DNA of 64,000 nucleotides, taken from Pomphorhynchus laevis. Taxonomy: Eukaryota; Acanthocephala; Palaeacanthocephala; Echinorhynchida; Pomphorhynchidae. The notes under the pieces are model-generated. The model ran no database searches. It was not told where the DNA came from and saw only the letters and a program-made list of their open reading frames with translations. Positions 1 to 64,000 of the stretch are shown piece by piece. A program made the translations under genes and the position numbers. Where the stretch lies: assembly GCA_012934845.2 (NCBI GenBank), contig WNNJ02003240.1, forward strand, positions 186,001 through 250,000, given 5' to 3'. Numbering within the stretch: position 1 is the stretch's first letter; each line of letters starts with the position of its first letter.

Positions 1-2291
1 CCGTAATACAATGTTGTTTGCAAATATACAAGGGCAGTGTCTTTCGAAGAAGATCGTTCTTGATTATAAACCCCGTATTTACGTCACTTTCATTCTTGAA
101 CTTTGTCAAATGCAGCTGGGCGCAAATGGTTCCATTTTTTATAGGATAAAGATCATCTGGACATTGACATAAATTGTGTCTGCAGATGAAATTATTATTA
201 CATTCTATCAGCTCTTCACATGGCTCATTATAACCTCGTCCTGGTACTGTATTTGCAGGAATTTGTTTAAAATCTGTCCATATGTTAGAGTCCGTGTCCT
301 TGTCGTATAAACACGACGCGTTTTCACAATACATATTCATCGGACAGTCGGTAGCCGTAATACAATGTTGTTTGCAAATATACAAGGGCAGTGTCTTTCG
401 AAGAATATCGTTCTTGATTATAAACCCCGTATTTACGTCACTTTCATTTTTGAACTTTATCAAATGCAGCTGAGTGCAAATGCTTCCATTTTTTATAGGA
501 TAAAGATCATCTGGACATTGACATGAATTGTGTTTGCAGATAAAATTATTACTACATTCTATCAGCTCTTCACATGGCTCATTATAACCTCGTCCTGGTA
601 CTGTATTTGCAAGAATTTGTTCAAAATCTGTCCATATGTTAGAGTCCGGGTCCTTGTCATATAAACACGACGCGTTTTCACAATACATATTCATCGGACA
701 GTCGGTAGCAGTAATACAATGTTGTTTGCAAATATATAAGGGCAGTGACTTTCGAAGAAGATCGTTCTTGATTATGAACCCCGTATTTACATCACTTTCA
801 TTCTTGAACTTTGTCAAATGCAGCTGAACGCAAATGGTTCCATTGTTTATAGGATAAAGATCATCTGGACATTGACATGAATTGTGTTTGCAGATGAAAT
901 TATTATTACATTCTATCAGCTCTTCACATGGCTCATTATAACCTCGTCCTGGTACTGTATTTGCAGGAATTTGTTTAAAATCTGTCCATATGTTAGAGTC
1001 CGTGTCCTTGTCGTATAAACACGACGCGTTTTCACAATACATATTCATCGGACAGTCGGTAGCCGTAATACAATGTTGTTTGCAAATATACAAGGGCAGT
1101 GTCTTTCGAAGACGATCGTTTTTGATTATAAACCCCGTATTTACATCACTTTCATTCTTGAACTTTGTCAAATGCAGCTGGGCGCAAATGGTTCCATTTT
1201 TTATAGGATAAAGATCATCTGGACATTGACATAAATTGTTTCTGCAGATGAAATTATTATTACATTCTATCAGCTCTTCACATGGCTCATTATAACCTCG
1301 TCCTGGTACTGTATTTGCAGGAATTTGTTTAAAATCTGTCCATATGTTATAGTCCGGGTCCTTGTCGTATAAACACGACGCGTTTTCACAATACATATTC
1401 ATCGGACAGTCGGTAGCCGTAATACAATGTTGTTTGCAAATATACAAGGGCAGTGTCTTTCGAAGACGATCGTTTTTGATTATAAACCCCGTATTTACAT
1501 CACTTTCATTCTTGAACTTTGTCAAATGCAGCTGGGCGCAAATGGTTCCATTTTTTATAGGATAAAGATCATCTGGACATTGACATAAATTGTTTCTGCA
1601 GATGAAATTATTATTACATTCTATCAGCTCTTCACATGGCTCATTATAACCTCGTCCTGGTACTGTATTTGCAGGTATTTGTTCAAAATCTGTCCATATG
1701 TTATAGTCCGGGTCCTTGTCGTATAAACACGACGCATTTTCACAATACATATTCATCGGACAGTCGGTAGCCGTAATACAATGTTGTTTGCAAATATACA
1801 AGGGCAGTGTCTTTCGAAGAAGATCGTTCTTGATTATAAACCCCGTATTTACGTCACTTTCATTCTTGAACTTTGTCAAATGCAGCTGGGCGCAAATTGT
1901 TCTATTTTTTATAGGATAAAGATCATCTGGACATTGACATAAATTGTGTCTGCAGATTAAATTATTATTACATTCTATCAGCTCTTCACATGGCTCATTA
2001 TAACCTCGTCCTGGTACTGTATTTGCAGGAATTTGTTTAAAATCTGTCCATATGTTAGAGTCCGTGTCCTTGTCGTATAAACACGACGCGTTTTCACAAT
2101 ACATATTCATCGGACAGTCGGTAGCCGTAATACAATGTTGTTTGCAAATATACAAGGGCAGTGTCTTTCGAAGAATATCGTTCTTGATTATAAACCCCGT
2201 ATTTACGTCACTTTCATTCTTGAACTTTATCAAATGCAGCTGGGCGCAAATGGTTCCATTTTTTATAGTATACAGATCATCTGGACATTGA
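1..2291 (-). repeat. 354-bp tandem repeat, ~6.5 copies, coding
   Basis: Successive units start about 354 bp apart (equivalent positions 282, 636, 990, 1344, 1698, 2052). They differ at only a few bases per unit. The period is exactly 118 codons and every difference keeps the minus-strand frame open, so the array is part of the Cys-rich gene. The final unit at its 5' end (about 2230-2330) diverges from the rest. Confidence 0.95.
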
Positions 2292-3148
2292 CATGAATTG
2301 TGTTTGCAAATAAAATTAAAATCACAATCTTCAGAAACTTGACAGTATTCTTTATTGATGTGCATTTTTATTTCCTTTTCTCCGTTTGCAATAAATCTCG
2401 TCCACAAAACCGTGTCAATTTCATTTTTATTTTCACATATTTTTTTGAAACATATCATTTCATTTGGGCAATGATTGTTTTTGTCACATTGTCGTTTGCA
2501 CACTATATCTGGAACGAATTTCCGGTATCTTCGTTGGTATGTTACGTAATTCCTAATATAGTTATTATCAAAAGTTTTGTCTATACTTAAAGGTAGAAAT
2601 TCACAAAATGATCCTTTGTCAATTGGTCGTAGATATTTATGGGCGCATTGACATTTGTTCTCTATACACATTAAATTGCTGCCGCAGTCATTGTACTGTC
2701 CGCATGAATTATTGAAAATTAGATGACTACAAAACCCAGTGTTGTCTATTTTGGTTGGAATTTTAGATTGCGTAATCTCTCGATAGTAGGATGTTGTACT
2801 TGTAGAATATTCTGATACGACCTGCTTATCAAATTCTTTTTTATAGTTATCGTTTATTTTCCAATGATACATTTGTAGCGTGAACGGATTTGGGTATACG
2901 CCTCCTTCTGTCATCATCATTATTCTCATTCGCTTGACATCCGGATCGTTCGGTTTTTGGTTTCTTAAATAATCAAGGTAGTCTTCATCATACAATTTAG
3001 TGTGCTTTTTCACCTTTGAATTTTGTACTATTTCATTATAAGCAGACAAAATGTCATCAGTAAGGATATTATAGATTTTGTTATCCAATCCTCCGTTTAT
3101 TATGACTATTTTCTTTTCTTTCGTATCCTTCGTTAGGGATGCTATTAA
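1..3148 (-). CDS. Cys-rich repeat protein, large exon (partial, runs off left edge)
   Basis: Read on the minus strand, one frame stays open from about 3148 to position 1, roughly 1,049 codons without a stop in an AT-rich region. That can hardly be chance. The exon start is set by stops in all nearby upstream codons and a possible acceptor (tcatag) ending at 3149. The first ~130 residues are charged, with a strand-like KKIVIINGG and an NPFTLQMYHW patch. Cys-rich EB/EGF-like modules follow (for example CKRQCDKNNHCPNEMICF), then 118-residue repeats. Each repeat has 11 Cys in two half-modules: CKQHC...DCPMNMYCENASC, and CEELIECNNNFICRHNLCQC followed by NGTIC. EB-type modules are found in secreted or extracellular parts of invertebrate proteins, so I infer a secreted or surface protein. 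The function is unknown. The 3' end and stop lie outside the window. Confidence 0.8.
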
Positions 3149-3149
3149 C

Positions 3150-4360
3150 TATGATTATTGTAAAAACTGTAATCAAATTACTGCTTTTAATATCTTTGTG
3201 TAATGGTTATGCCAATTTCAGTGCATAATCAATATATTTCGCCATATTTTGCCATTTTGTGAAATATTTCTAATATTATATGATTAATATAATATTAATC
3301 GAATCATTAATATTAAATTAATTTAATGGCTAATATTAATATGATTAATATTATATTAATCGAGTGATATTGATGTCAAATGTCTTGAATTATCTTTATT
3401 AAATGTATTTTTATTAGTATTATATAGTATGCATACATGTTCTTGCAAACATGTGGTTATTGTAAATTTAAATATACCACTTTTATGTAAATATAAAGTT
3501 CATATCAGAATAAATACATTTTTTATCATCGATATTAGCGTTATTAAGAATTATGCTATTTGGATAAATTTGTTCAATTATTGAATAAAAATTGTGCTAA
3601 ATACACATATCTTTATATAATGTAGATTTATGTTTATAGTTCTGTAATATTAAATAGTACATAATATCTTTTTATTATATAAAAAATATTGTCAATGTAT
3701 CGGAAAATATATTTAATATCTTTATATAATGTAGATTTATTTTTAAAGTTCTGTAATATTAAATATTGCATTATATATTTTAGTTTACATTCTAAATAAT
3801 TATTTATTATTACATTATAATAAATTTTATATATTTATAATAAAATAATTATTTTTTATTAAATTATAAATATTTTATATTTTTATTACTTTTATTACAT
3901 TCAATATTTTGACATTGAAAATGCGTATGCTAAACTTGTAAACATTATTTTGTTTTCCTGTGGATTTCAAAACAGTTTAAAAATATTTACGCAAGTGCAT
4001 TTTCTGCGGCAAATCTAATACTGTATATGCATGTAACACCAGCCATTAGCAGTTTTGCAGTTGAATTAAATTTAATCAAATTTAATTCTGACTTAAATTT
4101 AATGTCTTTTCAATAATGTATATATTTTAATGTCGATTTAATTATGTAGATGCAGCCATAGAGAAGAAGTTAATTTTACTCAATAGCTTAATTCGATGTA
4201 TTATTCGAGATGCTCTTTCGATGATAAATTAAATATTTTGATATTACTATTTATCTGGATAAAAACTATTTAAAAATTAGGCTTTGTTAAATGGACTTTA
4301 ATTTAAATCGTTTTTATTTAATAGTTTATCTTTATTTATCTATATTAATAGTTTATATAG
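3150..4360. other. AT-rich non-coding stretch
   Basis: Very AT-rich, with many short palindromic runs such as taatattaatatgattaat near 3290-3360 and a partial repeat (3610-3690 resembles 3715-3775). No ORF or RNA gene can be supported. It is probably intron of the Cys-rich gene. Confidence 0.5.
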
Positions 4361-4367
4361 TTTAGAT

Positions 4368-5480
4368 TTAGTTTATAATGTATCGAAACATGTATTTCAT
4401 ATATTTATATTGTTTAGATTTAGTTTTCACACAGTTATGAACAAATTCATATTCTATAAAGTCAAAAAATAAGTCAGCTATAATTGGGCTACTATTACCA
4501 CCCATTGGAACACCTTTTATTTGTCTAAATATAGATGTCCCCACTTTTAAATAATTTTGATTTATCAAAATATTTAAGGATTTTATAAATTCAATTTAAT
4601 CCATATATTTATATTTAATTGATGGTTTAATTTTTGTTAGATAAGCGTTATATTTATCATAACATATATATGTATATCTTTTTCCGAATATAAGATTAAT
4701 TAATTTTACTAACCCTTGTTTAATATATGATAAATTTAAAATTGTATAAATTTCATAAATTTTTTTGAAACATAAATTTTATATCTTTATATAATTTAGA
4801 TTTATTTTTTAAACAGGTTTTGAACAAATTTTTATTCTATAAAGCTTAAAAATAAGTCAGCTATAAATATATCATCAATGTATCGAATAGATATCGTAAT
4901 AGATAGTAATAAGTAATTGGGCTACTATTACCATAGTAATAGTAGTAATAGTAGTAATTGGGCTAAATAGTAATTAGTAATCGGGCTACTATTACCACCC
5001 ATTGGAACACCTTTTATTTGTCTAAATATAGATGTCCATGCCTTTAAATAATTTTGATTTATTAAAATATTTAAGATTTCTATTAATTCAATTTTATCCA
5101 TATATTTATATTTACTTGATGGTTGAATTTTTGTTAGATATGCGTTATAGTTATTATAACATATATATGTATAACTTTAGTTATATATAAAGATATTATA
5201 TATAAATATCATATAATATTATATATATTTAGTTATCTTTAGTTATCTATAGTTATTCTTTAATTTAGTAAGTTCTGGATACATCTTTATTAATTGATCT
5301 TTCATTTTATAATTGCCTGTTATTTTAATTTTAACTTTATCAAATAAATAATCTTTCCAAATATTTGTTAGATATGCGCTATAATTATTATAACATACAT
5401 ATGTATATCTTTTCCGAATAGAAGATTAATTAATTTTACTAACGCTTCTTTAATATCTACAAAATCTAGATTTGTATAAA
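4368..5480 (-). pseudogene. Penelope-like element RT, decayed, two partial copies
   Basis: The minus-strand frame at 4368-4568 contains RQIKGVPMGGNSSPIIADLF, the RT motif typical of Penelope-like elements, followed by a Y-E-F-V-H block. Upstream sequence up to about 4790 continues the RT in broken frames. A second copy of the same motif occurs at about 4985-5100, after a small (TAG)n-like expansion at 4915-4980, and decayed RT sequence continues to about 5480. No endonuclease domain was recognised. These are dead copies in the presumed intron of the Cys-rich gene. Confidence 0.75.
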
Positions 5481-5778
5481 GCGTACTAAAATCGTAAGTG
5501 TTTATGAAAATTTATTCTTTTTGTGTGTATTATATACAAACAAAAGGAAATTTATTCCTTTTAAATTTTTATATTCTATACAAAAATTGCTAATATATGT
5601 TTCACCAAAATTTCATTGTGTTTTAAATTGTGTTTTCAATGTTTTCAATAAATTTCAAAAGCTCTCATTTTACTGAAATAAGATATTTCAGTTGAAATAA
5701 GAGCCGTTCTCTATGGATTTCGATTTCTTAAATTTCAATATATATAGTTTACCTATATAAACTATATATTAACTACAA

Positions 5779-5870
5779 GAGGAGGACTGTGCTAGTCCCC
5801 CTCCTCTGCATCCAGCAGTTGGGGAGAACTGGCACTGATGAGTCAAAGTTATGACGAAACGGCATTCGTC
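5779..5870 (+). ncRNA. Hammerhead-like core preceded by stable hairpins (incomplete)
   Basis: CTGATGA at 5835-5841 is followed by stem II GTC/GAC (or GTCA/TGAC), then GAAA at 5856-5859. An ACG/CGT stem III with a 5-nt loop and a GTC triplet at 5868-5870 come next. A hairpin (CAGTT/AACTG plus TGC/GCA) ends directly before CTGATGA, and another (gaggagg...cctcctc) lies upstream. I cannot form a proper stem I between the flanks, so this is either degenerate or coincidental. Confidence 0.35.
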
Positions 5871-6182
5871 ATTTTTTCGCGTCGGGCTTATATGATTACT
5901 AAAAATTTACGAGAAATGGTATCAACATTTGAGAAATAGAAGTGAGCATATATTAAGAAACTTTGTTGTGGCATTTGCCAGTGCTTTTGCTAATGATCCA
6001 ATTGGGTGAAATTGTAATGCTAATTCAGCGCTCTAGATGATGTTACTAGAGATTTTCTAGTACATCATCAAAAATTGGCCATATATTATTATATCTATTA
6101 TTATATATATTATTGGCCATATATATAGATCGCTTACGATCGATCTTCATGATCCCGTACGAAACAATCTATATATAATCGT

Positions 6183-6256
<74 letters not shown>
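6183..6256. repeat. (TA)n microsatellite
   Basis: About 37 uninterrupted TA dinucleotides directly precede the inverted unit of the ribozyme array. Confidence 0.97.
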
Positions 6257-6261
<5 letters not shown>

Positions 6262-6458
6262 GTTGTTACACCTGCCCTGGGACACTCAATGGTGTACTCG
6301 TAAATAAATCACTATATTTTCCTCATAAAGAGGCATAAACACCAGGCAACATCCTATATATCCTCATCAGACTAAGAAATATAACCGAATTATTCTCGCA
6401 ATATTCAAAGTCGCTACGTATGCCCAGTCATCCTATGTGTGACGACAAACTTCAACAA

Positions 6459-6498
6459 CGGTATACGCGTTTCGCTCTAACGGAGCTCATCAGTACCG
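6459..6498 (-). ncRNA. Hammerhead ribozyme core (inverted copy)
   Basis: On the minus strand it reads CGGTA-CTGATGA-GCTC(cgtta)GAGC-GAAA-CGCGTA-TACCG, with every core base conserved. It is the inverted counterpart of the three plus-strand copies. Confidence 0.75.
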
Positions 6499-6887
6499 TG
6501 ACTTTAATAATCATCTATAGACACCTTAGCACACGCTTAAACAAAGTTTAAAGCTCGAAATCAGAACTACCCTTAATCTGAATCATCGGAGGGAATTTAG
6601 CATAAGCTCTGTGCATATTTACGAGTACACCATCGAGTGTCTCAGGGCAGGTGTAACAACAAATTATATTACATATATTTGTACACTTGAAAGTGTCCCT
6701 GTAAAACAGCATTTCTATTAAAAAGAAGTTAGTGCCTGATGCATGGTTAAACTGCACTAGTCACTGCCATGCACAGAGCTTATGCTAAATTCCCTTCGAT
6801 GATTCAGATTAAGGGTAGTTCTGTTTTTCGAGCTTTAAACTTTGTTTAAGCGTGTGCTAAGGTGTCTATAGATGATTATTAAAGTCA

Positions 6888-6927
6888 CGGTACTGATGAG
6901 CTCCGTTAGAGCGAAACGCGTATACCG
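6888..6927 (+). ncRNA. Hammerhead ribozyme core, copy 1
   Basis: Stem I is CGGTA (6888-6892) with TACCG (6923-6927). CTGATGA is at 6893-6899. Stem II GCTC/GAGC (6900-6903, 6909-6912) has a 5-nt loop. GAAA is at 6913-6916. The GTA triplet ends at 6922, the predicted cleavage site. Stem III would be ACGCGT, which is self-complementary and has no loop, so it can only pair fully between two molecules or units. Confidence 0.8.
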
Positions 6928-7348
6928 TTGTTGAAGTTTTCGTCACACATAGGATGACAGGGCATGCGTAGCGACTTTGAATAATGCGAGAATAATTCGA
7001 TTATATTTCTTATTCTGATGAGGATATATAGGATGTTGCCTGGTGTTTATGCCTCTTTATGAGGAAAATATAGTGATTTATTTACGAGTACACCATCGAG
7101 TGTCCCAGGGCAGGTTAACAACAAATTACATTACATATATTTGTACACTTGAAAGTGTCCCTGTAAAACAGCATTTCTATTAAATGAATTTAGTGCCTGA
7201 TGCATGGTTAAACTGCAATAGTCACTGCCATACACAGAGCTTATGCTAAATTCCCTCCAATGATTCAGATTAAGGGTAGTTCTGTTTGTCGAGCTTTAAA
7301 CTTTGTTTAAGCGTGTGCTAAGGTGTCTATAGATGATTATTAAAGTCA

Positions 7349-7388
7349 CGGTACTGATGAGCTCCGTTAGAGCGAAACGCGTATACCG
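7349..7388 (+). ncRNA. Hammerhead ribozyme core, copy 2
   Basis: Identical to copy 1 across CGGTA, CTGATGA (7354-7360), stem II GCTC/GAGC, GAAA, CGCGTA and TACCG. It lies 461 bp downstream of copy 1. Confidence 0.8.
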
Positions 7389-7811
7389 TTGTTGAAGTTT
7401 TCGTCACACATAGGATGACAGGGCATACGTAGTGACTTTGAATATTGCGAGAATAATTCGGTTATATTTCTTAGTCTGATGAGTATATATAGGATGCTGC
7501 CTGGTGTTTATGCCTCTTTATGAGGAAACTATAGTGATTAATTTACGAGTACACCATCGAGTGTCTCAGGGCAGGTGTAACAACAAATTACATTACATAT
7601 ATTTGTACACTTGAAAGTGTCCCTGTAAAACAGCATTTCTATTTAAAAGAATTTAGTGCCTGATGCATGGTTGAACTGCAATAGTCACTGCCATGCACAT
7701 AGCTTATGCTAAATTCCCTCCGATGATTCAGATTAAGGGTAGTTCTGTTTTTCGAGCTTTAAACTTTGTTTAAGCGTGTGTTAAGGTGTCTATAGATGAT
7801 TATCAAAGTCC

Positions 7812-7851
7812 CGGTACTGATGAGCTCCCTTAGAGCGAAACGCGTATACCG
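7812..7851 (+). ncRNA. Hammerhead ribozyme core, copy 3
   Basis: Same core. The only change is in the stem II loop (ccctta instead of ccgtta), which leaves the GCTC/GAGC pairing intact. The base before CGGTA is C instead of A, so stem I is 5 bp here, against 6 bp in copies 1 and 2. Confidence 0.78.
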
Positions 7852-8005
7852 TTGTTGAAGTTTTCGTGAAACATAGGATGACTGGGCATACTAACGACTT
7901 TGAATATTGGGAGAATAATTCGGTTATATTTCTTAGTCTGATGAGGATATATAGGATGCTGCCTGGTGCTTATGCCTCTTTATTAGGAAAATATAGTGAT
8001 TTATA

Positions 8006-8420
8006 TGTAATATATGGGCTGCTTACAAACTAGAATTCGATCATCAGCTCCATCAGTCCTGTGTATAACTCTGAGACGCCCCTAACCACCCAGCAGTCAT
8101 CGTCAGTCGGATGATATGGTTAGGGTGCGCTTCGACTGCTTTTGTGATAACTGTAAAGAAACCAGCTATTCCTCACGATGCTAAACGAAACTCAGATGCA
8201 CAAAGCGTTTTTATGATCGAAGTCCAGTTTTTCCTGGACCACAGTTACAAGCGATTTTTCGCACTACCAATTTATAAAAAACGTATTCCTTTCGGAATCC
8301 TGTGAGAAATTCAGTGCCCTCGTAACCAACGGATACGCATTTGTGCATATAAAGAATAACTAGAAGGTCCACACACGCAACAAGCCATTAAAAACGCTTA
8401 TATATAGATTTGTACAAATA
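8006..8420. other. Unassigned stretch downstream of the array
   Basis: Less AT-rich than its surroundings. Contains a 64-codon open frame (8111-8305) with no recognisable features. It may be flanking sequence of the retrozyme or another decayed insertion. Nothing further can be supported. Confidence 0.3.
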
Positions 8421-8501
8421 TATATGGTTCAAACACATATTAGCAATTTTTCCAGTATATATAAACAATATATGTTAGCAATTTTTGTATATAATACAAA
8501 A

Positions 8502-8591
8502 ATTCAAGCGAATGAGAATAATGATGATAACAAAAGGAGGCGTATACCCAAATCCATTCACGTTACAAATGCATCATTGGAAAATAAAAAA
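8502..8591 (+). pseudogene. Fragment copied from the Cys-rich gene exon
   Basis: About 90 bp here (caagcgaatgagaataatga to catcattggaaaataaa) match the minus-strand exon sequence at about 2850-2938 with only a handful of changes, in opposite orientation. In the intact exon this encodes KRMRIMMMTEGGVYPNPF. Here one change (gatgac to gataac) and the short length show it is a fragment. It lies inside the presumed intron of the same gene. Confidence 0.75.
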
Positions 8592-8619
8592 TTATTAATT
8601 TCGATTACCCTACAATATA

Positions 8620-8840
8620 TTTTAGTTTGTGTTAATTGCTTAAAGTATTTTATTCATGTAACCAGAAAGGGTTTTAAATAAAGTATTAAATAATTTTTCA
8701 TATAAACAGAGTGGTTTTAAAATCACTACATATGAGCCTAGGTTTTATTAGATAACTTTGGATTCCAATATAATATAGGTATAGTTTTATAATATCTACT
8801 GTTATACCCTTTTTTATTATTTTATTCATATAAACTGAGA
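8620..8840 (-). pseudogene. Penelope-like element RT N-terminal fragment
   Basis: Minus-strand reading gives a degraded version of the PLE block LHKNPIKPRFICSAFKC that is better preserved at 54165-54422. It is a short relic with several stops. Confidence 0.55.
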
Positions 8841-8889
8841 GGGATTTAAATGTACATTTAATAAAATGTTTTACTCGTGATCTAAAGCA

Positions 8890-9150
8890 TTAAACCATTT
8901 TTAGTGTTTCACTACCACTTGTTTTCTTAATTATGTAATTTTTACAATAATCAATTAATGGAATTATTAATTCTCTCAGAAGTGAATCTCCACTCAATTT
9001 ACTTTTATCGGATTGAACTGTGATCCATAAATCTATGTGCACCTTTTCACCTTTGCACGGGTTATCCTTATACATAGATATGTTTGCCATTTGTGCACAC
9101 TTACTGTAGAGCAGTAACCATGTAATGATATTGTAATGCAACGACAACAT
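8890..9150 (-). CDS. Candidate signal-peptide first exon
   Basis: On the minus strand an ATG at 9150 opens MLSLHYNIITWLLLYSKC, a convincing signal peptide or N-terminal hydrophobic helix. About 65 residues follow, with VHIDLWITVQSDKS and an amphipathic helix LLRELIIPLIDYCKNYI. The strand-helix pattern, together with KKIVIINGG at the start of the exon ending at 3148, resembles a degenerate von Willebrand A fold. The D-x-S-x-S metal site is not intact. Possible donors are ctctaca|gtaagt at about 9105 (inside the leader) and tg|gtagtg near 8912. I infer that it is the 5' exon of the Cys-rich gene at 1-3148, but the junction is not proven. The ORF itself stops at 8890. Confidence 0.4.
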   Translation of the reverse strand: MLSLHYNIITWLLLYSKCAQMANISMYKDNPCKGEKVHIDLWITVQSDKSKLSGDSLLRELIIPLIDYCKNYIIKKTSGSETLKMV

Positions 9151-9159
9151 TTTCAATAA

Positions 9160-10030
9160 TTTAAATATTTTTATTTGAATAATAATTTATGGCGCTAATT
9201 TTCTGTTCAGATTAATAATGGAACATTAACAACTAATAATTTAATAGAATGAAGATTTATCGAAAATTGAATTAAAGGACTTGATCATTTTACGGAAAGT
9301 TAGTGTTTAGTACACAGTCCCTATAGATATATTAGACATAAATTGCAAAATATAAGACAACATATAATCTCCTATAAAAAGGAGATTTTCTACGATTATA
9401 TTAGTGGAAAGTCGTGAGTGCTTATAGATCTAAAAATATAACTAAATATGTTTATAAAATAACTTAGTTAAAAAAATTGATAACTTACTGATATCGTACT
9501 TATAAGGGAGAATTGCATTCGCTGTGAAAGTTACTCTATGCATTTAATATAAATTACTATCTGTTATTTAGATTTTATTTTAAGTTCTAAATATTATATT
9601 TTTAAGAAACAAAACAATAATACGCTTAGTGACAGCCAAAATGTGAAATAATTTAAAAAGTATAGGAAAAATTTCGAATAATTTTAAATTATTTGACATT
9701 GTTTGATTAAATTATTTGATTAAATATTAAAATTAAATATCAAATTATTTGATTAATTATTTTAAATTATTTTATTAAATTATTTTATTTTAATTTTAAA
9801 CGATATTATCGATGTACACACGTTAAAAACGTTTTAATGTTATATTCTGTATGTTAATAAGAATATTTTAAATTAAAAATATTAACTAATAGATTTATAT
9901 TATCTCACATTTTAACTCTTATTTTGGCATTTTATTGTTTTAACTTAAAATATAATATTTTGAAATTAAAATAAATAAAATGTTAATATTAATATATTAG
10001 TAATTTATTTTCAATATTAAAATATTATAA
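9160..10030. other. AT-rich non-coding stretch
   Basis: More than 75% AT, with simple-sequence-like TTAAAT runs. Upstream flank of the candidate leader exon. No TATA box, RNA gene or ORF could be supported. Confidence 0.4.
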
Positions 10031-10039
10031 AATATTATA

Positions 10040-10408
10040 AAAATAAGTAAAATGTGTTTTAATATTCAAAATAAGTTTAAAATTTTATATAAAACTCTAA
10101 TAAAACCTAGGTTCATATGTAGTTCTTTTAAATGTACAGAAAAATTCCCTTTCTGTTTATACGAATAAAATACTTAAAGTAATTAAAGCACACTTTAAAA
10201 ATATATTTTAAGGTAATCGAAATAAATATTGCTATAAAACACTATTTCAGTATTTATTCTCTAAAAGAATTTTGAAAACTCACAAAAGGAAAATATTTTC
10301 AAAATATAAATACTTACGATTTTAGTTCGCTTTATACAAATTTAGATTTAGCAGATATTGAAGAAGCGTTAGAAAAATTAATTAACCTTATATTCAGATA
10401 TATATTAG
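10040..10408 (+). pseudogene. Penelope-like element RT fragment
   Basis: Plus-strand reading near 10095-10130 gives IKPRFICSSFKCT, the PLE block just before the RT core. Decayed sequence follows to about 10400 (ILTILVRFIQI...), where an inverted-repeat element interrupts it. Sequence resumes in the same orientation after 11100. Confidence 0.6.
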
Positions 10409-10839
10409 TTAAGTCGGGTTGTGCGGAATGAAACAACGTCCAGAGTCCGGTGAAATTCGTGAAGTATTCAATGTAGTTGCCGATTGAAACTGGTTTCGAT
10501 TAACGAAATGCTTTAGAATCGAAGTGATGTAGTACTCCGCAAAACTCATCAGTAGAATGAAGTACACACCAATCGTTTCTTATATGACATATAAGAAAGC
10601 ATTTCCGACACGTTGCTTAAACGCCTGAGGCTTTCGCTCTTGAACCAGAACATTTTCTGTACGGACCATCCTCATCTAATAAGCAAAGGTTTTTGCTGAA
10701 TGTTCGCTTTGTCTAGAAGTGACATGGATCCTGCAGTTTGATGGGTGAAGCCAGTTTCAATCAGCAACTGCATTGAATACTTTACGAATTCCATTCGGAA
10801 TCCTGCCATTGTTTCATTACGCACAGCCGGACTTAACTT
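10409..10839. mobile_element. Inverted-repeat (foldback/MITE-like) element
   Basis: The left ~90 bp (gttaagtcgggttgtgcgga and on) and the reverse complement of the right ~90 bp (gttaagtccggctgtgcgta and on) agree at about 85% of positions, including the block attcaatg.agttg..gattgaaactgg. The interior (~250 bp) has no ORF. It sits between two parts of a PLE-derived region, so it probably inserted there. Confidence 0.75.
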
Positions 10840-11099
10840 CTATATGCTGAATTCGGTTTTGAATCCAACGAATTGCTCCCCATCAATTCTACTCCTTCTC
10901 ATCCATTAAGTCCGGGTATGTCTTGAGAATCCGTTATATTTGTTTAACTATATTATTGCTTTAGCTCATACAAGTGTTAAAGAACAGTTCTTCGATTATA
11001 TATTATACAATAACGTCAAAAACGACTTTGTATGTTTGTTATCGTATCATAATTTGATTTATTAAAAACGGAAAGTTACCTACTGATATGCTCGGAATT

Positions 11100-11490
11100 G
11101 CGCAAATCTAGATTTAGCTGCATATTAAGAAAGTGTTATAAAAGTTAATTAACCTTATATTCAAATATATAACGCCTATCTACTAAACATATAACCTTTC
11201 AAATAAATATATGGATAAAATTGAATTAATTAATTATCCTTAAATATATAATATTTAATATTAGAATCCTTAAATATTTTGATAAATCAAAATTATTTAA
11301 AGATAGATACATCTATATTTAGACAAATAAAAGGTGTTCCAAAAAGAGGTAATAGTAGCCCAATTATAGCTGACTTGTTTTTATGCTATATAGAATATGA
11401 ATTTGTTCATAACTGTGTAAAAGCTAAATCTAAACAATGTAAATATGTGAAATATATGTTTCGATACATTGATGATATATGTATTTAATT
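11100..11490 (+). pseudogene. Penelope-like element RT fragment
   Basis: The frame at 11279-11488 reads RQIKGVPKRGNSSPIIADLF, ending in the catalytic-region motif FRYIDDI. It is a degraded PLE RT: the MGG of the motif has become KRG. Confidence 0.75.
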
Positions 11491-11639
11491 CTAATAATTT
11501 TTATTTCAGTGATATCTCTTTGAAAGATAAAACTCTTATCAAAATATAATAAAACCCTTATCAAAATATAAATACATACGATTTTAGTACGCTTAATAAG
11601 TTATAGTACGTTATAGTAATTATAACGTACTATAACGTT

Positions 11640-12345
11640 ATAATTTTAGTACGTTATAATAATTATAACGCCTATCTAACAAAAATTAAACCATCAAGTA
11701 AATATAAATATATGGATAAAATTGAATTAATAGAATCCTTAAATATTTTGATAAATCAAAATTATTTAAAAGTAGGGACATCTATATTTAGACAAGTAAA
11801 AGGTGTTCCAATGGGTGGTAATAGTAGCCCAATTATAGCTGACTTGTTTTTAAGCTTTATATAATATGAATTTGTTCATGACTGTGTAAAAACTAAATCT
11901 AAACAATATAAATATATGAAATATATGTTTCGATTCATTGATGATATATGTGTATTTAACTCTATCAATGTTTATTCAATAAACGAACAAATTTATACAG
12001 GTAGCCTCATTCTGAATAATAACAATATTAATGATAATTATATATTAGGTATAAACATTAATTAAAACTATAATTAATTTATATTGGAAAGATTACATTT
12101 TTAAATTTACAAGAAACATTTTTGCATGAGTATTCATGCATACCATAAAATATAAAATATAATACATTAAATAATGAAATTTTACGAAATGCCATAATAT
12201 GTAATGATATTGACTTTCTTCAAAATCATTTAAATAACTTAAATGAATGATAAATAAACAAAAATCAAAAATTACAGAAAATCACGAAATATCAGCTCTT
12301 GCTCATGATACGTATTTTCCTATGACAGATAAGCTATCTTCTTCG
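11640..12345 (+). pseudogene. Penelope-like element RT, best-preserved copy here
   Basis: The plus-strand frame shows YKYMDKIELIESLNILINQN, then RQVKGVPMGGNSSPIIADLF, then FRFIDDICVF (the catalytic Asp pair). A C-terminal part follows with a block ISALAHDTYFPM near 12290. At least one stop (in LSFI*YEF at about 11862) and frame breaks make it non-functional. Sequence before 11700 repeats a palindromic acgttataat motif. Confidence 0.8.
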
Positions 12346-13270
12346 AATCTTAAAGAGTTAATGCTTATTAAAATTGAAATAGTATGGGAATGAAGGAAAA
12401 ATGTGGAAATGAAAATAAAATCACAGATTACTTAAAAAGATTTAAAAAATAAATTTTGGCTGTTATTATTAAGTTTGAAACAAAACAGTGTTTATATTAA
12501 TTTATTATATAAGATATAGTTATTATACTACTATTCTAGTCAACTCAATGGTATATAATAAACAAAATAAAAACCTTACCCATCCAAAAACCTCAATTTT
12601 GTGGAACTTTAAAAACACCCCAAAATCGAGGTCGGATTGTATATGGCAGATGTGGCCTACTTATGGCGCATGCGTCACATGTTGCGCATTTGACGATGCA
12701 CGATTGCGCATTATCTTTTTAAAAAAGACAGGACTTTTCTTATAAAGTCGTTAATAAAAATTTTCAGTTATTTTACGATTATTTCCAAAAGTTAGTTTGA
12801 ACACTTTACTTATTAACGAAAACAAAGTTAGATATATATTTCAACATTTTTGATTGAAAATGTCAAATATTTAAAAAATGTGTGGGTTCTTGCAACAAAA
12901 AATGGCGCATTTTATATTCTTTGAAAGGGAAATTGGCGCTTCATCGAAAAGTGTTGGCCACCTCTGTTTTAAAGTAAATATTTTAAAAGTTTAGAATGTT
13001 TCATTAAGACTTGTGAACTTGGAAATTTTGTTAACAATTAGGTTTGCTGTAAATTATTTATTCTAGAACTTAGAATGACTTAATAATATTTTAACTCATG
13101 GATAAAAACGTTGAAGAATGGCTCTAAATAATTACATAAATGAAACTTAAATACTTTAGATTTATTCTTTCTTTAAACTTTATTGAGAAGGATCAACGAA
13201 ATAGGAAATCATGATAATTATAGAATATATAATTAATAAAAAAAAGTTATTTACAAGCCATTTGTTCAGC
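12346..13270. other. Intergenic, no supported gene
   Basis: Contains an inverted pair (cctcaattttgtgg / ccccaaaatcgagg at about 12591-12630) and a GC-rich stretch with repeated gcgca near 12665-12710. No ORF with recognisable features. Confidence 0.35.
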
Positions 13271-13281
13271 ATTTATATCTT

Positions 13282-13384
13282 ACGCGGGCACTGTGATTTC
13301 TTCTTAAATTGTCGAAGTTTCATTTTCCTGCTCTCTCTATCTTGCACCATAAATTCATTGATGCTGAATTCTTTCTACGTCAAT
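13282..13384 (-). CDS. Possible terminal exon of an unidentified gene
   Basis: On the minus strand, an acceptor-like gaaattgacgtag is followed by an open stretch reading KEFSINEFMVQDRESRKMKL, then a basic tail RQFKKKSQCPRKI, then TAA. The composition and the clean stop look like a protein C-terminus. No family recognised. A further open stretch lies upstream at about 13400-13505, and another candidate exon at 14386-14520. Confidence 0.3.
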
Positions 13385-14107
13385 TTCAACATCAACAGCA
13401 ATTGTGTACATTATCAGAAATGCCATCTCTATCTAAGTATAGCTCTTTTGATTTGGATGTTAAATTTAAGTTTGCAATTAACAAGTTGTCGTGGAAATTA
13501 CGATGAGTAGAAGAGAAATAACGAGTAAATCGTTGCCAAATTTAACAAAATAATTGATATCAAAATCGAACTTGAACAAAGTCATTTATCTACACAAATA
13601 AAAATATAAATTAAATTATAAATTCGTAATTATAAGGAATCACGGAACATGATATCGGATCCAGGATGCTCAAGGGAAATCATGTGCAGATGTAAAAAGC
13701 ACACCGGGTTCTATTTTAAAATAAAGTAATTTATTTACATACAAGATGGCTTAATTTTACGATGTTTCAAAGCACATTATAATCAACATGTCTTCTCTAA
13801 CTGGAATATTAAATGCTGACTTCGTCATGTTTCGCAATATTCGCCTAATAATAAATGACAACGGTAAATATAATGATGCCACTATTGGCAATGCCACTAA
13901 TAATTAAGTGGCATTGATTAATAATTAATAACAATTAAATGACAATAATCAATGCAATAATTAAATGGCAATGCTAAAAGCAAAACATATAAATGTTCGT
14001 TTATCACAAGTTTCATTTCCGTGCATAGTTGTTGAATCCTGTATCTATCTTTAATCCGTTAAATTCGCTCGTCAGGCTATGCCACAATTACTTGATAAAT
14101 GAATTAG

Positions 14108-14268
14108 TCTGATTGTTCATGTATCAACGCGTACCACATTTTGATCTTATGTTGGCTTTAATTTTGAACGTTTTGTTTGTAAAGCGTTTTTCATGTATCA
14201 ACGCGTGCTACATAACTGCTTTTGATCTTATGTTGGCTTTAATTTTGAATGGTCTGATTGTTAAACGT
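14108..14268. repeat. Two-copy tandem duplication (~74-82 bp)
   Basis: The block ttcatgtatcaacgcgt...gatcttatgttggctttaattttgaa occurs at 14116 and again at 14190, flanked by tctgattgtt on both outer sides. Confidence 0.85.
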
Positions 14269-14385
14269 CAATCCGCACCCGCCCTCGCCAATATACTGTT
14301 GTATTTAAAAGTACCACAATTATTGGCTTCTTGAGATGTCACAAAAAGTTTTATTAGGAACTGTAAAGTAAATTTTAGCGTTACC

Positions 14386-14520
14386 TACGCTAATATCAAA
14401 TGCAATTTTGGCTTTATTTGTCGATTCGCTAAACTTTTGTTCCTGGTGCTTTGCATGCATTCTGTTTTTATACGGATTGTCTTCTGAATCAAAATGTTTC
14501 CGCTTATCCGGCAATATTCA
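14386..14520 (-). CDS. Possible internal exon of an unidentified gene
   Basis: Minus-strand open stretch LPDKRKHFDSEDNPYKNRMH...KAKIAFDIS bounded by an acceptor-like ttttggatacag (about 14522-14533) and a donor-like agc|gtaggt (about 14385). It is hydrophilic and charged with no domain recognised. It could belong with the candidate terminal exon at 13282-13384. No start codon is present. Confidence 0.25.
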
Positions 14521-14529
14521 AAATTCTGT

Positions 14530-15370
14530 ATCCAAAATTAATTATCTAAAATTGCGTAGGATGGAACCATTGGAATAACGATTGAAGTTCCTTTAAGTTG
14601 CCGGTACAATTCAATGTTAAGCTAAAAGATATTATACATATTTAATATATAAATATAATATAAATTCTAATTTGACCATTCAAATTTTAATATTTGGTCA
14701 TTTGTTCGTTTTAATATTTGGCCATTAATGCATGACTTATCATACATTGTTGCATTGCATATATTCCGTAATTATGGTCAATTGATGAATTGACAAGCAT
14801 CCAAAGTACCTTGTAATAAATGCGACTGTTTTATTGGCAATAACATTTATGGTATTTTTTAACAACCTATAAAATGATCAATTGATTTATGATATGATAG
14901 AAACTCAGCAACTGGAGGTAACTACAAGTTTATCGATGTTATTACTATTCTTGTATTATCGTACTCACTATTAGCCGCTTAGGAAAAGCGTAAACTTGTG
15001 AACTTTATGAAGCGTAAATGCGTGCTGGTTTTAATTTAGAGCACTCTGAAGTGAAATCAAGATACTTGTCGATATGTGCTTATTTATCAGATTGGCGAGT
15101 ACGTTGATTCCATTGCGTAATTCAATTTCATTACTCAGTTTATAAATAGCAATTAGTAACTGCCCAATTCGTTCATTTATAGAATCCTATAAGAAACACC
15201 TGATTTTTGTGCTTTTATATTACTTGAATCGCTTTCTTTTGATTCAGACTTTTAAAAACGTTTTATAATATTTACAATATTATCAAAATAATAATTTAAA
15301 ATAATATAAAATAATGATATTGTATTTATTTAATAATATTAATTATATAATAATATTTAATATTTATATT
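14530..15370. other. AT-rich intergenic stretch
   Basis: No ORF, repeat or RNA gene could be supported. Confidence 0.35.
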
Positions 15371-15378
15371 TTTTATCG

Positions 15379-16021
15379 CTATGCAGGGATGGATAAATAG
15401 TTATTTGTCGATAAGCGATTGAAGCTATTTTCGACAGGATGATGTAGTTTTGAATGGTGTAGTCGAATACTCATGGATATTCCACACATGATGATTAATC
15501 CATCTGATTCTCGCAACTGCTTGATTTCGCTTGCGTAGTTTGCCTGACGCTTGACAGCAAGATTGTGCGCGATTGTCTGTAGGCAACGATTTGAATCACT
15601 AGCGAGGCCAGCTGAACTGGAGACGACAAATGATAAGAAACTGTCGTATTCGACTTCACGTACTCTTTCGTCAAATTCGGCTAACTTACACTGGACATGG
15701 TAGTTAAAAGCCGATACGAACGATATTTCGGCATTAGATGATGCATGTATATAAAAATACCTATATCCATAAATACCTATATTTTTATCTTTTGTGGTTT
15801 GTAATTGTTTTAGCCAGGAAGTCTCATTTTTCAAGGAGAGTACCATCACACATCGTTGTTCTTTGAATGTTCGTCCACCTATGCCGAAGGGATTTGGTGA
15901 TCAAGTGTAAATTAATCTTGTTAATCTCATAAAAGCGTTTAAGTCTTTTTATGATTCTTGATACGTTTGCTGAAAGATTGCTGATGAAATAATCGATATT
16001 TCCAATAGGTGATCCAAGCAA
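15379..16021 (-). pseudogene. Possible RT-like C-terminal remnant, frameshifted
   Basis: Two overlapping minus-strand frames (16021-15824 and 15849-15379) appear to be one protein broken by a frameshift. The first contains LGSPIGNIDYFISNLSANVS and RRLKRFYEI-like helices. The second has GIYGYRYFYIHASSNAEISF and a long helical region. An LGSPIG block followed by helices and a later glycine-rich segment recalls the post-catalytic region of some invertebrate non-LTR reverse transcriptases. The catalytic motifs are absent. This is a weak family call; it could be a gene exon pair of unknown type. Confidence 0.3.
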
Positions 16022-16461
16022 AATAACGCTTTAATTTTAAAGATTTATACCCAATTCATACAAAAGCTTTAACGAATTTTGCTGATTACCATACGTGCGT
16101 GGTATTTTGCGTGTTAATAAGCAAACCATATATCAGCTAAGGTGGAAACCATATTCTTATTAATAATTTTAAATGATTTTAATCATTTTAAAATTATTGC
16201 ATTTTTAAAGTCTAAAAAGTAATAGGAAATAATAAACTAATGCTAATGAGTCTTGAAAATCTAAAGCTATTGAAACTGCAAAATAGGTTTAATTATTCAT
16301 TGGTCGTATCGACGATACGATTCAGGAAACATTTATATTGCTATGGAAACTTGATTTTGAAGATATGAAAATGCATTAATGAAATTCAACTTTAAAATTT
16401 TAGCTTTAATGTCAGTAGGGAAATCATTGACCATTGGAAAAAGGTGTAGAACATTTTAATA

Positions 16462-17202
16462 ATGCATTCCGACCGTCAAGGAAGTTCCCTTGACTCTGAT
16501 CTCTATAATTATTCCGGTAATTATAAGAAAAATGCAGACAAGAAACCAAAAGCTCCTTCTAAAATGAACTTGAAACTTAAGAAAATGCTAAATCGTAACC
16601 CGGACAAAGCCACCACAAGTGATGGTAGCAGTATCGGCGGTAAATCGAAAACGAAATCAAAGAGCAAATTAAAGTTATTCGAGTTTTTCATTTATTCAGG
16701 GATTGTGCTCATGCCTCCCTTAGGACTGCTTGCTAGGAGATTGTACAGACAAATGCATAGTCAACCTGTCGCAAGAGCGAACACAACGTTTAAAAGAGTT
16801 TACAGATATGTGATATTAGCAAACGTACTTGGACTTGCTTTCTGGATATTAATGCTTGCAGTAATCATATTCATATCTGTCAAGATTTCAAGAAAGACAG
16901 GATCAGATGATTCGTTTTATCTAGATCAATACGAAGCGAACGTATTAACGTGTCCGCCGTATTGCTCTGCAGAATGTCCAAGAGTTTGTAAACCGAGATG
17001 TGATAAGCGATGTATTCTTGAGTTTGCCAATAGCAATTGGTTCGTAAACAATGACGAAACCAGAGTCAATTGTATATCCTACTGCCCAAAAACTTGCCCA
17101 GTTAGTTGCTACCCTTCGTGCTCTGCCATTTGTATCGCAGAAAGTTGCCCTGCAATGTGCAAATCAGACTGTTCAATCATATGTCCAACTATCATTAATT
17201 AA
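16462..17202 (+). CDS. Two-pass membrane protein with Cys-rich C-terminal domain
   Basis: A 246-codon ORF with ATG at 16462 and TAA at 17200-17202. It is more GC-rich than its flanks, as expected for coding sequence. Layout: residues 1-70 are a hydrophilic, strongly basic Lys/Ser tail. Residues ~72-92 are hydrophobic (FIYSGIVLMPPLGLLA). Residues ~116-141 are a second membrane helix (VILANVLGLAFWILMLAVII). Residues ~160-246 are Cys-rich with about 22 Cys in repeated CPxxCxxxCPxxC-type spacing (CPPYCSAECPRVCKPRC, CPKTCPVSCYPSCSAIC). The basic N-terminus suggests it is cytoplasmic. The Cys-rich part could be extracellular or lumenal only if the topology puts it there; two helices would place both ends on the same side. 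I recognise no family. It looks intact and intronless. Confidence 0.75.
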   Translation: MHSDRQGSSLDSDLYNYSGNYKKNADKKPKAPSKMNLKLKKMLNRNPDKATTSDGSSIGGKSKTKSKSKLKLFEFFIYSGIVLMPPLGLLARRLYRQMHSQPVARANTTFKRVYRYVILANVLGLAFWILMLAVIIFISVKISRKTGSDDSFYLDQYEANVLTCPPYCSAECPRVCKPRCDKRCILEFANSNWFVNNDETRVNCISYCPKTCPVSCYPSCSAICIAESCPAMCKSDCSIICPTIIN

Positions 17203-17729
17203 ACTGTACGACGCTACGTTTTTTAGATAGCGAAGAAATCAAAAAGTCAAAATAAGATTTTTTAAATGTTCATTTTTACAACTTCACTTCTGTCATAGCA
17301 TCGTTAGTTCGACTTTTATCTTTAATTTTCAGTACCTAGAAAACATGTATTTTTACTTTTTCAAAAGTAGCATCAAAAAGGTAATGACAACTCACTTAAA
17401 AGACTCGTCAATTAAAACGATAAAAACACGTTAAAATGCTAGAGAATTTAGAATTTAATTAAATTACATTGCATCATAAATTAATTATGAAAAATGCATT
17501 ACTTGATGTGGTTACAGAATGCAACACTTAAATAACTCTTAAAAGAATAAGTCGATTTGCTAAGATTCTAATCTTTAAAATACCAAATTTTAATCAATTT
17601 AATCAGATAATTAATTTTATTGAATAAATACAAGTGTTTGTTGTTTATTTAATTGTAAACAAAATTGTATTAAATAAAATTTAATACAATTACATTTTTT
17701 GACTCGTTTTTTTTTGTTATAATTAATAG

Positions 17730-17925
17730 GCGTCAGTTCGTTTGTCAAGCGTGTCAAAATGTAATTGAAGAAAGAGATCCGATTATTCGTACCGACCAAT
17801 TCACATATCGCGAAAAGTGTTTCTGCTGTCAATATTGCGGGTCACACATGATAGAGGGTGATCGATATTTTGCTTACATGTATATTTGATGTGCGCCGCA
17901 CATGTTTGTAGTGGATAAAGACACT
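17730..17925 (+). pseudogene. LIM-domain exon with in-frame stop
   Basis: A strong acceptor (tttttttttgttataattaatag) ends at 17729. The exon then reads FVCQACQNVIEERDPIIRTD, then REKCFCCQYCGSHMIEGDRY, then FAYMYI, a TGA stop, and CAPHMF. The spacing C-x2-C...C-x2-C-x2-C...C-x2-H is that of a LIM zinc finger and resembles the second LIM of LIM-homeobox/LMO proteins. Two defects are visible: the zinc-binding His of the first finger is Arg, and TGA interrupts the frame just before the last zinc ligands. No neighbouring exons were found. Most likely a pseudogene exon; a sequencing error cannot be excluded. Confidence 0.6.
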
Positions 17926-17929
17926 TTTA

Positions 17930-19040
17930 GCTGTTTTAATATTTCATTTCCGATTATTAATACTTAATTCTGATAAATTTAATAGCAACATTCTTATTGT
18001 GTGGTATGTTCTATAAAACATTTGGTATCTTAGAGTTAACATTTGAGCCCGCAGCGTGTGTCGCGAACTACTTGGTAGACTATTTCATTTTTATCAACTA
18101 ACTACATTGGATAATTTCGAAAATGAAATAGTCGTTTTGAACTAACTGTTCAAAAAAGGTTTCAAAAATCTCTGTTTTTCATAACACAAGAATAATTAAA
18201 ATAAATTGTTCCTCGAAACAGCCATTCAGACATTAGCACATTTGTCAAACGAGCTGTCGAAAAGTAATATTGATAATCGAGTCTCCTTTACAAAATATCA
18301 ACTGAAAATGAGTGTAAATCATATATATGAGAAAATAACAAAGTTTTTTAATAAACAAAAAATAATTTGAAAATAATTTAAAAATAATTTCGAAATATCG
18401 TGTATGTGATTTATCGTGATGTTTCTTAAGAAGCCAGTATCTTGGCTCCCTGAATTTATAAAGATATTTGAATGCTGATTGAATTTCATATTTTTAATAC
18501 TTTTAATAATACTTTCCATATGCCACAATAAACATCATGTTTTCAATTTGTTTTCAATGGGCTGCCCGAGATTTGATTAATATATAATCTCTTGTAATAA
18601 GATAAATTAAAAATTCAATTTTTAAAACTAAAAAGAGTAAGAATGTTAAATGTTAGTTAACAATTAAATATCAATTTCAATATAGTATATCTTGAATGCT
18701 TTAAATTGACGATAGTATGCATAAAAATGATCAATTATTAACAATTAAATAGCAATTATTTCATGGTTGCTTTAAATGCTTTAAAATAAAAATGCTTTAA
18801 AATGACGATTTGAAAGCATTTTTAAAATGCTTTCTTTGCATTTTAAAAATGCAAAGAAATTTCTTCGGCATTCTTTGAAATGACGATATTAGTTTATGAC
18901 GAAAGTGTTTTGCAAAACAAAAAGATTCCATAATTCTTAAATATTCAAAAAATATTAAACTAAATTTAATTTTAATTTTTAAATTTAAAGATTTAAATTA
19001 ATTAAAATGAAATTTATTATAAATGAAATGCACTTGCGTA
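17930..19040. other. Intergenic, no supported gene
   Basis: AT-rich. Contains a hairpin of aaagcattttaaaatgctttc type at about 18815-18860 (gcattttaaaatgc, then ctttgcattttaaaaatgcaaag). Nothing else can be supported. Confidence 0.35.
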
Positions 19041-19043
19041 AAA

Positions 19044-22000
19044 TTAAATAAAAGCATTAACCTCTCCACGTTTTTGCTTCCTACTGTGAACGGCCTTCTT
19101 ATAAATTCGTTTCAATTTTCGAGGTATCATCATTTCACGAAGTTTTCGTTCTTCAGCATTCATTGCATCTAATTTCGACGGCAATAGCTACAGAAATATG
19201 ATAATTTTAAACATGTACATAATATCCGTAATGTAATTTATAATGAAAAAAATTTTTTAATTTTATAATATGCTTAATATGCTTTAATTTAAAAACTTTA
19301 TATCAAAAAGTACCAAAGAACAAAAATTCTTTGGTACTTACAGAAATTGATAATAAATGAAAGTTAGAGTAATCCCGTTAATCTCTAACAATAAAAAATT
19401 TATTAAAAATGTGAATCTAGATTAAAAGTATAAACAAAACCAATCTTTAATTTAATTAACTAACAACCGATCACGTAATCTGTAATTTGTGGATCAATGA
19501 TAAATTTAAACATTATCTTATAACAAAGCGTGCAAAAAGCGGCAATACAATATGTTAATCAAATATATGTGAAGAATGAGATGAAATTTCTGATTATTGA
19601 ATGACAAAAACTATGAAGGTATTAGCAAACAATTATTATATTCATCAAATGGGCATTAGAATTTCTACGTTTTATATTCTAAAAATATAGAATTGTTACA
19701 TGTTTCAAAATTAAAATTACTTTGTTGTTTTAAATTAAATTATCTAAAACAAGAAAATTGACGTTTTTCTTTCATATTTTCGCCGCTTAACGGCCTTTAA
19801 AGTGCCAAATTTTCATTAAAGCTTCGAATGAACTTAAATCTAAATATAAATTAAAAAATACATTAATAAAAATAATATATTAATATATTAATAATTATTA
19901 TATTATAAATATAATTAATAATAAATATACAAACAGAAATGTTAGTCATGAATAAAGTTGCTTGTACAATCAAATAACTATTTAAAATCAATTGTAGTTT
20001 AAACAAATAGATTAAACAAATAAATTGAAGTTAAAATGAATAAGTTAATTCATAGTGAAAGCCTAGTAATCCTTGAAAATACAATTGATTCATGAAACTA
20101 AAGTGGGCGAGTTTTGATGTCACCTCAAATTTCCTTTTATCCACTAACACATTTTCAACAGTGCACTATCTTCAGCCATTTTGCTTAACTATATACCAAA
20201 CTAAATAAAAATATCTACATACACATTTCAGTCGGACAATAAAATATTCTAGAACAAATTTAATTTCAATTTTATTTTTATTTAACAAAAACAATATTTT
20301 TGAGTCATTGAAATGTTAGCCGTTTCTGTATTAATTTTGGATTAATATAAGGTTTTTGTAGAGCGGCATATCATATTAAGTTTTTGTCGAGTGGCCATTG
20401 CCATCAGTGACCAAAATTTGATAATTATAACAAAACGAAAACAATACAATCATATTTGATAAAATTTAAGCAAAACTTGACATTTTAAAGTTTAATGAAA
20501 TGATAATGTAATACATACACGAATATCTTGTTGATCGTTGTTTTCTAAATATAAAATAAAATGAGATAATGTAATACGATGGAATTAGGAAGTGTAGATT
20601 GGTGTTTTATTTTAAAAATTTTATAAGTTTTAGTCAACTGTCCACTTGCGATGTTATTAACGCAGCAAAAGCTACCATTTTATTAGTTACTGCAGCAAGT
20701 ATTGCTGAATAAGACTTTTCCTAAAATTAATAGTGGCCATATTTGCTATTTTTCTGATAATAACAGTGTCCAAAATATTAAAAATAAAGTTTTACTGTCT
20801 TCTCGATTTTATAAAAAATAATAACTATTTAATTAAACAATTAAAAAATAAACTGTCAATATAATGTATTATTCATTTACTTCGATATTTAATAATAAAA
20901 AACCCTTCATTAAAAATAACAAATAACGAACATATTTGTACTTGATAGTCAAAGAGTAGACGAATTTATCGTTAAATATAGAACGTCATAAAAACTTTAT
21001 GACTTTAAAATTTATTTTTAAAACTAATAATAACAAATAATAACAATTACGAGTTATAACGTAATAATTATTTAGAGTGTATCGTATTTAATATTTAAAA
21101 AGTCAAACATCAGAAATTCAATAGACACAATTTTAATTTCAACGCAATTGACGGAATCAGCGTAATAACAATTTATAACAAAAAATTATCACAATTGAAA
21201 TTATCACAAGATGTGTTATAATAGATCTAAATACTAATTTTTTAAGATTTAATTTCTTATTATTTTATAACTTTATAAAGTAAAAGCTTAATTTACGATA
21301 GCATATTTTTATTTAAACGATTTTAATTTTATTTAATTAATTTAATTTAAATTCAATTTTATTTAATTGTTATAAAATTAATTAATAATCAACAAATAAC
21401 AAAGAGTTCGAAATATTGTAAATAATAATTTCAAATAATGTAAATCGAACAAATATTGTAAGCACACCCGTTACAGCGTCTTCACTGATAATTGACTGTT
21501 CCATAACGAATGGTGAACGATGCGGTGGCAGTTTAGATCCTATCACAAATAAGCAGAACATTACAAACAAAATAAAAAATTACCTGGTAGATATGAGTCA
21601 TGAGGTAACAATTGTACGCTATTTACACAATCAAATATCCATTGTGGTTGAACATATACTCTGAGTGTAACAAAAATATAATCGAATAAATTTAAAAGAC
21701 AAAAATACCTATTCGGATAAATGTTTTGAAGTTGAGGTCGGTCTACGATTTGATGTGTGATTAAGATATCGTCTTCAGCGTAGGACGATCCACAACCTAT
21801 TGTTTTATCCCATGAAACAAGACCTCCAAAACATCTAAATATACAAACTAAACGTAAAAGCAAATGCGAATAATCAAGTATATTTGTCATAAGTAGACGG
21901 CTCTGACCAAAATAGGAAAACGTTAGGCGCCTTAAGTCGATACGATAAAAGACTAAAAAATAGAACGAGCGTATATTATAAGTTCTAACTAGATCAAGCA

Positions 22001-25000
22001 GAGAAGGAAATCATTCAAACGACAATGGTTTTGCGGCCCTTGAAATAATTCAAGAGCCGCAAAACTAGTGATTAAAATGTCTAATAGCTGATTCTATCAA
22101 ATTTAGATATCAAAAATCGAAAAACCGATTGTATCTTAAGATCAATAGCATGAAACAATACATTGTATAATATATTGACCGTTAAATAATATTGTTTATA
22201 TTGGTCATTAATTCATTTCAATTTATTGTCTGTAATATAACAAATGTTTTAAAAATAAATATAATTTTGTATAAAATATATGATAAATATAAATTTAATT
22301 ATAAATTGTAATAAATATAAATTAATTACAATTTAAATTTTGATTACAATTTTTGTTCTGCAAATTACTTAAGTTATGGTGAGTAGCATCCGCTACTGAT
22401 TCAATATCTATGTTTTTCGTTTCGATCATTTTAATGTTGGATGACAATCACTCGATTCGTCTACTGTATCGACCATTAGATTAAATGATTTCAATAAAAT
22501 TTGCAAAATATATGTCTCTCATTAAATCTAATTGTCGATAAACGCAGACAAGTCGAGTGATTGTCAGCCAACATTAAAAGTACCGAAACGAGAAACGTAG
22601 GTTTTGGATCAGTAACTGATGAGGTCCGCCAATACTGAAATGTAGCGTAATGTGGCTTAAAAATATAGCATTGAAGCAGCGTACAGGATAAAAATAGTCA
22701 TAAAAATTTCAATTGTAGCTATAACTGCATATATCAACATATTAAAATGAAACGTATAATCGAGTATATTCTGACAAATACTTTTACGGAATAATTTTTA
22801 TAAATATAATAAATTTTTAATCTGTAGAAAACATAAAAACATGAAAACATATAAAAATAAAAAAATAAAAACGTACCTGATAACAAAGGTAAATATTTGA
22901 CGAGGTACTTCACGACTAATGAAGAATTTACAGTCTTCAAATAAGCATTTAAGTTTTTGCTCTGTCTGCGAATCATGCAAAATACACTCTTCAGTTAATA
23001 GCTCTTGAGTCTATTATACAAAACATTAAAGATAAAGTAAACGTTAAAGATCTTACAAGCGGATCAATTTCATTTATTGCCCGATCTGGTTGTTGATCTG
23101 GCTTGATAGTAAGGCTACAAAGCATCTATTGAGTAAAATAGTTAATAGATTACGAAACATTTTTATACAAGTACCTCTTCGTAGTATTCCGTATCATTCG
23201 CTAAGCTTCGAGTGCCAACTGTTGCAGAATAGTTTAACTACATATAGGATGAAAATAGAAAAAAATACGAATAGTAATTTAAAAACGTTAAAAAACAAAA
23301 ATTGATAAAATGCAAAAAGTCGATAGCTAAAATGATTGTAACGGTAATTATCATTTTAGTATAAGTCATTATTTAAAGTACTTCACGAGTTTGCAATTTC
23401 TACAGAAGTGCTAATGTTTGTTGGGCAAACCTGTACCCCATATTACACTGTGTTCACTTATCACGTATTCAGATTTCTAGAGAAATTGACTGTGACTGCC
23501 CCCGTCTCAAGACATAGCACCGCGAGTCGTAATTGTGCAAACCATCTCGTCCCTCTATAAATGATGAGATATTCGGCCTTACATGTAGTTAATAGATATA
23601 TTTTTATATATGTAAACGCAATGTATCAGTCTTAACAACTTGATAATTACATCCAGAAACTTTAAAACATTGCTATAAAAACAATTATACACAAACAATT
23701 ACAATTTTGAAACATTTCCAACAACATAATTGTCCCGGACTTGATAATCAACCTCGATAATCATCATTAATAATCAGTCTCGATAATCAGTCTTGATAAT
23801 CATCATTAACAATCAGCCTTGATAGTTAGCTTTGATAATCAGCTTCGATAACCAGCCTCGTAAATCATCATCAATCAACATTGTTGAAGGCGAACAGAAT
23901 TTTTAGTAAGTGGGGGAGGGGCGGTGATGGCAATTTATAAGAAAAATGAGTATGTTAGAATTACTGTAGCGTTACTCTTCTTAGCTTATCTGATATACTA
24001 TTTGTTTGAATTCGTGAATTAAGGATACTATATAATTAAGGTATAATTGCAAGAGTAACAATGTGGCTTTAATGCATAATATGGATCTACGTGTAAAAAT
24101 CTTACAACTTTTATTAATAATGATAACACCGACGTCTATCTAGAATTGCAAATATATTAATACATTATACGTTTCAAAAGACGATCTTTGTAAACCTATT
24201 CAATTTGTTGTAATGCTTTAAAAGAACGTGCATAATTGTCGGACAATCGTAATTTTTAACGTTGACAAAGAACGATTATATCACTGCTCTCTTGAGGCTT
24301 ATGAATTCCAATTTATAAAAATTTTAAAATTACGGCGATATTATTATTGGTCATTTGCCATATTAAGCTTTAAACCATCATATTTAGTGGGAACTATTTC
24401 GTATAAGAATTTAAATTATTTAAATTTAGAAAACAGATAAAGAATACATTCACACATATTTTTCGCAGTCAAACCCCAAAAGACAATATAATCAAACGCC
24501 AAAAGACAATATAATCAAACGCCAAAAGACAATATAATCAAACCCCAAAAGACAATATAATCAAACCCCAAAAGACAACATAAAGTACAATGAAACACGC
24601 AATTCTCCATTAAATGAAAGTGCATATGAAATCATTTACAATTCAATAAAACGATAATTTAAAATTAAATTTGAACATTTTAAATTATAAAAATTATAAT
24701 TAGAATCATATTCTCTGGATGCGAACAGAACAGTAAATAATATCACACAATGTATTTTCTGTAGTAGAAACTTTGCAATTTAAAAACAATTTAGATACCT
24801 TAGGAGGATAGATAATATTAAGGTCGGCATACAATTTGAAATTCACGAATCCGAGCATTTGGACGTAAAAGTCGAGGAAGGTGCGCATTATTTTAGCGTC
24901 AATATTATCGGAAGGCTATTAAAATGTACACTAAATTGCCATGAAAAATAAAAACAACAAATACTTGGTGACAAAGCTGGTGAGGCATTATCCAGGTAAC

Positions 25001-28000
25001 GTTTTGTCCGTACAAATTAGCTAGAAAGTAATATCCTTTGATTGAAATGAAGACTTTACGCAGTGATCGACTTATCATTACATAATGCAAAAATTCAACT
25101 AAAAATAAAGATTAGAAACAACTGCAAAGAGGACTGATAATGATTAGAAACATACAATACAGTTGCCTGCACAAGGCAATAAGATCATTTGATGTGTGCT
25201 TGTCCATTGGAAATGTTGCATAGAGTAGTACTAGACATAGGCAGTCATCAAGGTCATTTACAGCGTCAGTAAACTGTGGATACCTAAAAAAGATTTTATT
25301 AATTCCTTAAAAGATTCAAAAATTTATGCTTTAAATAGTTTGTAAACAATCGAAATTTTGAAAATCGTACGTTTACGACTTTAGTTTAAAAGCAATATAA
25401 GCAACAAACTTCAACGTAAGAACAACACACTGTGAATCCATCAAGCTTACATCAAAATATACTTTTTGTAATACAAAATATACCTTTTAAAATATTATCA
25501 TATAATATTTAAATACCAATATTTTAAGAACAAATCGTCTTCCTGGATTTAAAAAAATGTAAGTTGTAATTGTGTAAATGACACAATAAAACTATATAAA
25601 AATTATATAAAATTATATAAACTAACGGAAATTTGTAAATTTTAATAGGGTGTATGAGAACATTAATTATGCAAAAACATATAATAGCATTTTTGAAAAC
25701 AATAAATACTAAAGATTAACGATAACATCATTTTTCAAACATTTTCAAACTTGATTAGAGTACATATTATGTAACACATGCATGTATTTGTCATTAAGAT
25801 AAAATTTACCTCTCTTTAATAATGTGATCAAATCTAACTGGTTTAATATTGTCTTTAACTCGTTCCGCTTTAAGCCAATCTCTTCTTTTCTTAGCATGTT
25901 TCAGTTTCCTAGCAAATATCTGCAAAGCAAACAAGAAACAAAAACTTATAAATTGAAACGCTAAACAAATTTTGATAATCAAATTTTCAAATAAGCAATT
26001 AAACAATTTAAAGCAAAATATTTAGAATCGTTTAGAAAGATGTATCATAGTTACATGTAATATATTCATATATAATGCATATATAATATACATACTATAT
26101 AAAATATAATTATATATAAAAATATTCATACTCAATAATTGTAGATTGTCTCTTGCTGGATGATTTATATTAATATAAAATGGTTTATTTAATTTCGCAT
26201 AACTAATTCAACCTATTTCAATAAAAATATAAAATAAAAATATCCTGAATAAATGAAAAATGTCCAAATAAAAATATCTCGTACAATTTATTTCAGTAAG
26301 AAACATTACGATCTTTCGAGAATTCAAAATTTATATTGAATTTTATTAAAACACATTTTAATACTTTATTAAAATATTAATAAAGTATTAATACAAAATA
26401 TAATATTTAGTATACTACATTTAGTATATTAAATACGAAAATATTGAATAAAATACTCTATTGATCTATTCAATAAAGTACCATGTACATACACAAAGTT
26501 GGTGAGCTTTACATTTAGCAAGAATAAATTTCATTTCATTTTTAAAGTAAAACACATTTTATTTTTTGATAATTTATAAGGCTTAGTACTGTCGAAGTTG
26601 TGTAGCTTAAGGGCCACACTGATTAGACCACTCTGTAGTGATGAATAGACTAAGGGGGTTAGGCGTCTGTGGTAGGCGATTTCGGGTTAAGATTCCCGAC
26701 AAAGTTTGTAAAAAAGCCCGTTTACACTTTAATGTTTGTGTCAATTATAAAAGTTGTTTTTAAATTCTTTCTTTTTAATAGAGCGTCACCGATATTTCTC
26801 TCATAATTTAAAAAATGGTAATGGGCTAAAATTTCAACCCGTTAATAACTTATAATTAAAAAATATATAATCAAATAATTATAATTAGTTATAAATGATA
26901 GATAAGTTTTTTATAATAAATATTAAGTTCAAATTTAAAATTTAAAATACAGGTAAGTTTTATGAATTTACTAATAAATAACATGCGTTGTATCATAATA
27001 AGGATTAGAGGTAATCATTATCAACTGCTATGCTATCAGGTTTCGGCCCGTATTTATCGACACAACCTAGCGATAATAATTATAAGTATATAATTATATA
27101 AGATTAGAATTTTTAAAAGCAATAAAAAACTATCATATTAGCAATTACCAGACCGGCAAAAAAGTCAACACCTGAAAACAAATGATTGTTTTTAAAATAT
27201 CAAATATGAAAATTCGAGCTTTAGATGCAAAACTAATTTATGTAGAGTTGATTATTATTTATTATTTATTAGTTTATTATTTGTTTATTATCAGCAAATA
27301 ATAAACTAAATTATTAGGAAATAAATCTTATTGCTAGTTTTTGGTGATAGCTTCGATTGTTACTCATAAGCAATCGAAACATTTTTTAAATCTTTTAAAT
27401 TTTTCAAAAAATATGCATTTAAAAACCAAATATTACCTTTAATTCTCTAAATTTTTGCATCACTGGCTCTTGAGAAAGAAGCTTTATATCCTTTGCGAAA
27501 TAGAAAGTTTTAACAGCCTTTACTCCTTTGTTTGCCTTTTTTTGATCTTTAGGCTCTACTGGATAAATCCCCTTCAAGATACAAAGGCGGCTAAACAAAT
27601 AATTTTATCAGTTTAGCGTAGACATTTACAATAACTTGCTTAAATTCACGAGTTTTTGTTTGAAAGAGCAATGATATTTTACGATAAAAAGTATATGATA
27701 GCTTAAAATAAGTGTACGCAATTTAATCCAAAGCCCAACGTAATCCAAATAACAATTTAGCTACAAAAGTGTCACCTTTGATTAAACATTAAATGAAAAA
27801 GCAATAAATATAGATTTCGCTCATTTTACTTGAATGTATCCGGAAGAATTCAAACATTTTCGGTATAATATCTGTATAATAATTTTACACGTTGAAGTAT
27901 AGCTGTAAAATTCATTAATTTTTAATTGATTTAATTTTACTATAAATTGTGAACAGCATGTATGCTATTAAATTTATTAAATAAAATATAGATATTGAAT

Positions 28001-29782
28001 GTATATTCAAAAGCTATATGAGAAAAATATCAATAGTAAGGGGTCATCGAAATCAAAGTAGTAAACAGAGCAAATTTAAGAGTAATTTTTAGGATTTTAG
28101 ATTAGGATCAACAAACACAAATGTATTTTAATGTTTCACTAGCTACTTCTAAACAGAATCTGATTGTGCTTTATGTTTGACAAAGCACGCAAAGTATGTT
28201 TTATTTTTCTGATGCTTGTATTTGTTGATCTGCTCCAAAATTTCAAATTTAAAAAATGAAAAAATCAGATATTTATAAAATACGATACAAATTTAGCCAA
28301 TCAGATTCTAAAGTGTATCAGTAAATAACAAACTGGAATAAAAGGAACAGTCTCGTTGCTTCGAACGAAACTCTAAAAATAATTTATTTGTTACTTGCTA
28401 CTATTTAAACCACTAAACATTTTAAAATTTAGATAAATTTGTTAAACATACAAAAAAAACTCAAAACGAACACTTGTCAGTAAAAAGCCTTAAAACATTT
28501 ACCGAAAGTCAGCCAAGGATAGTTGCATTCGTCTAAGAGCGCGGTTTCTTGAAATGTAACATGTCGCTTGTCCGCAAGTATACTAAAAGTTATATAAAAA
28601 TGTAAAATTAAGACAGCATATTTTTAAGTTGTTTACTACAAATGATTTTATGAAAAAATACATAAATAAAAAGATATAAAGAAACAAATAATTAATAAGA
28701 TAGGCCTTCTTCTTATCCACGTGAAGGATATTAAACAAATTCATTATGGTGTGAATACAAAAACCCACATGAAACAATTTTAATTATAAATGACCTAGAA
28801 TATGTTCATACAAATAACCAAAAGTAAAATATGCAACTTGCATATGTTCTTCCAGACCTTCGAAGAGTAGCAGCAACCATTGTCGCCACTGGTTTTGGTT
28901 TTCCAGCGATACAGCTCTGAATGTGAAGTTATATTTGATTTTATATTTAAAAAATATTTTTATAAAGTCTTTATAATAAATGCTCTCTTTACTATGTGCA
29001 ATAGACCAAACATAAGCGAGCAAAGTCGTACAGCGTGTTTTATTCAAATGCTTTGTATATGCTTCGATTTAAAATTAGTTTCGATTTAGATGCCGTTTTG
29101 AATTATGACATGTTAAAATTATCACAACTATATAAGCATAGCATTAAGTACGAGATGTATTACATAAAAATTGTACTTGTGACAAGGCTCAGCAATTGCA
29201 GTATGTATAAATATAATGATCATCCATTAAACAAAAGATGAAATCGAAATGAAAAAGGGATTTTTTTAGAATATTTTAGATATTTAAGCAGAAAAAGTTT
29301 GTGTAAGTAACGATAATTCTGGAGTTATCGAAATATCGGATTGAAAAAGTGTTAAGCAATTTATTTATTCCAATAACTTAATTAAGCAAGTAGAAAATAG
29401 TAATGACGTCATTTAAATCAATAGCTTAGAATCGCTTCGAATCTTGTAATTTCCCTTAAATATACCACTCGTAATTGTTAATTTAAAACCTATGGATTCG
29501 ATTAATGCGGTCTTCAAAGTCTAAGATTAAAGTATTACTTTAGATTATTATTTTATGTTTAATTTTGTTAAGCTTTATTAAAAAAATAGATATTTGCCAA
29601 ACAAATAAATTGATTGTAATAAATCTGCTAGTTTAATTATAAAAGCATATCACGGTATAAAATTAAATGCGAAAATAAGAAGAATAAAAGCAAAAAATAA
29701 TAAATTAAACTAAATTAATCTATTTAATATTGTAAAGAATCAAAAATATCTAAGATCTTACCTTCTTTTTCATCTTCCCCAT
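19044..29782 (-). CDS. PES: Pescadillo homologue, 14 exons
   Basis: Nucleolar ribosome-biogenesis factor of the PeBoW complex (with BOP1 and WDR12), needed for 60S subunit maturation. Exons: 29782-29762, 28582-28503, 27590-27437, 25919-25810, 25283-25156, 25098-24965, 24915-24799, 23237-23175, 23101-23057, 23010-22877, 21834-21709, 21660-21584, 21539-21475, 19187-19044. All introns are GT-AG and all phases agree, giving 465 codons plus stop. Landmarks: [17 protein letters not shown] and [14 protein letters not shown] (residues ~20-60), [10 protein letters not shown] (~115-123), [13 protein letters not shown] (~175), LGFVNFKLY (~230), [13 protein letters not shown] (~316), then a BRCT domain (~320-405) with [19 protein letters not shown] and [11 protein letters not shown]. 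The acidic region after BRCT is almost absent and the C-terminal tail is short (human PES1 is ~588 residues). Exon 9's acceptor is weak. The last exon might instead splice at gag|gttaat. Confidence 0.9.
19190..21470. other. PES last intron, AT-rich
   Basis: About 2.3 kb between exon 14 and exon 13, without an ORF or repeat that I can support. An additional short acidic exon could be hidden here, but the flanking phases already join correctly. Confidence 0.5.
22383..22630. mobile_element. Inverted-repeat (foldback/MITE-like) element in PES intron 10
   Basis: The left arm (tctatgtttttcgtttcgat, then gatgacaatcactcgattcg) and the right arm read in reverse complement (cctacgtttctcgtttcggt, then gctgacaatcactcgacttg) match over ~110 bp at about 80%. 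A short central region separates the arms. No ORF. Confidence 0.75.
23749..23880. repeat. Imperfect 12-bp-type repeat (ttgataatcagc)
   Basis: About ten diverged copies of c(t)cgataatcag / cttgataatcat lie in PES intron 7. Confidence 0.7.
24471..24590. repeat. 23-bp minisatellite, five copies
   Basis: Unit cgccaaaagacaatataatc plus aaa, with c/g variation at one position, in PES intron 7. Confidence 0.9.
28858..28916 (-). other. Possible stray exon resembling the end of a PH domain
   Basis: Inside PES intron 1 on the minus strand, acceptor aacttcacattcag is followed by [19 protein letters not shown] and a donor-like aag|gtctgg. The S-x-x-N-x-x-Q-W-x-x-x-L pattern resembles the final helix of a PH domain. 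It is too short to assign. Confidence 0.2.
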
Positions 29783-29789
29783 TTTTTAT

Positions 29790-30470
29790 TATCTATAATC
29801 AATATGCAGTGAAACAATTTGAATCATTTCAATTAAACATCAAACCAAGGAACTGCAAAACTTTTAATGACCATTTTTATGTAAAATTACAGTAGTCCTT
29901 TCACATTAATGTTTTTATATCAAGGATGCTTCAAGATTTAAGAAAATTATAAAATTGTTTCCGTGTTAAACATTCGAATTCAGCACCTAGAGGAAGACTT
30001 TCAGGAACTGTAAGGATAAAATACTATATAATAATCTATGCAGTACCCTTTTAGGCACAACATAATTTATATGTGCCACCACATGCATCTTATATCTTCA
30101 TTGCTGATATTTGTCACGAAAAATATTTAATTCTTAATTAAATTGTTTTTCTGTCAAAATTTTAAAATTGTATCATATTAATGATTTTTATCCAAACAAT
30201 CATTGATATGGCAAAGAATAAATTAGAACGTGGATAGTTAAAATATTCTTAAATTCACACTGTTTCATTTGAAAACAATAATTTATTATGATAGTTTAAT
30301 TATTCATATATAATGTTTTGTTGTTACGAATTATCAAATCATTTTATTTTTTATAAAATAATAGTTTGTTAATGTATTCTGTTAATTTGTTAAAGGGATT
30401 TTTTTAATTCGTATCAAATATCTTCACGTATATTCAGCTAATAAAATAAAACCTTGGCTGGAAAGTGTTT
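29790..30470. other. PES upstream region, AT-rich
   Basis: Likely holds the PES promoter. I see no convincing core promoter element or ORF. Confidence 0.3.
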
Positions 30471-30479
30471 AATGGTCAC

Positions 30480-32420
30480 CAGTCTTACTCGATATTTTAT
30501 TATTATAACAAACAGCAGCAAAGGAGCTACAAGCTCGCGTCGCTTACAAAACATTATAAGAAAAGCCTCAACAAATAAAGAATTCGATCAAAAAGAAGTC
30601 GCAAATTCTTTCTCTCGGATTCGATGAGTTTCTTGATAGCATCACTAGATAATAATGATTTATTTAATGTGGCAAATGCGTGACGGCTGCACGCTTACAA
30701 GTCCACTAACAACGAAAACACAGCAGAAGTCACACTGGTTTATTAATAAATAGTTTAAATTTGGCGTTTGAAGCACTTAATTGATTTTGATTGGCAGATA
30801 TGAATGGGCAGATGATTCCACTAGATAAGAGCAGCCACAACAAAGGAGCGGAAGCCAAAAGAGGTAGAGTAGTTTGGGACATGTAAAAGAAGGAAATTAC
30901 AGAAACGCAAGGAACAATAAGGAGGACGAGAATTGTCGAGAAAAGGAAGGTTGATAAATGAAGGGGTATGAGAAGTTATAAGGCGGAAAGCAATGATTTA
31001 AAGACGAATTTGAACAAAATAATAAATGGTAGGCAAATCAAGGGAAGCAAGATGGTGGGATGTATGATCAAAGCGACGAAGACGGAGGAGAACTCGGACG
31101 GCTGCTTAGATATACTAAGAGAGATATTGAGGCACTTTGGTGCATTCCACTTATTAATTAGCCTGGTTACAAATCGATGGTGAACAGAAATTTTTGAAGT
31201 AGGCTTTATAAATTTCCACACATGCCCACGAGTTTCTCTTCTATCATTCACGGATAGTAAGCTGGAGAGACCCCCACAGCCATCGAAAACAATTTTGAAT
31301 GCAGATGATAAATCAATGGCCGATCTGCGATATTTTAAGGTGCCGAGACGTAGAGATGTCAAAAGTTCAGCAAATCTCAATTTAGAGAAATTCGGAATAA
31401 TGCGCGACCCTTTACGTAAAAGGTTCTCAATGTCACTGGATGCCTTTAAAGTTTGTGAACAAGGTAACAGGTAAAACGTATTCAAGGAAGGGTAGAATCT
31501 ATGAGCAAAATAGTAGCTTCATCAAAAGACTTAAAGGAAAAATAAAATGAATTGGAGTTGTAGGATTATTAACAGCTTGCCATGTGACAACAAGATCCTT
31601 CACTCTTCGTTTAAGAGACACTGGCTTCATATTTAATAGTGATAAGCGTCATGGTAGTGGAGGTCCCGTAAACCTGAAACACATTTGGCTGCTTTTCTGA
31701 GCACTCTCTCAAAGAGTGAGAGAGTGCTTGCCTCTCAAAGTAACTATAAAAGAAGATCTGAAGATCTTCCTTTATAGTTACTGGTGAAGACACTTAAGAG
31801 CAATACATTATGTTTTCAACATGAGCGTTGAATAGGAATGAAATGTTTTCTACTGTGAGACGGAAAAAAATTTCTGATAACATCGAATATTCTCAAAGTC
31901 TTGGAACAAATCGCATCAATATTCATTTTCGTTTTCAAGTTGTTTGAAAGAATTATTCCCAAATCATTGATGTGGTCAACAAGAGGTAAAAGGACAGAAC
32001 CGATGAAATAGCGAGGATCGCCGAATTTATGGCCAATGTGCATTGATGTACATTTAGTTATGCTCAATCAAATTTTATTGTCTCGTGCCCGCTAGAAAGA
32101 GTATCCAAATTCGCTTAAAGAAGGAATCTTGCGGTTGAGATTTGATTTCACACCATAATTTAATATCATCGGCATACAAAAGAGAATGTGACTTAAGAAT
32201 GCCCGGTAGATCATTTATAAAGACGTGGAAAAGCAACAGGCCAAGAACAGAACCTTGCGGTACCACCTAGGAAAACCGCGCCCAATCAGAAAGTGAATCT
32301 CCTACACGGAATGCAGATTTTCTATTCAAAAGATAAGTTGAGATCCAGGACACGATGTGAGGGTCAAATCCATAATCGGTAAATTTTCGCAACAGTATGC
32401 TATGTATTATTGCAATATGC
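30480..32420 (-). pseudogene. CR1/Jockey-like LINE, 3' part, minus strand
   Basis: Going downstream on the minus strand: [20 protein letters not shown] and [10 protein letters not shown] (RT motifs, 32266-32075), the post-catalytic block SITKCTSMHIGHK and DLGIILSNNLKTKMN (32067-31816), then a C-terminal domain LLRKGSRIIPNFSKLRF...LINKWNAPKCLNISLSI (31485-31000). Frames change several times and templated hairpins interrupt the sequence at 31701-31782. At 30840-31100 a second family fragment is embedded, the same as at 48840-49120. Confidence 0.8.
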
Positions 32421-32439
32421 TTTGTTATATTACGCTATT

Positions 32440-32830
32440 CGAAAAAAGATTTATTTTAACGTGGCAAATGCGTGCCAGCGCACGCTTTCATGACCACAAC
32501 AAAACAAAAATGTAAACCATGTGTCGATAAGGTGTGACGGAGGATGTGTTTGAATGTGATAAAGGAGGGAGCGCGGCGGACGTCGAGAGGGAGTTGATTC
32601 CGGGCGAGTGAGGCGACGACGAGGAAGGATCGGAGACCGTAGTTGTTGGAGTAATTGGGAACGTGGAGTAAGAGGGAATTACGGGAACGCAGCGATAGCG
32701 AGGTGGGGCGGATGTCGTCTAAGAAAGTAAGGTTGATAAACGACGGGGAACTAACAGCGATGAGACGAAAAGTCTTAGAAGGCGGAGTTTGATGCGGATG
32801 TGGATTTTAGAAGTTGGGCACGTGTTGAAT
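32440..32830 (-). pseudogene. LINE 3'-terminal fragment
   Basis: Minus-strand reading gives LSLRSRNSLLLHVPNYSNNY and LRSFLVVASLARNQLPLDV, the usual C-terminal block of CR1/Jockey-type ORF2, before a shared 3' end (aacgtggcaaatg...aaaacaaaaatgtaaa). The same 3' end appears at about 30660 and at 49860-49930. Confidence 0.7.
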
Positions 32831-32839
32831 TTGCTTAAT

Positions 32840-33400
32840 TTATTTGGGAGTGTTATTTGCTAGTGTATAAAAGAAATTCTATTTGTTCGGCAAGATGAGC
32901 ACCAGTCTATCTCGAGTGTCATTTGTTGTGCTTTCAATTACTGCCTACAGGAGGCACTGCAGCAATAGAACAGCACCATGTACACATTATACCTCTCACC
33001 GGGATCTAATTGCAGTGTCTGATCGGTGAGATATGGCAAAATTTCTTAAAATCTTTAAAAAATCACATTGTGAAAGAAGGGATTGCATTAGGACGCAAAC
33101 GTTGCTAGCGGCTCGCCTCCGACAGATTGGTGATCAGCGGCGTGGCAATCGTCGTTATTTTACTGCTCTGTAATCACATCGCGGGTGCAGACAACTGCCA
33201 AGTTTTGAATCCGACTAGGCTGAAAGGTGCTTGTGACGTCGTACATTGAACAGATAAAATGTCATTAGGGATGATGTTGCGATTTGAAGGAAATCCCTAG
33301 GGAGGGCTGGCAAATGTAGCGGTATTTATTTCTTCCTCGATACTGTTATTGAATAGTTAACTTTGATTCTTCGGTAACGCAAAATATCTAGGTGGGAAAC
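32840..33400. other. Unassigned, GC-richer stretch
   Basis: Contains short inverted pairs (gcctacaggaggc, ctcaccgggat...atcggtgag) at about 32945-33030, but no ORF of note. Could be a 5' flank for the open exon at 33421. Confidence 0.3.
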
Positions 33401-33420
33401 CTTGTTCGTTTCTTTCGCTT

Positions 33421-33680
33421 ATGTCAGATTTCTTAATAATTTTTCTTTCCGTGCTACTTGTTTCTGTTCAATTTGTAAACGTCATGACCACTTCATATAT
33501 ATGTGTATTTTCGTTAGTGATGATGTCGCCGAGTTTCAGTGTCGAGTTTTCGAAATCAAGAGCTATATTGGTGTTCAAGTTTTCGGAATCAAGAGCTATA
33601 TTTGCGTACAAGTTTTCGGAATCACGAGCTATATTGGTGTTCAAGTTTTCGGAATCAAGACCTATATTAATAGCTGAAAG
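33421..33680 (+). CDS. Putative first exon of a secreted repeat protein
   Basis: The ATG at 33421 opens MSDFLIIFLSVLLVSVQFVN, a textbook signal peptide. Four 11-residue repeats follow (FSESRAILVFK-type), encoded by 33-bp direct repeats at 33546-33677. The frame meets a consensus donor gctgaaag|gtgagt at 33680/33681. No downstream exon was identified, because an I/R1-like LINE begins about 160 bp further on. An overlapping frame from 33402 is also open, so the frame choice rests on the leader and donor. Confidence 0.4.
33546..33677 (+). repeat. 33-bp tandem repeat, four units
   Basis: Units start at 33546, 33579, 33612 and 33645 (gttttcggaatcaagagcta type). The period is exactly 11 codons. 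Confidence 0.95.
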
Positions 33681-33853
33681 GTGAGTTTTTGCTTTTGATA
33701 TAGTTTAGTTTAGTTTATTAATTTTTTATATTTTATTTTATTTATTTTTTATTTATTTTTGTTTGTTGTATTTGCTTTTTGTTTTTTGTTTCTATTTATT
33801 TATTCATATATATAAGTACATAAGTACAGTTGGAAGGAACTAATTGCCTTAAG

Positions 33854-34067
33854 CCAGTTGGGAAGAGAAAATCTTCTTCCCAGCTGGAGGAAAATTTAAA
33901 AAATATAGAAAAAGAATCTTCAGTGCAAAAGAGACTCTTGCCTATAAAGCAAGACTCTTTTGCACTTAAAGTAACGTAAAGAAAACCATAATCTCAACAA
34001 AAAATAAGAGAGATAGAGAGAGGGAAATAAGAAAAACTGTTCGAGGAGAAATCTTCGAACGGTTTTT
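33854..34067 (+). other. Three consecutive strong hairpins before ORF1
   Basis: Arms: 33854-33866 with 33875-33887 (13 bp, one wobble). 33922-33941 with 33949-33966 (about 18 bp, small bulge). 34032-34044 with 34055-34067 (13 bp, one wobble). They lie in the 5' region of the LINE and may structure its 5' UTR. Confidence 0.7.
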
Positions 34068-34110
34068 TAAAAGAGATAATTTCTACCGAATCTCCTTCAA
34101 AAGCTTAGCT

Positions 34111-35133
34111 TTGAAAGATAAATTCGAAGCGGCTTTAGTTGGAGAAGAGGGTATAGAAATTATCGACATTTCTCCACAAGTGACGGCCATCCTTAGGGAT
34201 GTGCCGTCATTTGCGGAGAAAGAAGATGTTGAAGAATTTTTACATCAATATGATGTAAGAATTCTAAAAGCATGCAAATCTTTTAATCAATCATATAGTT
34301 CCTTTCTTTTGAATGGAACTATATGTAGTTTGAAAAAATTGAAAGAAGATGGAGGCAGCATCTGTGGACATTGAATATATGTAAAGATATTCGACGAAGA
34401 CGATGCTGCCTTTCGGTATCCGCAGTGTTATAGATGTCAGCGCTGGGGACATTTTTCGAACATGTGTCGAGAAGTGTCACCGCGTTGCGTCCACTGCGGA
34501 GAAGAACACGAAACACAAGCATGTGGAAATAAAAATAGGCCGACATGTGCAAACTGTAGGCAACCTCACAAGGCGTACTCACACGTTTGTTTAGAGTTCA
34601 AGTCTTACTTGGTCTGGGTAAACGGTGAGAACAAGAAGGCTTGTGAAGAAGCTCAGTCCTACCTTAGGGTAGCCAAAAGTCACTCTCTGGATCAACACGC
34701 TGGACAAGCAGCGATGTTGATCGAGAGAGTACTTACTCTTGAAAAAGAAATGGCTGCCTTAAGGCAGGAAAATGCAAAATTAAAAAAAGATGCTGTAATC
34801 CACGAATCCGATTTGAAGAAATTCAAATCGGAGTTGAACGCAACAACATTACGCAAATACAGATCGTTGAAACAGGAGAAAGACAAGTCATCGATTTCGG
34901 TGACTACTTTTAATCGTTTCAACGATTTGTCACAAATACAAGGCCCTCATAATGAGAACAATAATATGGACTATTGTTCCGTAGTATCGACTGATTTTGA
35001 TGGTATTTCGATTAAAGCGCCAGGGACTGCTATAAAGATGCTGACGTTACCTGAATCACTTCAGGTAGCGTCGAGTCGGAGGGGCAGTTCCTGGCACAAA
35101 GCTTCGAATGCAAGAAAAAAACGAAGAATTTAG
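34111..35133 (+). pseudogene. LINE ORF1 (gag-like, three CCHC zinc knuckles)
   Basis: One frame (open upstream to 33970, no ATG seen) carries an RNA-binding-like N-terminus. The knuckles are CYRCQRWGHFSNMC (C-x2-C-x4-H-x4-C), CVHCGEEHETQAC (C-x2-C-x3-H-x4-C) and CANCRQPHKAYSHVC (C-x2-C-x3-H-x6-C), the classic I/R1-clade triplet. A coiled-coil-like stretch follows (about 34690-34870, LEKEMAALRQENAKLKKD). A single TGA at 34372 interrupts it. Confidence 0.8.
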
Positions 35134-35160
35134 TATTCTTCGCTTGAAGACATCTGTCTA

Positions 35161-37677
35161 ATGAGTTGGAATATAGGTTCTGTTAAGAACCTGATACAGT
35201 ATTTCAGTCTCATACCGACAGATGTGCTTCTCTTGCAGGAAGCAAGATCACCCGATCAATTGAGGATTTTTAGCAGCAAGATCGACGACTGCGACACATT
35301 TGTGTCAGCAGAAGGTCTCAGGATGGAACTCTTCCTAGTGTCGGTGGTAAAGAAGCGTTTTTGCGCATCTTTACTATCGCATGGCACTAGCGAAGTAGGT
35401 TCATTCCAGCTCCTCCGGTTTTTCATCTCTAGACGCCCAGTTTATGTAGCAAATTGTTACATCAAGCCGGGGGCCTGAAGTTCGAAAAAGGGGAGGAGAG
35501 AGATTCGATCAATGCTGTTGAAGATCTTCAATTTGGGTGGTCAATTTTTAATTGAAGATTTCAACGACGACGGTGGGTCTCGGGTGGGCAGCATGATCGC
35601 TCCAGCATGGGAGGTCATATGTCCCCCGGAAGGGACATTTATCCGTCGTCGCAATGGTTATTGCTCCACGTTAGATTTTGCTATGCAAAACAAAAATACA
35701 AATTTTAAAATTAAATGGCAGCAGAATTTGCTGCCAGATACTTTTAATGATAGGCATAAGCTTGTATATTGGTCGTGGAAGGAGGAGCTAGTTTTCAAGA
35801 TAAGATTCCAACCGACACGGGCCGGTATACAAGCTTTTAATAGATCAATAAGCGAAGTAATGATAAATTTAAATAATAAAGATATTTTTTGTACTATTTT
35901 AAAAAATACTTTTAATGAAATAATAAATTTTAGTATTTGCAATAATAATTTTATAATAAATAATAATTTTAATTTTTTCGATTGTTTGAATATTTTAGAT
36001 GAGACGTTTTTGACAAATTTTACAAATAAATTAAAAGAATCAAATTCTCTATTAATTTTAAATAATGCAATTTTTAGTAATGCAAATAAATTTTTAACTA
36101 CTAAACGACCGCCCAACATCAAGTACACTCCTAAAGCTCTTCAATTGAAACGTATTCTCTGGGGTTTACGAACGGATGCGAATCCTTCGTCTCAGAGAAT
36201 CGCTCAAATGGCTCTGCTCAAGAATGATATTCAAGAGTTGGAGCAGAGGGTAGACGCTAAAAAGTTGCTGTCTTACAAGAATTTTTCAAAGGAATGGTGG
36301 TAAACCATTAGGCCAACCACCTTCCGTTCTTGGAGGGCAGCGGCTTCTAAGTGGATATCCTCTAAGGGTTTTGGGAATGTACTTCATGAAATGAAAATGA
36401 AACACCTAGCCAATGCTGAAGGATGGACCGAGAGGAAAATGATGAAGATCCGTATGGAACTCTAGTTTTCGACAATCGACAATTCGCAAGAGGACATCAC
36501 TATCGAGGACATTTTGAGTGCTTGGCCAGTCGTGCCAAAGACATCGTCTAACGGGTCTTCGGCATGCGCTGCTGCGACCAAATTGGTCGTTGATAGGGTT
36601 CGGACGGATATTGCTGCCAAGATGCTAGGAGTGCCTTTAGCATCTTGATGTGATATTGCGGTCGGAAAAGTGGTGTTCCTTGCGAAGAGAAGATGGGTGT
36701 CGAATGCTAAAGACACAAGACCCATAACAATATCTAATAATATTGTTATGGTGTATGAGAGAGCTCTTGCTAGGATCCTTTCCCGATTCTACGAAGATCG
36801 TGATATGTTGGGAGACCACATTCACGGGTTTCGTAGAGGAAGGGGAACTGTTAAGGCAGTAAGGTCCATGCAGAGTTTTCTCACCAGCAATAGACGACCT
36901 GCAGTCCTCTATTCGCTGGATGTGTCGGCGGCCTTCGACAACTTGGGGCATGATGCAATAGTTACAACGTTAACCAGTGATGGTATACCGAGTAATTTGT
37001 TGCATCGTGTCCTGGGTATATTAAAAGCAAGAACTTTCTACTTGGATGATGACGGGGGTAAGTACTATCATATCAACAAAGGACTTCCCCAGGGCTCACC
37101 TCTGTCTCCTATCATTTATATGATAGTGACGAGGGGAGTTCTGGAGGGTCTTTTGGATAGGAACACCCACGCTATCATTTATGCGGACGACATCTCGATC
37201 GCATTTAAGAGAAATACTCTGTCGGATGCAAGGTTTGAAGGGCGAATGAAGTCTGTAATGGACATTGTTGCTCATCGCTTAGCGAAGTTTGGCTTGTCTT
37301 TAAACCCAGCGAAGAGCAATTTTGTTCATTACAGATTTCGGCGTCCTGGAAAGCACACTCGTCTCCTCGATTCTCTTCCAGGGAATCGAAAGCGTCGGGT
37401 GCGCATTCTGGGATCCGTTTTCGAACCACGTTTGCATCATAGGTCAGATATGGCCAGGTGTTTCAAATTAGTTAGAAAAGGGCTACGTATATTTGAAAGA
37501 GCGAGACGATTAAATGCCGGTTTGGGTAGATGTGTAATTGTGCTCAATGCGTTTGTATTAAGCGGACTGTACTTCTACTCAAACATTCGTCCTCCAGAAC
37601 AACGATATCTATTTTTAAAACTATTATTAATTTTAATAAATAAATTTTTTATGAATGAAATTGAAATTGAAAAATAA
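35161..37677 (+). pseudogene. LINE ORF2 (AP endonuclease plus reverse transcriptase)
   Basis: The whole ORF stays in a single frame and is broken only by TGA 35476, TAA 36301, TAG 36463 and TGA 36646. N-terminal endonuclease signs: MSWNIGSVKNL, DVLLLQEAR, and FLIEDFNDDGG (the catalytic Asn-Asp region). RT: KDTRPITISNNIVMVYERAL, HGFRRGRGT, LDVSAAFDNLGHD, GLPQGSPLSPIIY, then IIYADDISIAF. The C-terminal part after ~37640 dissolves into AT-rich sequence. An Asn/Ile-rich AT segment at 35860-36100 is unusual inside the linker. Confidence 0.8.
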
Positions 37678-38239
37678 ATTAATTAAAAAATATGTTTTAT
37701 TTTACAATTTGAAAATCAAATGTTTTGAATAATTTTTTGTTTATCTTGTTTGAAATTTGTTTGATTATTTTTCTAAAATTAGATGTATATATTAATTTTA
37801 TATTGCGCTTGCCTACAAGTGCTTTGTCAGAGAAATTAGAGAAATTAAGAAAAGTATAATTAAATGTATTATATCTTCATTTTTTTGTCATTGTTTAAAT
37901 GACAAAAAATATTTTGTTACAAAATATTTTTTATTTTATTGGTAATATCAATTTTATCCAAATTTTGATTTTTATGATGATTTTGAATTTTTATTTTTTA
38001 GAATTGAATTTTAGCAGTTTATCATTTTGAATTTTTGTTTAAAATTCTTATCCTCGACATCCAACCAAAGAAATCTCAATCGAAACCTGCAAAAAGAAAG
38101 AAAAAAGAATAAAGAAAGGAAACTCGATTGGGGCTCCATACTTGGCTGGGGTCGAAAAAGTCAGAAAAAAAAACGAAAATATATATGAATTTTGTGTTTT
38201 TTACTTTAATAAATCATTATTATTATTTTTTTGATGATG

Positions 38240-38900
38240 TTGCATAAGAGAAAATACGTGTTGCGAAATTTGTTGATGATCAATAAAAATTTGTTGATGA
38301 TCAAATTTGTTGATGAATACAATTTGCTATTGTATTCTAAGTAGCAATTGTGTGCTTGATCATAGGTATTACGATCAAACAAAAATTTAATAAAAAAACT
38401 TCGAAAATGTTAAAATAGACGACAATTGTGAGGACAGTTTATTTCCAAAAATCTCATGTTCAGTGAAACTCTTTGGAATCAGAAATTATAAGGAAATCTA
38501 ATCTCGCATTTTAGAAGCAAAATTCAGGAGAAAATGTAATAAATGATTTTTGCACATCAAAAAAGACAACTGCGAATCAGCTTATACAATAATATAATAC
38601 ATAACATATTTGTTGCGACCAAATGGCTTGCATGTCCGCTACAATTTGATATACATAAAAGTATATAAAGATGAAATTCTACAGCGGAGATTATGAATGT
38701 GAATAGAATACGCTTGGAATGGCTTAGAAACAAGTAGAACTAATGTGGACATGTAACAATTTCCAGATTAAAGAAGCGGCAGTAGAGTAAGATCATCGAC
38801 TAAAGTTTGAGAAGAATTAAAAAGCATAACTACTTTAAATATTATGACTACTTTAAAGTAGCACACTACTTTAAATATTATTGATCAGAAACTACATACA
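38240..38900. other. Flank between LINE tail and minisatellite
   Basis: AT-rich with short direct repeats (ctactttaaatattat three times at 38828-38882). No gene supported. Confidence 0.35.
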
Positions 38901-38902
38901 TT

Positions 38903-39730
38903 CCTGATCAATCCAGTTCCAGATCAATCCAGTTCCAGATCAATCCAGTTCCAGATCAATCCAGTTCCAGATCAATCCAGTTCCAGATCAATCCAGTTCC
39001 AGATCAATCCAGTTCCAGATCAATCCAGTTCCAGATCAATCCAGTTCCAGATCAATCCAGTTCCAGATCAATCCAGTTCCAGATCAATCCAGTTCCAGAT
39101 CAATCCAGTTCCAGATCAATCCAGTTCCAGATCAATCCAGTTCCAGATCAATCCAGTTCCAGATCAATCCAATTCCAGATCAATCCAGTTCCAGATCAAT
39201 CCAGTTCCAGATCAATCCAGTTCCAGATCAATCCAGTTCCAGATCAATCCAGTTCCAGATCAATCCAGTTCCAGATCAATCCAGTTCCAGATCAATCCAG
39301 TTCCAGATCAATCCAGTTCCAGATCAATCCAGTTCCAGATCAATCCAGTTCCAGATCAATCCAGTTCCAGATCAATCCAGTTCCAGATCAATCCAGTTCC
39401 AGATCAATCCAGTTCCAGATCAATCCAGTTCCAGATCAATCCAGTTACAGATCAATCCAGTTACAGATCAATCCAGTTACAGATCAATCCAGTTCCAGAT
39501 CAATCCAGTTCCAGATCAATCCAGTTCCAGATCAATCCAGTTCCAGATCAATCCAGTTCCAGATCAATCCAGTTCCAGATCAATCCAGTTCCAGATCAAT
39601 CCAGTTCCAGATCAATCCAGTTCCAGATCAATCCAGTTCCAGATCAATCCAGTTTCAGATCAATCCAGTTCCAGATCAATCCAGTTCCAGAACAATCCAG
39701 TTCCAGATCAATCCAGTTCCAGATCAATTC
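38903..39730. repeat. 16-bp minisatellite, about 51 units
   Basis: Unit cagttccagatcaatc repeated with almost no variation. Exceptions are three consecutive units with cagttac, one ccaattcc, one cagtttc and one agaacaatc. The period is not a multiple of three, so it is not coding in one frame. It ends directly before the 5' end of a CT-rich LINE. Confidence 0.98.
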
Positions 39731-39734
39731 AGCA

Positions 39735-41890
39735 AATTTAACAGTTTTAACACACAAAGACGTTGATGGGAGGACGTAAGAGGACAGCTAAGACCGACAC
39801 CAATTGTGCTCAACTATAAATACAGTGCTCGACACACGACTGCAGTGTCTGGACTACAATCGCATGCGACAACAGTAAGTTCAAAGAAGACTTCCTATGC
39901 GGCTTTTGTGCCTACAAACTCATACGCGACCTCTCCCATAAGAACATATCAACCTCCAACGTGTCCACTCAAACGACTACAGTCGTTTCTGATATCCTTT
40001 GTCAAAACACTGATCCTGTCATCACATGCACTTATAATCCCATGTCTTCCCTTCCCGATACCCCCGTATCTTCCCTTCTGTCCCGTTTCTCAAAAACCTA
40101 CATCCCTCAATCAAAATCACCTCCACCAACCTCTACAATCCTTCCACTCATAACCTTTCCTCACATCGCTCACCACCCTCTATATTATCCAAATCCTCTG
40201 TCTTCCGCTGTTAAACCTATTCCCTTGATATCCTCAACTCCAAGCTCTCCTATCGTGATCTCACCAACTCACATTACTCGTCCAACTTTACGGAAACGCT
40301 TTCCTTCTCGCGATCGTTGCGTCATCGTCACTAATATCACTCCTTCCACCTCTTTATTTCCACAAGCACGTTTCGACCACGATGTTTCTGCATTCAGATC
40401 AATCTTCTCGCCTCTTGTTCATGCGGATAAACCATCTTATTTCAACAACATATCTGCTGTCGCATTCATCCGCCTAAATAAATCTTCTCAATCTAATCCT
40501 TCCCAACCCACTCTCCTAAAAATTGTTTTCGAGCATTGCTATCACGCGTCGTCTGTCCTCTCCCAACGATTCAAGCTCATGTCCTCTTCAGCTACTCGCA
40601 TTTTTCGAGATCGCACCCCCTCCGAATTTGCTCAACACTCATCTGCCCGCATCGAAAAACGCAGTTGTTAGGAAAACGGCGAAACATCTCTCTCAATCCG
40701 AAACATCGACAAAAATTTTCATATTGTCCACACCCGCCCAAAAATTCGATGGCGATCCATATCCCCTATGTGTCTTCTCCACTAGTCCTTATCACCACCA
40801 CACACGGTTTCCGCCTCGGCATCCTCAACTCTAGATCTATTCTCAATAAATCCGATCTCATCATCAACCTATTATCCAAACAATCCATCGATCTATACTG
40901 CCTCACCGAATCCTGGCACTCCGATTCTGATGACCTCTTCATCCGTCGTTTGCTCTCTGGCGTTGCTCACTAGTTGAAGCCGCTCGCCCCCTCAGCAAAT
41001 CCCCTTCTAAATTCTCTAATCATGGCGGCATTGTCGCATTCGCCCGTCACCTCGCGTCTCTTCGCAAAATTACTTCCCCTTTTAGTCCTTGCTCATTTGA
41101 ACTGCTCACCTGTCGTTTTTCTAACCCGATCACTCTAGATATCGCCATTGTATACCGTCCTGTTTCATCAGCTCCTACATCCTTATTTTTTCCAAACTCG
41201 CAGACTTTCTATCTCACTGTTCTTTGTCCTCAATCCCTTTAATCGTTCTTGGCGACTTCAACATCCGCCTCGACCGCTCCGCTTCCACCGAGTCCATCCA
41301 GTTCATAACATTCTATCCAACAATAACTACAAACCCATCTCCAATGCCCCCCACAGATATCCTTGGTAGGGCACTCGACATCATCGCTGTCCCCGAGCAT
41401 TTTGCTGCCTAAACCAACTGTCCATTTTCGATCCTAGTCTATCCGATCACTTTCTCGTCACCCTTGATCGCACTCACAACCACACCCGTCCTCACACACC
41501 TACAATCCTACGTCGCTCTTGGAGAAATCTTGACATCTCCCTTCTCCGCTCTGCCTTACTCAAATCGTCGCTATCCGATCCAACCATAACATATCCCTCT
41601 ACTCACGATCTCGCCTTTCTTTTCGACTCTGAACTCACATCCATTCTCGATCTTCTCTTGCCCTTCAAGCCTCACCCACACCGTCGCTTGCACCGTGCCC
41701 CATGGTTTGACATACAATGCCTACTCTCAAAGCGAAGTCTGATGCGATTCCAAATATTGTGATGTATGGACACTTGTTCGAGTTAAAATATCCGACCGCT
41801 CGGTGTATAAACGTAAAAAGTTCACATGCGATTTTTGTACATCAGTATGACTACTACAGTTATCCTGCTCTTCTACTTCTGTATATCACA
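39735..41890 (+). mobile_element. CT-rich CR1/L2-like LINE, 5' half (copy A)
   Basis: ORF1 occupies 39961-40671 (same protein as 61540-62385 but truncated by a TAG). ORF2 endonuclease sequence starts at about 40749 (FRLGILNSRSILNKSDLI, LTESWHSDSDDL) in broken frames, then IPLIVLGDFNIRLDRSAS at about 41236. Colinearity with the copy at 61462 ends near 41740, followed by about 150 bp of unrelated sequence. Confidence 0.8.
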
Positions 41891-43390
41891 CAATCACTCA
41901 GACCAATACTGTTTTAGATGTCTACCTCGCATCAACACGTGACTTCGCGTCTTATAATCCCATTATGGAACCTACTATATCACACACTCTTCGTTCAACT
42001 ACGAACCAAACTTCTATTCATCTTCCACATTCTAACAATGCTAACAGTAAAGCTTTTCATCTCGTACCTCCTATTTTCTATGCCTCCCCCAATCTAAAAA
42101 AATCTCAAACTTCTTTATTCTCTTCACGTACCTCTTACTCTACATCCCCGTATCACTTCTCAATAATTTACACTCTTCCATCAAAATAATTTCCAGTAAC
42201 ATCTCCGATCAACCGATTCAACACTACACTCATGTTACACATGCTCCAACCTATCTTAATTCTCCTTACTCTACCTCCCACGTATCATTTTCCAATAATC
42301 TACATCCTTCCGTAAAAATCATTTCCAGTAACATCTCCGATCAACTGGTTCAACAATCCACTCCTGTCACACATGCCCCAACCCATCTTAATTCTCCTTA
42401 ATCTACCTCCCACGTATCACTTCCAAATAATTTACATCCTTCCATCAAAATCATCTCCAGTCACATCGCTGATCAACCGATTCAACACCTCACTCCTGTC
42501 ACACTTGCTCACACCAATCTTAATTCTATATCAACACCCCTGTCATTTCCACTTCTATCTGATCATATGCATCGACTCCTACCAGCTCTGTCCGTCCACC
42601 ACTTCCACGAAATCGTTTTCATTCGCGGGATCGCTGTATTATCATATCAAACTTAAAGCTTTCCGAATCTGCGTCTCCACAATCTCGCCTCGATGATGAT
42701 ATATCTGCTTTCATGTCTATTCTCTAAACCATTCTTCCTGGTGATAACCATCCCTCTTCAATAATATCGCTCCTGTATCCTTTATTCGTTTAAACAAATC
42801 CACTAAATCCAATCATCTCAGTCCTCCACTCCTAAAAATTGTGTTCCGACATAGTTCACACGCACCCTTGGTACTCTCCCAACGTTTTAAATTTCTTATT
42901 ACTTCGTCTACTTATTGTATGCTTACAGACCGCTTCCCTTCTAATATTGCCTAGCTCAATTTAGCTTGCATTGAGAAACATCAACGTGAAACAAACGGCG
43001 GCTCATCTTTATCAATACGTCAAATCAACGGAAATTTTCACGTCGTACACACGAGGCCAAAAATCCGATGGCGTCCCGTCGATCTCGCTCCTGAACATAC
43101 TTTTCGTCTTAGTCTTTTTAACACTCGCTCTATTCTTCATAAAGCTGATCTGCTCTTTGATATATTCGATAAATTATCTATCAATATTCTCTGCATTACC
43201 GAATCCTAGCACTCTGACTTTGACGATCTTGCTATTCGTCGTCTATGTCGCTCTGGTTGTGCTCTAGTTGAATCAGCTCGTTCAATTGTCTCTTCCACAT
43301 CTACTGTTTCTAACCATGCGGTATTATTGCCATTCTACAGATACTGCGGATTATTTTTATCCTCTTTTAACATAAAAATTATTTACTCAA
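41890..43390 (+). pseudogene. Related diverged LINE 5' part (copy C) with internal tandem repeats
   Basis: A ~135-bp unit (tttccagtaacatctccgat...) recurs about three times at 42187-42480. A diverged ORF1 core follows (RNRFHSRDRCIIISN-like at about 42608) and then the start of the ORF2 endonuclease (about 43070-43330). Many stops and shifts. Confidence 0.6.
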
Positions 43391-43399
43391 AAACTGTCC

Positions 43400-43930
43400 A
43401 ATTTAATCGAATAGTTATAAAATGATGGAATCTATTGAATGATGCGGTGATTTGTGCGAGTACAGTAAAATAAATAATATCGATACAACAGAAAATGGAT
43501 GGGAAACTCGTTACAAGCTTTAAGAATCATTTTAAACAGGCCATTGAAAACTCGCTTAAATACTGACGATATTTATTCTAAAGCACTTGGAGTGTTATAT
43601 TGCATTAAAACACTTGCAAAGCTAAATCCATCAAGTTTTAGACGATTTTATTGCGCGTTAGTTCGTCAACATATTGAGTATTGTGTCCAGACAACATTTC
43701 CATTTACTAAGGCCAAACTTATCAAACTTGAGTCGATACTACGCAGAGGATCTAGATTATGCTTTAATTATGCATGCTCGTATGATAATCGATTAGCTTG
43801 CGTAAAATTATTCTCCACAACAAAAATATTGCAATGATCTCATGGCCATGTGGAAGTTAGTTCATTCCGCAGATGGCTACCCATCGCATTGCGTATCCTT
43901 ACCCGAAATGTCATATAGAGGTCATTGTCT
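43400..43930 (+). pseudogene. CR1/Jockey-like LINE, ORF2 C-terminal fragment
   Basis: The frame at 43499-43837 reads PLKTRLNTDDIYSKALGVLY, then FYCALVRQHIEYCVQT and LESILRRGSRLC. These are the thumb and C-terminal blocks seen also on the minus strand at 60546-61025. Truncated at both ends. Confidence 0.75.
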
Positions 43931-43934
43931 GGTT

Positions 43935-44330
43935 TTATTACTATAACAAACAGCAACAAATGAGCTACAAGCTCGTGTCGCTTACAAAACATAAGAAAAT
44001 CGTCAACAAATAAAGAATCCAATCAAAAAAAGTTGCAAATTTTTTCTCTCGGCTTCCGTGGCTTTCTTGATATCACCACTAGATATACTACGAGAGATAT
44101 TCAGGCACTTTAGTGCATTCCACTCATTAATTACCCTGTTAGCAAATTGATGGTCAACAGGAATTTTTATAGTAATTTTTATATTAATTTCCACACATGC
44201 CTACGAGTTTCTCGTCTATCATTCACGGATAGTAAGCTGGAGACCCCCAAAACCATATAAAACAATTTTGACTGCAGTTGATAAATCAATTGCCGATCTC
44301 CAATATTTTGCGCATGGCAAATGGCAAGTG
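43935..44330 (-). pseudogene. LINE 3'-end fragment, minus strand
   Basis: Closely similar to 30500-30650 plus 31130-31330 (tataacaaacagcaacaaatgagc; VINEWNALKCLNISRSIS). Head-to-head with the preceding plus-strand fragment. Confidence 0.7.
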
Positions 44331-44334
44331 TTGC

Positions 44335-44480
44335 TAGACTCTCATTGCTGCCTAAATATTTGGAGTGCGCTGCCTAGGGAAATTGTCTATGCCTCCAACT
44401 TCTGCTAATTTAAGACTAGTCAAGCAATGGATTTTGAGCTGGAAAATGGATGCTTGGGAATATTTCAATAATTAAAGATG
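44335..44480 (+). pseudogene. LINE ORF2 C-terminus fragment
   Basis: Reads IWSALPREIVYAS and KQWILSWKMDAWEYFNN, the usual WNxLPxEIVxA terminal block, in two frames. Confidence 0.5.
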
Positions 44481-44954
44481 TATTTTTGTGATCAATTAAA
44501 AAAGCCATTTGTGGCTACCTTGAGCCTACATAAAAACCTACATTTGTGGCTACCTATAATAAGCTGGCTCACAAATTAAAAAATAGTACAAAAAGAAATA
44601 ATTGAAGAAAATACAGAAGGCAAAACCATCAACAAATAGCGAATTAAGAGATTCTTGAGACTAAGAATTCATTTAGAGATTATCTTATTCATTTCATTAA
44701 AGTCGTTGCTCCCCGCTTGAACACGTTTAAATCACGATGCTGTAAATGGATAAGTGAATAATGCCGTCATTCAGTAGCTCTGCTGAACTTTCCTATTTAG
44801 CGACGATCCGTTAATTGACTATTTGTTTTTGTTTTTGTTTTCCTTATTTTTTTGGACACTGCCTGAATAGCTTTTTGGCTTTGGCATGTATTTGAATAAA
44901 TAAATATAAATCATCAAAATATTATTAAGAATATTATTAAGAATATTATTAAGA

Positions 44955-45791
44955 ATGAATTCCAGTCATAGTGATGGAAGCTATTCTAACTCTATATATC
45001 CCTCCTCAAGTCTTAACTCTATATATCCCTCTTCAAGTCTTGCAAATAAACCAATGAATATAGATTTAACTGTAGAGGGTGAGACTGTAGCCATGGATGT
45101 TCCAGTGCATTTACCTGATGTTACTAATGATGAAAATACATATTGTCAGGTTTTGAATCATGGTCATATGTCTGATAATGGGACTGTCAAAAAGAAGGAA
45201 CAAGCGTCAACGATAAGTCAACATACACTATCCGCAGTGTCACGTGACAGTCTCGAATTGCAAATTGGTAATAATAGGATACACACCGCTGATCGATGTA
45301 GATCTATTATTCTGACCAATGTAAGAGAATCTTTATTTGAGAACGCACAAGTACGTCTTAACGAGGACGTCCAGAGTGTGAGATTTATATTGACGCAGGT
45401 ACTTGGTTCTTGCAATGTGGATATTGTCAAACGTGTTAAACTCGTTGCATTATTTCGACTGGGTAAGCGTGATACACTTAGTAATAGGCCGCGTTTACTC
45501 AAGGCCGTATTTAGAGAGCAGTCACATGCTGAGTTAATTCTTCGGAATTCATATCGTTTAAAAGGATCCCACGTTAGTCTCTTAAAAGATCTTGACGCTC
45601 TTCAAAGGGAGAAATTGTCTCAAGCTAAGAAAGAACTTGCATCTCGTGTTGCACTTGGTGAGAGCAATCTATGTGTGCAAAATTTTCAAGTAGTGAGGCG
45701 ACGCATTCGAATCAGTTGGTCCCCATTAGATGTATCGCCTCTCATGAATGTGGAGGGTTTTGGCAAGGTCTTACAGCATATAAGTGCCTAG
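44955..45791 (+). CDS. LINE ORF1, 278 aa
   Basis: ATG at 44955. The N-terminal ~95 residues are Ser/Asn-rich with a duplicated NSIYPSSSL. Residues ~110-235 form a compact domain (RCRSIILTNVRES ... VKLVALFRLGK ... RPRLLKAVF ... LILRNSYRLKGS) with an RRM-like strand/helix order, as in CR1/L2 ORF1 proteins that bind LINE RNA. No CCHC knuckle. The last 121 bp overlap ORF2 in another frame. Confidence 0.75.
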   Translation: MNSSHSDGSYSNSIYPSSSLNSIYPSSSLANKPMNIDLTVEGETVAMDVPVHLPDVTNDENTYCQVLNHGHMSDNGTVKKKEQASTISQHTLSAVSRDSLELQIGNNRIHTADRCRSIILTNVRESLFENAQVRLNEDVQSVRFILTQVLGSCNVDIVKRVKLVALFRLGKRDTLSNRPRLLKAVFREQSHAELILRNSYRLKGSHVSLLKDLDALQREKLSQAKKELASRVALGESNLCVQNFQVVRRRIRISWSPLDVSPLMNVEGFGKVLQHISA

Positions 45792-48661
45792 CTGATTTGG
45801 GATCTGAAGTGTGTCAGATTGCTAGAGATGATATTATTACTCGCACTGGTGTGAATAAAAGTCATAGTATATTTTATTGTAATGTTCGGAGCTTGTTACA
45901 GAAAGTCGATGAGCTAAAGTTTAGGATCGAGTCTGTTAATCCAATTATAGTTGGTATTACAGAATCTTGGCTTAATTGTGATGTATCCGATGCTGAGGTA
46001 TCCATCCCAGGCTATTCTTTGTTCCGTAGTGATCGGATAGGGGGTAGGGGTGGTGGCGTAGCTCTCTTTATGAGAGACGAAGTTAAGGTACGCGTTTTGA
46101 GTAAGTCGTCTATTGATAGAGTTGAGAGTTTGTGGTGTCAGGTGAAGTTTGATAACAGTTCACCCATCATACTGGGTCTTGTGTATCGTGCTCCTAAGGC
46201 AATATCTAAGAAACTCATTGAAGAGATAGAGTTGTATACGCGAGGAGATTGTGATACTGTGATAATTGGGGATCTGAATATGCCAGATGTTGAATGGACT
46301 TCGAATACGGTTCTTCCTACTTGTGATAGTGAATCTTGTGACCTTATGGAGTGTTTTGCTTATTGTGGTCTTGCTCAATTTGTTGATGTACATACTCGCT
46401 TTTCAAGTTGTAGTTCTTCCCTTCTTGATCTTTGCCTATCGAAAAACAGTCAATTAATCAGTAATATTCAATATGATTCTCCTGTTGGTTTGTCTGATCA
46501 CTGTGTAGTTAAAGTTTTGCTAAATTTACAAATGAGGGTGTTTCATCATGCTCGGTACAAACGTCAGATTAATGTTTTTCGGGCGAACTATGATGTTATT
46601 ACATCAAAGCTGCATAGAGTAAGTTGGCCTGATCCGGCTGTTGTCGGAGTTGACGAGGCCTGGGATCATTTTCGCGTGACGCTTTATTCTCTAATGGTAA
46701 AATTCTCACCTTTGAAGTCTAAAACTAGTCGGAAAAGCGCTCGTTGGTTTGATACTGAGCTGGCTACTGCGATGAAGGCTCGTGACTTCAGTTTCAAATG
46801 CTTTAAGGGTGGGTTTTGTGAATATGGTGTTTATAAGCAGGCGAGAAATTTCTTCAATTCTTTAAAGCGACATAAGCGCTATTTATTTGAAAATGGTCTA
46901 GCTCATAGTTGTAGACATGATCCCAAAGCTCTCTTTCTATATGTGAATAGTAGTAGGAACGCTAATAAAACAATTGGCCAATATTTTGATAGCGTTATTG
47001 AAGACGACCTTGCTGAGATGTTCTCAAGGCATTTTTACTTGTACAAAGAGACTACAAACGAGTATTCTGAACCTATCCAGAACAGTGAGACGATAAGAGG
47101 TGCTAGTGTTTCATATCCTAGTTTAGACATAGCTAATTTGATAACTCCCGAGAAAGTTTTAGCTGAACTGCATCGTCTTAAAGAGACAAACTCCAAAGGT
47201 GCTGATTTGTTACCTTCGATATATCTTCGTCGAATAGCAGACTCAATATATACACCACTTTGTAACATATTTCGACAATCTATTATTGATACGAATCTTC
47301 CAAAAGAGTGGAAACAATCGATCATTCACCCCATCTTCAAAAAGGGTGATAGATCTTCAGTAGACAATTATAGACCAGTAAGTATTACTTGCTTATGTTG
47401 TAGAATGTTAGAGCGAATTATACATGGTTATATGGTCAAGTTTTATAGTGAGAATAATGTAATAGCTTCTGAGCAACATGGTTTCCGTAAGGGTTATTCG
47501 ACAGTTACTAATCTACTCGCTGCCCATCTTGATTGGTCAGCTAATAAAGCCGTATCAATTGCTACTGACATCATATTCTTCGATTTCTTTAAGGCATTTG
47601 ACAGAGTAGACCATAGACTCTTCCTAAATAAACTAGAGAAAAGTGGCATTCCATTCTTGCTTGTTAGATGGATTGAATCGTTTTTAAGCAATCGTAGTTA
47701 TTGTGTGCATGTAGATAATTTTTACTCTTCTTCGCGGCCATGTAATATAGGGGTGCCTCAAGGTTCAGTATTGGGTCCATTGTTATTTAGTGTCTACATC
47801 AACGATATCCCGGAATTTATTGATTCTCGGATGCTTTTATATGCAGACGATTTAAAAATCTGGCGGGCAATTCGTTCACCCAATGATATAGTCAAACTGC
47901 AACGGGATATCGATGAAGTCGAAAATTGGGCTCTGCACAATAGGTTGATTGTAAATATATCAAAATGCAAACATTTACGTGTTCGTGGCGGAAATGCTCA
48001 ATCTTTAGTTAATTATAGCTTTCAAAGCAGTGATATAGAACGAGTGAACAAATATAAGGACTTGGGAGTGTGGATAAACAGTGATTTGAGTACCGTCACA
48101 CATACTGAACATGCTTGTTCAAATGCGTTGGGGATAATCGGTCAACTTCGACGCACTTTCATTGCACTCAATCAATTTGCCCTACGTCCGCTAATCTTTG
48201 CTCATGTGTTGAGCCGTCTTCTATATGCTGCGCCGTGTGTGTATCCCCAAAATTCAAAAGAACATATTAGTTCAGAGAGGGTACTTCATAGAGCTACCAA
48301 GCTAGCACCGCAACTGAAATTTTTGTCGTACCATGATCGATTAAAAGCACTTAGACTTGAGACTGTCACGTGGACCCGCTGGTACATCGATATGAGTATG
48401 GTCTGGCAAATTCTTAATGATTTGGATCATCCACTTCGAGATTGTCTTCATTTGCGCTCATCCAATATCCTCCGAGGCCATGGTTTAACCCTGCGACGTG
48501 AAAGGATAAGAAAATCACGAGCTGTCCAATTTGATCGGCGAGTTGTATCTCTGTGGAATAGGCTTGGAGAGTCAACAGTGTGCAGTAGCAATATCAACGA
48601 ATTCAAAAAGAAATTACGGATGGAGGATGCCATGGGGAAAGCTGCTTTTCCGTATTTGTGA
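45671..48661 (+). CDS. LINE ORF2, 996 aa: AP endonuclease and reverse transcriptase
   Basis: An uninterrupted ORF of 996 codons. Endonuclease (~66-280): IFYCNVRSLLQKVDEL, IIVGITESWLN, GRGGGVALFM, VIIGDLNMPDVEW and SDHCVVKVLL all carry the expected catalytic residues. RT (~530-790): [54 protein letters not shown] (~694) and LLYADDLKIW (~722). The C-terminal domain includes VSLWNRLGESTVCSSN. It nicks target DNA and copies its own RNA. The only in-frame ATG before the endonuclease is at 45671, inside ORF1 and one frame back, so translation may use reinitiation or frameshifting. Length is normal for CR1/Jockey ORF2. Confidence 0.9.
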   Translation: MCAKFSSSEATHSNQLVPIRCIASHECGGFWQGLTAYKCLADLGSEVCQIARDDIITRTGVNKSHSIFYCNVRSLLQKVDELKFRIESVNPIIVGITESWLNCDVSDAEVSIPGYSLFRSDRIGGRGGGVALFMRDEVKVRVLSKSSIDRVESLWCQVKFDNSSPIILGLVYRAPKAISKKLIEEIELYTRGDCDTVIIGDLNMPDVEWTSNTVLPTCDSESCDLMECFAYCGLAQFVDVHTRFSSCSSSLLDLCLSKNSQLISNIQYDSPVGLSDHCVVKVLLNLQMRVFHHARYKRQINVFRANYDVITSKLHRVSWPDPAVVGVDEAWDHFRVTLYSLMVKFSPLKSKTSRKSARWFDTELATAMKARDFSFKCFKGGFCEYGVYKQARNFFNSLKRHKRYLFENGLAHSCRHDPKALFLYVNSSRNANKTIGQYFDSVIEDDLAEMFSRHFYLYKETTNEYSEPIQNSETIRGASVSYPSLDIANLITPEKVLAELHRLKETNSKGADLLPSIYLRRIADSIYTPLCNIFRQSIIDTNLPKEWKQSIIHPIFKKGDRSSVDNYRPVSITCLCCRMLERIIHGYMVKFYSENNVIASEQHGFRKGYSTVTNLLAAHLDWSANKAVSIATDIIFFDFFKAFDRVDHRLFLNKLEKSGIPFLLVRWIESFLSNRSYCVHVDNFYSSSRPCNIGVPQGSVLGPLLFSVYINDIPEFIDSRMLLYADDLKIWRAIRSPNDIVKLQRDIDEVENWALHNRLIVNISKCKHLRVRGGNAQSLVNYSFQSSDIERVNKYKDLGVWINSDLSTVTHTEHACSNALGIIGQLRRTFIALNQFALRPLIFAHVLSRLLYAAPCVYPQNSKEHISSERVLHRATKLAPQLKFLSYHDRLKALRLETVTWTRWYIDMSMVWQILNDLDHPLRDCLHLRSSNILRGHGLTLRRERIRKSRAVQFDRRVVSLWNRLGESTVCSSNINEFKKKLRMEDAMGKAAFPYL

Positions 48662-48839
48662 TACTTTTATTATATTTTCTTTTTTTATGCAGTGAACCAG
48701 CCAATTAAGCCATGCTTTTATGTGCTGTTGAAACATTAATAATAATAATAATGTTTGACATTCGCTCAATTCTTCTTGATGATCTCCAAAGATTCTTGAT
48801 GATCTCAATCCATCTTGATGATATCACTGGAATACCCTA

Positions 48840-50060
48840 ATTAGAAGTTGTATGAAAAATTACAAAGCGGAAATCAATTAGATAAATTTGAACATGACAA
48901 TAAATTGTTGGCAAATCGATAGAAGCAATATGGTGGATATATGATAACGAAATGACGAGAATTTTTGAGAAATGAAGGGTTATGAAAAGTCACAAGGCGG
49001 AAAGCAACGAGAAGAAGACGAATTTGAACACGACAATAAATTGCTGGCAAATCGATAGAAGCAAGATGGTAGGATGTATGATCAAAACGACGAAGACGGA
49101 GGAGAATTCGGACAATTCAATAAATTGTAATCAATTGATAGACTCGATGCTCCGCTCAACCAAGGTCGAAGATAAATCTGAAACAACATAAGCTGAGTGG
49201 AAGCACTGCATGCGAACGTTCGAAAATTGTCTTGGTGAGATGTCTGGTGGATATATGATCAAAACGAAATGTATGATCAAAAGGAGAATCCGGGAGACTG
49301 CGTTGACGATGCGTTATAGGGGAAGAAGAATAGATTCAGGTGAGTTGGAAAATAGACTAAGACAGTAATTAAGTATTGAGAATAGGAGAAGATATGAGAG
49401 TCATACAAGAAGAAAAATCGATCAATCTACCAATTTGACGGAAGTTACGGAGAATAAAGGTAGATGAGCATACTTTATCTCTAACGAAAGGTTTAAGTGA
49501 AAGTCGGTTGTCGAAATGATAGCATAGGAAAATGAGATTACCGACGATAGGAATAATTGTAGAATTTAATGGTAAGGAGGAAGGTTCTAAGTCGAAGCGT
49601 CGAGGTAGGATCCACATAATTTCGGATTTATCAGGATTTAGAGAAAGGCGAAGGGAAGAAAGATGATTGGAAATTGAGACAAGAGAGTCGGAAGCAGAAA
49701 CACTAAGATCGTGAATACAAGACAGTAATTAAGTCTTGAGAATAGGAGAAGATATGAGAGTCATACAAGAAGGGAAATCGATAAATCTACCAATTTGACA
49801 GAGGTTGCGGAGAATAAAGGTAGATGAGCGCACTCTATCTCTAACGAAAGGTTAAAAAATATTTATTTTAACGTGGCAAATGATTGCAAGCGCACGCTTA
49901 CATGACCACAACAAAACAAAAATGTAAATCATGTATCGAGAAGGTGTGAACGGAGGAGGTGTTTGAATGTGATAAAGGAGGATTTGATATATACATGTGT
50001 CGATAAGGTGTGAACGGAGGAGGTGTTAGAATGTGATAAAGGAGGTGTTTGAATGTTATA
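48840..50060 (-). pseudogene. LINE ORF2 C-terminal fragments, minus strand, rearranged
   Basis: Minus-strand readings include ILLRLRRFDHTSYH-like sequence (two near-duplicate blocks at 48842-48930 and 48978-49110). They also include RLSLKPFVRDKVCSSTFILR with FRQIGRLIDF (49617-49369), partly repeated at 49730-49850. The shared 3' end (aacgtggcaaatg) is at 49870. Same family as the plus-strand copy at 50590-51220. Confidence 0.7.
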
Positions 50061-50590
50061 AGTCTCCCTTACTTCACTGCCGCTGGTCCTGAAGGCATGT
50101 GTCCGTTTATTCTGAGTGTATTAGCTAATCACCTCGCGGGGCCGCTTTGTGATTTATTTCCAAAAGATGACAAAATTTTTACGCTAGAAAATTGACGGCC
50201 AATCTCCTAATTATTTATAGTTGCCAAACTGTTAGAAAAGACTTTTATGTGTAGGTTTTCAAGGCAATATGATGCTGTTCTTGACAAAGATCAATACGCT
50301 TTAAGGCTAAAGATTCTACGGCTAACGCGCTTTTGCAAATGACCGATAAAATCATACAATCGTTGGACAATTCAAAATCAAAGCAGGTTTTTGAGTTTTA
50401 CAACTTGACTTATCATCAATCAGCTTTTGATAAGGTTGGCAGAGAATGGTTTATGCGTAAGCTACATGACTTGAACTTTTCGTATTGAGAAGTTAATTTC
50501 TTACGTGAATATATGACTGAGTGTATACAGAGGATGATTCACAATGGACTTTATTCCTGTACAGTAACTATGGGTATTGGAGTGCCATAG
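50060..50590 (+). pseudogene. LINE RT N-terminal half, decayed
   Basis: Reads TANALLQMTDKIIQSLDNSK, then FYNLTYHQSAFDKVGREWFM-like (the F-D of the first catalytic motif) and ends at TMGIGVP just before a stop, where the next fragment begins. Confidence 0.55.
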
Positions 50591-51225
50591 GGGATTTGTT
50601 TTCTTCTCGGTGATTTGTCTTCGATTTCTCATACATTTAACTTCCATGTTATGCAATATGCTGATGGCATTATCATCTATGCTCATGCACCTGTTTATCG
50701 TATTCACGATAGTGTTTCTTCTTCCGACTATCTTGTCTCAATTTCAAATCATATTTCTTCACTTCGCCTTTCTCTGAATCCTGATAAATCAAAAATTATG
50801 TGAATCCTACCTCGACGCCTCGACTTAGAACCTCCCTCCGTATCATTAAATTCTACAATTCTTCCTATCGTTGATAATCTCGTTTTCCTAGGCTTCCATT
50901 TCGACAACCGACTTTCACTTAAACCTTTCGTTAGAGATAAAGTACGCTCATCTACCTTGATACTCCGCAACCTCCGTCAAGTTCGTAGATTGATCGATTT
51001 CCCTTCTCGTATAACTCTCATGTTTTCTCTCCTTTTTTCTAGACTCGATTATTGTCTTAGTATATTTTCCAACTCATCTAAATCCACTCTTCTTCCCCTA
51101 CAACGCATCGTCAACGCAGCCATCAGAATTCTCCTCCGTCTTCATCGTTTTGATCATACATCCCACCATTTTGCTTCTCTCGATTTTTCAGTAGTTCATC
51201 TGATGAGGGAGGGATAAATCGACTC
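50590..51225 (+). pseudogene. CT-rich LINE RT, catalytic to thumb fragment
   Basis: Starts with GDLSSISHTFNFH, YADGIIIYAH (YADD altered to YADG) and LRLSLNPDKSKIM, then a stop. It continues with LDLEPPSVSLNSTILPIVDN, RLSLKPFVRDKVRSSTLILR and RILLRLHRFDHTSHH. Sense counterpart of the fragments at 49369-49850. Confidence 0.75.
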
Positions 51226-51309
51226 TTATTATTTTTATTATTTTTATTTCTTGTGAAGCAACTTGTAAAGAGCCTCGGCTTAATTTGTTGTCAATTAATA
51301 ATAATTAAT

Positions 51310-52160
51310 ATAGGTATCAGTAGTTTCACAATTCTTGTTCAATCTACACATCAATGATATCAAACCGCACCACCAATCAAACCTAATATTTAAGTATGCA
51401 GACGACATTACAGTTTTAATATTAGACACAATGGATACCTCAACATATATTACTCAGGAAGACCTTTCTCAAATTAGCAAGTAATAACAAAAACAAATTA
51501 AGAACAAATTAATTCTGAACAGCAACAATTCTGTAGATATGATTCCGTTTATTGGACGTAGAATGTCATGTGATCTTCTATCCATTCAATAAGGCGTTTA
51601 TCGTCATCCACAAAGATCATATACAGGTTTTCAGATGGTGTTATGTCATGGTCTCATTTTCAAATTATTAGCAGCAAATGCCTTTCCATAATATACCTAA
51701 TGTATATAATAAAGTTCCTTGGATGCTGCAGTGAGGATTTAATGACATTTTATATTGCGATGATTCGTCCATTAATACTGCATGGGTACCTATATTTTCA
51801 TATATAGTACACTTAATCCAACAATTCGTGTATGGACCAGTTGTAAAACGTTGTTCAACGCCGATAGAAGATAACTAAATGACCCGACATTTTGTTTAGT
51901 TAATCATTTGACAAAAAGGCTAAAGAAGTTTTCCAAACAAGAAGTTAACGTAAAATTTAAAATTAAAACCTTACTATAGTCACTTCACAATCAAGCTTAA
52001 TCATATCCAACAAAATTACGTGTTTTCTACAACTCATTTCCGGCAACGGTGCGATTCCTGAATAACGATAATCTGTAACATATTATTATTTTTATTTTTT
52101 TTCGATAAGCCTAATATAGATGAAGCCTGTAATAAAAGCATCTATTATTATTTAAATTTA
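51310..52160 (+). pseudogene. LINE RT fragment of another family
   Basis: Reads LFNLHINDIKPHHQSNLIFK followed by YADDITVLI at about 51398, then decayed thumb sequence, ending near a polyadenylation-like gcctgtaataaaagc. Confidence 0.55.
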
Positions 52161-52379
52161 TATAAAGTAAGAATTAATAAAATAAATTTTCATTAATTAA
52201 TTAAAAATAATATAACATGCATCAGAGGTAATCTGAAGGAAGTGCTATGTTATCAGGTTTCGGCCCTTATTCCTCAATCCAACATATCATGGACCAAATA
52301 CACGCTAATGACGTATTTCATCTTATGTAATTTGATTATCTAGTGTAATATCTTATTCAAAAACAGTATTTTATTTACT

Positions 52380-53315
52380 ATCTATTTTGTTTCTGACATC
52401 GTCGATAAATCGTTTCGTCTCCATCGCCTTCGTCTCTCTTTACCAAATATAGATTGGTAAAGATAGGTCTTCATCGCTTCTCTTTACCGAATATAGATTG
52501 GTTTTCTTCCCATATATTGCGATAGTGGTGCCGGTATTCAAAAAGGGTGACCCGCGGTTAGCAGACAACTATCGAGCTATGTCTTACAAGTCATTTGGGT
52601 AAGGTACTGGAAAGGATCATCCACGAACATATATTCGGACACTTGAGCATATCAGGTCAGCATAGCTTTATGCAACATGGCTTCAGAAAAGGACCTTCTT
52701 GCCTTACCAACATTTCGTCTTCCCGTGAGACCTGTATTGAATTCATGTCTCAAGGAAAGGCAGTTGACGTTATTCTGTTCGATTTTACTCGTGCGTTTGA
52801 TCGTGTTCCCCATAGTCTCCTCATTCAAACAGTGGCCAGCTATGGCATTAATAGCTCAGTTATAGGATGGATTAGAGATTTTCTATCTAACAGATCTTTC
52901 AGAGTACGAGTTGATAGTACCCTATCCTCACCATATTTAATTACGTATGGAGTTCCTCGGGGTTCTGTACTAGGACCTTTATTGTTTAACATGTTTATGA
53001 ACAGTTTACTCACACAGCTCCATTGTCCGTGTTTAGCCTTTGCTGACGACATCAAAATCTGGTGTGAGATCATATCTGCAGATGACTATATCCGCTTACA
53101 GCGTGACATTGACAGGGTTTATACATGGAGTGTTATACATCATGACTGCGTCATCATTGAGCCAATTCAAAGCCATGGTCAACACTTGGATAAGACACGC
53201 TAATCAAGGCAACATTAGAAGTTATTATCCTTGGTTTGTTGAAATTGATATGTTTGTTTAATGTTTTGTAATAAACGATGAGCGGGCCAAACGGCCTTCT
53301 CGGTCAAAGCTCTGT
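52380..53315 (+). pseudogene. CR1/Jockey-like LINE RT fragment
   Basis: The frame at 52595-53203 has HGFRKGPSCLTNI, ILFDFTRAFDRVPHSLL, GVPRGSVLGPLLFNMFMNSL and LAFADDIKIW. It then jumps (about 53145) to a 3' end with LSQFKAMVNTWIRHANQ, so the thumb has been deleted. It ends with cgatgagcgggccaaacggc, a LINE-type 3' UTR. Same family as the minus-strand copy at 60430-61460. Confidence 0.75.
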
Positions 53316-53329
53316 ATATAATAATCTAT

Positions 53330-54095
53330 CAAACCGTATATTTCGCGTATGTTCTAATTCTTCTCATTCCCATCCATCTTCCATCTCGTTCGGTTTTCCA
53401 TAAAGTTCCGTATTAGGCTCTTTGCTTTTCTTTCTTCTTCTGAGTGATTTAAAAATATCTAATAGTGATTTAAAAATATCTTCTAAGTGATTAAAAATAT
53501 CTGCTCCTCTATCTCACCCTTCCTAACACATTGTTCAACTCGTCCATCCGTAGCCGTACATTTCTTTCCATCTGGAAATGCTTTACTGTTCGTCCTCTCA
53601 TCAAAAAGCAATCTCTCGACTCCTTACTACTATCTTCGTACCGTCCAATCTCACTTCTCCCAACCTTCTCTAAACTCCTTGAGCGTCTCGTTCTTAAGCA
53701 AGTTAATACATATCTATTTTCATCCAACTTGTTTCCTCCCTTCCAAGCTGCTTTTCGCTTTAATCACTCTACTGAAATTGCCTGTCTTAAAGCTTATAAT
53801 GACCTACTCATTTCGCGCAATCAAAAATTATGTAGTGTCATAATTTCTCTTGATCTATCGACTGCTTTTGACATCATCGATCACTCGATTCTTCTCCATC
53901 GCCTTCGTCATGATTATGGCTTCTCTTTACCCACTGTATCATGGTTTTCTTCATATCTATCAAACCGTACATTTCGCGTCTATTCTAACTCTTCTCTCCC
54001 ATCCTTCATCCATCCCGACCAGTGTTTCACAAGGCTCCGTATTAGGCCCTGTGCTTTTCTCTCTTCTCGGTGATTTGTCTTCGATTTCTCATTAG
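53330..54095 (+). pseudogene. CT-rich LINE RT fragment
   Basis: SSYRPISLLPTFSKLLERLV, FPPFQAAFRFNHSTEIACL, VIISLDLSTAFDIIDHSILL and, after a frameshift near 54020, VSQGSVLGPVLFSLLGDLSS. Same family as 61462-64000 and colinear with what would follow the window's end. Confidence 0.75.
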
Positions 54096-54104
54096 AAATA
54101 TAAG

Positions 54105-54430
54105 ATTAATGAATTTTTAACGCTTCTTTTAATATATGCTATATCTAAATTTATATAAAGCGTACTAAAATCGTACCTGTTTATATTTTGAAAATGTATT
54201 TTTATGTAACCTTTTTACAGCTGATAGTATATCTAAACTTTTAAGTATTTTATTCATATAAACAGAAAGGGGCTTTATTGTACATTTAAACGCACTACAT
54301 ATGAATCTAGGTTTTATTGGATTTTTATGTAATTTTGAATTCCAATATAATATAGTTTTATTATCTGATTCTTTCGCTATTTTATATAGACAGTGATTAA
54401 TAATTATTGTTTTTAAAAACAAATATTAAA
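54105..54430 (-). pseudogene. Penelope-like element RT N-terminal fragment
   Basis: Minus-strand ORF with ILYWNSKLHKNPIKPRFICS and FKCTIKPLSVYMNKILKSLD. This is the PLE block preceding the RT core, and the best-preserved copy of that block here. Confidence 0.75.
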
Positions 54431-54439
54431 ATATTTAGT

Positions 54440-55245
54440 GCACACATTAGAGCTTGAAAATGTCCTCCGTTGGTTGACGAGATCGTGCCATTCCATCAGG
54501 AAATTGTCTTATAAGGACCGCTTGCGCAATATAAGAGTTCCTTCAGTCCGTACTAGTATAGTATGTCTTGATATTTTGTTTTAGGGATATGTTATTCGAG
54601 CGTGACGGATTCCCGGTCGACTGTATTCAGCAAAGCCAGCGAACTACTAAACGAGGTCACTCTCTTACTGTGAGAACCCTGCATCACGGCAAACTCGGAC
54701 GACTATATCGCCTTTCTCATCGAGCAGTGAGGCTTTGGAACAAACTTCCAGAGAATATCATCAACATATCAAGAAAACATTTCAAGAAAACGCTAATTCA
54801 ACATTTCAAGATTGTACATCAACATTTCAAGAAAACGCTAATTACATGGCTTTGCACAGATTGTGCAAACTACTAAACGAACTTAGTAGTGCAAACTACT
54901 AAGCCAGCGAACTACTAAACGAGGTCACTTTCTTACTGTGAGAACCCTGCATCACGGCAAACTCGGACGACTATATCGCCTTTCTCATCGAGCAGTGAGG
55001 CTTTGGAACAAACTTCCAGAGAATATCATCAACATATCAAGAAAACATTTCAAGAAAACGCTAATTCAACATTTCAAGATTGTACATCAACATTTCAAGA
55101 AAACGCTAATTACATGGCTTTGCACATATTCTAATTTCAATATCGTGTATCCGGATTAAGTTTTTGCTGACATAAAATTGGTTTTACTGTGAGCAGACAA
55201 AACAGCTGCATGGCTATAGTCTTGTATGTTATAATAATAAACATT
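54440..55245 (+). pseudogene. LINE 3' end with internal 268-bp duplication
   Basis: The block HHGKLGRLYRLSHRAVRLWN and KLPENIINISRKHFKKTL occurs twice (about 54640-54865 and 54908-55133) with near identity. The 3' UTR follows, ending in (ATA)n at about 55232. Within each copy a 24-bp motif (catttcaagaaaacgctaatt) is itself repeated. Confidence 0.75.
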
Positions 55246-55260
55246 AAAATGTCTTAAAAT

Positions 55261-55545
55261 ATGTTTTATATATTTAAAGGTGTCCATGTTCCTTTTGGCA
55301 AACAATATACCGAATGTCTATTTTCCAGGCGACAATATTATAACTACACCACATAAAACTAGAGATTTGGCATCGTTGTTCAAGAAACAGAATGCGTCAC
55401 AATACCGATTCCGTAAATGAATCTGCATTACATAGATTGCATTACATACATTGCAATCGATCGACGATCTACCAAAAATTTTACGATATCGACCAGTCGA
55501 TCGCGATTGCATTGTTATTCACCCTGATATAGACGATTGAGTAGC
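55261..55545 (+). other. Unidentified coding-like remnant
   Basis: One frame reads NIPNVYFPGDNIITTPHKTR and DLASLFKKQNASQYRFRK. Two stops follow within 25 bp (TGA and TAG flanking an ~18-bp direct repeat tgcattacata), then LQSIDDLPKILRYRPVDRDC and IVIHPDIDD. It looks like a once-coding exon or retrocopy. No family recognised. Confidence 0.35.
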
Positions 55546-56114
55546 TTATTATATAATTATTTAAATCTTTCGTAGAAAGCCATCCTTAACCAAACACCTC
55601 GAGACTGATTAGCAAGAAAATTTCCTAAAATTTCCTTTAAAAACTAAAAATCCAATCAGAATTTATATTTAGAATTTTATACAAGATGATGGAATTGAGA
55701 GTTGCCAAGTAATATTTTTTGTCAAACGGCTTTAACCCTCAAAATATATGCACCGCATAAACGTACAGAGATAACTGTCAACCATGGCACGGTGAGTGCC
55801 ACATTTACGTTTGTTGCGCATTTTTTAAGTTTGCCGAAGTTACTGGATTGTCTGTGAATTCTCATTTGTCGAAGATTCACTAAATTTCGATTGTGGTTAA
55901 CATTCACTGAGTATATTTTATGTATGATAACAAAAATGGATCAAAATTCAGGTAATTCTAAGGAAATGTTGACTGTATCTACACCAAAGGTGAGTGCTTT
56001 GTTATCCTATGATTATGATGGCAAGGGGGTACTTCCCCCATATCCAAGCTGAGAAATCTCATAATTATAAAACTCTCAGAGCCTATAGAAAAACACAAAT
56101 TATGCAATTTTTTC

Positions 56115-56954
56115 TTGCGTAGTTTTGCAGAACAGTTCCGTAACAGAATACTGTTTAACTCGGTTAGGTATTACGAAACGGAGATCAAAATTTCATTTGC
56201 CACCTCAGTGTTGGCAAATGCATACCAAGAATTATTTGATCAAAATCTCACCAAGTTTGGTAGCCTAACGTCTAAGCCCATCATGGCTTCATTAAAAATA
56301 AGTAATCTTCCTCCACACCTGGATCAAACAGACATTAACGCTCTTAAATTATACTTTAAAATATCCAATTTTCGCCTTGTAAAGGGGAAGAATGGACAAT
56401 CTATTCCTATTGGTTTTGTCTCGGCGCCCAACGACATTGCCGAGATATTGTCTAAAACATAATGTAACCCATTCATGGGTTTTAATTTAAAATTTCTTCT
56501 CATCTCTAACAAAGACTTTACGTTCCCCCTCTGCAATCTCTGTCATGGATGGGGGCACTGGGCCTCAATCTGCAAGGAAGAGAAGATTTGTGGATTTTGC
56601 TCTTCCAAAAAATGTATAGACATTGTGGGTCAGTGTTCCTCTACCCCGCGGTGTGTAAACTGTAATGGTCCACATCCATCCTGGTCTAGGAGGTGTGAGG
56701 CCTTTAAGGCCTATCGGATAAAATTCTGTAATTCACCGACGATAAAAACTGGCAGCTATTCAGATACCAGCGGTAGAATGTCAGACAAGGACATCATACA
56801 TCTTCTCGACGCTCAAAAACAATCTATGTTGAAACAAATGGAGAAGCTCCTCACAAGTAATTTTGCTCTGTTATATTCAACTCCTACGTTTCCTCCTTCA
56901 ACGATTCCAGTATCAAAGAAACGGGGGCTTCGGCCCACATCGTGCCTCCAATGA
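56115..56954 (+). pseudogene. LINE ORF1 with CCHC knuckles
   Basis: One frame with a single TAA at 56460. Knuckles: CNLCHGWGHWASIC (C-x2-C-x4-H-x4-C), a modified CGFCSSKKCIDIVGQC in which no His is seen, and CVNCNGPHPSWSRRC (C-x2-C-x3-H-x6-C). The N-terminal part MASLKISNLPPHLDQTDINA looks RNA-binding. Confidence 0.7.
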
Positions 56955-57139
56955 AAATTGGCAAACTGCTCAAGTCCAAGTCCGGAAAGGCTTCCATCAC
57001 GGGAAATGAAGATGCTGACCAGGGGCAAGTACCTACCTTGGACGGAGCTGGTGGCGGAAAGGGAAACCTTCCTGCACCTAGCTCTGTCTAGGTAGACAAT
57101 CCCCCAATCCAACTAGTCCATCACAATGTAGAGTACTCG

Positions 57140-58370
57140 TGAGCCTTTTTCACTGAATATCCTTCAGAAGAATTCGGAAGGTGCTTCTGCCCTTAGACTT
57201 TTATCTGGTAGAGATGCAGATGTTATAATCCTTCAGGAGACGCAGTCTATCCGTCTTCCCCAGGGCATTACACAATTTATCCCAAAGCATATATGTTCCC
57301 ACTATACTCCGTACATAACCCACCTCACTCCTCTTTATCTCAAGGACTTTTGACCTTAGTTAAGTGCTCCTTAAGGTCCTCCCTCTTATTAAAGTACTCA
57401 TGTCCAGCCATGTCTTGTTTAGTAGTTTCACTCTGTAAGAACGGTAAACGCCTCAGTCTAGCCAATGTCTACATCCGTCCAGGAGAAATTCACAAGAACC
57501 GTGACCTCCTGGATAGTATTATTGACAGCGGTTATGACATGATACTTGGGGATTTCAACGACAGAACTGGTCCTTGGATCAATGCAGCAATCCGCGGAGC
57601 TAGGAACTGTTATCTTATTCACAATCCCCTCCCCCTTCCTTTTATTGCACATCAACAAATTCTATCCTCGACATTTTACTGCTTCACTCGAGGTGGCTGT
57701 TAAAACCCCTCTGCACGGAGCAGTCGCGCCAGCAATTGTCCACCTCTCATGACCTAATTCGTTTGAGAATTGAGCAAGATATGTTGCTTCGAAGGAGGTT
57801 TCACATTGATCCGATTAGAGTGGCCTTCTTACAATCCGCTATCCAACTCTTTCCCAGAATAGGAAATGAGAGTCTGACCGAATTTATTACCTACCTCTTT
57901 TCGCAAGCTACAGAAATTTTATCGACTACCTATAAAAATCGTATATACAATCCCACTCCCAAGAAACTCAAGGTCCTAGCGAAACTGCTTAACATCCCTA
58001 ATCTCTCTGTTTCCGCCAGACAGGCTCTCTTGAATACTGGAGCACTAGATATAGGTTCCAGCTGAGTAGGGATAGGACGAGTATTGCTCGTCTTAATCCT
58101 TCTCAGTCTTCCTTTTGGAAGATTTTCAAGAAGGAGAAGTTTGTTTGCTGGAAGGATAGAGCATTATGTTGGATAGGGAATGTAGGCTTTGATAAAGTTT
58201 TAGAGGAGTCACTAGTCCTACACAACTATGGAGCCACTCAATCACCTCAACCAATCCCGCCTTGGTGTAACTTTAGGAGTAGAGATCTATCTGTTACAGA
58301 TATCCTTAACTCCTGGGGTCCACTCCAGGGCACCTCTAAATCCGTCGCTCCACTTTCTTCTCGGGTCTGT
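57140..58370 (+). pseudogene. LINE ORF2 endonuclease and linker, frameshifted
   Basis: Pieces in three frames: GRDADVIILQETQSIRLPQG (about 57205), VSLCKNGKRLSLANVYIRPG and DMILGDFNDRTGPW (57293-57600), then the linker (57736-58065). At least two frameshifts. Confidence 0.7.
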
Positions 58371-58376
58371 CAGCTT

Positions 58377-59579
58377 TTGACAGCTGATCAGAGAAGAGAG
58401 GTGGCCGTCACAATGCTTTTAGCCTCCCCATCCGATGTAGCAGGCATCAATATTAGTAAGCGCGTTTTTCTTCCTAAGAAAAAATCCTGCTTATGCCCTA
58501 AAGATTTGCGACCCATTTCGATTCAAAATGCCCTTGTGTCGATTTACGAAAAAGCACTTGCGCGTAAAATCCGAGACCATTTAAGTAGGCGTAATTTGAT
58601 CCCTCCCGGTTTTCATTCGTTCGTCAAAGGTCGCTCGGTCCATTCAGCAGTTGGTGAGGTGGAGCAGTTTTGTCGAGATAATAACCATCGTCTAGTTATG
58701 GCTGTTTTCCACGACTTTTCTGCTGCATCTGACCGCATCTCCATTCCTTTTGTGATCTCTTCTCTTAGGTCCCTCGGGCTGCCTGCGATAATTATGAACA
58801 GAGTGGAGATCCTGCTGTATACCAAGCGATTTTACTATGAAGACGACTCTGATGCGCGTCAGCTCTACCCTATTATTGGTGTACCTCAAGGATCCCCACT
58901 TTCTCCCATCTTATATCTTGCTGCTTCCATTAACCTATTTAAGATATTTAAACGTGAACAACGTCTAGTGGCGTACGCTGATGACATCACAGCCCTGTTC
59001 ACTAGACACAGGTGTAAAGACGTAGTCTCTGACATCAGTCGTTTCTTTTTAAGATTAAGAGACCAGTTACCCATATTCAATCTTGTTTTAAACTCCGCCA
59101 AATCGCAGGCGGTTGTCTTTCATGGCACCCCTGCAACTAAGAAAGAACTTGAGAGATTAGCACTCTCCGCGCTCTCCTCCATATTTGCCCTTGAACTAAT
59201 TCCCACCTTTACAAGTCAAGTAAAATACCTGGGGTTCACCGTTACGGTGAACTGGTCAGCAAAAGCTGACCTGGATAGACTCAAACGTATCTTGAAGAAA
59301 GCTAGGTGGGCCCTGAAACGGGCTCAGCATCTGTCATTGAAAGGGAAAACCCAGGTGCGCCTTTGGGGTACCTGGGCTATCTCGGGATTAGTCTTTTTTG
59401 AGAGGACGTCCCCTGAGCAAAGACTAAGGTTTCTTAATCTCCTCATATCTCGTTTATACAGCATAGTCCGCGCCGATTGGATTCTTCGGGGGGGGGTGAA
59501 AGACCCCGGGTGGTTCAGTCGGAAGGCGGCGTGTTGGATCGGTTGGGGGGCTCAGATCCCTCTGGATTTGAGGCCGTAA
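58377..59579 (+). pseudogene. LINE ORF2 reverse transcriptase, 400-codon open block
   Basis: KDLRPISIQNALVSIYEKAL, HSFVKGRSVHSAVGE, AVFHDFSAASDRI (first catalytic Asp region), GVPQGSPLSPILY and LVAYADDITALF are all present. The C-terminal portion ends RKAACWIGWGAQIPL. It is long and open but separated from its endonuclease by frameshifts. Confidence 0.8.
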
Positions 59580-59780
59580 AAGTGGGAATAAGAAGACCAG
59601 TGCAAATTGCAGTCGTTGGAAGATTTGGTCGTACTTACTATTTTGTTAATTATGTTATCTAGTTTTTTTGATCGGCTGTATTTTTTAATAAAACCCTTAT
59701 TATATTTTATGTCGAGAATTTCTTCTACGAAGGTTACGTGTCAGAGATTATTGTGGATCGAGGTGCTACCGAAGCAAGTA

Positions 59781-60253
59781 TTACATTATCCAATGTTTCT
59801 TTCGACCTATCGGGTACTGTATACTTAAATTTTCTTTTGTTTCGCGGTAAATCCCGTCAAACATCAATTGAAGTAGAAGGATTTGCTCTTTATTATTGCG
59901 ACAAAAAATAAATGTATCATCGGTCTCAGCATGAAATCCAGTTCCGCCAATTGCGTTATAAGTTTTTAAAACGCCACACGAGCGCACTTCTCGCAGAAAA
60001 TTATTTCAATATACAGTGGTGTGAGATTAAATTCCAAGTTCATAACAAAATCAGTTGTCGTAAGTTTCTTAGTCCAAAAATATAAACAGCACAATTTTGC
60101 GAAACTTGAGTGAGATATTCTTTCGAATGCTGATTTATTTACGGTATCCACTAATATTACATCTCCATCTGTCTGCTTACAGAAAGCGACCGGATTAATT
60201 AATGTCATTAGATGACCGAATGCTGCTGTGACGCTGCTCATAAAATATTTCAT
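59781..60253 (-). pseudogene. Sec23-like (COPII) intronless remnant
   Basis: Two overlapping minus-strand frames (60253-59966 and 59987-59781). The first has FGHLMTLINPVAFCKQTDGD and VILVDTVNKSAFERISHSSF, then NLEFNLTPLYIEI. The second has NAIGGTGFHAETDDTFIF. Order and spacing recall the Sec23 trunk and beta-barrel segments (Gly-rich plus a hydrophobic strand, then S/T-x-F-x-x-x-F). The Sec23 assignment is from memory and weak. The frame shift and lack of continuation show it is broken. It lies between two LINEs. Confidence 0.35.
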
Positions 60254-60429
60254 GCGCTTGTAAGGAGATTATTATTAATACACAATACAAAGCCCGTAGG
60301 CTGTTTAGTCTGCTCACATAGAAAGATAGACAAACAAAAAAGAGAGAAAATACGAGGTTAAATTATTGAAATTATCGTTGATCTGTCGGATATGCCATTC
60401 GGATAGTTCGCTGATCAGGATTTCGTATC

Positions 60430-61460
60430 CATTCTAATAATTTTCGTTTGAATATATCAATGTCATGGATAGATATTAAAAAGTCCGATAACATGTTCCA
60501 AACGCTATCAGCTCGATGCGAAAGACGATATATTCGAGGGCACCTTCAATGATATTGAGTTCTAAGATGCAAACTATGTCCTCGATGACAGGCACGATGA
60601 TTCAAACTTACACAATTTATTGGGTATCCGTCATAACCTTTAACGATCTTATACAACGCTACAAAATCCAAATACATTAAACGTGACCGGATAGAACACA
60701 TTCCTAGCATTCTTAGTATATCCGTATAAGGAAACTGTGCAACGCCTTTACATAATCGGGACCCTCGCCTTAATATATTAACAAGTGAATTTATTTCCTC
60801 TTTAGTGCACGGAAATGATGATTGAATGCTGTACTTAATGTGATGGCGAACCAATGCGTTGTACAGTAGCTTAAAACATTCTACTGGCAAATATTTGAAG
60901 CAATTCTTCAATAAGTAAATAACACTTCGCCCTTTCGAACATATTCTGTCTGTGTTCATACGAGTCTTGAGAGAAGACCTGAACAATTGTGCCAAGGTCA
61001 TGTGTGTGATTCGCTCTAGATACAATGTTATTGTCTAACATGTCATCAGCCTGTATGTCACTCTGACTAGAACGTAAATGGACACATTTACCTACATTTA
61101 TGATTACTCCTGTCCGGATACTCCATTCGTGAATAATTTTTAAATCTTGCTTTAATACAGTAATGTCGCTTTTCGATGTAATTTTAAACCAGATTTTAAG
61201 ATCATCGGCAAAAGCCAAATACGGACAGTGTAGCTGTTTTAGTAATGTGTTTAGATAAATGTTGAAAAGTAGTGGACCTAAGACAGTACCTTGATGTACA
61301 CCTAATGTAAGTAAACGTGGTGATGATAAGCTCGATCCAACGCGAGCACGATAAGAGCGTTGCGTTAAGAATGCGTAGAGCCAATTGACAATAATCGGAT
61401 TTATTTTACAGTCCAAAAGCACTTCGATGATATTTTCACGACGTATACGATCGAAAGCCC
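60430..61460 (-). pseudogene. CR1/Jockey-like LINE RT, minus strand
   Basis: Downstream order: LLDCKINPIIVNWLYAFLTQ, GVHQGTVLGPLLFNIYLNTL (VPQG altered to VHQG), LAFADDLKIWF, GVIINVGKCVHLRS. After a frameshift near 61020 it continues SLKTRMNTDRICSKGRSVIY, LVRHHIKYSIQSSFPCTKEE and LRRGSRLCKG, and ends at 60546. The 3' end continues to about 60430. Same family as 52380 and 43400. Confidence 0.8.
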
Positions 61461-61539
61461 TAAGTCAATAAAGACACAGTCAACTGCTATCCCGTTAGAC
61501 ACGCCATTAACCCACGCCTCCCTAGCACAAAGTAAGACA

Positions 61540-62385
61540 GTGAAGGAGCCGCAAATTGTATCGCAGCAAGATGGATTTTGTCAAGTTTATGATAAATCTA
61601 CCGAGACAGTGACGGAGCCGCAAATTGTTACAACTAATGTATATTCACTCCCCGACACCCCACGTCCCGTCCTTCCCGTCTCGTCTCTCAATACCTTGCA
61701 TCCATCAATCAAAATCACCTCCACCAACCTCCACTATCCTTCCACTCATAACCTTTCCTCACATCGCTTGTCACCCTCTTTATTATCATTATCCTCTATG
61801 ACTCCCGTCGTCAAACCAAATCCCTCCAAATCATCAACTGCCAGCTCTTCTATCGTGATCTCACCTACTCACGTCAGTCGTCCTCCTTTACGGAAGCGCT
61901 TTGCTTCTCGCGATCGTTGCGTCATTGTCACTAATATCACGCCTTCTAACTCCTTATCTCCACAAGCACGTCTAGACTACGATGTTTCCGCCTTCAGATC
62001 CATCCTCTCGTCTATTGTCCCTGCGGATAAACCTTCCTTTTTCAAGGACATTTCTCCTGTCGCATTTATCCGTCTAAACAAATCTTCTCAATCTAATCCT
62101 TCCCAGCCCCCTCTCCTAAAAATTATTTTCAAGCATCGCTCTCACGCGTCTTCTGTCCTCTCTCAACGATTCAAACTCATGTCATCTTCAACCACTCGAA
62201 TTTTCCCCGATCGCGCCCCTTCTGAAATCGCTCAAATCTCTTCAGCCCGCATCGAAAAACGCCGTCGCGAGGAAAACGGCGAAACCTCACTTTCAATCCG
62301 AAACATAGACGGAAATTTTCAAGTTGTCCACACCCGTTCAAAAGTTCGATGGCGCTCCATCTCTCCTATGTGTCTTCTCCACTAG
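61540..62385 (+). CDS. LINE ORF1, 281 aa
   Basis: Open from 61540 (the start may be further upstream or at an in-frame ATG). A Ser/Pro/Thr-rich N-terminus with a duplicated EPQIV segment is followed by a core RKRFASRDRCVIVTNITPSN ... DISPVAFIRLNK ... PPLLKIIFKHRSHASSVLSQ, an RRM-like arrangement, and a basic IEKRRREENGE helix. No CCHC knuckles. Overlaps ORF2 by 37 bp in a different frame. Confidence 0.65.
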   Translation: MKEPQIVSQQDGFCQVYDKSTETVTEPQIVTTNVYSLPDTPRPVLPVSSLNTLHPSIKITSTNLHYPSTHNLSSHRLSPSLLSLSSMTPVVKPNPSKSSTASSSIVISPTHVSRPPLRKRFASRDRCVIVTNITPSNSLSPQARLDYDVSAFRSILSSIVPADKPSFFKDISPVAFIRLNKSSQSNPSQPPLLKIIFKHRSHASSVLSQRFKLMSSSTTRIFPDRAPSEIAQISSARIEKRRREENGETSLSIRNIDGNFQVVHTRSKVRWRSISPMCLLH

Positions 62386-64000
62386 ACTCTTTCGCCACAA
62401 CACACGGTTTCCGCCTAGGTATCCTTAACACTAGATCTATTCTCGATAAATCCGATCTTATCCTCAACCTATTCACCAAGCAATCCATCGATCTCTTCTG
62501 CCTCACCGAATCCTGGCACTCAGATTCCGACGACCTTTCCATTCACCGTCTGCTCTCTACCGGTTGCTCCCTAGTCGAATCCGCCCGCCCCCTCAGCTCA
62601 TGCCCTTCTAAATTCTCTAATCATGGCGGCATCGTCGCATTCGCGCGTCACCCCGCGTCTCTTCGCAAAATCAATCCCCCTTTCAGTCCTTGCTCTTTTG
62701 AATTGCTCACTTGTCGTTATTCTAACCCGATCACTCTAGATCTCGCCATTGTATACAGTCCTGTTACATCAGCTCCTACATCCTTATTTTTTACCAAACT
62801 CGCAGACCTTCTATCTCACTGTTCTTTGTCCTCAATCCCTTTAATCGTTCTTGGCGACTTCAACATCCGCCTCGACCGCTCCGCTTCCACTGAGTCCATC
62901 CAGTTCATAACATTCTATCCAACAATAACTACAAACCCATCTCCACTGCCCCCACAGATATCCTTGGTGGGGCACTACATCATCGCTGTCCCCGATCATT
63001 TTGCTGCCTAAACCAACTGTCCATTTTCGATCCTAGTCTATCCGATCACTTTCTCGTCACCCTTGATCTCACTCGCAACCACACCCCTCCTCACACACCT
63101 ACAATCTTACGTCGCCATTGGAGAAATCTTTACCTCTCCCTTCTCCGCTCTGCATTACTAAAACCATTCTCTATCATTACCAACAATTACCAAAATCATC
63201 TCCTCACGATCTCGCCTTTCTTTTCGACTCTGAACTCACATCCACTCTCGATATTCTCTTGCCCTTCAAGTCTCACCCACACCGTCGCTTGCACCGTGCC
63301 CCATGGTTTGACATCCAATGCCTACTATCAAAGCGTCGACTCCGCCATGCTTTTCGAGTCTATCACCGCTCTCTCAGACGTGATTTCCGCTCGATCACTC
63401 CGTCTTTCCGTGATTCCTATCTTGCTCTTCGCCGGTCTCATCTCAACCTACTACGTACCAAATGCAACTCCTTCTGGCAGCATAAAATCATCACTTCATT
63501 CAACTCTAAGACTCTCTGGCATACTTTTAACTCAATCCTTGCTCGCTCCTCTTCGCCGTGCAACATCAATACCAATGATTATTCGTCATTTCTTCAGACT
63601 AAAGTATCCACGCTGCTCTCTCACACCCCGGTCTCCATCCTATCCGACTCTGCGCAGTCTAATCTCATTCTTCCGGAACTCTTTCATCTTCTCCCTGTCT
63701 CACCTACAGAAGTATCATCTGTCCTCATGTCCTTGCCCAACAAAACCTCACCTGCCGATCCCCTGCCTACTCACATATTAAAATCTATATGCTCATCGAT
63801 ATTCCCATTTCTCACAACCTTGTTTAACTCGTCCATCCGCAGTCGTATCTTCCCTTCACACTGGAAATCCGCAATCGTTCGTCCCCTTCCTTAAGAAACA
63901 ATCGCTCGACCCCTCCCTTCCTTCTAGCTATCGCCCCATTTCACTACTCCCTACTCTTTCTAAGCTCTTAGAACGCCTCATCTTAATACAAATCAACGCT
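62349..64000 (+). pseudogene. LINE ORF2: endonuclease and start of RT, frameshifted, partial
   Basis: Endonuclease: RLGILNTRSILDKSDLILNL, LFCLTESWHSDSDD, GGIVAFARH, IPLIVLGDFNIRLDR. The frame stops at 63011. The natural continuation (SIFDPSLSDHFLVTL) is one frame back. The linker and RT start follow (LAFLFDSELTSTLDILLPFK ... WFDIQCLLSKRRLRHAFR ... ADPLPTHILKSICSS ... WKSAIVRPL). Another shift occurs near 63893, after which SYRPISLLPTLSKLLERLIL continues to the edge. Confidence 0.75.

Follow-up and report, generated by a model that had tools for sequence, protein, structure and literature searches.

We report that a 461-bp repeat in the window, by which we mean the whole 64,000-nucleotide stretch of DNA that was analysed, is best read as a metazoan non-LTR retrozyme, which is a small, non-coding, mobile and non-autonomous element. 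Its copies carry a type I hammerhead ribozyme, are dispersed through the genome, begin at random 5′ positions, end at two alternative 3′ sites that often run into (TA)n tracts, and occur in head-to-head pairs, and canonical Penelope-like elements (PLEs) of the same genome have similar ends. From these features we infer a model, to which we assign a probability of roughly 0.7, in which a non-autonomous retrozyme is cleaved as a dimer, forms RNA circles, and is inserted at (TA)n tracts by a canonical PLE acting in trans.

An inverted copy accompanies the tandem array in the window

The original prediction for this region described a tandem array of direct units, each with a hammerhead core, and that observation is right but incomplete. 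Three units of 461-463 bp occupy positions 6616-8004 on the plus strand (3.0 copies, 95% matches), and their CTGATGA motifs start at 6893, 7354 and 7817, which matches the predicted spacing of 461 and 463 bp. The array begins at unit position 157 and ends at what we call the short site, at unit position about 159-162. An inverted fourth copy, which had been missed, lies at 6243-6616 on the minus strand and carries the same ribozyme at 6493 on that strand. It meets the direct array head to head at 6616, and its outward 3′ end is at the long site (unit position about 209-218), from which it runs into (TA)n in the form of an (AT)36.5 tract at 6185-6257. Both flanks of the whole insertion are themselves repeats.

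The predicted monomer RNA between two cleavage sites, at 6923-7383 on the plus strand, would be 461 nt long and is a candidate circle; the junction of 7383 to 6923 that had been named for its detection is the correct monomer junction by coordinates. With 54 codons as the longest stop-to-stop stretch in a unit dimer, the repeat has no protein coding. Its GC content is 38%, and that of the window is 34%. When the window copies were compared with each other, the inverted one included, each of 12 pairs differed at 0 or 1 of the polymorphisms that are common between loci, which suggests one template unit for all four copies. Other loci differ from the window copies by 0.027 per site at those common polymorphisms.

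The hammerhead probably cuts as a dimer

A complete ribozyme core is present in all four window copies, and the order of its elements and its bases fit a type I hammerhead that cuts after GTA, with five pairs in stem I and four in stem II. The three direct units have their hammerheads at 6888-6927, 7349-7388 and 7812-7851 on the plus strand, with predicted cleavage after 6922, 7383 and 7846, respectively, and the hammerhead of the inverted copy lies at 6459-6498 on the minus strand. Every element that had been named for the direct units (stem I CGGTA/TACCG, stem II GCTC/GAGC, GAAA and GTA) was found in all three, and the ribozyme differs between them as described, in the third copy only, at one flank base and one base of loop II. 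The covariance search that had been suggested as a check was run, and the Rfam model RF00008 finds all four cores at 23.7-24 bits, below its gathering score of 48.5; Rfam at gathering scores returns no matches.

Stem III consists of the palindrome ACGCGT (6916-6921 in the first unit). A monomer can form one pair there, because a two-base loop is too tight, and a double hammerhead can form six, which suggests that the ribozyme of the 461-bp family probably cuts as a dimer. The double hammerhead has an evaluated energy of -24.1 kcal/mol, compared with -15.6 for two monomers without stem III. However, left to fold freely, two cores reach a minimum-energy structure (-26.3) other than the double hammerhead, and a single core likewise prefers a different structure (-8.6) to the hammerhead with a one-pair stem III (-2.3). 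As a circle, the monomer has 64% of its bases paired in the minimum-energy fold, yet it is no more stable than shuffled sequences (z +0.8), and the linear monomer likewise folds at the level of shuffled sequence (z +0.45).

To count the bases used at the cleavage site, we searched the genome with a pattern of 24 fixed bases that imposed neither stem III nor the cleavage base. Among the 100 listed of 593 matches, from which the counts were taken, the base preceding the cut is A in 82, C in 17, T in 1 and G in none, which fits the H rule, with the caveat that the 17 GTC copies may share one ancestor.

The similarity of the ribozyme between copies had also been taken to suggest constraint. At loci that were not chosen by ribozyme, the mismatch to the family majority is indeed lower at ribozyme positions (2.6%, 18/680) than elsewhere (4.7%, 337/7133), but the argument is weak within the family. 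The palindrome CGCGT has 16 changes in 500 bases (100 listed of 593 matches), and a control six-base stretch outside the ribozyme has 39 changes in 600 bases (100 listed of 273 matches). However, 18 of the first 100 palindrome matches belong to one array, on contig C487, and contig C616 drives part of the control. Because the copies are not independent, we make no selection claim from these counts, and selection on the ribozyme within the family was rejected as a claim, the effect being weak.

The 461-bp family is dispersed and is one of several hammerhead families

Within the 249-Mb assembly, whose contig C2122 holds the window at 186001-250000, a 35-nt ribozyme core is matched 1414 times when up to three mismatches are allowed, and the reversed-pattern control yields none, which indicates that the core is not a product of chance. 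The genome-wide census that had been proposed depicts a dispersed family. Its copies range from monomers to large multimers, with long arrays on C487, C616 and C1546.

A generic core pattern, CTGANGAGN{8,14}CGAAAC, has 4027 matches, compared with 66 in the control, and the first 100 listed matches with their fetched loci include further families with periods of about 296, 306, 323, 350 and 368 bp. The match between the 461-bp and 296-bp families is limited to about 93 nt around the ribozyme (70%), and the 296-bp family (L030) has a different palindrome, ACACGTGT, at the place of stem III. Comparisons between the remaining unlike families yielded nothing at E 0.01, close kin excepted (L067/L069, L068/L072 and L071/window). 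To the left of the array, 5790-6068 on the plus strand is an incomplete, solitary unit that belongs to a second hammerhead family (306 bp; core at 5835) and is 85% identical to the unit of the 306-bp family at L069. Viewed by eye, stem I of the cores of the 306- and 323-bp families does not show the standard pairing. Ends in (TA)n also occur in the 296-bp family (L030, at one of its two ends, and L051) and in the 350-bp family (L136), and none of the ends seen in the 306-bp family runs into (TA)n.

The 350-bp family at L068, on contig C13, has by eye a canonical-looking hammerhead with stem I CTGCAA/TTGCAG, stem III ACGG-TACG-CCGT and GTC. Along that contig its unit variants, also by eye, recur in a set order like that of a higher-order repeat.

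Insertions have two alternative 3′ ends and random 5′ ends

The two 3′ sites were first noted on the earliest loci as unit positions 159-162 and 209-218. Our end survey drew on 62 chains, each 200 nt or longer, from 45 loci. Copies were placed on a unit numbered from the cleavage site, and 59 3′ ends and 59 5′ ends fell inside the fetched DNA. Dropped from the end counts were loci from the same place as another (L001, L003, L004, L013, L020, L023, L033 and L036-L038), loci fetched for PLEs or for other families (L039-L050) and chains shorter than 200 nt; L014 and L015 overlap, such that a 3′ end at 306 is counted twice. The 3′ ends comprise 24 at the short site (150-163), 20 at the long site (203-224) and 15 elsewhere, which places 44 of 59 at two sites about 50 nt apart that often run into (TA)n and whose intervals together make up 7.8% of the unit. 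Using the limits 156-163 and 204-223, which were set down after all loci were in, we found 27 of 39 3′ ends at the two sites in the first 29 loci and 14 of 20 in the 16 loci fetched later (p 2.5e-13). The 59 5′ ends are uniform along the unit (KS p 0.83).

At a strict cut, (TA)n occurs at 21 of 59 3′ flanks and at 3 of 59 5′ flanks (p 3.6e-7 on shares), and its rarity at 5′ flanks suggests that (TA)n may arise at the 3′ end rather than be the target. Genome-wide, the short junction into (TA)n has 101 matches and its control 0, and the long junction has 132 at up to one mismatch and its control 3. Neighbouring chains in the 45 loci form 12 head-to-head pairs and 1 tail-to-tail pair. The outer ends of the head-to-head pairs are one short and one long in 6 cases, the window included, both short in 3 and other in 3. 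No target-site duplication of at least 6 bp was found in 30 single insertions. By eye, short fold-back palindromes are present at the retrozyme 5′ junctions of L051, L052 and L016, and they resemble those at the inverted junctions of PLEs described in the available text of PMC3846280.

Circles or uncut multimers are the usual template

A count in which 56 of 57 chains cross the cleavage site was discarded as a selection effect, the loci having mostly been picked by their ribozyme. Because such a choice builds in the crossing of the cut, we used loci picked by their junctions instead, taking 20 of the 101 short and 20 of the 132 long junctions from the head of the lists. These 40 loci gave a match in 39 cases (none at L086; L087 and L088 look like one duplicated locus), of which 33 extend over the cleavage site and 6 fall short of it. 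Their 5′ ends reach the edge of the stretch in 6 cases, and none of the 33 visible ends lies within 10 nt of the cut. The frequent crossing and the absence of 5′ ends near the cut indicate that cut linear monomers are not the usual template, which is instead circles or uncut multimers.

Common polymorphisms differ at 0.031 per site between loci and at 0.016 within arrays. The arrays of L007, L035, L056, L058 and L063 keep polymorphisms that are shared with other loci, which indicates that a single circle cannot explain these arrays. The window array, L006, L014 and L015 look like copies of one unit. Shared polymorphisms within arrays offer a genomic test of a circular against a linear multimeric template, which tells the two apart in part.

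A canonical PLE fits as partner much better than the local remnants

PLE remnants within 2 kb on both sides of the array had been put forward as a candidate source of reverse transcriptase (RT). Remnants do flank both sides: broken pieces of a permuted PLE lineage with RT pieces lie at 3383-5528 on the minus strand and at 10085-12242 on the plus strand, and a non-coding piece similar to the permuted PLE lies at 8593-8861 on the minus strand. On the right side, however, that non-coding piece is all that lies within 2 kb, with RT-coding sequence starting at 10085. As a source of RT these neighbours are poor candidates, since they belong to the permuted lineage, in which none of 10 readable ends (7 of 20 fetched plus L045-L047) runs into (TA)n. 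On this ground the permuted PLE was rejected as a partner, and the pieces that flank the array probably have no role in the mechanism.

The permuted PLE of L045 has an open frame of 908 codons in which, by eye, a GIY-YIG-like stretch comes first. We take this lineage to be Naiad. Its protein has no Pfam match at E 0.01, and some of its 14 relatives carry PF01541, which we take to be GIY-YIG, PF26215 or PF00078. Permuted 3′ ends read GCTGATT(TAATT), of which TGATTTA is common to the short retrozyme end.

A second, canonical PLE adjoins retrozymes in L026, L016 and L065, and in this element the stretch that matches the front of the permuted PLE sits at the end of the frame (31-33% identity). Used as a query, it yielded 118 matches (117 scored of 5877 candidates), whose frames are free of stops over up to 933 codons. 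In the main family of canonical PLEs (family 1), we evaluated 16 3′ ends (15 fetched plus L026), and 14 have a (TA)n tract of at least 8 bp, the exceptions being L141 and L145. A long site accounts for 11 of the 16 ends and a short site for 3, with 2 elsewhere; L141 reads past the short site and was not counted there. When the ends tied to retrozymes by choice or origin (L149, L150 and L026) are omitted, 11 of 13 keep the (TA)n tract. The two alternative ends and the (TA)n of the canonical PLE support mobilisation of the retrozyme by PLE machinery, and as a partner this element fits much better than the local permuted remnants.

In L026, L149 and L150, the end of the canonical PLE faces a retrozyme end across one (TA)n tract, and in L158 the end of another PLE family does the same. 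We found such pairs by eye, by comparing the listed junctions (100 of 101 short and 100 of 132 long) with the 118 PLE matches, and fetched L149, L150 and L158 because their coordinates matched. Within 600 nt, three of the listed retrozyme junctions are opposite PLE frames, compared with 0.03 expected under random placement, a null that is too simple because AT-rich repeats are favoured by both elements; L026 adds a further case.

Against PLE 3′ regions the unit gave no convincing sequence match (best E 0.065), and the fetched PLE pieces, which are mostly 3′ regions only, contained no standard hammerhead core. No PLE framed by retrozyme units was seen, though some retrozyme loci have PLE protein matches.

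Two further observations concern PLE sequences in the genome. A CTGAAGAAGG-loop-CGAAAGC hairpin, which resembles a hammerhead core with an extra A, is present in 3′ regions of canonical PLEs in 19 of 20 PLE-end stretches (L026, L141-L145 and L147-L159, not L146); the pattern was not found in L016, L065 or L045-L047. On contig C723, PLE frames are arranged in tandem with a period of 2793 bp (247, 3040, 5833 and 8626), and three of them are open over 864 codons.

Comparison with known retrozymes and PLEs

The array had been proposed as an undescribed retrozyme family. Retrozyme is indeed the best reading, and this family is a new member, but the class is not new, as retrozymes of animals, built as tandem repeats that carry type I hammerheads, have been published (Cervera and de la Pena 2020; available text of PMC7229834). 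As described there, metazoan retrozymes have units of 150-450 bp, RNAs of about 170-400 nt and low GC (<45-50%), with target-site duplications that are optional and longer than 4 bp when present. The present unit, at 461-463 bp, is just above that size range, its GC of 38% is low in the same sense, and, like the genomes covered in that text, this one has PLEs and several hammerhead families. The invertebrate hammerheads that it presents mostly have a stable helix III, unlike the 461-bp family. Further traits of the class are the lack of an LTR, PBS or PPT, loop 1-loop 2 tertiary contacts in canonical forms, self-cleavage, expressed linear and circular RNAs, the circular ones highly self-paired, and coexisting PLEs with minimal hammerheads.

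The same text describes axolotl repeats with a one-pair stem III and a palindromic tetraloop that are cut as dimers. The HHR_Amex1 of newt and axolotl thus resembles our family in its single-pair palindromic stem III, with dimer action shown there and predicted here; its units are 330-350 bp rather than 461 bp, and the likeness is drawn from description. For the hammerheads of PLEs, dimer action is likewise stated in the parts of PMC6466107 and PMC7761336 available. Plant LTR retrozymes (PMC4918200, as relayed in PMC7229834 and PMC7761336) share a hammerhead-flanked non-coding repeat and a circle-based model of spread, but they differ in having type III hammerheads, LTRs, a PBS, a PPT and 4-bp target-site duplications, according to the available portions of the latter two papers. 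The Schistosoma W-elements and SMalpha, in the accessible part of PMC8490949, are satellite-like repeats of another host, some with hammerheads, and are likened here by description.

The protein of the Anolis PLE PAc, in vitro, starts copying inside its RNA at two sites that define an optional tail, prefers AT-rich DNA and extends both strands, and PAc with a mutated ribozyme is still able to insert (PMC11167929). In Adineta PLEs a 31-bp tail is optional, and inverted repeats are most often head to head (available text of PMC3846280). The retrozyme and these PLEs, as far as the two sources describe them, are alike in having two 3′ ends, head-to-head copies, AT-rich targets and an association with minimal hammerheads. 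However, the unit encodes no RT or GIY-YIG open reading frame, and is therefore not itself a PLE, and it shares no clear sequence with PLEs of the same genome. Adineta PLEs can also have 8-10 bp target-site duplications, in the same part of PMC3846280, whereas none of at least 6 bp was found for the retrozyme. PLEs are named as a strong but unproven enzyme candidate for animal retrozymes in the available text of PMC7229834 and PMC7761336. In the literature searched, which covered few subscription journals and some sources in part, we found no earlier work on the 3′ ends of retrozymes, on their tails or on (TA)n sites.

A model for mobilisation and its alternatives

We propose that in transcripts of at least two units the palindromic stem III would join weak hammerheads pairwise into double hammerheads, and that these would cut the transcript that carries them into monomers of about 461 nt, which a host ligase may close into circles. 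The RT and endonuclease of a canonical PLE, supplied in trans, would cleave (TA)n tracts and begin reverse transcription within the RNA, at either of two sites some 50 nt from each other. Copying would pass the ribozyme cleavage site and may go round repeatedly, which would give tandem units whose 3′ ends are fixed and whose 5′ ends are random, and synthesis primed by both target strands would give a head-to-head pair like that in the window. Transcription, cleavage, circularisation, the PLE as enzyme and rolling-circle copying all enter this model as suppositions drawn from genomic anatomy.

A further proposal, which we put forward tentatively and rate a little below even odds, is that retrozymes and canonical PLEs share one integration system. 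The PLE would copy RNA circles from two internal sites, often on both strands of a cut (TA)n tract, such that tandem units, the optional tail and head-to-head pairs would come from one reaction. If true, this would answer what moves animal retrozymes, and hammerhead families would compete for the same PLE and the same microsatellites. Having a retrozyme and a canonical PLE with like paired 3′ ends at (TA)n makes the PLE hypothesis testable with a defined RNA, target and protein.

The template might instead be uncleaved multimeric transcripts, which would render the ribozyme cut and the circle irrelevant to mobility. We regard this as a serious possibility, though one we would not bet on at even money. 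The 33 of 39 junction-picked insertions that cross the cut fit multimers as well as circles, some arrays carry polymorphisms shared with other loci, and the ribozyme mutants of PAc insert in vitro (PMC11167929). What speaks for circles is that the window array, L006, L014 and L015 look like copies of one unit, and that the base before the cut is always A, C or T in the 100 listed of 593 matches.

Other readings replace the PLE or the insertion itself. The two 3′ ends and the head-to-head pairs are PLE features, as described in PMC11167929 and in the available text of PMC3846280, and the canonical PLE of the same genome shows a like two-ended (TA)n architecture, which makes it rather unlikely that the repeat, whether retrozyme or SINE-like, is moved by a LINE and owes its (TA)n to a 3′ tail produced by slippage rather than to a PLE target, even though 5′ flanks are seldom (TA)n (3/59) and LINE-looking RT-like frames are, by eye, common in the window. 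Ordinary satellite DNA, with unequal exchange within arrays and the hammerhead as a relic, would be in keeping with the long arrays on C487, C616 and C1546, with the repeating order of 350-bp variants on C13 (by eye), as DNA-level duplication gives, and with a slightly lower distance within chains (median 0.067, 35 pairs) than between loci (0.087, 2047 pairs). Yet more than 200 dispersed (TA)n junctions, two 3′ ends, random 5′ ends and head-to-head pairs are features of insertion, and we consider the satellite reading very unlikely as a full account; insertion and unequal exchange can coexist in long arrays. That the units are solo pseudo-LTRs of an autonomous PLE carrying this hammerhead is scarcely credible, as no PLE was seen framed by units and the units have no similarity to the fetched PLE sequences, although PLE-like ends and a dimer-type hammerhead would suit such an origin. 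We retain the retrozyme moved by a canonical PLE as the preferred reading.

Other repeats in the window

At the start of the window, 1-3148 on the minus strand, lie tandem 354-bp repeats (6.5 copies, 96%) with an open frame of repeated cysteine-rich modules, and the full protein of this frame carries PF01683, which we take to be the EB domain, and PF25427. The PF01683 match makes an animal source probable, and a protein search led back only to the contig of the window. Directly to the right of the retrozyme array, 8012-8399 holds part of a tandemly repeated family (period about 390 bp, inverted halves), and Rfam gave nothing there at E 10; the family has 299 matches among 39 scored of 869 candidates (C2685, C1755 and C1969). 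Finally, a 16-bp repeat at 38901-39732 is present in 52 copies and is open in three frames.
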